From Klebsiella pneumoniae (GTDB taxonomy: Bacteria; Pseudomonadota; Gammaproteobacteria; Burkholderiales; UBA3065), in contig CAMDGF010000012.1 of the NCBI GenBank assembly GCA_945897555.1, positions 1-45,773 of the forward strand: a stretch of 45,773 nt of DNA, read 5' to 3'. The notes beneath the pieces are model-generated. The model ran no database searches. It saw only the letters and a list, made by a program, of their open reading frames with translations, and had not been told where the DNA came from. A program made the position numbers and the translations under genes. Shown here piece after piece: positions 1 to 45,773 of this stretch (its first letter is position 1; each line of letters opens with the position of its first letter).

Positions 1-162
1 CTTCTCGCTCCTGCTCACTGCGTTCGAAAGTCGCAGCGAAGAGCTTTCCCGATGCGCCCCGCCAGCGGCGCTCAGCGCAGCACCCACAACCGCCACGGGG
101 CGGCCCCCGTCCGGTGGTCTTTCCGAAGCGACTTCCGAGCGCAGCGAGAGGAGCGAGGAAAG
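1..162. repeat. Imperfect long inverted repeat
   Basis: The first 34 bases (1-34) and bases 128-162 are imperfect reverse complements: the left arm read backwards gives GCGACTTTCGAACGCAGTGA and the right arm reads GCGACTTCCGAGCGCAGCGA, with similarity continuing to the end of both arms. The loop of about 93 bases contains GGGGCGGCCC, an inverted partial copy of the core of the neighbouring tandem repeat. No open reading frame here looks real. The left arm touches the window edge, so the element may extend further left. It could be a palindromic intergenic repeat or a decayed miniature element; I cannot assign a family. Confidence 0.6.
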
Positions 163-172
163 TCACCACCGG

Positions 173-299
173 AGGTAGTGGGCCGCCCCGCACCCCGCCC
201 AAGGTAGTGGGCCGCCCCGCACCACCGGAGGTAGTGGGCCGCCTGGCACACCCTGGGAGGTAGTGGGCCGCCCCGCACCACCGGAGGTGGTGGGCCGCC
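173..299. repeat. Five-copy tandem repeat, 27/29-bp period
   Basis: The core AGGTAGTGGGCCGCC occurs at 173-187, 202-216, 229-243 and 258-272, with a fifth copy (AGGTGGTGGGCCGCC) at 285-299. Start-to-start distances alternate 29, 27, 29, 27, which suggests a 56-bp higher unit that duplicated. The spacers are similar GC-rich pieces (CCCGCACCACCGG-like). The array lies just past the stop of moaC and holds no credible gene. Positions 1-320 therefore contain only this array and the inverted repeat. Confidence 0.85.
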
Positions 300-320
300 C
301 CCAACCCCCAGCAGCTGAGT

Positions 321-803
<483 letters not shown>

Positions 804-812
804 GCCCGGGAG

Positions 813-846
813 GGTATCCGGATACCGGACGCGGGGGAACGCCCGC
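813..846. promoter_or_regulatory. Palindrome and hairpin in the moaC-bepA divergent region
   Basis: GGTATCCGGATACC at 813-826 is a perfect 14-bp palindrome. It is followed by a second inverted repeat, GCGGG (831-835) with CCCGC (842-846). Both sit in the 84-bp gap between the divergent starts of moaC and bepA. A perfect palindrome here could be a dimeric repressor site or an RNA hairpin in one leader. I could not find a convincing -35/-10 pair around it. Confidence 0.4.
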
Positions 847-887
847 GCTGACAACGTATCCTATCCATACTCGTTCTCACGCAACCT

Positions 888-2357
888 GTGACCCAACGCC
901 GCCCCGTGTCCGCACCAACCTATCGCTTGCGAGCGCCGCTTCTCCTGGTCGGGCTGATGCTTGCCATGGCCAGCCCCGCGATCGAGTTGCCCGACCTCGG
1001 CGACCCGTCGGCTGGCGTGCTCTCGCCGGTGATGGAGCGCAAGCTCGGCGAACAGATCATGACCGACATCCGCAACGATCCGGGCTACCTCCGTGATGTC
1101 GAGATGGTGCAATACCTCAATGAGCTGGCCGATCGTCTGCTCGCCGGTTCGCCCGACAAGGCGACGCCCATCACCGTGTTCGCTGTGCGCGACCGCAGCA
1201 TCAACGCCTTTGCTTTGCCGGGGGGCTTTGTGGGTGTACACACCGGTCTGATGCGCTCGGCCCACAATGAATCGGAGCTGGCAGGGGTGATGGGCCATGA
1301 GATCTCGCATGTGACCCAGCGCCACATCGCCCGCTTCTTCGAGAAGCAGCAATCGAGCTCGATACCCATGCTGCTCTCGTTGGCGGTGGCCCTGCTGGCA
1401 GCTCGCTCAAGTCCCGATCTGGCGGCCGCGGCGATGACCGTGCCGCAGGCGGTGGCGATGCAGAGCGCACTCAACTTCAGCCGTGACAACGAGCGTGAGG
1501 CTGACCGCCTGGGCTACCAGATGCTGGTCAGCGGGGGCTTCGACCCAGCGGGCATGGCCGGCTTCTTTGCCCGTCTGCAGGACGCCACGCGCTTTCTCGA
1601 GAACAACGCGCCGGCTTATCTGCGCACCCACCCGCTCACCCAAGAGCGGATGGCCGACATGCAGAACCGTTCGCAACAGACCGGCTACCGTCAGGTGCCA
1701 GATAGCCACGATTTCCAACTGCTGCGGGCCAAGGCGCGCGCCGCCGAGGGTGAGCCGCGCGACGCGGTGAACGCGCTGCGCCAACCCGACGGTCTGCGTG
1801 GCATGCCGGAGGCCGCTCGCCAGTACGGGCTCGGGCAGGCGTGGATGCGTGCCGGCGACGTGCGGCAGGCGCGTCTCGCGCTCGAAGCGGCCCGCCGCGA
1901 GTGGCCGGATCACGCCATCGTCGAGTCGGCATGGGGGCGGCTGCTCGGACAGTCGGCCGATCGTGCGGCCGCGGAGGCTTTTTACGAATCGGCGACTCAG
2001 CGCTTTCCGCGCAGCCGCCAGCTGGTGCACGATCAGGCGCGGTGGCTGCTCGACAATGGCCTCGCCGGCAAAGCGATGACCCTGCTGCAGCAACAGGTGC
2101 GCAATTACCCCGGTGACAATGACCTGCTGCCGCTGCTGGCGCGCGCCTATGCCGACAATGGTCGCCAGCTGATGTCGCACAGCACGCTCGCTGAGTACCA
2201 TGCTCGCCGCAATGAGCTGGGCCGCGCCATCGAACAGTTGCGTATCGCCTTGCTCGCGGGTGATGGCAACTTCTACGAGCTCTCGGTGGCCGAGGCGCGC
2301 AAGCGCGAGTTCGAGGCGCTCGAGCGCGAGCGCAAGGCGGAGCGCGAGCGGCGCTAA
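888..2357 (+). CDS. bepA: Periplasmic M48-family metalloprotease, BepA/YfgC type
   Basis: A 489-residue protein with an N-terminal signal peptide (LLLVGLMLAMASPA), an M48 zinc protease domain with the HEISH motif at about residues 137-141 and the further zinc-ligand region NEREADRLGY near residue 202, then a long TPR-like helical C-terminal half ending in a charged tail. This layout and length match BepA, which in E. coli works in the periplasm on outer-membrane assembly (LptD maturation and degradation of stalled BAM substrates). The likely start is GTG at 888; no upstream ATG fits, and a second GTG at 906 is possible. It runs convergent with chrA with only 16 bp between stops and no visible terminator. 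Confidence 0.92.
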   Translation: MTQRRPVSAPTYRLRAPLLLVGLMLAMASPAIELPDLGDPSAGVLSPVMERKLGEQIMTDIRNDPGYLRDVEMVQYLNELADRLLAGSPDKATPITVFAVRDRSINAFALPGGFVGVHTGLMRSAHNESELAGVMGHEISHVTQRHIARFFEKQQSSSIPMLLSLAVALLAARSSPDLAAAAMTVPQAVAMQSALNFSRDNEREADRLGYQMLVSGGFDPAGMAGFFARLQDATRFLENNAPAYLRTHPLTQERMADMQNRSQQTGYRQVPDSHDFQLLRAKARAAEGEPRDAVNALRQPDGLRGMPEAARQYGLGQAWMRAGDVRQARLALEAARREWPDHAIVESAWGRLLGQSADRAAAEAFYESATQRFPRSRQLVHDQARWLLDNGLAGKAMTLLQQQVRNYPGDNDLLPLLARAYADNGRQLMSHSTLAEYHARRNELGRAIEQLRIALLAGDGNFYELSVAEARKREFEALERERKAERERR

Positions 2358-2373
2358 GCTGCTTGCCTGCGGC

Positions 2374-3702
2374 TCAGGTCAGCAGGCCCAGCGCCGTGCC
2401 GAGCACGGCTCCAGCGATCACCAGGCGCGCGCCGCTCAGGCTCAGTTGCCAGCGCAGCATCGCAAGTGTCGCCAGTAGCGCTGCGGCGCGCGGGTCGATG
2501 CCACCCGACGGGTGTGCCTCGATCCAGCCGTTTGGCCACAGCACGTGTGCGGCAAAAGTCAGCCCGAGGGCCGTCACCAGGCCTGCTACGGCCGCCGAGA
2601 TGCCGCACAAAGGCGCCTGCAGCCACACCAGGTCCCGGCTGCGCTCGACCCATGGGGCGCCGATGAGGATGAACGCAAAAGACGGCAGAAAGGTGAACAG
2701 GGTCACCACCAGGGCGGCGGCCAGTGCCAGTCCAGCAGCACCGCCGCCAGCGTTCCAGCCGGCCACGAAGCCTATGTAGCTGTTGACGAGGATGAGCGGC
2801 CCTGGGGTCGTCTCGCCCAGCGCGAGGCCGTCGATCATCTGCGCGGGCGACAGCCAATGTGCCTCGCGCACCGCCACGTCGAACACGTAGGGCAGCACCG
2901 CGTAGGCGCCGCCAAAGGTCACCAGCGCGGCGCGGGTGAAGAAATCGGCCAACTCGCCAAGCAATTCTGGCCCGGTGTGGGCGATGCCCCAGCGGCAGAC
3001 CGTCCACACCAGCAAGGCCAGCGCGCCACTGCCAAGCAAGCGCAGCAGCGATAGATGGCCATCGGCTCCTGACGCCGGGGCGGCGCCCCATGGTTTTGGC
3101 AGGCAGCCCGTGTCCGCATCGCGTCCCGCGAGTGCCGGCCCGGTCGACCCGCCGCGCATGAGCAGCCAGCCGGCCAGCGCTGCCGCGCCGATGATGGCTG
3201 CGAAGTGGAGCAGACCCGAGAGGGTCGCGGCGAGTGCCGCCGCGGCGATCAGGGTCTCGCGCGGCTGCAGTCGTCTGCACATGCGCCACGCCGCCGACGC
3301 CACCAGCACCACCACCGCCGGCTTGAGCCCGGCCAATGCTGCACCCAGCGCCGGCAGGTGGCCCCAGCCGACGATCAGCCAGGAGAGTCCCAGCACCAGT
3401 AGCAAGCCGGGCAGGATGAACAGCAGTCCAGCAGCCATCCCGCCGGCTGGTCCATAGAGCAGCCAGCCCAGATAGGTGGCCAATTGCTGGGCCTCGGGGC
3501 CAGGCAGCACCATGCAATAGCCGAGTGCGTGGCGGAACGCCGCTTCGCTCAACCAGCCGCGTCGTTCGATCAGCTCGTCGTGCATCAGGGCGATCTGGCC
3601 GGATGGCCCGCCAAAACCGGTGGCGCCGATGCGCAGCCAGGTCGTCAGGAAGTCGCGGGGAAGAGGTCTCGGAGGCACCATCGGGGTGGGGTCGGGGTTC
3701 AT
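2374..3702 (-). CDS. chrA: Chromate transporter, full-length two-domain ChrA
   Basis: CHR-family membrane protein of 442 residues with the two homologous halves of the long form. The first half carries GATGFGGPSGQIALM and the second a diverged copy in RAALVTFGGAYAVLPYVF, then GLALGETTPGPLI. About ten hydrophobic segments are visible. Characterised members export chromate; many homologues are untested, so the substrate is inferred. No chrB or other chromate gene is beside it. Its ATG start lies 90 bp from rimP in a divergent arrangement, so its 5' end overlaps the likely promoter of the rimP operon. Confidence 0.92.
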   Translation of the reverse strand: MNPDPTPMVPPRPLPRDFLTTWLRIGATGFGGPSGQIALMHDELIERRGWLSEAAFRHALGYCMVLPGPEAQQLATYLGWLLYGPAGGMAAGLLFILPGLLLVLGLSWLIVGWGHLPALGAALAGLKPAVVVLVASAAWRMCRRLQPRETLIAAAALAATLSGLLHFAAIIGAAALAGWLLMRGGSTGPALAGRDADTGCLPKPWGAAPASGADGHLSLLRLLGSGALALLVWTVCRWGIAHTGPELLGELADFFTRAALVTFGGAYAVLPYVFDVAVREAHWLSPAQMIDGLALGETTPGPLILVNSYIGFVAGWNAGGGAAGLALAAALVVTLFTFLPSFAFILIGAPWVERSRDLVWLQAPLCGISAAVAGLVTALGLTFAAHVLWPNGWIEAHPSGGIDPRAAALLATLAMLRWQLSLSGARLVIAGAVLGTALGLLT

Positions 3703-3726
3703 GCGGGGGCGCTTCTCTGTTATTCT
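3698..3726 (+). promoter_or_regulatory. Candidate promoter of the rimP-nusA-infB operon
   Basis: TTCATG (3698-3703), a 17-bp spacer and TATTCT (3721-3726) form a weak sigma70-like pair. The -35 is poor. It would place the transcript start near 3733, giving a leader of about 60 nt that includes the hairpin at 3757-3772. The element overlaps the start codon of chrA on the other strand. Confidence 0.35.
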
Positions 3727-3756
3727 TACGTTCTGTGCAGATCATGCAATTGTTCG

Positions 3757-3782
3757 TGGGCCGTCGAGCCCATTTTTTGTTT
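3757..3782 (+). terminator. Terminator-like hairpin in the rimP operon leader (candidate attenuator)
   Basis: TGGGC (3757-3761) pairs with GCCCA (3768-3772) across a 6-nt loop and is followed directly by TTTTTTGTTT. This is the form of a short intrinsic terminator, yet it lies between the only plausible promoter and the rimP start, 10 nt before the ATG. The stem is only 5 bp, so termination would probably be partial or need a factor such as NusA. In Bacillus subtilis the equivalent operon is autoregulated by NusA-dependent leader termination; the same logic here is inference. Confidence 0.5.
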
Positions 3783-3792
3783 CCGCGAGACG

Positions 3793-4266
3793 ATGAAGGG
3801 TGCAGATGAGCTTGTGAGGTCAGTGGCAGCCGGGTTGGGGTTCGATGTGATTGACATCGAGCGCGCCGCCGGCGGCCGTCTGCTGCGCGTCTTCATCGAC
3901 CGGCCTTGGGACGGCGTGACCCCGTACTCCGCCACCGAGGGCGGCAACGGCGTCACCATCGACGATTGCACGCTGTTGAGCAACCAGCTCACGCGTGTGT
4001 TCATGGTCGAGGACATCGACTATGAGCGGCTCGAGGTCTCCTCGCCGGGGCTCGACCGCACGATCCGTCGTGAGCAGGATTTTCCGCGCTTTGTCGGGCA
4101 GCGCATGCGAGTCACGCTGCGCATGCCGATCGAAGGGCGCACACGCGTGCTGGTTGGCGTCCTCATCGCGGCGGGTGCTGAGGGCCTGACCATGGGGGTC
4201 GACAACCGCACGCACAAGGTCGATATCGGCAATGTCGAGAAGGCTCGGCTGGTGCCGGTGTTTTGA
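3793..4266 (+). CDS. rimP: Ribosome maturation factor RimP
   Basis: RimP assists 30S subunit maturation. The 157-residue product shows the family pattern: N-terminal domain GFDVIDIERAAGGRLLRVFI, the central SNQLTRVFMVEDIDYERLEVSSPGLDR signature region, and a C-terminal SH3-like domain. The ATG at 3793 is chosen because upstream frame has no RimP similarity and GAGA sits just before it. A small acidic insert (DGVTPYSATEGGNG) follows the first strand region. It is the first gene of the rimP-nusA-infB-rbfA-truB run, 35 nt ahead of nusA. Confidence 0.95.
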   Translation: MKGADELVRSVAAGLGFDVIDIERAAGGRLLRVFIDRPWDGVTPYSATEGGNGVTIDDCTLLSNQLTRVFMVEDIDYERLEVSSPGLDRTIRREQDFPRFVGQRMRVTLRMPIEGRTRVLVGVLIAAGAEGLTMGVDNRTHKVDIGNVEKARLVPVF

Positions 4267-4301
4267 AAGATTGAAAAAGGTTGAAGGGCTGAGAGGCTGA
4301 G

Positions 4302-5804
4302 ATGAAATCCGAGATCCTGATGCTGGTCGATGCGTTGGCCCGCGAGAAGAACGTCGACCGTGAGACCGTGTTCGTCGCGCTCGAGTTGGCCTTGGCGTCT
4401 GCGACCAAAAAGGCGTGGCAGGCGACGCAGAAGGTGGTCGAGGACGCCGACATCGTGGTCGTCATCGATCGCGACACGGGTGAGTACACCGCCACCCGCC
4501 GCTGGAAGGTGGTTGCGGACGACGAGAACGAGCCGTTCGAGTTCCCCGATTACCAGTATCTGCTGGCCGAGGCGCAAGAGGAGGACCCGAGCAAGCAGGT
4601 CGGAGACTACGTCGAGCAGCCCATGGAGGCGGTGGACTTCGGCCGCATCGGCGCGCAAGCGGCCAAGCAGGTCATCCTGCAGCGCGTGCGCGACGCCGAG
4701 CGCGAGCAGTTGCTCAACGATTTCCTCGACCGCGACGAGAAGCTGGTCACCGGTACCGTCAAGCGCCTCGATCGCATGGGCATGATCATCGAGAGCGGCA
4801 AGCTCGAGGCCTTGCTGCCGCGCGAGCACATGATCCCCAAGGAGAACCTGCGCGTCGGCGATCGCGTGCGCGCCTTCGTGCTGCGCGTCGACCGTCAGGC
4901 GCGCGGTCCGCAGCTCATCCTCTCTCGCACCTCGCCGGATTTCATCATCCATCTGTTCGAACTCGAGGTCCCGGAGATGCAGGAGGAGTTGCTCGAGATC
5001 CGCGCCGCCGCCCGCGACCCCGGCCTGCGCGCCAAGATCGCGGTGAAGAGCAACGACGCCCGCGTCGACCCGATCGGCACCTGTGTCGGCATGCGCGGCT
5101 CGCGTGTCCAGGCGGTCACCAATGAACTCGCGGGCGAGCGTGTCGACATCATCCTCTGGTCGGACGATCCGGCCAGCTTCGTCATCAAGGCGTTGCAGCC
5201 GGCCGAGGTCAGCAGCATCGTCGTCGACGAGGAGCTGCACTCGATGGACGTGGTGGTGCAGGAGGACCAGCTCGCGCAGGCCATCGGTCGCGGCGGCCAG
5301 AACGTCCGTTTGGCCTCCGAACTCACGGGCTGGCAACTCAACATCGTCACCGTCGAGGAGGCTGCGCAAAAGAGCGCCGAAGAGTCAGACTCGATCCGCC
5401 ATCTGTTCATGGACAAGCTCGATCTCGACGAGGAAGTGGCCGATGTGCTGATCGCCGAAGGTTTCAGCACGCTGGAGGAGGTCGCCTACGTGCCGGTCGC
5501 CGAGATGCTCGAGATCGACGGCTTCGACGAGGACATCGTCAACGAATTGCGCGAGCGCGCCCGCAACGTGCTGCTCACCGAGGCACTGGTGAGCGAGGAG
5601 CGGGTCGAAGACGCGACCGACATCGCCACGCTGGAGGGCATCGATTCTGAGACCGTGGCCACCCTCAAGCAGGCCGGTATCCAGACCCAGCAGGCGCTGG
5701 CCGATCTCGCCACCGACGAACTGGTCGAGATGACCGGCATCGAGGAGGCGCGCGCCACCGAACTCATCATGCAAGCGCGTGCGCCGCTGTTCGCGTCGGA
5801 GTGA
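4302..5804 (+). CDS. nusA: Transcription termination/antitermination factor NusA
   Basis: NusA binds RNA polymerase and nascent RNA and controls pausing, termination and antitermination. The 500-residue protein has the full proteobacterial layout: N-terminal polymerase-binding domain (about 1-140), S1 domain (about 147-205, [15 protein letters not shown] onward), two KH modules (about 240-290 with [11 protein letters not shown], and 320-350 with [11 protein letters not shown]), and two C-terminal acidic helix-hairpin repeats (about 372-425 and 447-495). The 35-nt gap before it is purine-rich with repeated TTGAA and GCTGAG words, and GAGAGG serves as ribosome site. Co-transcribed with rimP and infB. 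Confidence 0.98.
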
Positions 5805-5885
5805 GCGGCTGCAACGAGCGCAACAGCAGGGATTCAGCGGCACAACAGTGATCAGCGCGCGGTGCGCGCAAGGACAACGTAGAAG

Positions 5886-8360
5886 ATGAATGTCGAGGAT
5901 TTCGCCAAGGAACTGAACGTACCGATCGACCGGCTGCTGGAGCAGCTTGCCTCGGCCGGCGTGAGCAAATCCGGGGCCGCGGAGCCCGTGAGCGCAGACG
6001 ATAAAGCGGCCCTGCTGGCCTATTTGCACAAGCAGCATGGCAGCACCGCCGAACGGCGCAAGATCACCCTGACCCGCCGTCAGACCACCGAGATCAAGCA
6101 ATCGGACAGCACCGGCAAAGCGCGGACCATTCAGGTCGAGGTGCGCAAGAAGCGGGTGTTCGTCAAGCGCGAGGCGGATGCGCCCGAAGAGACGCAACAG
6201 TCCCCTGCGGCACGCGCGGAGTTGGAGGCCGAGCAGGCGCGGATCCGTGAGGACGAGGCCCGCAAGCAGGCTGAGCTCATCGCTCGGCAGGCTGCCGAGA
6301 TCAAGGAGAAGCAGGAGCGGCAGGTCAAGCGCATGCAGGAGATCGAGGCTGCCGCTGCTGCTGCCGCGGTGGTGACCGGCCAGGTGGCGCCCGGCGGCGA
6401 GCCCGCCGCCGCCCGTCCGAGTGACAAGCCGGCTGACAAGAAGCCGGAGAAAAAGGCCGACAAGGGCTGGCAGGACCGGCAGCCGGCACGCCGCGGTGGA
6501 CTGCGCACGCGCGGCCCCACCGGTGGCGATGGTTGGCGCGACAAGCACAAGCCGCGCCATCGCGACGATGGCGAGCACGGCTTCCAAGCGCCGACCGAGC
6601 CGGTCGTGCGCGAGGTCCACGTGCCCGAGACCATCACGGTGGCAGACCTCGCTCACAAGATGTCGGTCAAGGCCACGGAGGTCATCAAGACCATGATGGG
6701 CATGGGTTCCATGGTGACCATCAACCAGATGCTCGATCAGGAGACGGCGATGATCGTCGTCGAGGAGATGGGCCACAAGGCGCTTGCGGCCAAGCTCGAC
6801 GACCCGGATGCCTTCCTCGACGATGGTGCCGAGCACCACGACGCCGAGCAATTGGGCCGGGCACCGGTGGTCACCGTGATGGGTCACGTCGACCATGGCA
6901 AGACCTCGCTGCTCGACTACATCCGCCGTGCCAAGGTCGCCGCGGGCGAGGCCGGCGGTATCACCCAGCACATCGGCGCCTATCACGTCGAGACGCCGCG
7001 CGGCATGGTCACCTTCCTCGACACGCCGGGCCACGAGGCCTTCACGGCGATGCGTGCGCGGGGTGCCAAAGCCACCGACATCGTCATCATCGTGGTGGCT
7101 GCCGACGACGGGGTCATGCCGCAGACGCGCGAGGCTATCAGCCATGCCAAGGCGGCCGGTGTCCCGATCGTGGTGGCCATGAACAAGATCGACAAATCGG
7201 GTGCCAACCCCGACCGCGTCAAGCAGGAGATGGTCGCCGAGGAGGTGGTGCCGGAAGAGTACGGCGGTGAAGTGCCGTTCGTGCCAGTGTCGGCCAAGAC
7301 CGGCGAGGGTGTTGACGACCTGCTCGAGAACGTCCTGCTACAGGCCGAGGTGTTGGAGCTCAAGGCGCCGGTCGACTCGCCGGCCAAGGGGCTGGTGATC
7401 GAAGCGCGTCTTGACAAGGGTAAGGGCCCGGTGGCCACCGTTCTGGTGCAGTCCGGTACGCTCAAGCGCGGCGACATCATCCTCGCGGGCTCGGTGTTCG
7501 GTCGCATCCGTGCCATGACCGACGAGGCGGGCAAGGCGGTGCAGAGCGCAGGCCCCTCGATCCCGGTCGAGATCCAGGGCCTCGGCGACGTGCCCGCCGC
7601 CGGCGATGAGGCGCTGGTGCTCGGTGACGAGCGCAAGGCGCGCGAGATCGCGCTGTTCCGTCAAGGCAAGTTTCGCGACGTCAAGCTGGCCAAGCAGCAG
7701 GCCGCCAAGCTCGAGAACATGCTCACGCAGATGACAGAGGGCGAGGTCCAGCAGTTGCCGCTGATCATCAAGGCCGACGTGCAAGGCTCTTTCGAAGGGC
7801 TCGCTCACGCGCTGCAGAAGCTCTCCACCAGCGAGGTGCAGGTCAAGATCGTGCACGCGGCGGTGGGCGCCATCACCGAGTCCGATGTCAATCTGGCGAT
7901 CGCCTCCAAGGCGGTGGTCATCGGCTTCAACGTGCGTGCCGATGGCGGCGCGCGCAAGGTGGCCGAAGACAACGGCATCGATCTGCGCTACTACAACATC
8001 ATCTATGAGGCTGTGGATGAGGTGAAGGCGGCGCTGTCGGGCATGCTTGCACCGGAGAAGCGCGAGAGCGTCATCGGTCTGGTCGAGATCCGCGAGGTGT
8101 ACCGCATCAGCAAGGTGGGCACGGTGGCGGGCTGTTATGTACTCGACGGCACCGTCAAGCGGGGTTCACAGGTGCGGGTGCTGCGCGCCAACGTGGTGGT
8201 GCATACCGGCGAACTCGACTCGCTCAAACGCTTCAAGGACGATGTCAAAGAGGTCAAGGCCGGTTTCGAGTGCGGGTTGACGCTGCGCAATTTCAATGAG
8301 ATCGAACAGGGCGACCAGCTCGAGGTGTTCGAGATCGTCGAAGTCGCGCGGACCCTGTAG
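5886..8360 (+). CDS. infB: Translation initiation factor IF-2
   Basis: IF-2 is the GTPase that brings fMet-tRNA to the 30S subunit. The 824-residue product begins with an IF2_N domain (1-52), then a charged, alanine-rich helical linker (about 100-170) and a basic region, a second IF2_N-like module (about 245-300), and the G domain with GHVDHGKTS near residue 335, DTPGHEAF near 378 and NKID near 431. The C-terminal domains II-IV are complete, ending EIVEVARTL. An internal initiation site giving a shorter IF-2 isoform, as in E. coli, is possible but not clear. It lies 81 bp after nusA and 9 bp before rbfA. Confidence 0.98.
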
Positions 8361-8369
8361 GGCGCGCAC

Positions 8370-8801
8370 TTGGCCGACAGTCGCGTCCAGCGCGTCGCCG
8401 ACCAGCTGCAACGTGAGCTGGCCGAGATCATCCGCCTCGAGCTCAAAGATCCGCGCGCTGGCCTGGTCACCGTCACGGGTCTGGAGCTGACCAGCGACTT
8501 CGCCTACGCAAAAGTGTTCGTGTCGGTGTTCGGCGATGCCGATGTCATACAGGCGTCCTTGGCCACGCTGCGACGTGCGGCTGGCTTTTTGCGCAGCCAA
8601 CTGGCACGGCGCACCAGCATCCACCAGACGCCGCAACTGCGCTTCGTGCTCGACGAGTCGATCGAGCGCGGCTCACGGCTGTCGGCTCTCATCGACCAGG
8701 CGGTGGCCGAGGATCGCGCACACCCGGCCGATGAGGTCGCAGCAGACGCGGTCGACGCGGCGGCAGCCCCTGCGCGCCGGCGGCGCGGCCCGACGGCTTG
8801 A
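8370..8801 (+). CDS. rbfA: Ribosome-binding factor A
   Basis: RbfA binds the 30S subunit during 16S rRNA processing and cold adaptation. The 143-residue product matches the family from RVADQLQRELAEIIR through the KH-like core (LKDPRAGLVTVTGLELTSD, AKVFVSV) to LRFVLDESIERGSRL, with an Ala/Asp tail ending in RRRRGPTA. The reading frame has no ATG or GTG before the conserved part, so TTG at 8370 is the start, 9 nt after the infB stop. It overlaps truB by four bases (TTGA). Confidence 0.93.
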   Translation: MADSRVQRVADQLQRELAEIIRLELKDPRAGLVTVTGLELTSDFAYAKVFVSVFGDADVIQASLATLRRAAGFLRSQLARRTSIHQTPQLRFVLDESIERGSRLSALIDQAVAEDRAHPADEVAADAVDAAAAPARRRRGPTA

Positions 8802-9730
8802 CCGCGCGCTCGCGCTGGCGGGCGGTCGACGGCCTGCTGCTGCTCGACAAACCCTCCGGCATCACCTCCAATGCCGCGCTGCAGCGGGCACGTCGCCTGT
8901 TGCAGGCGGAGAAGGCCGGCCATACCGGCACCCTCGATCCGCTGGCCAGCGGCCTGCTGCCACTGTGTCTGGGTCAGGCAGCCAAATTCGCACGCTTTCT
9001 GCTGGATGCCGACAAGCGTTACACCGCCACCTTGTCGTTCGGCCTCACCACCACCACGGGCGATGCCGACGGCGAACCGCTGGAGCGCCGCACGGCGGCC
9101 TTCGACGAGGCTGCGCTGAGAACTGCGCTGACGCACTTCACGGGCGCCATCGAGCAGGTGCCTCCCATGTATTCGGCGCTCAAGCGTGAGGGCCGTCCGC
9201 TTTACCAATATGCGCGTGCCGGGGTCATACTCGAGCGTGCGCCGCGGCCTGTCGAGGTGCGCGCCATCGAGCTTCTCGGGCTTGAGGCCGGTGATGCCGG
9301 TGCGGTCCGTGCCACGCTCGATGTCACCTGCAGCAAGGGCACCTACATCCGCGTGCTGGCTGAGGACATCGGCGCTGCGCTCGGCTGCGGAGCGCATCTG
9401 GCGGCGTTGCGCCGCACTGCCAGCAGCGGCTGGACGGTCGCGCAGGCGGTGAGCCTGGCTGCCCTCGAATCGACGCCGGCTGACGCTGCAGTCAGTGCCC
9501 TGTTACACCCGCGGCAGATGGTCGCGCACTTGCCTGAGCTGCGCCTTGCAGATGTCGAAGTCGCGCGTCGTTTTGCCTGGGGGCAGCATCTGGTGGTGGG
9601 GCGGCAGCCGGCCGCAGGCCCCTTCGCGGTGTGGGGGCCGGGCTCCACCGATGCTGACTTCCTCGGTGTGGCGGAGGTCGACGCCGAAGGGGTGTTGTGC
9701 CCGGTGCGTTTGATGGCACCCGTGGTTTGA
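8798..9730 (+). CDS. truB: tRNA pseudouridine(55) synthase TruB
   Basis: TruB makes pseudouridine 55 in the T loop of tRNAs. The 310-residue protein has GLLLLDKPSGITSN, then GHTGTLDPLASGLLP with the catalytic aspartate at residue 47, a central VPPMYSALKREGRPLY stretch, and CSKGTYIRVLAEDIG, followed by a C-terminal PUA-like region. Translation starts at TTG 8798 within the last codons of rbfA; the TTGA overlap suggests translational coupling. It closes the rimP-to-truB run; rpsO has its own promoter after it. Confidence 0.95.
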   Translation: MTARSRWRAVDGLLLLDKPSGITSNAALQRARRLLQAEKAGHTGTLDPLASGLLPLCLGQAAKFARFLLDADKRYTATLSFGLTTTTGDADGEPLERRTAAFDEAALRTALTHFTGAIEQVPPMYSALKREGRPLYQYARAGVILERAPRPVEVRAIELLGLEAGDAGAVRATLDVTCSKGTYIRVLAEDIGAALGCGAHLAALRRTASSGWTVAQAVSLAALESTPADAAVSALLHPRQMVAHLPELRLADVEVARRFAWGQHLVVGRQPAAGPFAVWGPGSTDADFLGVAEVDAEGVLCPVRLMAPVV

Positions 9731-9755
9731 GGCACGTCGTCGTGTGTGGTGGGTA

Positions 9756-9785
9756 TTGAGCATCCACGCTGACGCGGGTTAGAAT
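9756..9785 (+). promoter_or_regulatory. Promoter of rpsO
   Basis: TTGAGC (9756-9761), an 18-bp spacer and TAGAAT (9780-9785) form a good sigma70 pair, about 58 bp before the rpsO start. It lies in the 113-bp gap after truB and gives rpsO-pnp a promoter separate from the upstream operon, as in E. coli. Confidence 0.65.
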
Positions 9786-9843
9786 ACTGGTTTACCTGAA
9801 CGCGGCCCGCATTCGGCCGCCTCCACCGCACAGGATCCAGAAC

Positions 9844-10113
9844 ATGGCAGTCAGCATCGAACAAAAGGCCGAGATCGTCGGCCAGTACAAGCAGAGCGCC
9901 GCAGACACCGGTTCGCCGGAAGTTCAGGTGGCGCTGCTTACCGCTCGCATCAACGATCTCACGGGCCACTTCAAGGCCAACGCCAAAGATCACCACTCGC
10001 GTCGTGGCCTGCTCAAGATGGTGAGCCGTCGCCGCAAGATGCTCGATTATCTCAAGAGCCGCAGCAACGACCGTTACAAGGCCTTGATCCAGAGTCTCGG
10101 GCTGCGCAAGTAA
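9844..10113 (+). CDS. rpsO: 30S ribosomal protein S15
   Basis: S15 is a primary 16S rRNA-binding protein of the 30S platform. The 89-residue product is full length and typical: [34 protein letters not shown], and KMLDYLKSR. Conserved order places it between truB and pnp. In E. coli S15 represses its own translation by a leader pseudoknot; I did not identify a matching fold here. A hairpin terminator follows. Confidence 0.98.
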
Positions 10114-10133
10114 AGCATTCTTTGTCTCGCTGA

Positions 10134-10183
10134 CGCGGGCGCCGGTCGCAATCCATCGCGACAATCGGCCCCGCGTTTTTGTT
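10134..10183 (+). terminator. Terminator between rpsO and pnp
   Basis: An imperfect stem starts with CGCGGG at 10134 and closes with CCCGCG ending at 10175. An inner GTCGC/GCGAC stem supports it, and TTTTTGTTT follows at once. It should end most rpsO transcripts while allowing some read-through to pnp. Confidence 0.7.
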
Positions 10184-10224
10184 TGTCTGTTGCAAGCCGT
10201 TCAATTACAGCCGTCAATGGTTCA

Positions 10225-10254
10225 GGGCTGAGGTCGGAAGCATGGTGTCAGCCC
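10225..10254 (+). promoter_or_regulatory. Stem-loop in the pnp leader
   Basis: GGGCTGA (10225-10231) pairs perfectly with TCAGCCC (10248-10254) across 16 nt, 25 nt before the pnp start. E. coli pnp is autoregulated through a leader stem cut by RNase III. The stem here is shorter, so a similar role is inference. Confidence 0.4.
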
Positions 10255-10279
10255 GCGGCTATTCAATGTTGAGGAAAAC

Positions 10280-12385
10280 GTGACCATCACCCGCAAGAGC
10301 ATCCCCTTCGGTCAGCAGACGCTGACCATCGAGACCGGCGAGATCGCCCGCCAATCCCATGGTTCCGCGCTGGTCAGCCTGGACGACACCGTCGTTCTGG
10401 TGACCGCCGTCGGCCGCAAGGACATCAAGCCCGGCCAGGACTTCTTCCCCCTCACGGTCGACTATCAAGAGAAGACCTATGCCGCCGGCAAGATCCCGGG
10501 AGGCTTCTTCAAGCGTGAGGGCAAGCCCTCCGAGAAGGAGACGCTCACCAGCCGTCTGATCGACCGTCCGATCCGTCCGCTCTTTCCAGAGGGCTTCTAC
10601 AACGAGGTGCAGGTCATCGCGACCGTGCTCTCGATCGACCCTGAGATCGATTCCGACATCCCGGCCGTGATCGGCGCGTCGGCAGCGCTGGCTCTGTCGG
10701 GTCTGCCGTTCAACGGCCCGATCGGTGCCGCGCGCGTCGGCTACCTCGACGGTGAGTACATCCTCAACCCGACCAAGACCCAGCTCGAGACCTCGGAGCT
10801 CAACCTGGTCGTCGCTGGCACCACCGATGGCGTACTGATGGTGGAGTCGGAGGCCATGCAGCTGCCTGAGGATGTGATGCTCGGCGCCGTGGTCTACGGC
10901 CACGAGCAGATGCAGGCCGTCATCAACCTGATCAACGAGTTGGCCGACGAAGCCGGCAAGGAGTCGTGGGACTGGACGCCGCCGGCGGTGGACGAGGCGC
11001 TGGTCGCCAAGATCGCCGAGATCGCCGAGAACGACCTCAATGAGGCCTTCCGCATCAAGAGCAAGTCGGAGCGCAGCAGCCGCATCAGCGAGGTCAAGAA
11101 GGCCGTGATGGCCGCCGTGCTGCCTGAGGGCGCCGACACCATGGCCGTGAACACCGCCAATGGCGCGTTCAAGGATCTCGAATCCAAGATCGTGCGCAAC
11201 CAGATCCTGTCGGGTGAGCCGCGCATCGATGGCCGCGACACCCGCACCATCCGCCCGATCAGCATCCGCACCAGCGTGCTGCCGCGCACCCACGGCTCGG
11301 CGCTGTTCACGCGCGGCGAGACGCAGTCGCTGGCGGTGGCCACGCTGGGCACCGCGCGCGACGAGCAGATCATCGACGCGCTGCAGGGCGAGTACCACGA
11401 CCGCTTCATGCTCCACTACAACATGCCGCCCTTTGCGACGGGTGAAACCGGCCGCGTCGGCGTGCCCAAGCGCCGCGAGATCGGGCATGGTCGTCTGGCC
11501 AAGCGCTCGCTCATCGCCGTGCTGCCGAGCGCCGAGGAGTGCCCGTACGCCATGCGTGTGGTCTCCGAGATCACCGAGTCGAACGGCTCGAGCTCGATGG
11601 CCTCGGTCTGCGCCGGCTGCTTGGCGCTGATGGACGCTGGCGTGCCGATGAAGGCGCACGTGGCCGGCATCGCCATGGGCCTGATCAAGGATGGCAAGCG
11701 CTTTGCCGTGCTCTCCGACATCCTTGGCGACGAGGACCACCTGGGCGACATGGATTTCAAGGTCGCTGGCACCGAGAACGGCATCACCGCGCTGCAGATG
11801 GACCTCAAGATCGATTCGATCTCGCCGGCCATCATGCAAAAGGCGCTCGAACAGGCGCGTGAAGGCCGCCTGCACATCCTCGGCCTGATGAAGGGCGCGC
11901 TCGACACCGCCCGCGACGACGTGTCGACCTACGCGCCGCGCATGATCACCATCAAGATCAACCCGGAGAAGATCCGCGATGTCATCGGCAAGGGCGGCGC
12001 TGTGATCCGCGCGCTGACCGAGGAGACCAAGGCCACCATCGACATCCAGGACGACGGCACCGTCACCCTGGCCTCTGCCGTGCCGGGCGCGGTCGACGAG
12101 GCTCGCCGCCGCATCGAGGAGATCACTGCCGAGGTCGAAGTGGGCAAGGTCTACGAAGGCCCGGTGGTGAAGATCCTCGACTTCGGTGCGCTGATCAACG
12201 TGCTGCCCGGCAAGGATGGCCTGCTGCACATCAGCCAGATCGCCAACGAGCGCGTCAACGCCGTCACCGATTACCTCAAGGAGGGTCAGGTGGTGCGCGT
12301 CAAGGTGCTCGAGGCCGACGAGAAGGGCCGCATGCGCCTCTCCATGAAGGCGCTGCTCAGTGAGGATGCGCCGGCCGAGGAGTGA
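10280..12385 (+). CDS. pnp: Polynucleotide phosphorylase
   Basis: PNPase is a trimeric 3'-5' phosphorolytic exoribonuclease and degradosome component. The 701-residue protein has both RNase PH-like halves (first around residues 10-140, second from about 310 with [17 protein letters not shown]), a KH domain from about 554 ([19 protein letters not shown]) and a C-terminal S1 domain from about 620 ([19 protein letters not shown]). Start is GTG 10280, preceded by a strong GAGGAAAAC ribosome site. It follows rpsO in the conserved order and ends at a strong bidirectional terminator. Confidence 0.98.
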
Positions 12386-12456
12386 ATGCCTGGGTGCTAA
12401 GGGGGTGGCTAAGCCGCTGCCGCCGCGCCCGTCGACTTTGGCTGTGTCGTCACAAC

Positions 12457-12486
12457 AAAAAAGCGAGGCCTCGGCCTCGCTTTTTT
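12457..12486. terminator. Bidirectional terminator between pnp and dksA
   Basis: A perfect 30-bp palindrome: six A, GCGAGGCC, TC, GGCCTCGC, six T. It serves the convergent genes pnp (+) and dksA (-) equally. Confidence 0.93.
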
Positions 12487-12537
12487 GTTTGGCGCGTCAG
12501 CGCACCCCTTCTGAGTGTTTCGCTCGGTGTTTGACGC

Positions 12538-12954
12538 TCAGCGTGCCACCTGCCGCTCGCGCATCTCATCGAGCTCCTTGCAATCGATGCACAGGGTGGC
12601 GGTGGGCCGCGCCTCGAGGCGCTTGAGGCCGATCTCGACGCCGCACTTGTCGCAGAACCCGTAGTCGTCGGCATCGATGCGCGCGATGGTCTCATCGATC
12701 TTTTTGATCAGCTTGCGCTCGCGGTCGCGATTGCGCAGCTCGAGCGCCATGTCCGATTCCTGGCTGGCGCGGTCGTTGGGGTCGGCAAACACGGTGGCCT
12801 CGTCCTGCATGGTGTGCACCGTGCGGTCGATGTCTCGGCTCAATTCCTTGCGGGTCTCTTCGAGGATGCGGCGGAAGTGGGCCAGCTGGTTGGCGTTCAT
12901 GTAGGCCTCGCCAGCCGCCAGCTCATAGGGCGTGAAATGCTTCTGGGTGTCCAC
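12538..12954 (-). CDS. dksA: RNA polymerase-binding transcription factor DksA
   Basis: DksA enters the secondary channel of RNA polymerase and, with ppGpp, sets promoter output, lowering rRNA and raising amino-acid gene transcription. The 138-residue protein has a coiled coil whose tip includes the acidic DPNDRASQESD region, and a C-terminal four-cysteine zinc finger (CDKCGVEIG and CIDCKELDE). It is slightly shorter than E. coli DksA (151) at the N terminus. A sigma70 promoter lies about 70 bp upstream. It is divergent from rpmB-rpmG and convergent with pnp. Confidence 0.97.
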   Translation of the reverse strand: MDTQKHFTPYELAAGEAYMNANQLAHFRRILEETRKELSRDIDRTVHTMQDEATVFADPNDRASQESDMALELRNRDRERKLIKKIDETIARIDADDYGFCDKCGVEIGLKRLEARPTATLCIDCKELDEMRERQVAR

Positions 12955-13022
12955 TGCAGTCTCCGTGGGAAATCGCTTGTCGTTGTAGCCCCGGTGCGAT
13001 CCCGGTCCCGGGGGCGAGCGCT

Positions 13023-13051
13023 TAGATAACAGAATAGCCCGCTGTCGGCAA
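13023..13051 (-). promoter_or_regulatory. Promoter of dksA
   Basis: Read on the minus strand: TTGCCG (13051-13046), a 17-bp spacer, TATCTA (13028-13023). It predicts a leader of about 60 nt. It is separate from the rpmB promoter on the other strand some 70 bp away. Confidence 0.55.
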
Positions 13052-13121
13052 CCGCCTTTTGACGGCGCTCAGCCGGTGGCGGCTCACAACCCCGCGCAAC
13101 GCTTGCACACGTTCGATACGC

Positions 13122-13150
13122 TTGAATGCGTCGCGGTTTCGGGCTATATT
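13122..13150 (+). promoter_or_regulatory. Promoter of rpmB-rpmG
   Basis: TTGAAT (13122-13127), 17 bp, TATATT (13145-13150), placed 29 bp before the rpmB ATG. Good match to sigma70 consensus. Confidence 0.7.
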
Positions 13151-13179
13151 CTCGGGCTTTCGTGTTATCGGAGACCGCT

Positions 13180-13416
13180 ATGTCGCGCGTCTGCATCGTC
13201 ACCGGCAAGAAGCCGATGGTTGGCAACAATGTGTCGCATGCCAACAACAAGACCAAGCGCCGGTTCCTGCCCAATCTGCAGTACCGCCGTTTCTGGTCGG
13301 AGACCGAGAATCGCTGGGTCAGCATGCGCTTGTCCAACGCCGGTCTGCGCCTGATCGACAAGAAGGGCCTGGATGTTGTGGTCGCCGAGCTGCGCGCTCG
13401 CGGCGAGAAGGTCTGA
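13180..13416 (+). CDS. rpmB: 50S ribosomal protein L28
   Basis: A 78-residue basic protein matching L28: [33 protein letters not shown], and [21 protein letters not shown] precedes the ATG. It is followed 10 nt later by rpmG, the usual bacterial pairing, from the promoter at 13122-13150. Confidence 0.97.
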
Positions 13417-13426
13417 GGAGATCCCC

Positions 13427-13582
13427 ATGCGCGACAAGATCAAGCTCGAATCGACCGCTGGCACCGGCCACTTTTACACCACGACCAAGAACAAGAAGAC
13501 CACTCCGGACAAGCTGGAGATGAAGAAATTCGACCCCAAGGCTCGTAAGCACGTGACCTACAAGGAAATCAAGCTCAAGTAG
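13427..13582 (+). CDS. rpmG: 50S ribosomal protein L33
   Basis: A 51-residue product with the L33 pattern [37 protein letters not shown], and the ending VTYKEIKLK. It lacks the zinc-binding cysteine pairs, so it is the zinc-independent form. The start ATG has an excellent GAGGAG site; in-frame sequence upstream overlaps rpmB and is not part of the protein. A terminator follows at 13662-13693. Confidence 0.97.
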
Positions 13583-13661
13583 GCGGGCGTCGAGCGCTCC
13601 GGCTCGCTGTGGGCTGTGGCTGGTCGAGCGGCCGCCAGATGAGCAAGGCATCTCTCTCTAG

Positions 13662-13693
13662 AAGCGTCGGAACCTGGGGTCCGGCGCTTTTTT
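13662..13693 (+). terminator. Terminator after rpmB-rpmG
   Basis: AAGCGTCGGA (13662-13671) pairs with TCCGGCGCTT (13680-13689) with one G-U type pair, 8-nt loop, and a T run to 13693. It ends just before the permease gene, which therefore needs its own promoter or read-through. Confidence 0.8.
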
Positions 13694-13715
13694 ATGGTTG
13701 GCAGTTCGTCCGCCC

Positions 13716-14738
13716 ATGACCTTGCCGGCCTGGCTCGTACCCGCGCTGCTCGCCGCTCTGGCGCTGCATCTGCTCGGTGACGTCATCGCGCCCTTTGCGC
13801 TGGCCGGCGTGCTCGCCTACATCTTTGAGCCGCTGGTGCTCCGGCTCCATGCCCGACGCGTGCCACGGGGTCTGGCTGCCGCACTGGTGCTGCTGCTCTT
13901 GATCGCGGTGCTGGCCAGCCTTGCCTTGCTCATCCTGCCGCTATTGCTCGCGCAGACCGCAGCGCTCGCGGAGCGCGTGCCGCAGATGCTGACGCTGGTG
14001 CGCGAGCATCTCTCTGCGCTGCTCGGTGATATCGCTGGCGATGTCGATCCGCTGTCCGACGTGCAGGCATTCCTGACGGGCCATGTCGGGCAGATCTCGG
14101 GCTGGCTGCGCAGCGGCCTGCTGAAGGCCGGCGAGGGCGGCAAGGCGATCGCGGGGGCGCTCGGCGCGCTGGTGCTGTTCCCGGTGGTGCTGTTCTATGC
14201 CTTGCGCGATCTGCCGCGCATCGGCCCGGCGCTGTCGGCGCTGCTCCCGGCCGCTGTGCGCAACGATGTGGTGACCTTGGCCACCGACGCCGATCGGGTC
14301 CTTGGCGAGTTCGTGCGCGGGCAACTGGCGGTGATGCTGACCATGGCAGTGGTCTATGCCGCGGCACTCGGCCTGCTTGGCGTGCCGCATGCCTTGTCGA
14401 TCGGCGTACTGGCCGGCATCCTCACCTTCGTACCGCTGCTCGGGGTGGTGGCGGGCGCCGTTTTGGCGCTCGGGGCGGCAGCGCTGCTGCCGGGCGAGGC
14501 CGCACCCTTGTGGGCGATCGCGCTGGTTTTTGTAGCCGGCAACACGCTTGAGAATCTGGTGGTCACACCTTGGCTGGTTGGCGACCGCATCGGCCTGCAT
14601 CCGCTCACGGTCTTGTTCGCGCTGCTCGCCTTTGGCCAGCTTTTCGGGTTCAGTGGGGTGTTGGTGGCGCTGCCAGCCACGGCGGTACTGCAAGTCTGGA
14701 TCGTGCGTTGGCAGCGTGGGCAGGCAGCCGGCGATTAG
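13716..14738 (+). CDS. AI-2E family permease (PerM/YdiK-like)
   Basis: A 340-residue integral membrane protein of the AI-2E transporter family: about seven to eight hydrophobic segments, an N-terminal block (PFALAGVLAYIFEPLV) and a C-terminal core with VPHALSIGVLAGILTFVPLLG and GDRIGLHPLTVLFALLAFG. Members include the AI-2 exporter TqsA and Na+/H+ antiporters; the substrate here is unknown. ATG at 13716 is preferred over TTG 13698, which lies within 10 nt of the terminator stem; neither has a strong ribosome site. Its TAG stop overlaps by four bases the TAA stop of the convergent Nudix gene. Confidence 0.85.
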   Translation: MTLPAWLVPALLAALALHLLGDVIAPFALAGVLAYIFEPLVLRLHARRVPRGLAAALVLLLLIAVLASLALLILPLLLAQTAALAERVPQMLTLVREHLSALLGDIAGDVDPLSDVQAFLTGHVGQISGWLRSGLLKAGEGGKAIAGALGALVLFPVVLFYALRDLPRIGPALSALLPAAVRNDVVTLATDADRVLGEFVRGQLAVMLTMAVVYAAALGLLGVPHALSIGVLAGILTFVPLLGVVAGAVLALGAAALLPGEAAPLWAIALVFVAGNTLENLVVTPWLVGDRIGLHPLTVLFALLAFGQLFGFSGVLVALPATAVLQVWIVRWQRGQAAGD

Positions 14739-15280
14739 CCACGGCCGCTCGGGCGCTCCATGTGGCCGATGTGGAGACCGAAACCGCCGTTGCGGCGGTC
14801 CTCGAAGAAGTGCTCGAGTGTGCGCCGGATGGTGCTGAAGGCGAGTTCATCCCAGGGGATATCGGCCTCATCGAAGAGCGCCACCTCAAGGCTCTCGGTG
14901 CCGGCAGAGAAAACCGGCTGCGGCAGCGTTGCGCGGAACATCATGTAGATCTGATTGGCATGGACGATGCTCAGCACCGTGTAGAGGCCCTCGATCGTCA
15001 CTTCGGCGCCAGCCTCTTCGAGCGTTTCGCGCAGTGCGCCCGTCTCCAGCGTCTCGCCACACTCCAGAAAGCCTGCGGGCAGGGTCCATTTACCGTAGCG
15101 CGGTTCGATCGCTCGTCGACACAGCAGCACCTGTTCGCCGATCACCGGCAGGCACCCCACCACCACCTTGGGATTGATGTAATGGATGACGCCGCAGGCG
15201 GTACAAACGTGGCGCGGCCGGTTGTCGTCCGGCGGGATGCGGACGTCGACAGGCGCGGCGCAATGGGTGCAGTAGTTCAA
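14735..15280 (-). CDS. Nudix hydrolase with N-terminal zinc ribbon
   Basis: The 181-residue protein starts with a small zinc ribbon (CTHC near residue 4 and CTAC near 27) and then a Nudix domain whose box reads GFLECGETLETGALRETLEE, followed by AG. Such proteins hydrolyse nucleoside diphosphate-linked compounds; zinc-ribbon members include ADP-ribose and NADH pyrophosphatases, but the substrate here cannot be read from sequence. The open frame extends far upstream inside the glnS region without any credible protein. TTG at 15280 is chosen because AGAGG lies 8 nt before it and LNYCTHC fits the family start. Divergent from glnS. Confidence 0.85.
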   Translation of the reverse strand: MNYCTHCAAPVDVRIPPDDNRPRHVCTACGVIHYINPKVVVGCLPVIGEQVLLCRRAIEPRYGKWTLPAGFLECGETLETGALRETLEEAGAEVTIEGLYTVLSIVHANQIYMMFRATLPQPVFSAGTESLEVALFDEADIPWDELAFSTIRRTLEHFFEDRRNGGFGLHIGHMERPSGRG

Positions 15281-15439
15281 GCGGTAGACCTCTTCTGCCG
15301 GCAACTTAGCAGAAAGCCATGGCGGCTGTAAGGCTAGAATGCGGAGCGTCGGACAAAGCCGGCGACACCCTTGGCCATCCCACTTTGGCCACAGTCGCAT
15401 CGCCCCGGTCGAGTCTTCCCACCATGCAGCGGTCCCGAT

Positions 15440-17239
15440 GTGAGTAAAGCCCCTCCAAGCCCCGCGGCACCCGCCGCCAACTTTATCCGCAACATCATCG
15501 AGGCTGATCTTGCCGCGGGCGCTTACGCCACGCGCCGCTGGTCGGGCACGCCCGGGCCCTCCGCACAGCAGCAAGCCGGTGCCCCCGATCCGGCCAAGGT
15601 GCGCACGCGTTTCCCACCCGAACCCAACGGCTATCTGCACTATGGTCACGCCAAGAGCATCTGCCTCAACTTCGGGCTGGCGCGAGACTTTGGTGGTGTG
15701 TGCCACATGCGCTTCGACGACACCAACCCGACCCGTGAGGAACAGGAATACGTCGACGGCATCCTTGAGGCGGTGCAGTGGCTGGGCTTTGGCTGGGAGG
15801 CCTTTGGCGCCTCGCATCAGTATTTCGCGTCCGACTACTTCCCCTGGCTCTACGCGTTCGCCGAAAAGCTGATCGAGAGCGGCGACGCCTATGTCGACAG
15901 CCAGAGCGCGGACGAGATGCGCGCCCGGCGTGGCACGCTCACCCAGGTGGGTGAGGACTCGCCGTATCGCAACCGCAGCGTCGCCGAGAACCTCGACCTG
16001 TTCCGCCGCATGAAGGCGGGTGAGTTTGCCGACGGGGCGCACGTGCTGCGGCTCAAGATCGACATGCAGAGCCCCAACATCAACCTGCGCGACCCGGTGG
16101 CCTACCGCATCCGCCACGCGCATCACCATCGCACGGGTGCTGCGTGGTGCATCTACCCGATGTACGACTACACCCACGGGGTGTCGGACGCGCTGGAAAA
16201 CGTCACCCACAGCATCTGCACGCTCGAGTTCGAGGACCACCGTCCGCTCTACGACTGGCTCAACGAGAAGTTGGCGGCACTCGGCCTGCTCAACACGCCG
16301 CTGCCGCGCCAGTACGAATTCAGCCGCCTCAACCTGAGCTACGTCGTCCTCTCCAAACGCAAGCTGATCCAGCTGGTGGAGGAGGGCCATGTTGCTGGTT
16401 GGGACGACCCGCGCCTGCCCACGCTGGTGGGCGCGCGCCGGCGCGGCTTCACGCCGGAGGGCTTCCGCCTTTTTGCCGAACGCATCGGCGTGAGCAAATC
16501 GGACAGCTGGATCGACATGAGCGTGCTCGAGGATTGCATGCGTGAGCATCTCAACGAGGCCGCCGAGCGCCGGGTGGCGGTGCTCGACCCGCTCAAGCTG
16601 GTGATCACCAATTTTGCCGAGGGCGCGGTCGAGACCTGCCACGCGCCCAACCACCCGCTTCACCCCGAACTGGGCAAGCGCGACATGCCCTTCACACGTG
16701 AGCTGTGGATCGAACGTGAGGACTTCCAGGAGGTACCGGAGAAGGGCTTCCACCGCCTCTACCCGGGCAACACCGTGCGCCTGCGCTATGGCTTTGTGGT
16801 GACCTGCACCGGCTGCGAGAAGGATGCGGCCGGCAACGTGACCGCGGTGCACGCCGCGTACTTTGCCGACTCCAAATCCGGCACCCCCGGTGCCGACAAC
16901 TACAAGACCAAGGGCAACCTGCACTGGGTCTCGGTGGCGCATGCGTATGCGGCCACCGTGCGGCTGTATGACCGCCTGTTCGCGCACCCCAACCCGGGCG
17001 CGCGGCGTGAGGGCGACGCGCCTGAGCTCGAGCGCGACTTCCTCGACGACATCAACCCGGACTCGCTGCGTGTCATCAGCGCTCAGCTGGAGCCGTCACT
17101 GCGTGATGCCCTGCCAGAGCAGCGCTTCCAGTTCGAGCGGCATGGTTACTTTGTGGCCGACCGGCACGACAGCAAGCCAACTGCACCGGTGTTCAACCGA
17201 GCGGTGACGCTCAAGGACGGCTGGGCTCAGCGAAATTAA
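15440..17239 (+). CDS. glnS: Glutaminyl-tRNA synthetase
   Basis: Class I synthetase charging tRNA-Gln. Signature motifs are PPEPNGYLHYGHAKS near residues 59-73 (a HYGH form of HIGH), RFDDTNPTREEQEYV, and VLSKRKL (KMSKS class) near 307, plus a complete C-terminal anticodon-binding barrel. Started at GTG 15440 (MSKAPPSPAA) the protein is 599 residues; the frame continues up to TTG 15371 but similarity begins at NFIRNIIEADLAAG. Between that helix and the core are about 20 extra residues (RRWSGTPGPSAQQQAG region) that the E. coli enzyme lacks. A TAGAAT -10-like box is at 15335-15340. The stop overlaps that of ykvA. Confidence 0.96.
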   Translation: MSKAPPSPAAPAANFIRNIIEADLAAGAYATRRWSGTPGPSAQQQAGAPDPAKVRTRFPPEPNGYLHYGHAKSICLNFGLARDFGGVCHMRFDDTNPTREEQEYVDGILEAVQWLGFGWEAFGASHQYFASDYFPWLYAFAEKLIESGDAYVDSQSADEMRARRGTLTQVGEDSPYRNRSVAENLDLFRRMKAGEFADGAHVLRLKIDMQSPNINLRDPVAYRIRHAHHHRTGAAWCIYPMYDYTHGVSDALENVTHSICTLEFEDHRPLYDWLNEKLAALGLLNTPLPRQYEFSRLNLSYVVLSKRKLIQLVEEGHVAGWDDPRLPTLVGARRRGFTPEGFRLFAERIGVSKSDSWIDMSVLEDCMREHLNEAAERRVAVLDPLKLVITNFAEGAVETCHAPNHPLHPELGKRDMPFTRELWIEREDFQEVPEKGFHRLYPGNTVRLRYGFVVTCTGCEKDAAGNVTAVHAAYFADSKSGTPGADNYKTKGNLHWVSVAHAYAATVRLYDRLFAHPNPGARREGDAPELERDFLDDINPDSLRVISAQLEPSLRDALPEQRFQFERHGYFVADRHDSKPTAPVFNRAVTLKDGWAQRN

Positions 17240-17628
17240 GAGCCAGACCAGGCCTGCCAAGCCGCAGCCAGCAGCGCCAGCCAGATGACGGCGATGAGCA
17301 CCGCACCGAGCACCATGCGCGGCTTTGCACGCCCATCGGCCAGCCATTGCTCGGCCTGTGCGCGGCATTCGGCCATCACCCCGGCCGGCAACGCGCGTGC
17401 CAGCAAGCCTACGGCCAATGGCAACAGGATGGCTTCATCGAGGTAGCCGATCACCGGAATGAAATCGGGGATGAGGTCGATCGGGGAGAGGGCATAGGCC
17501 ACCACCAGCACCAGGCCGGCCTTGATCCATGCGGGTGTGCGTGGGTGGCGCAGGGCGAACCACAGCGCCAGTCCGTCGCGCTTGGCTGCGCGCATCCAGC
17601 CTTTGAAGTCCCAAGCATCTACCTTCAT
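17236..17628 (-). CDS. YkvA-family (DUF1232) membrane protein
   Basis: A 130-residue protein with the DUF1232 signature YALSPIDLIPDFIPVIGYLD around residues 47-66 and hydrophobic segments before and after, ending in a C-terminal transmembrane helix (AVLIAVIWLALLAAAW). Function of the family is unknown. The ATG giving MKVDAWDFKGW is preferred; sequence upstream in frame is not family-like. Its TAA stop overlaps the glnS TAA stop at the four bases TTAA (17236-17239), so the two convergent genes share their ends. Confidence 0.85.
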   Translation of the reverse strand: MKVDAWDFKGWMRAAKRDGLALWFALRHPRTPAWIKAGLVLVVAYALSPIDLIPDFIPVIGYLDEAILLPLAVGLLARALPAGVMAECRAQAEQWLADGRAKPRMVLGAVLIAVIWLALLAAAWQAWSGS

Positions 17629-17747
17629 AGGCCGGTATTGTGCCGCAGGCACCCGCAGCCTGCTGCAGGGTGCGCGCGATGCCAGTGTGGGTGGCGCGCT
17701 GCCCATCGCGTATCGGTCTGGATTCATTCAAGAAAACGTCCGCTGCG

Positions 17748-17777
17748 TTGACCTCTGGCGGGGTATGCCTCTACTGT
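17748..17777 (+). promoter_or_regulatory. Candidate promoter of the 55-residue membrane peptide gene
   Basis: TTGACC (17748-17753), 18 bp, TACTGT (17772-17777), 39 bp before the ATG at 17817. The -35 is good and the -10 moderate. Confidence 0.45.
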
Positions 17778-17816
17778 TCGCGACGCCGTATCCCCAACTC
17801 ACTCAGGAGCCTCAGC

Positions 17817-17984
17817 ATGGATAAAGTGATGCACTACGCCGGCATCGGCGGCATGGTTGCCAGCATCTCGATCGTCACCTACCTCATCCTTCCGGCTTCT
17901 GAGTCGCCGGGCAAGGTCATCGCCTGCCTGGCGATCGGTGCCATCTTTTCGGCACTGACCATGATGAAGCGCGGCCGCGCCTGA
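17817..17984 (+). CDS. Small two-helix membrane protein, unknown function
   Basis: A 55-residue product beginning MDKVMHYAGIGGMVASISIV with two hydrophobic stretches (about 8-25 and 32-48) and a basic end MMKRGRA, so probably a small inner-membrane hairpin protein. I do not recognise a family. Support for a real gene: GGAG 10 nt before the ATG, a sigma70-like promoter upstream and a strong terminator 21 bp downstream, giving a self-contained monocistronic unit. Confidence 0.7.
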   Translation: MDKVMHYAGIGGMVASISIVTYLILPASESPGKVIACLAIGAIFSALTMMKRGRA

Positions 17985-18005
17985 GCGCTGCGTGTCCGAT
18001 CCGCA

Positions 18006-18031
18006 GGCCCGCCGCGTGCGGGCCTTTATTT
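18006..18031 (+). terminator. Terminator of the small membrane protein gene
   Basis: GGCCCGC (18006-18012) pairs perfectly with GCGGGCC (18018-18024) over a 5-nt loop, followed by TTTATTT. Confidence 0.85.
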
Positions 18032-18042
18032 GCTGGCCTGAC

Positions 18043-18071
18043 TTGACTCGGGAGGGGGCGGCCGGTACCCT
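18043..18071 (+). promoter_or_regulatory. Promoter of tRNA-Phe
   Basis: TTGACT (18043-18048), 17 bp, TACCCT (18066-18071), with a GC-rich discriminator (CCGCGC) before the mature 5' end at 18084. A GC-rich discriminator is typical of stringently controlled stable-RNA promoters, fitting DksA/ppGpp control. Confidence 0.6.
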
Positions 18072-18083
18072 CCGCGCTCTTCT

Positions 18084-18159
18084 GGCCAGGTAGCTCAGTT
18101 GGTAGAGCATGCGACTGAAAATCGCAGTGTCGGCAGTTCGATTCTGCCCCTGGCCACCA
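18084..18159 (+). tRNA. tRNA-Phe (anticodon GAA)
   Basis: A 76-nt cloverleaf with encoded CCA: acceptor stem GGCCAGG/CCTGGCC, D arm GCTC...GAGC with AGTTGGTA loop, anticodon stem TGCGA/TCGCA with loop CTGAAAA (anticodon GAA), variable GTGTC, T arm GGCAG/CTGCC with TTCGATT loop. No integrase or duplicated 3' end is nearby. Confidence 0.98.
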
Positions 18160-18166
18160 GACCCCA

Positions 18167-18198
18167 CGCCCAGCCCCCGAGGTTGGGCGTTTCATTTT
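18167..18198 (+). terminator. Terminator of tRNA-Phe
   Basis: CGCCCA (18167-18172) pairs with TGGGCG (18184-18189), with inner CC/GG pairs, followed by TTTCATTTT. The T tract reaches into the 3' end of the convergent mscS-family gene. Confidence 0.75.
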
Positions 18199-19055
18199 GT
18201 GCTCTGGTTGACGATGTGGAGGGTGCGTTGCGGAAAGGGGATGCCGATGCCCGCCTTGTCGAGCGCCACCTTGACCCGGCGCAGGAACTCGCGCCGCACT
18301 CCCGGGTGTTGCTGCGCCACCACCTTGATGCGGGCGCGCAGCGTCACTGCTGATTCGTCGAGCCGCTCCACACCGGCCATCTCGATGTCTTCAAGGATGA
18401 GGGGTGCCCACGCCGGGTCGGCGCGCATGCCGGCGGCGGTCTCGCGCATCACCGCCATGGCGCGGTCGACGTCGCTGTTGTAATCGATGCCCACTTCGAT
18501 CACCGTCTGGCTGTAGCCGCGGTTGAAGTTGATGACGCTGCTCACGGTGCCGTTCGGCACGAAATGCACGCGGCCCTCGTAATCGCGCAGCCGGATAAAG
18601 CGCAGCGTCATCTCTTCGACGGTGCCAGCGTGTTGATCCACCTCGATCCAGTCGCCCACCCGGACCTGGTCCTCGAGCAAGAGGAACACACCGGTGAAGT
18701 AGTCCTTGACCAGGCTCTGCGCACCAAAGCCGATGGCGAGGCCGGCCACCCCTGCTGCGCCCAGGAGCGGCGCGACGCTGATGCCGAGTTCGGTGAGGAT
18801 CAGCAGCGTCGAAACCACCGAGATGATGACCATGAGCAGGTATCGCAGCACCCGTCCGATGGTCTCGGCGCGGGCGCGCGCGGCCGGGTCGTCGAGGCGA
18901 CTCGAGACGCGGGTGCGGGCGGCACGGACAGCCCTCCGACCGACATGCATCGCCGCCCACGCCACGGTGAGAATGACGCTGATGCGGAACGCCGATTTGG
19001 TGACCTGCCCCAGGCCCTCTATGTCGTGAAAGAAGGTCATGACGGTCTGGAACAT
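18192..19055 (-). CDS. MscS-family mechanosensitive ion channel
   Basis: A 287-residue small-conductance mechanosensitive channel homologue. About three transmembrane helices come first; the pore-lining helix and beta domain carry [20 protein letters not shown] and [20 protein letters not shown], then [15 protein letters not shown]. It matches the E. coli MscS length (286). Members release solutes on hypo-osmotic shock. ATG at 19055 is used; ATG 19040 is an alternative. A perfect TATAAT on the minus strand lies about 60 bp upstream. Divergent from dcd. Confidence 0.93.
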
Positions 19056-19115
19056 GGGGAGTGCCTTGGCGTGTGGGGGCGCAATGCATCGCGCGGGGCG
19101 GGTGTGAACTTTCAG

Positions 19116-19121
19116 ATTATA
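19116..19121 (-). promoter_or_regulatory. -10 box of the mscS-family gene
   Basis: The minus strand carries a perfect TATAAT at 19121-19116. No good -35 hexamer is visible at 16-18 bp (GCGAAG at 17), so an activator or sigma70 alternative may be needed. Predicted leader about 55 nt. Confidence 0.5.
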
Positions 19122-19196
19122 GAGATGCGGAGGTCTGGCTTCGCGGCCAAGGGTCGCGCTGCGTTACCATTCCCGGTCGTCCAGAGGGGAGTGTTG

Positions 19197-19763
19197 ATGA
19201 GCATCAAGTCCGACAATTGGATCCGCCGCATGGCCGAGCAGCACGGCCTCATCGAGCCGTTCGAGCCCGCCCTCGTGCGCGAGGTCGATGGCCGTAAGGT
19301 GGTGAGCTACGGCACCAGCAGCTATGGGTATGACATCCGCTGCGCGCCCGATTTCCGCGTCTTCACCAACATCAATTCGACCATCGTCGACCCGAAGAAC
19401 TTCGACCCGCACAGCTTTGTCGAGATGCACGGAGACAGCTGCATCATCCCGCCCAATTCGTTCGCACTGGCGCGCACCGTCGAGTACTTCCGCATCCCGC
19501 GCAACGTGCTCACCATCTGCCTTGGCAAGAGCACTTATGCGCGCTGCGGCATCATCGTCAATGTCACGCCCTTTGAGCCCGAGTGGGAGGGCTATGTGAC
19601 GCTCGAGTTCAGCAACACCACGCCGCTGCCCGCGCGCATCTACGCTGGCGAAGGCTGCGCCCAGGTCATCTTCTTCGAGTCGGACGAGGTCTGCGAGACC
19701 AGCTACAAGGATCGCGGTGGCAAGTATCAGGGTCAGACCGGCGTCACGCTGCCCAAGATCTGA
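19197..19763 (+). CDS. dcd: dCTP deaminase
   Basis: Dcd deaminates dCTP to dUTP for thymidylate synthesis. The 188-residue protein has the family features: [52 protein letters not shown] with the catalytic glutamate, and the C-terminal lid [12 protein letters not shown]. The ATG giving [14 protein letters not shown] follows AGAGGGGAGTGTTG, a good ribosome site; longer in-frame sequence upstream overlaps the mscS-family gene and is not real. Confidence 0.97.
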
Positions 19764-19818
19764 GTGGTGGCTTGCCGTCGGCCGTGTGCCTGATGACGTT
19801 CCGATCCCGTTTTGGTAG

Positions 19819-19842
19819 AGTTGGTCATCTAACGGACCAACT
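19819..19842. promoter_or_regulatory. Operator-like inverted repeat ahead of the toxin-antitoxin pair
   Basis: AGTTGGTC (19819-19826) and GACCAACT (19835-19842) are perfect 8-bp inverted arms around an 8-bp centre, 14 bp before the antitoxin ATG. Type II antitoxins usually bind such sites, with the toxin as co-repressor. No T tract follows, so it is not a terminator for dcd. Confidence 0.7.
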
Positions 19843-19855
19843 GGGGTTCATCCCG

Positions 19856-20107
19856 ATGGGACAAGTCTTTCCTGAGGTTGCATCCTTCGATGCCAAGGCC
19901 CGTCTTCCCGAGTTGTTAAGAGGGGTGCAGGCTGGCCAGCGTTTCACCATCACGGTGCGAGGCAAGCCCGTCGCGGATCTCGTGCCATGCGCCGGCAACG
20001 TGAGGTCTGGCGCCGTTGCAGCGATCGCCGCCATGCGCGCCATGCCGCGGGTCAAGGGCGTCGATGCCGCTGCTGTCGAGGCGCTGATCGCCGAAGGCCG
20101 TCGGTGA
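19856..20107 (+). CDS. Antitoxin, Phd/YefM-like (VapB partner)
   Basis: An 83-residue protein opening with MGQVFPEVASFDAKARLPEL and continuing RGVQAGQRFTITVRGKPVAD, the typical Phd/YefM DNA-binding domain. The C-terminal part (about 45-83) is alanine-rich and helical, the region that normally wraps the toxin. ATG 19856 is chosen over an upstream ATG because the domain starts here and the operator lies just before it. It overlaps the PIN toxin gene by the four bases GTGA, so the two are translationally coupled. Confidence 0.85.
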   Translation: MGQVFPEVASFDAKARLPELLRGVQAGQRFTITVRGKPVADLVPCAGNVRSGAVAAIAAMRAMPRVKGVDAAAVEALIAEGRR

Positions 20108-20523
20108 CGGTGGTTCTGGACGCCTCGTTCGCGCTTGGGTGGCTTTACGAGAGGGCGGATCAGCGCGAGGCCGAACGGGCGGATCGCATGCTGTGCAGCC
20201 TTGATGCGGTCGATGCCTGGGTGCCGTGGCTCTGGCACACCGAGATCACCAACAGTCTGCTGGTTGGTGAGCGGCGAGGCTTGATCAGCGAGGCCACAGG
20301 CGCGGCCTTTCTTGGTCGTTTGGTCGGTCTGCCGATCCTCACCGATAGCCTCTTGCCGCAGGCGCGCCGCGAGGCTGTGCTGGCGCTGGCCCGGGAGCAT
20401 GGACTCTCAGCCTACGACGCGGTCTATCTCGAACTCGCATTGCGTCTTGGTGGGACGCTGGCGACCTTCGATACGCGTCTTGCCGCGGCGATGGACCGCT
20501 GCGGCGGCGTTGTCCTCGTTTGA
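20104..20523 (+). CDS. vapC: PIN-domain ribonuclease toxin, VapC family
   Basis: A 139-residue PIN-domain protein, predicted Mg-dependent RNase that cuts tRNA or rRNA when not held by its antitoxin. The acidic active-site residues are in place: VVLDAS near residue 5, the glutamate of WHTEITN near 44, YDAVYLELAL near 100 and FDTRL near 118. Starts at GTG 20104 inside the antitoxin stop. It ends 8 bp before radA, so read-through into radA is likely. All catalytic positions appear intact, so the toxin is probably active. Confidence 0.87.
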   Translation: MTVVLDASFALGWLYERADQREAERADRMLCSLDAVDAWVPWLWHTEITNSLLVGERRGLISEATGAAFLGRLVGLPILTDSLLPQARREAVLALAREHGLSAYDAVYLELALRLGGTLATFDTRLAAAMDRCGGVVLV

Positions 20524-20531
20524 TTTCGCCG

Positions 20532-21902
20532 ATGGCCCGCCCCAAGACCCTCTACAGCTGCACCGAATGCGGCGCCAGTGCACCCAAGTGGCAGGGCCAG
20601 TGCCCCGGCTGCGGGCTCTGGAACACGCTGGTGGAGACGGTCGCCGAGCCGGCGGCCGCCCATAGCCGCTTTGTCTCGCTGGCGGGTGAGGCGGGCGCAG
20701 CCCGCGTCGTCACGCTCGATAGCGTCGAGGCGCGCGAGGAGGCCCGTACCCCCACCGGCATCGACGAGCTCGACCGTGTGCTTGGCGGTGGCATCGTCCG
20801 TGGCGGCGTGGTGCTGCTCGGCGGCGACCCGGGCATCGGCAAGTCGACGCTGCTGATGCAGGCCGGCGCTCGGCTCGCTGCCATCGGTCCGGTGCTGTAT
20901 GTGAGCGGCGAGGAGTCGGCGCAGCAGATCGCCATGCGCGCGCAACGGCTGCAGGTCGATGCCGCGCAACTGCAACTGCTCACCGAGATCCGGCTCGAGA
21001 ACGTGTTAATACGGCTCGCCGAGACGCGGCCGGTGCTGGCCGTGATCGACTCCATCCAGACCTTGTATTCGGATGCACTCACCTCGGCGCCCGGCTCGGT
21101 GGCGCAGGTGCGCGAGTGTGCCGCGCAGCTCACCCGCTACGCCAAACAGTCGGGCACAGCCATCGTGCTGGTCGGGCACGTCACCAAGGAGGGGGCCCTG
21201 GCCGGCCCGCGTGTGCTTGAGCACATCGTCGATACGGTGCTGTACTTTGAGGGCGATGCGCACAGCAGCTATCGACTTGTGCGTGCCATCAAGAACCGCT
21301 TCGGCGCCGCCAATGAGCTGGGCGTTTTTGGCATGACCGAGCGCGGCCTCAAGCCGATCGGCAACCCATCGGCACTGTTCCTCGCCGGCCATGCCAAGCC
21401 GGTGGCTGGCACCGCGGTGCTGGCCACGCTCGAAGGCTCGCGGCCGCTGCTCATCGAGTTGCAGGCGCTGGTCGACACGAGCTATGGCTCAAGCCCGCGC
21501 CGCGTCGCTGTGGGCCTCGAGACCAACCGCCTTGCCCTGTTGCTGGCGGTTCTGCACCGCCACGCCGGCATCGCCACCGGTGATCAGGAGGTCTACGTGA
21601 ATGCCGTGGGCGGCATGCGCATCGGTGAGCCTGCGGCCGACCTGCCGGTGTTGCTGGCCATCGTCTCGTCGCTGCGCAACCGGCCGCTGCCGGCCGGGCT
21701 GTTGGCGTTTGGTGAGGTCGGCCTCGCGGGTGAGGTGCGGCCGGTGCAGCGCGGCCAGGACCGCCTACGCGAAGCGGCCAAGCTCGGCTTCTCGCGTGCG
21801 CTGCTGCCCAAGGCAAATGTGGCACGGCCGGCCGTGCCGGGCATCGAGGCGATCGGCGTCGAGCGCCTGGAAGATGCGCTGGAGGCGGCGTGGCGGGAGT
21901 GA
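20532..21902 (+). CDS. radA: DNA repair protein RadA
   Basis: RadA is a RecA-like helicase that promotes branch migration in recombination. The 456-residue protein has the N-terminal zinc finger (CTECGASAPKWQGQCPGCG), Walker A GGDPGIGKSTLL, the RadA-specific KNRFG motif, and a C-terminal Lon-protease-like domain (from about 330, ending in LPKANVARPAVPGIEAIGV). ATG 20532 (MARPKTLYSC) is chosen; an earlier in-frame start four codons upstream overlaps vapC. Four bases separate it from nadC. Confidence 0.97.
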   Translation: MARPKTLYSCTECGASAPKWQGQCPGCGLWNTLVETVAEPAAAHSRFVSLAGEAGAARVVTLDSVEAREEARTPTGIDELDRVLGGGIVRGGVVLLGGDPGIGKSTLLMQAGARLAAIGPVLYVSGEESAQQIAMRAQRLQVDAAQLQLLTEIRLENVLIRLAETRPVLAVIDSIQTLYSDALTSAPGSVAQVRECAAQLTRYAKQSGTAIVLVGHVTKEGALAGPRVLEHIVDTVLYFEGDAHSSYRLVRAIKNRFGAANELGVFGMTERGLKPIGNPSALFLAGHAKPVAGTAVLATLEGSRPLLIELQALVDTSYGSSPRRVAVGLETNRLALLLAVLHRHAGIATGDQEVYVNAVGGMRIGEPAADLPVLLAIVSSLRNRPLPAGLLAFGEVGLAGEVRPVQRGQDRLREAAKLGFSRALLPKANVARPAVPGIEAIGVERLEDALEAAWRE

Positions 21903-21906
21903 GTGC

Positions 21907-22770
21907 ATGAGCCAGTTGCCGCTCTCCGTGTTCACCGCATCGGCGGCGGCGGACGCCGTGCGCGCGCTCGCCGAGGACATCGGCACCGGTGATGTGACAG
22001 CGCGCTTGGTGCCGACCGATGCGGTGGTACGGGCGCGGCTGGTCTGCCGTGACGACGCGGTGATCTGCGGCCAACCGTGGGCTGACGCAGTGCTGGCGGC
22101 GGTTGATGCACGTCTGGCCGTGCAATGGGCGGTGGAAGAGGGCTCGCGGGTGTCGCCCGGCAGTGTGATCGCGCACTTTGAGGGCCCGGCAGCGGCGCTG
22201 CTCACGGCCGAGCGCACCCTGCTCAATTTTCTGCAGACGCTGTCGGCCATCGCTACGCGTACGCGGACCTTTGTCGATGCAGTCGCGCACACTCCGGCGC
22301 ATATCTGCGACACGCGCAAGACCATGCCCGGGCTGCGGCTGGCCAGCAAGTACGCGGTGCGTGTGGGGGGCGGCTGCAACCAGCGTATCGGTCTGGCTGA
22401 TGGTGTGCTCATCAAAGAGAATCACATCCGCGCGGCAGGCGGCATCAAGGCCGCCATGGCCGCTGTATACTGCAGCGCAGCAAACGTCCCGCTGCAGGTC
22501 GAGGTGACCTCACTGGACGAATTGCGGCAGGCTTTGGAGGCCGGTGTTTCGCGGGTCCTCCTCGACAACTTCAGCCTTGAGATGATGCGTTCTGCGGTGC
22601 AGCAGTATGGTGCTGCGGGTGAACTCGAGGCTTCTGGCGGGGTGAGTCTGGATACGGTCCGGGACATTGCCGGGACTGGCGTTCACAGGATCTCCGTGGG
22701 TTCCTTGACCAAGGATGTCGTTGCCACCGACCTGTCGCTGCAGTTCTGGCCGTGGCCGGAGGCGGGTTGA
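21907..22770 (+). CDS. nadC: Nicotinate-nucleotide diphosphorylase (carboxylating)
   Basis: NadC (quinolinate phosphoribosyltransferase) converts quinolinate and PRPP to nicotinate mononucleotide in NAD synthesis. The 287-residue protein has LAEDIGTGDVTARLV, ERTLLNFLQTLSAIAT, CDTRKTMPGLRLASKYAV, and VGSLTKDVVATDLSL at the end. Start ATG 21907 lies 4 bp after radA. nadA and nadB are not in the window. Confidence 0.97.
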   Translation: MSQLPLSVFTASAAADAVRALAEDIGTGDVTARLVPTDAVVRARLVCRDDAVICGQPWADAVLAAVDARLAVQWAVEEGSRVSPGSVIAHFEGPAAALLTAERTLLNFLQTLSAIATRTRTFVDAVAHTPAHICDTRKTMPGLRLASKYAVRVGGGCNQRIGLADGVLIKENHIRAAGGIKAAMAAVYCSAANVPLQVEVTSLDELRQALEAGVSRVLLDNFSLEMMRSAVQQYGAAGELEASGGVSLDTVRDIAGTGVHRISVGSLTKDVVATDLSLQFWPWPEAG

Positions 22771-22833
22771 GGCATTGCGCAATGCTCCCTGTCTGCGTCG
22801 CCGCAAGGGTTTCGACATTGCAAGGGAAGCGCC

Positions 22834-23253
22834 GTGAGCACCACACAATTGATCATCGTCGGCAAGACCAAGGCCGGTAAACAGTTCCGGCCGAGTGACT
22901 GGGCGGAGCGTCTGTGCAGCCAGACCGCGAGTTTCTGCAGCAAGGCCCGCATGACCTACTCTCCGCACATGAAGCCCGTGGTCGTCGAGGGCTTTCGCAG
23001 CGTCTTGGTGAGTGGCGAGTTTGAGCAAGCCGATCCGCGTGCCTGGCAGTTCGTGCTGGCCTTCGCTCGCGACAACGATCTGGAGGTGCGCTCCGAGGCT
23101 GTCTGCGAAGAGGCGCCGCAACCGGAGGTGGGCCCCGACGAGCCGGACCTGCCGTGGCCGGTGGCGGTGGAGGACGTGCCCTACGGTGCGATGCTGGCGT
23201 CGATCTATGCGCAGCGAGATAACCTGGACGGCGGCAGCGGTGGCAACGCCTGA
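22834..23253 (+). CDS. DUF3579 family protein
   Basis: A 139-residue protein with the DUF3579 pattern IIVGKTKAGKQFRPSDWAER at residues 7-26, SPHMKPVVVEGFRSVLV, and LAFARDNDLEVRSE. The domain is largely confined to betaproteobacteria and has no known function. The C-terminal 45 residues are acidic and proline-rich with a glycine end. Starts at GTG 22834 with AAGGGA 6 nt before it. It sits 63 bp after nadC and ends at a bidirectional terminator. Confidence 0.8.
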   Translation: MSTTQLIIVGKTKAGKQFRPSDWAERLCSQTASFCSKARMTYSPHMKPVVVEGFRSVLVSGEFEQADPRAWQFVLAFARDNDLEVRSEAVCEEAPQPEVGPDEPDLPWPVAVEDVPYGAMLASIYAQRDNLDGGSGGNA

Positions 23254-23280
23254 ACCCGATGAGCGGCGGTCATCCGCGGA

Positions 23281-23314
23281 AACAAAAAACCCGGCGTCAG
23301 CCGGGTTTTTTGTT
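23281..23314. terminator. Bidirectional terminator between DUF3579 gene and rpsT
   Basis: A perfect inverted repeat: AACAAAAAACCCGGC (23281-23295), loop GTCA, GCCGGGTTTTTTGTT (23300-23314). It serves both convergent genes. Confidence 0.93.
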
Positions 23315-23353
23315 GGGGCGAGCGGCTTTCGAAGCCGCTGCCGGGTGCGGTTG

Positions 23354-23617
23354 TCAGGCCATCGCCTTGATCGCGGCCGACAGGCGGCTCTTGTGACGGG
23401 CGGCCTTGTTCTTGTGATAGATCTTCTTGTCGGCGATGCTATCCAGCGTGCTCACCGCGGTCTGGAACACAGCGCGTGCAGCCGACTTGTCGCCGGCCTC
23501 GATGGCGGCGCGGACGCGCTTGATGGCGGTGCGGAACTCGGAGCGAAGGCTGGCGTTGTGCTCGCGCTGGGCGGCGTTCTGGCGGGCGCGCTTGCGTGCT
23601 TGTACGGTGTTGGCCAT
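23354..23617 (-). CDS. rpsT: 30S ribosomal protein S20
   Basis: An 87-residue basic helical protein matching S20: [36 protein letters not shown], and [19 protein letters not shown]. Start is ATG 23617 (in-frame sequence upstream is leader, not protein). A sigma70 promoter lies at 23690-23718 on the minus strand. Divergent from murJ, whose start overlaps the far side of that promoter. Confidence 0.97.
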
Positions 23618-23689
23618 GGGTCTGCGGATATCCTTGACTGATGTAACCCGATTCGGGCATTGCCCGTGTCCGGGCCGGAAAAACCCGCG

Positions 23690-23718
23690 ATAATACTCGC
23701 CGTCATGGCTGGTGGCAA
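23690..23718 (-). promoter_or_regulatory. Promoter of rpsT, overlapping a murJ -10 box
   Basis: On the minus strand: TTGCCA (23718-23713), 17 bp, TATTAT (23695-23690). The same bases give GATAAT (23689-23694) on the plus strand as a possible murJ -10, so the two divergent genes may share one AT-rich melting region. Confidence 0.65.
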
Positions 23719-23724
23719 GCACGC

Positions 23725-25263
23725 ATGAACCTTCTCAAGGCGCTGTTCACCGTCAGCAGCATGACGCTGCTGTCGCGCGTGCTCGGCTTCGTTCGCGACG
23801 CGGTGATCGCACGCATCTTTGGTGCCGGTGCTGTCACCGACGCCTTCTTCGTGGCTTTTCGGCTGCCTAATCTTTTGCGCCGCATGTTCGCCGAGGGCGC
23901 CTTCTCGCAGGCCTTCGTGCCCATCTTTGCCGAGGTTCGCAACCGTCAGGGCGAAGATGCCGCCCGCGCGCTGGCAGTACGCTGTGCCGGCGCGCTGCTC
24001 CTCACGCTGTTGCTGGTGACGGTGGTCGGCGTGCTGCTAGCGCCGGTGGTGGTGATGGTCACCGCGCCTGGCTTTGCTGCCGAGCCCGCCACCTTCGACC
24101 TCACCGTCGACCTGCTGCGGGTCACGTTCCCCTACATCCTCTTCATCTCTCTGACGGCGCTGGCTGCAGGCATCCTCAACAGCCACGGGCGCTTCACCAT
24201 CCCGGCGCTCGCGCCTGCGCTGCTCAACGTCAGCTTCATCGTCGCCGCGCTGTTCGTCGCGCCGCACCTCGAGCAGCCCGTCATGGCGCTGGCCTGGGGC
24301 GCCTTGGTCGGTGGCATCCTGCAGCTCGGCCTGCAGTGGCCGGTGTTGCAGCGCATCGGCTATGCGCGGATGCCGCGCCTCGACTTGGCCGATGTGGGCG
24401 TGCGGCGTGTCGCCCGGCAGATGGGACCGGCCCTGTTCGGTGTCTCGATCGGGCAGATCTCGCTGGTCATCAACACCATCTTCGCCAGCTTCCTGATGAC
24501 CGGGAGCGTGTCGTGGCTCTACTACGCCGACCGTCTGATGGAGTTCCCCACCGGCCTGCTCGGCGCGGCGCTCGGCACCATCCTCTTGCCCTCGCTGTCG
24601 CGGCACTACGCCGACGACGACCGCGCAGCGTTCTCCCGGCTGCTCGACTGGGGTTTGCGGCTCACCTTGCTGCTGGCCGCGCCGTCGGCACTTGGCCTCG
24701 CTCTGCTGGCCACGCCACTGGTGGCCACACTGTTTCTGCATGGTGCCTTCACTGCCCATGATCTGGAGATGACCCGCCAAGCCCTTTGGGCCTACAGCGC
24801 CGGCTTGGTGGGGCTGATCATGGTCAAGGTACTGGCGCCAGGCTTCTATGCTCGGCAGAACATCCGCACGCCGGTCAAGATCGGGCTGGCTACGCTTGGC
24901 GTGACGCAAGCGCTCAACCTGGCTCTGGTGGTGCCGCTCGGGCATGCCGGCCTTGCGCTCGGCATCGGGCTTGGGGCCTGCTTCAACGCCACCCTCCTGC
25001 TGTTTTTCCTGCGCCGGCAGGCCATCTTTCAGCCCGAGCCGGGTTGGGGCCGCTTTGTACTGCAGCTGGCCGCCGGGCTGCTGACCATGGGGGCGATGCT
25101 CTGGCTCGTCTCGCCGCCGGCCGCCGATTGGGTGGCCATGGGCCCGCTCGAGCGGGCACGAAGCCTCACGGGTCTTGTGCTCGGTGGCGTGGGCGTTTAT
25201 TTCGCAACGCTGTTCGTCGTCGGCATCCGTCCGATGCAGTATGTCCGCCGTGGCGCCCTGTGA
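23725..25263 (+). CDS. murJ: Lipid II flippase MurJ
   Basis: MurJ (MviN) flips lipid II across the inner membrane for peptidoglycan synthesis. The 512-residue protein has about 14 transmembrane segments and the family start [60 protein letters not shown] and the later [15 protein letters not shown]. Length and motifs are complete. Next to rpsT as in many proteobacteria; followed 13 bp later by a formate/nitrite-family gene. Confidence 0.97.
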
Positions 25264-25276
25264 GAGACTGAGGCTG

Positions 25277-26119
25277 ATGGCAAGCAACCAGACCGGCATC
25301 GACCTCTATTCACCGGCCGAGATCGTCGACAAGCTGGAGAACGTCGGCGTGGTCAAGGCCAACCTGGCTTTTCGCTCGATGGCCATGCTCGGTCTGCTCG
25401 CCGGCGCCTTCATCGGCTTTGGCGGAATGTTCTTTGTGCTCGTCACCAGCGACCCGGGCATCCCATGGGCGATGTCGCGGCTGGTCGGCGGCGTGGCTTT
25501 CTCGCTCGGGCTCATCCTCGTCGTGGTGGCGGGCGCCGAGCTCTTCACCGGCAACACCTTCCTCGTCATGGCCTGGGCCGAGCGCCGCATCAGCTTGGGC
25601 CTGCTGCTGCGCAACTGGGCCATCGTCTACGGCGCCAACGTGGTCGGCGCGCTGGCCATGGTGCTGCTGGTCTGGGGTTCGCACCACCCGGAGATGAACC
25701 ACGGCGCCATCGCCGAGAACTATGTGCGCATCGCCACCGCCAAGGTCTCGGCGTCGTTTGGGGCGATCTTCATCAAGGGCCTGCTGTGCAACGCGCTGGT
25801 CTGTCTGGCGGTGTGGTTGGCCTACGCCGGGCGCACGGTCACCGACAAGATCCTCGCCATTCTTTTTCCGGTGTCGGCGTTCGTGGCGGCAGGTTTTGAG
25901 CACTGCATCGCCAACTTCTACCTCATCCCCATGGGGCTGCTGCTGCATCTGGTCGATGGTGTCGCCCCGGCCGGCGTCGCGCTCGAAATCCTTACCGTAC
26001 CGGCGGCTGCGCTCAATATCTTTGCCGCCACACTCGGAAACATCGTCGGCGGCAGCGTGATGGTGGCCGGTGTCTACTACGTGACTTTTCGCGGCGCACC
26101 GCGCTTGCCGCGTGGCTGA
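25277..26119 (+). CDS. Formate/nitrite transporter (FNT) family channel
   Basis: A 280-residue FNT-family protein with six predicted helices. Visible are the short N-terminal helix (YSPAEIVDKLENVGVVKANL), GGVAFSLGLILVVVAGAELF with GNTF, and the second half-repeat around FIKGLLCNALVCLAVWLAYA and AGFEHCIANFYLIPMGLL, the latter carrying the conserved pore histidine. Members are pentameric channels for formate, nitrite or hydrosulfide; formate would suit a C1 oxidiser but substrate is not readable. ATG 25277 follows GACTGAGG. Its end overlaps yoaA by 8 bp. Confidence 0.9.
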   Translation: MASNQTGIDLYSPAEIVDKLENVGVVKANLAFRSMAMLGLLAGAFIGFGGMFFVLVTSDPGIPWAMSRLVGGVAFSLGLILVVVAGAELFTGNTFLVMAWAERRISLGLLLRNWAIVYGANVVGALAMVLLVWGSHHPEMNHGAIAENYVRIATAKVSASFGAIFIKGLLCNALVCLAVWLAYAGRTVTDKILAILFPVSAFVAAGFEHCIANFYLIPMGLLLHLVDGVAPAGVALEILTVPAAALNIFAATLGNIVGGSVMVAGVYYVTFRGAPRLPRG

Positions 26120-28142
26120 GGCGGCTAGGGCCAGCGGTCAGGCCACTTCAGCTGGGGGCAGCGGAGGTCCGATCGGCGAGGGGCAGGTCGCTGGCGCGCC
26201 GGTGGCCGCCGTCTCCGCGGAGATCGCCGGCGTGTTCTCGCCGCATGGGCCGCTTGCGGCGCGCATCCCCGGTTTTAACCCGCGCCCGCAGCAGGTCGAG
26301 ATGGCGCAGGCCGTGATGGACGCCATTGACGACACCGGCGTGCTGGTGGCCGAAGCCGAGACCGGCACCGGCAAGACCTTCGCTTACTTGGTGCCGGCGC
26401 TGCTCTCGGGAGGCAAGGTCATCGTCTCCACCGGCACCCGCGCGCTGCAGGATCAGCTCTACCAGCGCGATCTGCCTGCGGTGCGTGATGCACTCGGCCG
26501 TCCGGTCACCATCGCCCTGCTCAAGGGGCGCGCCAACTACGTGTGCCATCACCACCTCAAGCGCACGCTCGCCGAAGGCCTGCTCGACTTTGCCGAGCAG
26601 GTGCCACAACTGCGCGCCATCGAGCGCTTTGCAGCGCGCAACGCCAGCGGCGACCGTGCCTTGCTGGCGGAGGTGCCGGAAGATGCACCGGTGTGGCAGA
26701 AGGTCACGTCCACCCGCGAGAACTGCCTCGGCAGCCGCTGTGACGACCACGAGTGCTGCTTCGTGCTCAATGCTCGCCGCAACGCGCTCAAGGCCGACGT
26801 GGTGGTGGTCAACCACCACCTGTTCTTTGCCGACATCCTGCTCAAGGACGAGGGCGGTGGCGAGCTGCTGCCAGCCTGCAACACGGTGATCTTTGACGAG
26901 GCGCACCAGCTGCCGGAGACGGCTACCCTGTTCTTTGGCGCCAGCCGCTCGACCGCGCAGCTGTTGGAAGCGGCTCGCGAGGTGCGCGCCGAGTTGCGCG
27001 TGCTCGGCGACGACGACCCGGTGCTGCGCGCGGCCACGCAGGCGCTCGAGCCGCTGGTGCGGCACTTGCGCAGCCGGCTCGGCGAGCCGGGTCAGCGCCT
27101 CACGCGCGCCCAAGCCATGGACGCCAGCGGATTCGCCGCCGCCCTCGACGACCTGCTCGACGCGCAGCAGACCTTGGCCGACCGGCTGGCCGCCGTGGCA
27201 GCTCGCAGCGAGACCTTGGCGCGCTGCAGCGAGTCGGCCCGCGCTGCTGCCGCCGAACTCGAGACCTGGCGCGCCGGGCAGGGTGCCGACCGGGTGTTCT
27301 GGCTCGAGTGCGCGACCCAGTCGGTGCGCCTGCACCGCTCGCCCCTGTCGGTGGCACCGCTGATGGCCGAGACGCTCGAGAACAACCGGCGCGGCTGGGT
27401 GTTCACCTCCGCCACCTTGTCCGCCGCCGGCGACTTTGCCCTGTTCCGTGAGCAGATGGGTCTGGTGGATGCGACCGAGCGGCACTGGGACAGCCCTTTC
27501 GACTACGCCACGCAAGCGCGGCTGTATGTGCCGCCGGATCTGCCGGAGCCGGCTTCGCGTGACTACAACGGCGCCGTCATCGACACCTTGCGCGAACTGT
27601 TGCCGATCAGCCGAGGGCGCGCCTTCGGCCTGTTCACCAGCCTGCGAGCGTTGCGCGAGGCTGCGGTGGCGCTGCGCCGACCGGGCGCCACGCCCTACCC
27701 GGTACTGGTGCAGGGCGAAGCACCGCGTCACGAGTTGCTCGAGCGCTTCAAGCAGCATGGCAACGCGGTGCTGCTCGGCAGCATGTCCTTCTGGGAGGGC
27801 GTCGACGTGCGCGGCGAGGCGTTGTCGCTGGTGGTCATCGACCGGCTGCCGTTTGCGCCACCCGATGACCCGGTGCTCGCGGCGCGCCTCGAACAGGTCC
27901 GGCAGTCGGGGGGCAACCCTTTCAACGATTGGCAGGTGCCGCAGGCAGCCATCCTGCTTCGCCAGGGTGCCGGGCGGTTGATCCGCGACGCAAGTGACCG
28001 CGGCGTGCTGGTGATCTGCGACCCGCGTCTGCTCGGCAAGCCCTATGGCCGAAGATTGCGTGAAGCCTTGCCGCCGATGCCGCTGGTGCGCGAGCTCGAT
28101 GCGGTGCGTCAATTCTTTGCCACACTGGATTCAGCAACATGA
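26112..28142 (+). CDS. yoaA: Iron-sulfur DNA helicase YoaA (DinG family)
   Basis: An XPD/DinG-type superfamily 2 helicase of 676 residues. It shows Q-motif-like GFNPRPQQVEMAQAV, Walker A EAETGTGKTFAYLVP, the iron-sulfur cysteines (Cys in GRANYVCHHH and the group in NCLGSRCDDHECC), DEAH in VIFDEAHQLPE, and C-terminal SFWEGVDVRGEALSLVVIDR and GAGRLIRDASDRGVLVICD. The organisation follows E. coli YoaA closely, with about 40 extra Gly/Ala-rich residues at the N terminus. YoaA acts with the polymerase III chi subunit in damage tolerance in E. coli. GTG 26112 start lies within the FNT gene, suggesting coupling. Confidence 0.92.
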   Translation: MAEAARASGQATSAGGSGGPIGEGQVAGAPVAAVSAEIAGVFSPHGPLAARIPGFNPRPQQVEMAQAVMDAIDDTGVLVAEAETGTGKTFAYLVPALLSGGKVIVSTGTRALQDQLYQRDLPAVRDALGRPVTIALLKGRANYVCHHHLKRTLAEGLLDFAEQVPQLRAIERFAARNASGDRALLAEVPEDAPVWQKVTSTRENCLGSRCDDHECCFVLNARRNALKADVVVVNHHLFFADILLKDEGGGELLPACNTVIFDEAHQLPETATLFFGASRSTAQLLEAAREVRAELRVLGDDDPVLRAATQALEPLVRHLRSRLGEPGQRLTRAQAMDASGFAAALDDLLDAQQTLADRLAAVAARSETLARCSESARAAAAELETWRAGQGADRVFWLECATQSVRLHRSPLSVAPLMAETLENNRRGWVFTSATLSAAGDFALFREQMGLVDATERHWDSPFDYATQARLYVPPDLPEPASRDYNGAVIDTLRELLPISRGRAFGLFTSLRALREAAVALRRPGATPYPVLVQGEAPRHELLERFKQHGNAVLLGSMSFWEGVDVRGEALSLVVIDRLPFAPPDDPVLAARLEQVRQSGGNPFNDWQVPQAAILLRQGAGRLIRDASDRGVLVICDPRLLGKPYGRRLREALPPMPLVRELDAVRQFFATLDSAT

Positions 28143-28179
28143 CCGGCATAGGCTCATAGCGATGTCTGAGGAGACCACC

Positions 28180-28713
28180 ATGGACCCGATCCCCGGCGAG
28201 ATCGTCGGACTGCTCAAAGAGGTGCGTGCGCACCTTGCCAACTCGGCCGACCCCTGGGAGCGCCGACGCGAACTCATCGTCGCCATCAACCAGCATGTCG
28301 AGGGCGGTGAGGCCGACCTGTTTGTGGGCACCGTGCGCGAGATGAGCCGTATCGGCGCCACCTACGCCAATCTGATCCAGACGCTGGCGCAGATGAACAC
28401 CGGCCCCGATGCCGCGGCGCGGCTGAGTCAGCTGATGGTCGGCAATATGCCCACCGCTGCCTTCCTCATGCCCGGCGCCTTCAACCCGTCCAACCCGTTC
28501 GGCATGCCGAGTGCGGCCCAGCAGGCATTCGGCTCGCCATTCGGGGCGAGTGCGCCGGCGCCCAGCCCGGCGGCGATGCCGGGCATGGACTATTTCCGTA
28601 TGGTTACCGATTTCCTCAACGCGCAGGCCACCACCTTCAAGGCTGCCAGCACGGCAGCATCCGGTGGCACGGCCGCGGCCGACGGCGGGGCCACAGGGTC
28701 ACCACCGGCTTGA
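28180..28713 (+). CDS. Uncharacterised protein with low-complexity C-terminal half
   Basis: A 177-residue product I do not recognise. Residues 1-90 look folded and helical (IVGLLKEVRAHLANSADPWE, FVGTVREMSRIGATYANLI); about 95-145 are rich in Pro, Ala, Gly, Phe and Met (NPSNPFGMPSAAQQAFG); the end is Ala/Gly/Thr-rich. No signal peptide or membrane helix. ATG 28180 is preferred over ATG 28162 because TGAGGAG sits 8 nt before it. It lies 37 bp after yoaA in the same direction and 36 bp from the convergent dapE. The helical half with a sticky tail is reminiscent of small granule-associated or scaffold proteins, which is only a guess. Confidence 0.7.
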   Translation: MDPIPGEIVGLLKEVRAHLANSADPWERRRELIVAINQHVEGGEADLFVGTVREMSRIGATYANLIQTLAQMNTGPDAAARLSQLMVGNMPTAAFLMPGAFNPSNPFGMPSAAQQAFGSPFGASAPAPSPAAMPGMDYFRMVTDFLNAQATTFKAASTAASGGTAAADGGATGSPPA

Positions 28714-28749
28714 TCGAGCTCGTGGCGCCGCTGGCAGGCGCGATGCGGG

Positions 28750-29895
28750 TCAAGCCACCAAGGTGGCCAGAGCCCCGCGATAGACTGCCGAGAGTGGTTC
28801 GAGCTGCTCTACTGCCACGCACTCGTTGATCTTGTGGATGGTGCCATTGGGCGGGCCGAACTCGACCACTTGCGGGCACCACTGGGCGATGAAGCGGCCG
28901 TCGGAGGTGCCGCCCGTGGTTGACAGCTCCGCGTCCAGACCCGTCACATCGCGGATCGCGCTGCGCAGCGTCTGCACCAGCGATCCTGACTGCGTCAGGA
29001 AGGGCGCGCCCGGGCGCGTCCAAGCCAGTGCGTAGTCCAGGCCATGCGCCTGCAGGATGGCTTCAACGCGGGCTTTGAGCTCATCTGCCGTCACCGCAGT
29101 GGAGTGGCGGAAGTTGAAATCGATCGTTACCGCGCCGGGGATCACGTTGGTGGCGCCGGTGCCGCCGTGGATGTTGCTGATCTGCCAGGTGGTCTTGGGG
29201 AAATGCACGTCGCCTTCGTCCCAGACCTCTCTGGCCAGTTGCGCGATGGCGGGTGCCACTTCATGGATCGGGTTGCGCGCCAGGTGCGGGTAGGCGATGT
29301 GGCCCTGGATGCCGCGCACCGTGAGCCGTGCCGAGAGCGAGCCGCGGCGGCCGTTCTTGAGGGTGTCGCCGAGGCGCGCCGAGCAGGTCGGCTCGCCGAT
29401 GATGCAGTGGTCGGCGCGCACGCCGCGCGCCTGCAAGGCGTGCACCACCTTCTCGGTGCCGTCGACGGCCTCACCTTCTTCGTCGGACGTGAGCAGCAAC
29501 GCGACTGAGCCGCGCGGCTTCGGCGCATCGGCGTAGAGCCCCTCGAGCGCGGTCACAAAAGCCGCGAGGCCAGCCTTCATGTCGGCAGCGCCGCGGCCGT
29601 AGAGCATGCCGTCGCGCACCGTCGGCTCGAACGGGGCGCTGTGCCATTGCTCGAGCGGCCCGGCAGGCACCACGTCGGTGTGGCCGGCCAGCACCGTGAG
29701 CGTGGCCGCATCGCCGCTGCCGTGGCCTTCCCGCACTGCCCAGAGGTTATCGACCTTGCCAAAGCGCATGCGCTCGATGCCGAAACCGACCCGTTCCAGA
29801 CGCGCCGACAGGATGTCGAGGCAGCCGGCGTCGTCCGGCGTGACCGATGGCCGCCGGATGAGGTCTTCGAGGAGGGCGCGCGTGGCGGTGGTCAC
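28750..29895 (-). CDS. dapE: Succinyl-diaminopimelate desuccinylase
   Basis: DapE removes succinate from N-succinyl-LL-diaminopimelate in lysine and peptidoglycan synthesis. The 381-residue M20-family enzyme has its di-zinc ligands in [21 protein letters not shown] and [12 protein letters not shown], then [19 protein letters not shown] and the substrate loop in [15 protein letters not shown] 29895 ([13 protein letters not shown]) is chosen; 19 residues of open frame precede it without family similarity. It is the last gene of dapC-dapD-yffB-dapE, 7 bp after yffB. Confidence 0.95.
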
Positions 29896-29902
29896 CGGGT
29901 GA

Positions 29903-30250
29903 TCACACCCCGAACAGCGCCGCGTAGCGCTTCTCCGAGAACCCCAGCTCAACCTGCCCGTCCTTCTCCAGCACCGGGCGCTTGATCAGAGAGGGTTTCT
30001 CGATCATCAGCTCGATGGCTTGCGCCGGGCCGGTCACCGCTTCCTTGCGCTCGGCTGGCAGTGCGCGCCAGGTCAAGCCAGCACGGTTGCACAGGCGCTC
30101 CCAGGGCACTTGCGCCAGCCACACCTCGATCTGCTCACGGGTCACGCCTTGCGACTTGAAGTCGTGAAAGTCGTAGGCCTGGCCGCGCGTGTCCAGCCAG
30201 GCTCGCGCCTTTTGCACAGTGCCGCATTGGGTGAGTCCGTACATCTTCAC
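29903..30250 (-). CDS. yffB: ArsC/Spx-family protein YffB
   Basis: A 115-residue thioredoxin-fold protein of the ArsC family: [18 protein letters not shown] with a single cysteine, then [28 protein letters not shown] and [12 protein letters not shown]. It matches YffB, which is also next to dapE in E. coli; it lacks the arsenate reductase cysteine set and its role is unknown. GTG 30250 has GAGGGG 8 nt upstream; ATG 30244 two codons later is the alternative. Confidence 0.88.
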
Positions 30251-30317
30251 TGTCAGCCCCTCGTCGCAGTCGCCATTACCTCAGATGCGGCCGTCGCTCT
30301 GCCGTTCCGTGCCGGTG

Positions 30318-31139
30318 CTAGACGCCGCGCAGCAGTTCGTTGATGCCGACCTTGCCGCGCGTCTTGGCGTCGACCTTCTTGACGATGACCGCGCAATACA
30401 GGCTGCACTTGCCATCGGAGGAGGGCAGGTTTCCGCTCACCACCACCGAGCCGGCCGGGATGCGGCCATAGCTCACCTCACCCGTCTCGCGGTCGTAGAT
30501 CTTGGTGCTCTGGCCGATATACACGCCCATCGAGATGACCGAGCCCTCCTCGACAATGACGCCCTCGACCACCTCGGAGCGTGCGCCGATGAAGCAGTTG
30601 TCCTCGATGATGGTCGGATTGGCCTGCACCGGCTCCAGAACGCCGCCGATGCCGACGCCACCCGAGAGGTGCACGTTCTTGCCGATCTGTGCGCACGAGC
30701 CGACGGTGGCCCAGGTGTCAACCATGGTGCCCTCGTCCACATACGCGCCGATATTGACGTAGGAGGGCATCAGCACCACGTTCTTACCGATGAAGGCGCC
30801 GCGGCGCACGGCGGCCGGCGGCACCACACGGAAGCCGCCGTCGCGGAAGTCGCGGCTCGAGTAGTCGGCGAACTTGCTCGGCACCTTGTCGAAGTAGTTG
30901 GTGTAGCCGCCGCGTGTGAACTGGTTGTCCTCCAGCCGAAACGACAGCAGCACGGCCTTTTTGAGCCACTGGTGGGTGGTCCACTGGCCGTCGATCTTTT
31001 CGGCGACGCGCAACTTGCCGCAGTCGATGTCGGCGAGCACGTGGTCGACCGTCTCGCGCAGTTGCGAGTCGGCATTGCGGGGGGTGATCTCGGCGCGGCG
31101 CTCGAAGGCCGCTTCGATGAGTTGCTGGACGTCTGACAT
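30318..31139 (-). CDS. dapD: Tetrahydrodipicolinate N-succinyltransferase
   Basis: DapD transfers succinate from succinyl-CoA to tetrahydrodipicolinate. The 273-residue protein has the N-terminal helical domain ([16 protein letters not shown]), [20 protein letters not shown], and a left-handed beta helix of hexapeptide repeats ([40 protein letters not shown]), ending INELLRGV. Family length is about 274. It acts just before DapC in the pathway; gene order here is dapC, dapD, yffB, dapE. Confidence 0.97.
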
Positions 31140-31237
31140 GTCGGGCTCCTTGGGGGTCTGTCCGGTTCTTAAAAGAGGTGGTTCGTGGGTCCGGGGCGTT
31201 CCGGTGGTCTGTCGGGTCTTATGGGATGGCCTCGATG

Positions 31238-32446
31238 TCAGTGAGCCAGGCGCTGCCAGTGGCGGGCGATGCGCTTGGCACCCTCGACGCAGTCGTCGAA
31301 GGCGGCCACCAGTGCGATGCGGGCATGGCTGGCGCCCGGGTTGAGCCCGTGCGCCTCGCGCGCCAGATAGCTGCCGGGCAACAGCAGCACATTCTCTTCG
31401 GCCAGCAGCGTCTTCACGAAGGTCTCATCGTCCACCGGCGTCGGCAGCCACAGGTAGAAGCCGGCGTCCGGCCGTTCCACACCGGTGACGGGCGCGAGGA
31501 TCGGGACTACCGCATCGAACTTGGCACGGTACAGCGCGCGGTTCTCGCGCACATGCGTCTCGTCGCACCAGGCCGCCACGCTGGCGGCGGCCACCGCCTC
31601 GCTCATGGCGCAGCCGTGGTAGGTACGGTAGAGCAGGAAGCGCTTGATCAGAGCGGCCTGGCCGATCACATAACCGGATCGCAGGCCGGGGGCGTTGGAG
31701 CGTTTGGACAGCGAGCCGAACACCATCAGGTTTCGGTAGTCGCCGCGGCCGAGACTCTGTGCGGCCTGCAGGGCGCCGAGCGGCGGGTCTGACTCGTCGA
31801 AGTAGATCTCCGAGTAGCACTCGTCCGACGCCACGACGAAGTCGTGCTCGTCTGCGAGCGCGAACAAGCGGCGCCAGAAATCGAGCCCGAGCACGGCACC
31901 CGTGGGGTTGCCCGGCGAGCAGATGTAGAACAACTGCGTGCGAGCCCACACATCCGCCGGCACGCTGGCGAGGTCGGGCACATAAGCCGATGCGGCGACC
32001 GTGTTGAGGTACCAGGGCTCGGCGCCGGCCAGCAGGGCCGCGCCCTCATAGATCTGGTAGAACGGGTTGGGCGAGATGACCACCGGGCGGGGCTCGCCGG
32101 TCAACGCTGGCGCGACCACCGCCTGCGCGATGGCAAACAGCGCTTCTCGGCTGCCATTCACCGGCATCACTTGGCTGCCGATGTCCAGCGCTGGCAGCCC
32201 GTAGCGCCGCTGCGCCCAGTCGGCGATGGCTTGACGCAGGCTCGCCGGGCCCTGAGTGCTCGGGTAGCTGGACAGGCGACCGAGCCCGGCGGTGAGCGCC
32301 TCGCCGATCAGCGCCGGGGTGGTGTGGCGTGGCTCGCCGATGGAGAGATCGACGCGCGGCAGGTCGCCACATCCGGGCACCCCGGCCACCAGGCTCGCAA
32401 GCTTCTGGAACGGGTAGGTCTGCAGGGTGTCGAGGCGTGGGTTCAA
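31238..32446 (-). CDS. dapC: Succinyldiaminopimelate transaminase DapC
   Basis: A 402-residue fold-type I PLP aminotransferase. The PLP lysine is in [20 protein letters not shown] near residue 245; other motifs are [15 protein letters not shown] at the start, [11 protein letters not shown] and [11 protein letters not shown]. This is the DapC subgroup that makes N-succinyl-LL-diaminopimelate, supported by dapD next to it. ATG 32446 start. A perfect TATAAT with a TTGCCG -35 lies about 110 bp upstream. A 98-bp gap separates it from dapD. Confidence 0.94.
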
Positions 32447-32555
32447 TTCGTTTCTGAGAGAATCGTGGCGGAGCAGCGCGGGTCGGGGTCGGGGCCGTGC
32501 CGGCTCTGCTCGTGGTAGGGTCGGCGCGGGAGCGGCCGCGCTGGGTGGGCCGGAG

Positions 32556-32583
32556 ATTATAGGGGGGTGGCAGTGGTCGGCAA
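32556..32583 (-). promoter_or_regulatory. Promoter of the dapC-dapD-yffB-dapE cluster
   Basis: Minus strand: TTGCCG (32583-32578), 16 bp, TATAAT (32561-32556). Predicted start near 32549 gives a leader of about 100 nt. The element overlaps the first codons of the divergent EamA gene. Confidence 0.6.
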
Positions 32584-33475
32584 AGGTGCCGCGTCAGGAG
32601 ACATCCCCGCCGGGCGTGAGGGCGCGGTGGTGGTCATCGCTTTGCTCACCGGCGCTGCCGTCTGGGGGCTGGTCTGGTATCCGTACCGGGCGCTCGAGGT
32701 CGCCGGATTCTCTCCCACCACATCGACAGCGCTGACCTATGTCATCAGCCTGATCGCGGGCATCGCTCTCTTTGGCCCAAGGCTCGGCGAGCTTCGCCAG
32801 CACTGGGGCGCGGCGCTGCTGATCGCGCTCACCGCCGGCTGGACCAACCTCGCCTATGTTCTTGGCATGGTCGGTGGCGAGGTGATGCGCGTGCTGTTGC
32901 TGTTCTACCTCGCGCCGCTCTGGACCGTCATCCTTGCCCGCATCCTGCTCGGCGAACGCCTTACCCGGCGATCAGGCGCACTGGTCGCGCTGTCGCTCAC
33001 TGGCGCGCTCATCATGTTGTGGCCGGAGACGGGCCTGCCACTGCCCGCCAATGCCGCTGAGTGGCTGGGCATGAGTGGCGGCATGAGCTTTGCCGCCTTG
33101 AATGTGCTCTCCAAGGGCGCCGACCGCGTGAGCATCGAGACCAAGTCGCTGGCGACCTGGGGCGGGGTGCTCATCGTCTCGGCCATCTGGCTGGCCTTGG
33201 GCGGTGGCGTGTGGGCGGTGCCAGCGGCGATCGGTTGGCCGGAGGGGCTGGTGCTGCTCCTGCTCGGCGTGGTCATGTTCGCCATCACCGTGATCATTCA
33301 GCACGGCATCGCACGAGTGCCGGCCAATACGGCCATCGTCATCTTCTTGTTCGAGCTGGTCGCCGGCGCGGTCTCAGCGGCGCTACTCTCCGACGAGACC
33401 TTGCGCCCACAGGAATGGCTCGGCGGTCTGCTCATTGTCGGGGCGAGCCTGGTGGCGGCGACGCGGCGCACTTGA
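32567..33475 (+). CDS. EamA/DMT-family transporter
   Basis: A 302-residue protein with ten hydrophobic helices in two EamA repeats; the first ends around LGERLTRRSGALVALSLTGA and the second around RVPANTAIVIFLFELVAGAV. DMT members export amino acids, nucleobases or other metabolites; substrate unknown. The likely start is GTG 32567 after a run of G, with GTG 32573 as alternative; there is no early ATG. The start lies inside the dapC promoter, so the two divergent genes probably compete for this region. The stop is 62 bp before thiG. Confidence 0.85.
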   Translation: MAVVGKGAASGDIPAGREGAVVVIALLTGAAVWGLVWYPYRALEVAGFSPTTSTALTYVISLIAGIALFGPRLGELRQHWGAALLIALTAGWTNLAYVLGMVGGEVMRVLLLFYLAPLWTVILARILLGERLTRRSGALVALSLTGALIMLWPETGLPLPANAAEWLGMSGGMSFAALNVLSKGADRVSIETKSLATWGGVLIVSAIWLALGGGVWAVPAAIGWPEGLVLLLLGVVMFAITVIIQHGIARVPANTAIVIFLFELVAGAVSAALLSDETLRPQEWLGGLLIVGASLVAATRRT

Positions 33476-33537
33476 CAGGGCATGCTTGGCCGACTGACAC
33501 CGTCAAAGCGGGCAGCCCCCGGCGCTAGAATAAGGGC

Positions 33538-34362
33538 ATGAACGCTCCTGTGCCCCCGACGCTTGCCCCCCCGGTCAGTGACACGCCGCTCACCATCGCG
33601 GGAAAGACCTATGGTTCGCGTCTGCTGGTCGGCACCGGCAAATACCGCGACTTTGACGAGACGCGTCGCGCCGTGGAGGCGAGCGGTGCGGAGATCGTCA
33701 CGGTGGCGATCCGCCGCACCAATATCGGCCAAGACCCGGATCAGCCGAGCTTGCTCGACGCGCTGCCACCGAGCCGCTACACCCTTCTGCCCAACACCGC
33801 GGGCTGCTACACCGCCGACGATGCCCTGCGCACCCTGCGTCTGGCGCGCGAGTTGCTCGACGATCACCGCTTGGTCAAGCTCGAGGTGCTCGGCGACCCG
33901 CAATCGCTCTACCCCAACGTGGTCGAGACCATCAGCGCGGCCAAAGTATTGGTGGCCGAGGGCTTCGATGTGATGGTCTACACCTCCGACGATCCGATCG
34001 TCGCGCAGCAGCTGCAAGATGTGGGCTGTTGTGCGGTGATGCCGCTGGCCAGCCTCATCGGCTCTGGCATGGGCATCCTCAACCCGTGGAACCTTGAGAT
34101 CATCCTCTCGCGCCTCACCGTGCCGGTGATCGTCGACGCCGGCGTCGGCACCGCATCGGACGCTGCCATCGCCATGGAGCTGGGCTGCGCCGGCGTGCTC
34201 ATGAACACCGCCATCGCTGCTGCGCGAGACCCGGTGCGCATGGCGCGCGCCATGCGTCTGGGCATCGAGGCCGGCCGAGAGGCTTACCTTGCCGGCCGCA
34301 TGCCAAAGAAGGTCTACACCGCGAGCCCGAGCTCGCCTACCACCGGGCTGATCGGCGCCTGA
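33538..34362 (+). CDS. thiG: Thiazole synthase ThiG
   Basis: ThiG builds the thiazole phosphate of thiamin from deoxyxylulose phosphate, dehydroglycine and ThiS thiocarboxylate. The 274-residue protein has [20 protein letters not shown], the imine-forming lysine in [25 protein letters not shown], and [20 protein letters not shown], with a 17-residue N-terminal extension. The C terminus is [10 protein letters not shown]. thiS, which usually lies directly upstream, is absent from the window. TAGAAT at 33526-33531 sits only 6 bp before the ATG. Confidence 0.96.
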
Positions 34363-34418
34363 CCGGCGGTTGCGCGGCCCGCGCTCGCCATCGCGCCCGA
34401 TCTGCCCCCACCCCGACG

Positions 34419-35180
34419 ATGGAACACGACCTTCCGCCCAAGCGCCGCCTGCCGCTGCCCAAGCCCTACACGCCAAGTGCCGACGGCCATCGGGCGGTGC
34501 GCAGTTTCGTGCTTCGGCAGGGCCGTGTCTCCAATGCGCAGGCGCGCGCCGTGGAGGACTTGTTGCCTCGCTTCGGGCTCGCCTTTGCGGCGGCCCGGCT
34601 CGACCTGCCACGGGTATTCGGCCGTGAGGCACCCGTGGTCCTCGAGATCGGCTTTGGCATGGGCGAGACCACGGCCGCCATCGCGCAGGCCATGCCCGAG
34701 CGTGATTTTCTCGCCATCGAGGTGCACACCCCCGGGGTCGGCAATCTGTTGCAGATCATCGATCGCGAGCAGATCGGCAACTTGCGCGTCGTTCAGCATG
34801 ACGCGGTCGAGGTGCTGGCGCACATGATCCCGGATGGGGCGTTGGCGGGCACTCATGTGTTCTTCCCCGACCCGTGGCCCAAGAAGCGCCACCACAAGCG
34901 GCGCCTGTTGCAGCCAGCGCTGGTGGCAGTTCTGGCTGCCAAGCTCGCGCCGGGGGGCTATCTGCATGCGGCCACCGATGTCGAGGACTACGCGCAGCAG
35001 ATGCTCGAGGTGTTTGCTGCGACGCCGGGCTTGGTGAACGCCGCGGAGCCGATCGAGTCAGGCGAGGGACGCGCTGAGGGATTCTCGCGCCGCCCCGCCT
35101 ACCGCCCGCAGACCAAGTTCGAGGCGCGTGGGCTGAGGCTGGGCCACGGCGTCTGGGACGTGCTGTTCCGCCGCCTCTGA
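34419..35180 (+). CDS. trmB: tRNA (guanine(46)-N7)-methyltransferase TrmB
   Basis: TrmB methylates G46 of tRNAs using S-adenosylmethionine. The 253-residue protein shows the SAM site [31 protein letters not shown], and the family signature [16 protein letters not shown], ending with [19 protein letters not shown]. Same strand as thiG (56 bp gap). It is convergent with greB, 19 bp apart. Confidence 0.96.
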
Positions 35181-35199
35181 TTGGGTGAGGGCCTGCCGC

Positions 35200-35766
35200 T
35201 CAGTCCAGTGGCAGATAACGCACTGCGAGGATCTCCAGATGGCGTTCACCGGCTGGTGTACGCAGGGTGACCTCATCACCTTCACGTGTCTTGGTGAGCG
35301 CCCTGGCCATGGGTGACACCCAGCTGATGCGGCCGCGGCCCGCGTCCGCTTCGTCGATGCCGACGATGCACACGGTCTGCGTCTCGCGGCTGTCCAGATC
35401 CAGGATGTCCACGGTGGCGCCAAAGAACACCTGATCCGTGGCCTCGCGCGTGGCGGGGTCGACCACCTCTGCGTTGTCGAGGCGTTTGCCCAGGAAGCGC
35501 AGTCGCCGGTCGATCTCGCGCAGGCGTTTCTTGCCATAGAGGTAGTCGCCGTTCTCCGAGCGGTCACCGTTGCTGGCCGCCCATGCCACGGTCTCGACCA
35601 TCTTCGGCCGCTCGAGTTGCCAGAGCTCGTCGAACTCGGCCTGCAGCCGCGCATGACCGGCGGGTGTCATGTAGTTCTTGCTGCCCGGCGGAACCGGATG
35701 GGCGTCGGCGAACTCGTCGTCCTCGTCGTCGGGTGGCGTGTCTTCCTTAAAGAAGGCCTTGCTCAA
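35200..35766 (-). CDS. greB: Transcription elongation factor GreB
   Basis: GreB rescues backtracked RNA polymerase by stimulating transcript cleavage. The 188-residue protein has an acidic N-terminal extension (PPDDEDDEFADAHP), the coiled coil with the acidic tip NGDRSENGDYLYGKKRLREI, and the C-terminal FKBP-like domain (VFFGATVDILDLD, ISWVSPMARALTKTREGDEV). E. coli GreB is 158; the extra length is the N-terminal tail. Start is TTG 35766 (an ATG at 35783 is in another frame). A 12-bp palindrome GCGGGGCCCCGC (35769-35780) sits just upstream, 20 bp after the SoxYZ-like gene, which reads the same way. Confidence 0.93.
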   Translation of the reverse strand: MSKAFFKEDTPPDDEDDEFADAHPVPPGSKNYMTPAGHARLQAEFDELWQLERPKMVETVAWAASNGDRSENGDYLYGKKRLREIDRRLRFLGKRLDNAEVVDPATREATDQVFFGATVDILDLDSRETQTVCIVGIDEADAGRGRISWVSPMARALTKTREGDEVTLRTPAGERHLEILAVRYLPLD

Positions 35767-35786
35767 CTGCGGGGCCCCGCCATGCC

Positions 35787-36641
35787 TCAGGTCCCGTTCC
35801 TGGGCAGGCTCAGCGTCGAGGTGAACACCAGATCCCTGGAGTCGACCACTTTGGCCGTGAGGTCGCCCGCGCCCGCGCTCGGCAGAAAATAAAAGCGCAG
35901 GTTGGGGTTCTCACTGATGGAGAAATCGACGTCGGCACTCATGATGACCTTGCCAGCGTAGGCCACCTCGATGTGGCGCACATAGTGCGAGGGCACGAAC
36001 AAACGCGTCACCTGGTCCATCTGCATGCCTGAGTTGTTGGGGTGCGAGACCATGACCTGGGCGAGGGTGGGACGGCCCTGCTGCACTTCACCCTCGATCT
36101 TGAACTTGACCTTGCCCAGACGCGCCAGAGCGGCTTCCATGTCCTTGCCCGCCGGCGCTGAACAGCCCCCTGCGGCGCGCACGAATTTGCGCGCCATGTG
36201 CAGCTGGCCGTCACTGGTCTCGGCGACCACCCGCACCCAGGTGTATTCCTCGAGCCGGATGCGTGTCTCGATGTCGGCGCGACCCGATTCGGGTGTGAGT
36301 TCGAAACTGGCGGCGATCGGCGTCGGGTTCTTGTCGACCAGCAGCCACATCTTGCGGATGTAGCGGCTGGGGGTCTGGTCGACCTTGGCTTTGAGTCCGA
36401 CCGGCACCACGGCAGCGTCCTCGGCACGGAACGGTGCATCGAGTTCGACCACGTCGCCGAGATTGTCGGCGATCGGGCGGTCGGCAAAAAGGAACGCGCG
36501 AATGTCGGCCCACTGCTCGGTGTCGGCAGAAGGCTCATCGGCAGCCTGTGCCGGGCCTCCCATGAGCGTGCCGATGATCAGCGCAGCAACGGCAGCCAAG
36601 CCTTGGATGGTGAGGCGATGGGGAAGGGCGAAGGTGGGCAT
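35787..36641 (-). CDS. Quinoprotein dehydrogenase-associated SoxYZ-like carrier protein
   Basis: A 284-residue secreted protein: signal peptide ending PAQA-ADEPSAD, a SoxY-like domain (about 45-165) and a SoxZ-like immunoglobulin fold (about 180-284). SoxY normally ends in a GGCGG swinging arm that carries sulfur intermediates; here AAGGCSAPAGKD places the cysteine (residue 160) at the junction of the fused domains. This architecture is the family named for co-occurrence with PQQ dehydrogenases, whose function is not established. It follows the metallohydrolase gene by 85 bp on the same strand; xoxF lies about 9 kb away. No other sox gene is present. Confidence 0.88.
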   Translation of the reverse strand: MPTFALPHRLTIQGLAAVAALIIGTLMGGPAQAADEPSADTEQWADIRAFLFADRPIADNLGDVVELDAPFRAEDAAVVPVGLKAKVDQTPSRYIRKMWLLVDKNPTPIAASFELTPESGRADIETRIRLEEYTWVRVVAETSDGQLHMARKFVRAAGGCSAPAGKDMEAALARLGKVKFKIEGEVQQGRPTLAQVMVSHPNNSGMQMDQVTRLFVPSHYVRHIEVAYAGKVIMSADVDFSISENPNLRFYFLPSAGAGDLTAKVVDSRDLVFTSTLSLPRNGT

Positions 36642-36726
36642 GGGGGGGCTCCGGTGCTTCAGCGAGGGGGCAAGTAGGCGAGGGCCGGGTGGTCCATTGG
36701 CTCATTATTGTAAGTCGCTTGCGTTT

Positions 36727-37707
36727 TCATTGGGCCGCATCTTCCCACTCGAGTTCCGCGTATGCCGCGGTGACGTTGCGGCGGTGCAGCTGATCCACCA
36801 GCGCCCAGTCGGCCGATGGAGGCACCGCCTCGACTGCCTTCTGGATGGGCAGGCGCTGGCGCAGTGCCCCACGCACCGCGTCGCGCAGACCTTCGAGGTA
36901 GCGGGTCTGGGCCTGCCAGCCGGCGCTGTCGACCACAGGCCCGTGGCCCGGCACCGTACGCACGGCACCGAGCTTGCTCAGGGCTGGCGTCTGTGCCAGC
37001 CAGCCGACGAGGTTGCCATCGATGACTGGCAGATGGTTGACGAACAGCAGGTCGCCGGCGAACAGCGTTCGGGTGGTCGCGTCGTAGACGGTGAGGTCAT
37101 GGTCGGTGTGGGCGGTCTTCCAGCTTTTAAGCTGCAGCACGCGACCGCCGAGGTCGATGTGGGTCTCGCCGTCGACCGTCTCGCCCGGGATCAGGATGAG
37201 TGGTGCTGCACTGAGTCCGAGCTGGCGTTGGGCCAGAGCCTGGTAGGTCTGCATGCGTGCCGCCACCGCCGCTGGCAGGCGTGCGTGCGCCAGCTGCCGC
37301 GCGGCCGTGTGGCCTGCTGCGACCGCTGTCAGTCCGAGCAGGTGGTCGGGGTGGCCGTGGGTGATGATGACCGCGCACAAAGGCACACGGGTGCGCTTGG
37401 CCAGCGCTGCCAGCAGCGCCTCGCCGGTCGCCGTGCTGCCACCGGTATCGATCACGGCGACACAGCGTTCGCCGACCACAAAGCCCCAATTCGAGGTGTC
37501 GCCCGCATTGTCGCGATGCGGTTCGGCAACCTGGCCGATGTGCACGAACACGCCGGGTGCCACTTCGCTCACCGCGTCGGGCGCGGGCGCCGCGGCGGTG
37601 AGCAGCACGGCTGCCGCGAGGGCGGCGACGAGGCCCGTGGCAGTGCGCTGGCCGTGGCCCTGACCAATGAGCGGCTTGTTGCAGCGAGTGTGGATGGAGC
37701 TTGGCAT
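36727..37707 (-). CDS. Quinoprotein relay system zinc metallohydrolase (metallo-beta-lactamase fold)
   Basis: A 326-residue protein with a long signal-like N terminus (hydrophobic GLVAALAAAVLLTAAAPAPD at about 25-44) and a metallo-beta-lactamase domain: zinc motif ITHGHPDHLLG, later ligand regions KTAHTDHDLTVYD and LFAGDLLFVNHLP, and VPGHGPVVDS. It resembles SoxH-related hydrolases that occur with PQQ dehydrogenases. Paired with the SoxYZ-like carrier downstream, it may process or recharge that carrier in the periplasm; this is inference. ATG 37707 is chosen because earlier frame reads through ndh. Divergent from ndh, 85 bp apart. Confidence 0.85.
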   Translation of the reverse strand: MPSSIHTRCNKPLIGQGHGQRTATGLVAALAAAVLLTAAAPAPDAVSEVAPGVFVHIGQVAEPHRDNAGDTSNWGFVVGERCVAVIDTGGSTATGEALLAALAKRTRVPLCAVIITHGHPDHLLGLTAVAAGHTAARQLAHARLPAAVAARMQTYQALAQRQLGLSAAPLILIPGETVDGETHIDLGGRVLQLKSWKTAHTDHDLTVYDATTRTLFAGDLLFVNHLPVIDGNLVGWLAQTPALSKLGAVRTVPGHGPVVDSAGWQAQTRYLEGLRDAVRGALRQRLPIQKAVEAVPPSADWALVDQLHRRNVTAAYAELEWEDAAQ

Positions 37708-37792
37708 CGACGCCGAGTCTAGACCGGTCAGGGTGTGGAGAACGACTTTGTTACACTCCCACTGGTTATCTTTGTCTACCGTCAGGCACGCC

Positions 37793-39118
37793 ATGACCCA
37801 GTCCACATCGTCGTTGCACCGTATCGTCATTGTCGGCGGCGGCGCCGGGGGGCTCGAGCTCGCGACCCGACTCGGCGACACGCTCGGCCGGCGCAACAAG
37901 GCCGAGGTCACGCTCATCGATCGCAGCCGCACGCATCTGTGGAAGCCGCTCTTGCACGAGGTGGCGGCTGGCAGCATGGACCTTGACGATCATGAACTGG
38001 AGTACCTCGCGCAGGCGCGATGGCACCACTTCAAGTACCGCCTCGGCGCGTTGGCGGGCATCGACCGCAAGCAGAAGTTCGTCAAGCTCGCGCCGGTCTT
38101 TGATGACGAGGGCGAGGTCATCATCGAAGCCCGCACCGTGCCCTACGACACGCTGGTCATCGCCATCGGTTCGGTGTCGAACGACTTTGGCACGCCGGGC
38201 GTGGCCGAGCACTGCATCTCGCTCGATACGCAGGCCGACGCCGAGCGTTTCCACAAGCGTCTCATCAACAACTGTATGCGCGCACAGGCGCAACGCACGC
38301 CGCTGCAGCCCGGCCAGCTGTCGGTTGCCATCGTCGGCGCCGGTGCCACCGGCGTCGAGTTGTCTGCCGAACTGCATCGCACGGTGCGCGAACTGGCCGC
38401 CTTCGGTCTCGACCGCATCGACCCGGCGCGCGACATCCAGATCACCATCATCGAAGCGGCGCCGCGCATCCTCGCGCAGATCCCGGAGCGTCTGGCCGCA
38501 TCCGCCATGGACTTGCTGCACGCGCTCAAGGTCAAGGTGCTGACTGGCGAGAAGGTGGTCGAGGTCACTGCCGATGGTGTCCGCACCGCCGGCGGGACCT
38601 TTGTTCCGGCTCGGCAGGTGGTGTGGGCGGCGGGCATCAAAGGCTCGCCGATCCTCGCCGGCCTCGATGGCCTCGAGGTGACGCGGAACAACCTGCTGGT
38701 GGTCCGTCAGACACTGCAGACCTCGCGCGACGACGACATCTTTGCGCTCGGCGACTGCGCTGCCTGCCCGTGGCCGGAGAAAGAGGCGCTGGTGCCGCCA
38801 CGAGCACAGGCCGCGCACCAGCAGGCCACCACCCTGCTCAAGACGCTGCGGCGGCGGCTCGAAGGCCGGCCGCCATTGGAATACCACTATCGTGACTTCG
38901 GCTCGCTGGTGAGCCTCGGCGAATACAGCACGGTCGGGTCCTTGATGGGCGGGCTGCACCGCGGCACCCTGATGCTGGAGGGGGCGATCGCTGGCCTGAT
39001 GTACAAATCGCTCTATCAGATGCATCTGGTGGCTTTGCACGGCTGGGTCAAGGTTGCGCTCGACACCCTTGCCCGCTCCATCACGCGCCGCACCGAACCC
39101 CACATCAAGCTGCACTAG
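37793..39118 (+). CDS. ndh: Type II NADH dehydrogenase
   Basis: A 441-residue non-proton-pumping NADH:quinone oxidoreductase. Two dinucleotide folds are clear: RIVIVGGGAGGLELATRLGD at the start for FAD and VAIVGAGATGVELSAEL near 178 for NADH, then IFALGDCAACPW and the C-terminal membrane-anchoring region (LMYKSLYQMHLVALHGW). It oxidises cytosolic NADH at the inner membrane. TGTTACACT at about 37749-37757 could be an extended -10. The outer-membrane channel gene of the RND system starts 14 bp after its stop. Confidence 0.95.
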   Translation: MTQSTSSLHRIVIVGGGAGGLELATRLGDTLGRRNKAEVTLIDRSRTHLWKPLLHEVAAGSMDLDDHELEYLAQARWHHFKYRLGALAGIDRKQKFVKLAPVFDDEGEVIIEARTVPYDTLVIAIGSVSNDFGTPGVAEHCISLDTQADAERFHKRLINNCMRAQAQRTPLQPGQLSVAIVGAGATGVELSAELHRTVRELAAFGLDRIDPARDIQITIIEAAPRILAQIPERLAASAMDLLHALKVKVLTGEKVVEVTADGVRTAGGTFVPARQVVWAAGIKGSPILAGLDGLEVTRNNLLVVRQTLQTSRDDDIFALGDCAACPWPEKEALVPPRAQAAHQQATTLLKTLRRRLEGRPPLEYHYRDFGSLVSLGEYSTVGSLMGGLHRGTLMLEGAIAGLMYKSLYQMHLVALHGWVKVALDTLARSITRRTEPHIKLH

Positions 39119-39132
39119 GCGCGCGCACCATC

Positions 39133-40554
39133 ATGGCGGCACGCGTGCGCATGAACACCGCGACTCTGGCCGCTCTCGCCCTGAGCGCAGGGCTGGTCGG
39201 ATGTGCTTGGAAGGAATACCGCGCCAAGCCGCTCGACCTGTCCGCCGCCGACATCGCAGCGCAATCGCGATCGCTCGAGGACGACTCGACGCGAGCCTCG
39301 CTCGAGGCTGCGGGCGTCGACCTGCGGGGCTGGCCGGCGCTGGTCTGGACTCGCGAGACCCTGCTCATCACGCTGCTCGCCAGCCATCCGGAGATGCAGG
39401 CCGCACGGGCGCGGGTGGTGGCGGCTTGGGCGCGTGTGCCGGCAGTGCAGCAGCCGATCAACCCCGATCTTGCGCTGCGCAGTGAGAACCACTCTCAGCG
39501 CGGCGACAATGGTTCGCCGTGGAGCATCGGCGCCAGTCTGCAGTTCACTTTCAACACGCGGCCACTGCTGTCGGCGCAGGGTGGTGTGGCTGCAGCCGAG
39601 GCGAGCGAGGCCGAGATCGCCGCCGGCGAGGTGGCGTGGCGCCTCTACCGTCAACTCGGTGAAGCCTTGCTGGCTGTAGAGGCGGCCGAGGAGGGCGGGG
39701 CGCTGGCCCGCGATGGCGTATCACTGGCCGAGGCGCGGGCCGAGAGCGTGGCGATCCGCCAGCGCCATGGAGCTGCGCCAGCCCTCGAGATGCAGCTGGC
39801 GCAGGAGGCCCTGCTCAGCGCCCGCCGCGAACTCGTGAATCTGGAGGCGGCAGCGGCGACCGCGCGCGCGCAGCTGGCACAGGCACTCGCCCTGCCGGTC
39901 GAGCACGTGCAGCACTCGCGGTTGGCGCCATGGCCGGTGTCGGCGCCGCAGGCCGGGGGCGAATGGGCCGGGCCCGACGCTGCTGCAGCGCGTGGCATCG
40001 CCTTGCGCAATCGCCTCGATCTGGCGCGCGAGCTGTCGCTCTATCAGGTGGCCGAGGCACAGGTGCGGCTCGAGGTGGCTCGCCAGTATCCGCAGATCCG
40101 GCTCGGCCCGGGCTTGCTCTGGGACCAGGGCGACAACATCTGGCAGATCGGTCTGGCGCTGCCGCTGGCCTTGCTGCAGCGCAACCGGGCCGCCATCGAT
40201 GCCGCTGAGGCCCGCCGTGAGGCGCAGGCGGCGCAGGTGCTGGCCCGGCAACGGGCGGTCGTCGGCGAGGTCGAGGCGGCGCGCCAGCGGGCGCTGGCGC
40301 TGGCGGCAGTGTTGCAGGCGGCTCTGCGTCAGGCCGCTGCGGCCGTGACCCGGGTGGACCTGGTGCGACGCCAGTTCGACGCCGGTGCTGCCGATGCCGC
40401 GTCATTGATCGCTGCGCGCAGCGTCGCGTTGCAGGCGCGCCGGCAGGTGCACGACACCACGGTGTTGTGGCGGCAGGCACAATGGTCACTCGAGGCGGCG
40501 TTGCAGTCGCCCCTGCAGGCTGTCGACAGCGGCATGCAAGTCGCCACCTACTGA
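39133..40554 (+). CDS. TolC-family outer membrane efflux protein (lipoprotein)
   Basis: A 473-residue outer-membrane factor. The N terminus has a lipoprotein signal with lipobox LVGC (Cys about residue 24), and the body has the two OEP repeats with long alanine-rich helices (about 90-260 and 280-460). Such proteins form trimeric exit ducts for RND pumps. ATG 39133 or ATG 39151 may be the start; neither has a clear ribosome site, so coupling to ndh is possible. It is the first of the three efflux genes, adaptor and pump following. Confidence 0.88.
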   Translation: MAARVRMNTATLAALALSAGLVGCAWKEYRAKPLDLSAADIAAQSRSLEDDSTRASLEAAGVDLRGWPALVWTRETLLITLLASHPEMQAARARVVAAWARVPAVQQPINPDLALRSENHSQRGDNGSPWSIGASLQFTFNTRPLLSAQGGVAAAEASEAEIAAGEVAWRLYRQLGEALLAVEAAEEGGALARDGVSLAEARAESVAIRQRHGAAPALEMQLAQEALLSARRELVNLEAAAATARAQLAQALALPVEHVQHSRLAPWPVSAPQAGGEWAGPDAAAARGIALRNRLDLARELSLYQVAEAQVRLEVARQYPQIRLGPGLLWDQGDNIWQIGLALPLALLQRNRAAIDAAEARREAQAAQVLARQRAVVGEVEAARQRALALAAVLQAALRQAAAAVTRVDLVRRQFDAGAADAASLIAARSVALQARRQVHDTTVLWRQAQWSLEAALQSPLQAVDSGMQVATY

Positions 40555-40584
40555 GCCACCCCGCCCTCGTTGTCTGGAGATCGC

Positions 40585-41619
40585 ATGTCGGACCGTTTGA
40601 GATCGTTGGCTCTGGTCGTGCAGGCAGCTGTCATCATCGGTCTGATCTGGACGCTCGCCTGGTTCGGTCGCGACGAGTTCCAGGCTGACGCCGACGACGA
40701 AGAGCTGGCCACTCCGCCGGCGACGGTGGTTGGCGATCGGGTGGTCATCGCGCCCGACGCCCAGCGCGCCGCCGGCATCGTCGCGCAGACGCCGGCTGCG
40801 GCCGAATACCGCGACGCGCAGCGCCATTTTGGTGTGGTGGCCGATTCGCGAGCCTTGGTCGAGGCGCGGCAGCGTTACTTCAATCTGGGCACCCAACTGG
40901 CGGCTGCCGAGGCCCTGTTGGCGCAGCGGCGCGCCGATCTCGCGCGCATCGAGGCCTTGTTCAACGACGGCCGCAACGCCACCGCACGGGAGTACGAACT
41001 GGCGCAGGCCAGTGCTGCTGGCGAGGCGCAGCGGGTCGATGCGCTGCGCAACGAACGGCGCGCGGTCGTCGATGGTTTGCGGGTGGTCTGGGGCGAGGCG
41101 CTGGCCGAGCGACCGGATGATGCCGATACGCTGCTGGCGCGTGCCGCAGCGCGCGAGGTCGAGCTGGTCCAGTTCGTCCTGCCGGCGGGTGTCGATCCAC
41201 GCGAGACGCAATGGCGGGTGAATCTCGTCAACGCCGAGTCGCCGGGGGTGGCTGCGCGCTTGGTGGGGCGCTCGCCGCAGGCGGTGCCGGGGCTGCAGGG
41301 CGATGCCTGGTGGCTGGCCGCTGCTGCGGGGGGATTGCCGGCGGGTGCTCGGGTGCGCGTGCTCGCAGCAAGCAGCAATGCCATCCGCGGCGTGCGCGTG
41401 CCGCCCTCGGCGATCGTGCGCTTCGGCGGCAAAGCTTGGGTCTACGTTCGAGTGTCCGCTGACCAGTTCGAACGGCGTCAGCTCGGCACCGATAGGCCGC
41501 TGGGTGACGGGCTTTTCAGCGAGGCGCTGACGGTCGACGCGCAGCTGGTCACCAGTGGCGCGCAGCTGCTGCTGTCCGAAGAGTTCAAGTTCCAGATCAA
41601 GAACGAGAACACCGACTAG
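40585..41619 (+). CDS. RND efflux periplasmic adaptor, apparently lacking the lipoyl half-motif
   Basis: A 344-residue HlyD/CusB-like membrane fusion protein: N-terminal anchor (LALVVQAAVIIGLIWTLAWF), a VIAPDAQRAAGIVAQTP opening strand, a coiled coil (about 85-165; RRADLARIEALFNDGRNATA), a beta-barrel segment, and the membrane-proximal VPPSAIVRFGGKAWVYVRVS with ending LLLSEEFK. Between HFGVVADSRALVEA and the coiled coil the usual lipoyl segment (G-rich, of the type GxVxxxxVxxGxxVxxGxxL) of about 30 residues is missing. ATG 40585 is chosen over TTG 40570 because TGGAG lies 5 nt ahead. It sits between the TolC-type and pump genes. Confidence 0.82.
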   Translation: MSDRLRSLALVVQAAVIIGLIWTLAWFGRDEFQADADDEELATPPATVVGDRVVIAPDAQRAAGIVAQTPAAAEYRDAQRHFGVVADSRALVEARQRYFNLGTQLAAAEALLAQRRADLARIEALFNDGRNATAREYELAQASAAGEAQRVDALRNERRAVVDGLRVVWGEALAERPDDADTLLARAAAREVELVQFVLPAGVDPRETQWRVNLVNAESPGVAARLVGRSPQAVPGLQGDAWWLAAAAGGLPAGARVRVLAASSNAIRGVRVPPSAIVRFGGKAWVYVRVSADQFERRQLGTDRPLGDGLFSEALTVDAQLVTSGAQLLLSEEFKFQIKNENTD

Positions 41620-41639
41620 AGCGGATCCCGACCCCAGAC

Positions 41640-44600
41640 ATGCTCGCCGCCCTCGTTCGATTCTCCATCCGCAACCCGGGCGCGGTGCTGGCATTGGCCG
41701 TGGCTGTCTTGCTCTATGGCATCTATTCGGCACGCACCGCGCGGCTCGACGTCTTTCCCGAGTTCTCGCCGCCGCAGGTGGTGATACAGACCGAGGCGCC
41801 CGGGTTCTCGGCGGAGCTGGTGGAGTCGCTGGTGACGCGGCCGGTCGAGGTGGTGCTCAATGGCACGGTAGGGGTTGCCAGCCTGCGCAGTCAGTCGATT
41901 CCGGGCCTTTCGGTGGTCACCCTGATCTTCGACGAGCGCAGCGACGTCTATCGCAATCGCCAGCTGGTCGGCGAGAAGCTCGCCATCCTCGCCAACCGGC
42001 TGCCGGTCGGCGTGGCCTCGCCCAACATCACGCCGCTCACCTCTTCGGCCAGCTCGACGCTGGGTATCGGCCTGTCGTCAAAAGACCGCGACCTGATGGA
42101 CGTCTACGATCTGGCGCAATGGACGGTGCGGCCGCACCTCTTGTCGGCTCCGGGTGTGGCCGATGTCAACGTGTTCGGCGGCAAGGTGCGGCAGTGGCAA
42201 GTGCAGTTCGAACCCGATGCGCTGATCCGCCACGGCGTGACGCTGGCCGAGCTCACCGAGGCGGTCCGTCGCGCCAGCGCGCTGCGCCCGGGCGGTACGG
42301 TGGAGACGCAGAACCAGCGCATCATCGTCACCAGTGAAGGTCAGCTCACGCGGTCCGCCGACATGGCGCGGGCGGTGCTGACCCTGCGCAACGGGCAGGT
42401 GCTGCGTCTGGCCGATGTCGCACGCGTGGTCGAGGCGCCAGCGCCGTCGATCAGTGCCGCGACCATCAACGGCACGCCTGGCGTGTTCCTGATGGTGCAG
42501 GGCCAACTCGGGGCCAATACCTACGCCACCACCCAGGCGGTCGAGGCGCGGCTCGAGCAGCTCAAACCGCTGTTGGCCAGCGAGGGCCTCACCGTCCATA
42601 CCAACCTGTTCCGTCCTGCCAACTTCATCGAGACCTCGATCGGCAACGTCCAGCTCGACATCCTCATCGGCTCGGCGCTGGTCATCGGCGTGCTGTTCCT
42701 CTTTCTGTTCAACGCCCGCACGGCTTTTGTCTCGGCCACAGCGATCCCGCTCTCGCTGCTGGCGTCGATCATCGTGCTGGTGGAGCAGGGGGTGTCGCTC
42801 AACATCATGGTGCTCGGTGGCCTCGTCATCGCTCTGGGCGAGGTGGTCGACGACGCGATCATCGATGTGGAGAACATCTTCCGCCGCCTGCGCGAGAACC
42901 GTGCCGCGGCCGCGCCGCAGCCGGTCTGGAAGGTGGTGCTGGAGGCTTCGCTCGAGGTCCGCAGTTCGGTGATCTACGCCACCTTCATCGTCTGTACGGT
43001 GTTCTTTCCGCTGCTCACCATGTCGGGCGTGGCTGGGCGCCTGTTCGAGCCGCTCGGGCTCGCCTACATCTACGCTCTGCTGGCTTCGCTGCTGGTCGCA
43101 CTCACCGTGACCCCAGCGCTGTGCTACCTGCTGCTGGCGCGCGGTGTGGCGCTGCGCAGTGAGGATCCCCCTCTCATCGGTTGGCTGCGGCGACGCTACA
43201 CCCGCTGGCTGCGCGGCATCGAGGGGTCGGCGCGGCCGGTGGTGCTGATCACGGTCGGTGCAGTGATGCTGGGGCTGGCCAGTTTGGCGCTTTTCCGCAT
43301 CGAATTCGTCCCGGAACTGCGTGAAGGGCACTACATCGTTCACATGACGGCGATACCCGGCACCTCGGAGGCCGAGTCGCTGCGCATCGGCCGCAAGGTG
43401 ACGGATGCCATCGGTAGTGTCCCGGGCGTGCAGTCGGTCACCCAGTGGGTGGGTCGCGCGCAGAACGGTGCCGACACGTTCGGCATGCACTACTCGGAGA
43501 TCGAGGTCGAGATCGGCCCGCTGTCTGCTGGCGAGCAGGCGCGCATCCTTGCGGGTATCCGCGAGCGGCTCACCACGGTGCCGGGCAGACCCGGCGTCGC
43601 GCCCTTCCCGGGGGTGAGCTTTGGCGTCAATACTTTCCTGGCCGAGCGCATCGAAGAGACGGTCTCGGGGTATGCCGCCGAGTTCGTGGTCGAGGTATTC
43701 GGCGATGACCTCGATCTGCTCGATCGCGACGCCGCCGGGATCGCTCGGGTGCTGCAGGGCATCGATGGCGCGCGCGATGTCACCATCCAATCCCCGCCCG
43801 GTACGCCGCAGATGGTGTTCCAGCTGGATCCGGCGCGGGTCGCCGAGCGCGGCCTGCAGATGGTCGAAGTGCTCGACCTGCTGCGCACCTTCTATGGTGG
43901 CATCGAGGTGGGTCAGGTGGTCGAGCGCGGCCGCATCATCCCGCTGGTGGCGATCGCTGGGGTCGAGCACCGCGAGGCACTCGAGCGTGCCAGCCAGCTG
44001 CGGTTCCAGTCACCCGACGGTGGGCTCTACCGGCTGTCCGACGTGGCCGACGTTCGGCAGGCCAATGGCCGCAGCAAGATCCTCCACAGTGGGGGCAAGC
44101 GCGTACAGACCGTCACCTGCAATGTCCAGGGGCGCGATGTGCCGGGCTTCCTGCGCGACGTGCGCGAGGCCATCGCCCGCGATGTCAAGCTCGGCGCCGG
44201 CAACTATGTGGCGATTGGCGGCGATGCGGCAGCCGCTGAGCGCGCACGCAACGATCTGCTCGCCCACGCGGTGCTGGCCACCGTGGGGGTGCTGCTGCTG
44301 CTCTATCTGGCGCTGGGCAATGGCCGCAACCTGCTCATCACCCTGCTCAATCTGCCGTTCGCACTGATCGGCGGGGTGCTTGCCGTGGTGCTCTCCGGTG
44401 GCTGGTTGTCGATCGGCTCTTTGGTGGGTTTTGTCACGCTGTTCGGGATCACGCTGCGCAATTCGATCATGCTGGTCTCGCATTATCAGCACCTCGTACA
44501 GGTCGAGGGCCACGCGTGGAACGTGGAGACGGCGCTGCTGGGTGCCTCCGAGCGGTTGCCTTCGATCCTCATGACGGCCATCGTCACCGCGCTCGGCCTC

Positions 44601-44762
44601 ATGCCGCTGGTCGTCGGCAGCGGTGAGCCGGGCCGCGAGATCGAGGGGCCGATGGCGAGCATCATCGTCGGCGGTCTGGTGACCTCGACCATTCTCAACC
44701 TGCTCATCCTGCCCACGGTGCTGCTGCGCTACGGGCGGTTCGTTCGCCAAGACGAGGGCTGA
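41640..44762 (+). CDS. Heavy-metal-efflux RND pump (CzcA/CusA family)
   Basis: A 1040-residue inner-membrane proton-driven pump with 12 transmembrane helices and two large periplasmic loops. Helix 4 carries GEVVDDAIIDVENIFRRLRE, the place of the DFGxxxDGAxxxVEN signature in CzcA-type pumps; the double aspartate and the extra D before VEN are a variant, so the metal cannot be assigned. Other motifs: FPEFSPPQVVIQTEAPGFSA near 37 and FGITLRNSIMLVSHYQHLVQ near 936. No Cus-type methionine triplet stands out. It ends 13 bp before the convergent dehydratase gene. Confidence 0.93.
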   Translation: MLAALVRFSIRNPGAVLALAVAVLLYGIYSARTARLDVFPEFSPPQVVIQTEAPGFSAELVESLVTRPVEVVLNGTVGVASLRSQSIPGLSVVTLIFDERSDVYRNRQLVGEKLAILANRLPVGVASPNITPLTSSASSTLGIGLSSKDRDLMDVYDLAQWTVRPHLLSAPGVADVNVFGGKVRQWQVQFEPDALIRHGVTLAELTEAVRRASALRPGGTVETQNQRIIVTSEGQLTRSADMARAVLTLRNGQVLRLADVARVVEAPAPSISAATINGTPGVFLMVQGQLGANTYATTQAVEARLEQLKPLLASEGLTVHTNLFRPANFIETSIGNVQLDILIGSALVIGVLFLFLFNARTAFVSATAIPLSLLASIIVLVEQGVSLNIMVLGGLVIALGEVVDDAIIDVENIFRRLRENRAAAAPQPVWKVVLEASLEVRSSVIYATFIVCTVFFPLLTMSGVAGRLFEPLGLAYIYALLASLLVALTVTPALCYLLLARGVALRSEDPPLIGWLRRRYTRWLRGIEGSARPVVLITVGAVMLGLASLALFRIEFVPELREGHYIVHMTAIPGTSEAESLRIGRKVTDAIGSVPGVQSVTQWVGRAQNGADTFGMHYSEIEVEIGPLSAGEQARILAGIRERLTTVPGRPGVAPFPGVSFGVNTFLAERIEETVSGYAAEFVVEVFGDDLDLLDRDAAGIARVLQGIDGARDVTIQSPPGTPQMVFQLDPARVAERGLQMVEVLDLLRTFYGGIEVGQVVERGRIIPLVAIAGVEHREALERASQLRFQSPDGGLYRLSDVADVRQANGRSKILHSGGKRVQTVTCNVQGRDVPGFLRDVREAIARDVKLGAGNYVAIGGDAAAAERARNDLLAHAVLATVGVLLLLYLALGNGRNLLITLLNLPFALIGGVLAVVLSGGWLSIGSLVGFVTLFGITLRNSIMLVSHYQHLVQVEGHAWNVETALLGASERLPSILMTAIVTALGLMPLVVGSGEPGREIEGPMASIIVGGLVTSTILNLLILPTVLLRYGRFVRQDEG

Positions 44763-44775
44763 GAAGGCCCAGCGG

Positions 44776-45159
44776 TCATGCTGCGTCGGTCTCGCCGTCG
44801 TGCTTGATGTAACGGAAGCGTGGGTCGCTGGGCGTGCCCTCGAACAGCCCCTCACCGCCCGGTTGCCAGAACACCACCGCTTCGATCTTCTTCGCCAGCG
44901 CGAAGTCGAGTTCGGTGATGCCTCCGGCCGAGTGAGTCTGCAACTTGATGATGACAAATGCGTAGGAGGCGGCGATGTCGGGGTGGTGCCACGCGGCCTC
45001 GGCAAGGTGCCCGACGGTGTTGATGACCATCAGCGTTGCCTTCCAGCCCGAAGTGCGGACACGCCGCCGGATCCAGCCATTCTCGTGGGTCCAGTGCGGC
45101 AGTTCGGCGGCGAGGCGGGTGTCTACCAAGGTGGGTTCGATTGCGGAATGCTGTTTCAT
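44776..45159 (-). CDS. 4a-hydroxytetrahydrobiopterin (pterin carbinolamine) dehydratase
   Basis: A 127-residue PCD/DCoH-family enzyme. It fits the published active-site pattern exactly: E-x3-H-H-P in EAAWHHP, Y after five residues, H nine later, and D eight later (to GITELDFALAKKIE). It dehydrates pterin-4a-carbinolamine, normally recycling the cofactor of phenylalanine hydroxylase; members have also been linked to molybdenum-cofactor enzymes. No phhA is in the window. AAGGAGAG precedes the ATG by 7 nt. It lies between the RND pump (convergent) and xoxF (divergent). Confidence 0.93.
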   Translation of the reverse strand: MKQHSAIEPTLVDTRLAAELPHWTHENGWIRRRVRTSGWKATLMVINTVGHLAEAAWHHPDIAASYAFVIIKLQTHSAGGITELDFALAKKIEAVVFWQPGGEGLFEGTPSDPRFRYIKHDGETDAA

Positions 45160-45306
45160 GGTGTGTCTCTCCTTAAACTCGGGGTTATCGTTCAGACATG
45201 TGAGACAGCCGTCTTTTGAGACGCTGCCTAGATCGGTCGCCAGTGCGCGTGTTGACTGGGATATGCATCGGATGGATGGGTCTATTGACGATGTGTGAAA
45301 AGGTGC

Positions 45307-45334
45307 TTGCAGGGAAGATTTCCTGTGCTAGAGT
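45307..45334 (+). promoter_or_regulatory. Candidate promoter of xoxF
   Basis: TTGCAG (45307-45312), 16 bp, TAGAGT (45329-45334), giving a leader of about 100 nt. A GGAA-GAT-TTCC inverted repeat lies inside the spacer, a possible regulator site. Other TTGAC words (45252, 45285) have no good -10 partner. Confidence 0.45.
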
Positions 45335-45356
45335 TACAGCCGGAAACAACTGTAAC
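45333..45356 (+). promoter_or_regulatory. Perfect inverted repeat at the xoxF promoter
   Basis: GTTACAG (45333-45339) and CTGTAAC (45350-45356) are perfect 7-bp inverted arms with a 10-bp centre, starting at the edge of the candidate -10. Position fits either a regulator dimer site at the transcript start or the first hairpin of the leader. Confidence 0.55.
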
Positions 45357-45386
45357 GCCTCTAAAGGGCGGCCGGTTGGGTCTGGT

Positions 45387-45406
45387 GCCCGACACCATTG
45401 TCGGGC
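45387..45406 (+). promoter_or_regulatory. Perfect hairpin in the xoxF leader
   Basis: GCCCGACA (45387-45394), loop CCAT, TGTCGGGC (45399-45406): an 8-bp perfect stem, 36 nt before the ATG and just outside the GAGGAGG ribosome site. No T tract follows, so it is not a terminator. It may stabilise this highly expressed mRNA or control it. Confidence 0.65.
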
Positions 45407-45442
45407 GATATCGCTGATTGCGACTTCATTGAGGAGGTTGTT

Positions 45443-45773
45443 ATGGCAGTTAAGAATCTGTGGCCCGTCGTGGCCCTGGCAGTTGCCGCTCCGTCGGCCG
45501 CCCTGGCGAACGCCGATCTGGCCAAGCTGATGGCTGACTCGAAGAACTGGGCCGCTCCGGCCGGTAACTTCTCGAACCATCGTCACACCAAGTTGACCCA
45601 GATCAACAAGAGCAACGTCAACAAGCTGCAAGTGGCTTGGACGTTCTCGACCGGCGTCCTGCGCGGCCACGAAGGCGGCCCGCTGGTCATCGGCGACACC
45701 CTGTACGTTCACTCGGCTTTCCCGAACAAGGTCTTCGCCATCAACCTGGCCGACCAGACCATCAAGTGGAAGT
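45443..45773 (+). CDS. xoxF: PQQ-dependent methanol dehydrogenase, XoxF type (5' part only)
   Basis: The first 110 residues of a periplasmic quinoprotein; the gene runs off the window. A signal peptide (MAVKNLWPVVALAVAAPSAA-LAN) is followed by the mature start LAKLMADSKNWAAPAGNFSN, LTQINKSNVNKLQVAWTFST, GVLRGHEGGPLVIGD and VHSAFPNKVFAINL. TGVLRGHEG is the form I associate with XoxF rather than MxaF, so a lanthanide-dependent enzyme oxidising methanol to formaldehyde or formate is likely; the diagnostic extra aspartate lies beyond the edge. A very strong GAGGAGG site precedes the ATG by 5 nt. Divergent from the dehydratase gene. Confidence 0.88.
   Translation, partial: MAVKNLWPVVALAVAAPSAALANADLAKLMADSKNWAAPAGNFSNHRHTKLTQINKSNVNKLQVAWTFSTGVLRGHEGGPLVIGDTLYVHSAFPNKVFAINLADQTIKWK

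Follow-up and report, generated by a model that had tools for sequence, protein, structure and literature searches.

What task do a one-cysteine carrier built from SoxY and SoxZ domains and an adjoining zinc hydrolase perform in a genome that also encodes XoxF? Methanol oxidation that depends on lanthanides is widespread, and for several of the genes linked to it no task is known. The window analysed here is the entire contig C12 (45,773 bp) of a 1.81-Mb genome (52 contigs, 98.5% complete), and its closest named relatives at the pair are two Betaproteobacteria MAGs, L133 from a pond and L134 (hydrolase identity 75% and 71%, respectively). The first-pass annotation had described the two genes in tandem, with greB behind them; its coordinates, motifs, gene order, shared strand and 20-bp spacing to greB were all confirmed in the open reading frames and their translations, and both proteins fall into the two families it had named, with profile scores above cut-off (Table 1). 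On the minus strand, the hydrolase gene is followed after 85 bp by the carrier gene and then by greB, which is probably on the same transcript as the carrier. The order NDH-2-like gene, hydrolase, carrier and greB is kept only in L133 and L134; we therefore regard greB as a local operon accident and dropped it as a functional partner of the carrier.

Table 1 Positions of the pair, its neighbours and related genes.
Feature	Position	Strand	Evidence
Zinc metallo-hydrolase, quinoprotein relay system zinc metallohydrolase 2 (ATG at 37707, stop at 36727)	36727-37707	-	TIGR04559, 323.8 bits (cut-off 280)
Hydrolase Cys82 and Cys111 codons	37462-37464, 37375-37377	-	
Fused SoxY-SoxZ carrier, Cys160 at domain junction	35787-36641	-	TIGR04557, 272 bits (cut-off 140)
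Cys160 codon, GGCSAP loop	36162-36164	-	Translation, conservation
greB, TTG start	35200-35766	-	NF002506, 229 bits (cut-off 188)
NDH-2-like pyridine-nucleotide-disulphide oxidoreductase, divergent neighbour of the hydrolase	37790-39118	+	
xoxF, N-terminal 110 codons, gene cut by contig end	45443-45772	+	TIGR03075, partial match (positions 3-94 of 530)
xoxF, C-terminal 110 codons, end of contig C30	L016:5874-6206		
PQQ-dehydrogenase-like protein, contig C1	L015:5784-7892	-	374 bits, below TIGR03075 cut-off
Separate SoxY and SoxZ genes (C1:104098 onward)	L014:7784-8684		
Ligand-less hydrolase homologue, contig C37	L022:5423-6430	-	THAHPEN, G and E at zinc-ligand sites
Four-cysteine protein c8, window genome	C6:84521-84844	-	
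Four-cysteine protein c8	L057:10330-10710		
Four-cysteine protein c8	L153:7519-7887		

The pair had also been placed on the same contig as xoxF. This is true, but the association in the window is weak: the gene is present only as an edge fragment, 8 kb off and on the opposite strand. The other end of xoxF lies on contig C30, where its neighbours are an MxaD-like SRPBCC protein and a binding protein resembling MoxJ/XoxJ (TIGR03871, 238 bits); the middle part is missing, and we infer that the two fragments are one gene split by assembly. A second pair is found on contig C6, where a carrier (TIGR04557, 195.6 bits) and a hydrolase (TIGR04558, 381 bits; cut-off 300) have a complete PQQ alcohol dehydrogenase (TIGR03075, 788 bits) immediately behind them, along with PedF, a cytochrome c-550, and a binding protein. 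This dehydrogenase carries vicinal cysteines (PCCDVV) and an extra aspartate (WDYDG), giving the D-x-D motif that we take to mark lanthanide-type enzymes. Genes for PQQ synthesis (a pqqB-like ORF and pqqC) lie on contig C37. Contig C1 holds a further PQQ-dehydrogenase-like protein with an LCCGPA motif and an atypical catalytic region, as well as separate genes for SoxY, ending in GGCGG, and SoxZ, beside a metallophosphoesterase-like ORF.

The carrier is a single fused chain of 284 amino acids with a SoxY domain (PF13501, residues 53-160) and a SoxZ domain (PF08770, residues 185-276), and its match to TIGR04557 spans 225 of 226 profile positions. Its N-terminus is of the Sec type (...GGPAQA/AD); export of both carrier and hydrolase was judged from the N-termini by eye. 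Cys160, in the context AAGGCSAP, sits exactly at the end of the SoxY domain. It is invariant in all 43 carriers from genomes of the class, where it is usually the sole cysteine past the signal region, and in all 75 aligned rows of the named-genome loci and the window. The profiles of true Sox proteins fall short of their cut-offs (SoxY, TIGR04488, 80.6 against 125; SoxZ, TIGR04490, 54.2 against 76). Both domains of canonical SoxYZ (PDB 2ox5, 4uwq) are homologous to those of the carrier, and its cysteine likewise lies on a loop, but canonical SoxYZ consists of two separate subunits, bears the cysteine in a C-terminal GGCGG arm and has SoxAX and SoxB as partners, whereas the window protein is fused and its GGCSAP is internal. 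In its score, its fused chain with a junction cysteine and its occurrence in a genome with a PQQ alcohol dehydrogenase and PQQ synthesis genes, the protein agrees with the TIGR04557 carriers. A single-sequence structure prediction was poor (pLDDT 47.7) and was left out of the conclusions.

The hydrolase has a metallo-beta-lactamase fold and a complete set of di-zinc ligands (HxHxDH, that is H117/H119/D121/H122, with H200, D219 and H255), and its score and intact ligands place it in TIGR04559. It scored only 37.8 bits as a subclass B1 metallo-beta-lactamase (cut-off 200), and an Asp replaces the Cys zinc ligand of that subclass. The window copy shows no difference from the SoxH-related zinc metallohydrolases 2 and 1 (TIGR04559 and TIGR04558; PP_2678), being of type 2 where the C6 copy is of type 1; in contrast, a homologue on contig C37 reaches neither cut-off and no longer has its zinc ligands, the sole exception among 34 homologues. 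An AlphaFold model of the hydrolase (pLDDT 89) matched folds of metallo-beta-lactamase hydrolases. Chlorothalonil dehalogenase (6uxu) and an uncharacterised enzyme from Burkholderia (8d2z) came closest; behind them ranked alkylsulphatases, beta-lactamases and the thioesterase PqsE. Because the dehalogenase, alkylsulphatases and beta-lactamases are as close as thioesterases, the modelled fold leaves the substrate undecided; there is also a weak resemblance to glyoxalase-II (TIGR03413) and PqsE. Cys82 and Cys111 are invariant in alignments of hydrolase 2 and were not seen at the corresponding motifs of hydrolase 1 on C6; they may form a structural disulphide in hydrolases of the XoxF-linked type.

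The pair is a member of families that are already named (plasmid records annotate copies under the NCBIfam family name), and its link to PQQ enzymes is already published, so the idea itself is not new. The TIGR04557 carriers PP_2677 of P. putida and the homologues in the META1p1703-1705 operon of M. extorquens share the fused SoxY-SoxZ chain, the junction cysteine, the adjoining hydrolase and the PQQ dehydrogenase link; the window pair differs in standing outside any dehydrogenase operon, between the NDH-2-like gene and greB. A 2026 review (PMC12997753) discusses both PP_2677/PP_2678 and the operon of M. extorquens. In lucinid symbionts, fused SoxYZ proteins lie near soxH and either a PQQ alcohol dehydrogenase (S2) or xoxF and formate dehydrogenase (S4), and a role in carbon metabolism was proposed (PMC11237559); they resemble, at least broadly, the two lineages described below. 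A Sox(YZ) fusion and SoxH were noted in a Hyphomicrobium PQQ cluster (PMC11582611). Although carriage of the fused gene by phages is reported in the literature, it was not found in the phage collection that we searched with the carrier protein.

The first-pass annotation had proposed that co-occurrence with PQQ enzymes be checked, and we did so in a class and a phylum sample. Since the TIGR04557 cut-off is also reached by tandem soxY-soxZ genes when these are read across a stop, only uninterrupted matches above it were counted as fused carriers; the excluded matches with internal stops are mostly adjacent soxY and soxZ genes, judging from the stop at the domain junction. In the class sample, the fused carrier was present in 30 of 276 genomes, from 23 families. 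A PQQ alcohol dehydrogenase (TIGR03075) was found in all 30 but in only 17 of the 246 others (Fisher, P = 2e-28), and in the phylum sample of 199 genomes in 28/28 against 22/171 (P = 9e-21); both P values assume independent genomes, which these are not, and 23 families with zero exceptions are the stronger argument. The two samples overlap in carrier genomes G000 and G091. A pair in a genome lacking PQQ enzymes was searched for in both samples and none was seen, and pqqC accompanied 28 of the 30 class carriers. All 23 genomes with hydrolase 2 (TIGR04559) also have the fused carrier; in the remaining seven carrier genomes, a carrier has as its neighbour a hydrolase clustering with the C6 copy, which is of the TIGR04558 type. 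The fused gene is missing from most genomes with tandem soxY-soxZ.

Eighty loci from named genomes were collected with the hydrolase profile or alignment, the carrier alignment being too divergent. In 66 of them the gene directly behind the hydrolase is that of the carrier; of the other 14, some are cut off by the end of a contig or have wrongly placed ORF starts. At 49 of the 80 loci xoxF lies no more than 8 kb from the pair (on the same strand in 41 of these), and the neighbourhoods contain genes for XoxJ-like, MxaD-like (SRPBCC), beta-propeller and four-cysteine (c8) proteins as well as pqq genes. An S-(hydroxymethyl)glutathione synthase gene lies beside one pair (L111), with look-alike ORFs at two more loci. 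In a maximum-likelihood tree of 63 carriers, all 11 that neighbour hydrolase 1, in ExaF/PedH-type clusters, are split by a fully supported long branch from those that accompany xoxF and hydrolase 2; the hydrolase tree splits likewise, each active group having support of 100/100. For the most part, then, carrier, hydrolase and dehydrogenase class form matched sets, and the window genome has one set of each kind.

The motifs of the dehydrogenases themselves were read in all carrier-positive genomes and for at least one gene from each carrier-negative genome. Every one of the 30 carrier-positive genomes has at least one lanthanide-type (D-x-D) enzyme. Among the 17 carrier-negative genomes with a PQQ alcohol dehydrogenase, nine (G008, G015, G042, G121, G126, G133, G149, G221 and G226) have only heme-bearing quinohemoproteins among the genes read, and eight (G026, G128, G145, G156, G170, G213, G232 and G244) have a lanthanide-type enzyme without the pair. 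At L092 the pair follows a calcium-type dehydrogenase (WDYSG), and at L087 and L088 the fused carrier closes mxaF-type methanol dehydrogenase operons (calcium, WDYAG), after mxaD-like and beta-propeller genes; because these enzymes are of the calcium type, the pair is not strictly linked to lanthanides. It tracks soluble, mostly lanthanide-type PQQ enzymes but is not obligatory for them.

The reading that we prefer, at a probability of somewhat under 40%, is that the pair may be a periplasmic thiol-carrier and hydrolase module for soluble, mostly lanthanide-type PQQ alcohol dehydrogenases, handling an aldehyde or acyl adduct derived from the dehydrogenase. The window pair would serve XoxF and the paralogous C6 pair the ExaF/PedH-type enzyme. 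Cys160, on the loop between the carrier domains, would take up a reactive dehydrogenase product, most likely an aldehyde such as formaldehyde, and hold it as a thiohemiacetal; the adduct would be carried onward, possibly after oxidation, as a thioester, and the zinc hydrolase would cleave it, releasing an acid or hydrate and regenerating the thiol. Such a module would parallel glutathione-dependent formaldehyde oxidation, but in the periplasm and with the adduct bound to a protein. A single cysteine on a loop, teamed with a hydrolase, is an architecture that points to a covalent adduct formed elsewhere, which the partner then hydrolyses. An aldehyde or acyl adduct is preferred because the pair goes with the dehydrogenase and not with a sulphur pathway, and because the reaction of formaldehyde with thiols is a standard means of detoxification, one of whose enzymes is encoded beside the L111 pair. 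The co-occurrence with PQQ alcohol dehydrogenases without a single exception, the invariant cysteine, the intact zinc ligands and the weak likeness of the hydrolase to glyoxalase-II and PqsE also count in favour of this reading. The interpretation offered in the first-pass annotation, an intermediate, perhaps made by the XoxF product, held on the cysteine and released by the hydrolase, is supported in part: in its families, its link to PQQ dehydrogenases and its one-cysteine carrier working with a zinc hydrolase. The window xoxF is a non-adjacent edge fragment, though xoxF neighbours the pair in many relatives.

Several observations speak against the aldehyde relay. Quinohemoproteins also make periplasmic aldehydes, yet genomes that rely on them are without the pair, so aldehyde handling alone is insufficient to account for its distribution; and the pair is not essential to the enzyme, since eight lanthanide-type genomes lack it. 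The hydrolase fold, too, sides no more with thioesterases than with a dehalogenase, alkylsulphatases or beta-lactamases. RB-TnSeq of P. putida in lanthanide-free medium gave minimal phenotypes (PMC12997753), and in M. extorquens XoxF1 makes formaldehyde that is used via Fae (PMC6414531).

The same proteins could instead protect the dehydrogenase from sulphur, the carrier scavenging thiol, sulphite or sulphane-sulphur that would add to PQQ or the enzyme and the SoxH-like hydrolase discharging the adduct. The SoxY/SoxZ and SoxH ancestry is one of sulphur chemistry, thiosulphate inhibits growth of Hyphomicrobium on methanol and PQQ-sulphur adducts have been proposed (PMC12997753), and SoxH-type hydrolases are proposed to free sulphate from SoxY (PMC10045233). 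Such adducts should, however, equally threaten quinohemoproteins, whose dependent genomes are without the pair, and no second SoxY/SoxZ match turned up in three of the pair genomes (G114, G023 and G192). A rhodanese-like PQQ protein with a CXXCW motif, which would suit sulphur handling, occurs in only 5 of the 30 pair genomes, each of which has an ExaF-linked pair, and the window genome does not encode it; it was rejected as an obligatory third partner on this count. We consider protection from sulphur unlikely, if the strongest of the rival accounts.

Less likely again is a part in maturation, an option already raised (PMC12997753), in which the pair would join XoxJ, the MxaD-like protein and redox partners in assembling the dehydrogenase, for example by forming the vicinal disulphide or inserting the cofactor. 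The XoxJ-like, MxaD-like, beta-propeller, c8 and pqq genes near the pair would fit this role, as would the carriers beside mxaD-like and beta-propeller genes at the mxaF-type loci; the eight lanthanide-type genomes that manage without the pair count against it, and it is hard to see what a zinc hydrolase would do in disulphide formation or PQQ insertion. These proteins have been proposed to act on the vicinal Cys-Cys motif (PMC12997753), which is found in nearly all dehydrogenases read. Because the motif occurs also in quinohemoproteins of genomes without the pair, its distribution weakens the disulphide idea and rules out vicinal disulphide formation as the specific job of the pair. Last, ordinary Sox-type thiosulphate oxidation in a coincidental neighbourhood, despite clear SoxY and SoxZ homology, is very unlikely given the sub-threshold Sox scores, the fused chain with its GGCSAP arm in an internal linker, the absence of the fused gene from most tandem soxY-soxZ genomes and its presence, in our samples, never without a PQQ alcohol dehydrogenase.

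Alongside the proposed carrier and hydrolase module, many xoxF clusters hold a second hydrolase homologue with broken zinc ligands (for example THQAPEF for THxHxDH and G for the bridging D). We tabulated 37 such sequences, which match TIGR04558 and TIGR04559 below cut-off, and a low-scoring homologue lies within reach at 42 of the 80 loci. Twenty of these paralogues and the C37 copy, which adjoins TonB-like, pqqB-like and pqqC genes, form a supported group (99/93) apart from both active hydrolase groups. A second carrier follows the ligand-less paralogue in several clusters and keeps the GGCSAP cysteine. The xoxF operons of L138, L144, L153 and L173 each have two carrier and hydrolase-like sets; there the second carrier forms its own clade with the cysteine kept, and the second hydrolase lacks the zinc ligands.

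The four-cysteine protein c8 (120 amino acids) has an exported-type N-terminus, lies near the pair at 47 of the 80 loci and shows no Pfam or NCBIfam match; its cysteines C40, C55, C57 and C115 are invariant in 51 of 51 sequences. It was found in 22 of 199 class genomes, all 22 with a PQQ alcohol dehydrogenase, and these include G026 and G156, which have XoxF without the pair. A limited literature search returned no mention of the ligand-less paralogue; absence there is no proof of novelty, and paralogue and c8 are possibly new. It is conceivable, though doubtful, that XoxF-type methanol oxidation uses a three-part relay of active zinc hydrolase, one-cysteine carrier and zinc-ligand-less pseudo-hydrolase, the last, one clade over several betaproteobacterial families and often with its own second carrier, acting as a non-catalytic docking or sensing partner and c8 as a further part.

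This work adds to the published PQQ link a census, the matching of lineages, a motif-based test of the disulphide idea and two extra conserved proteins. The census indicates that the pair is not a general or a sulphur-oxidation feature. The matched lineages make its function testable through partner swaps, and two concrete new targets emerge, the ligand-less paralogue and the four-cysteine protein.
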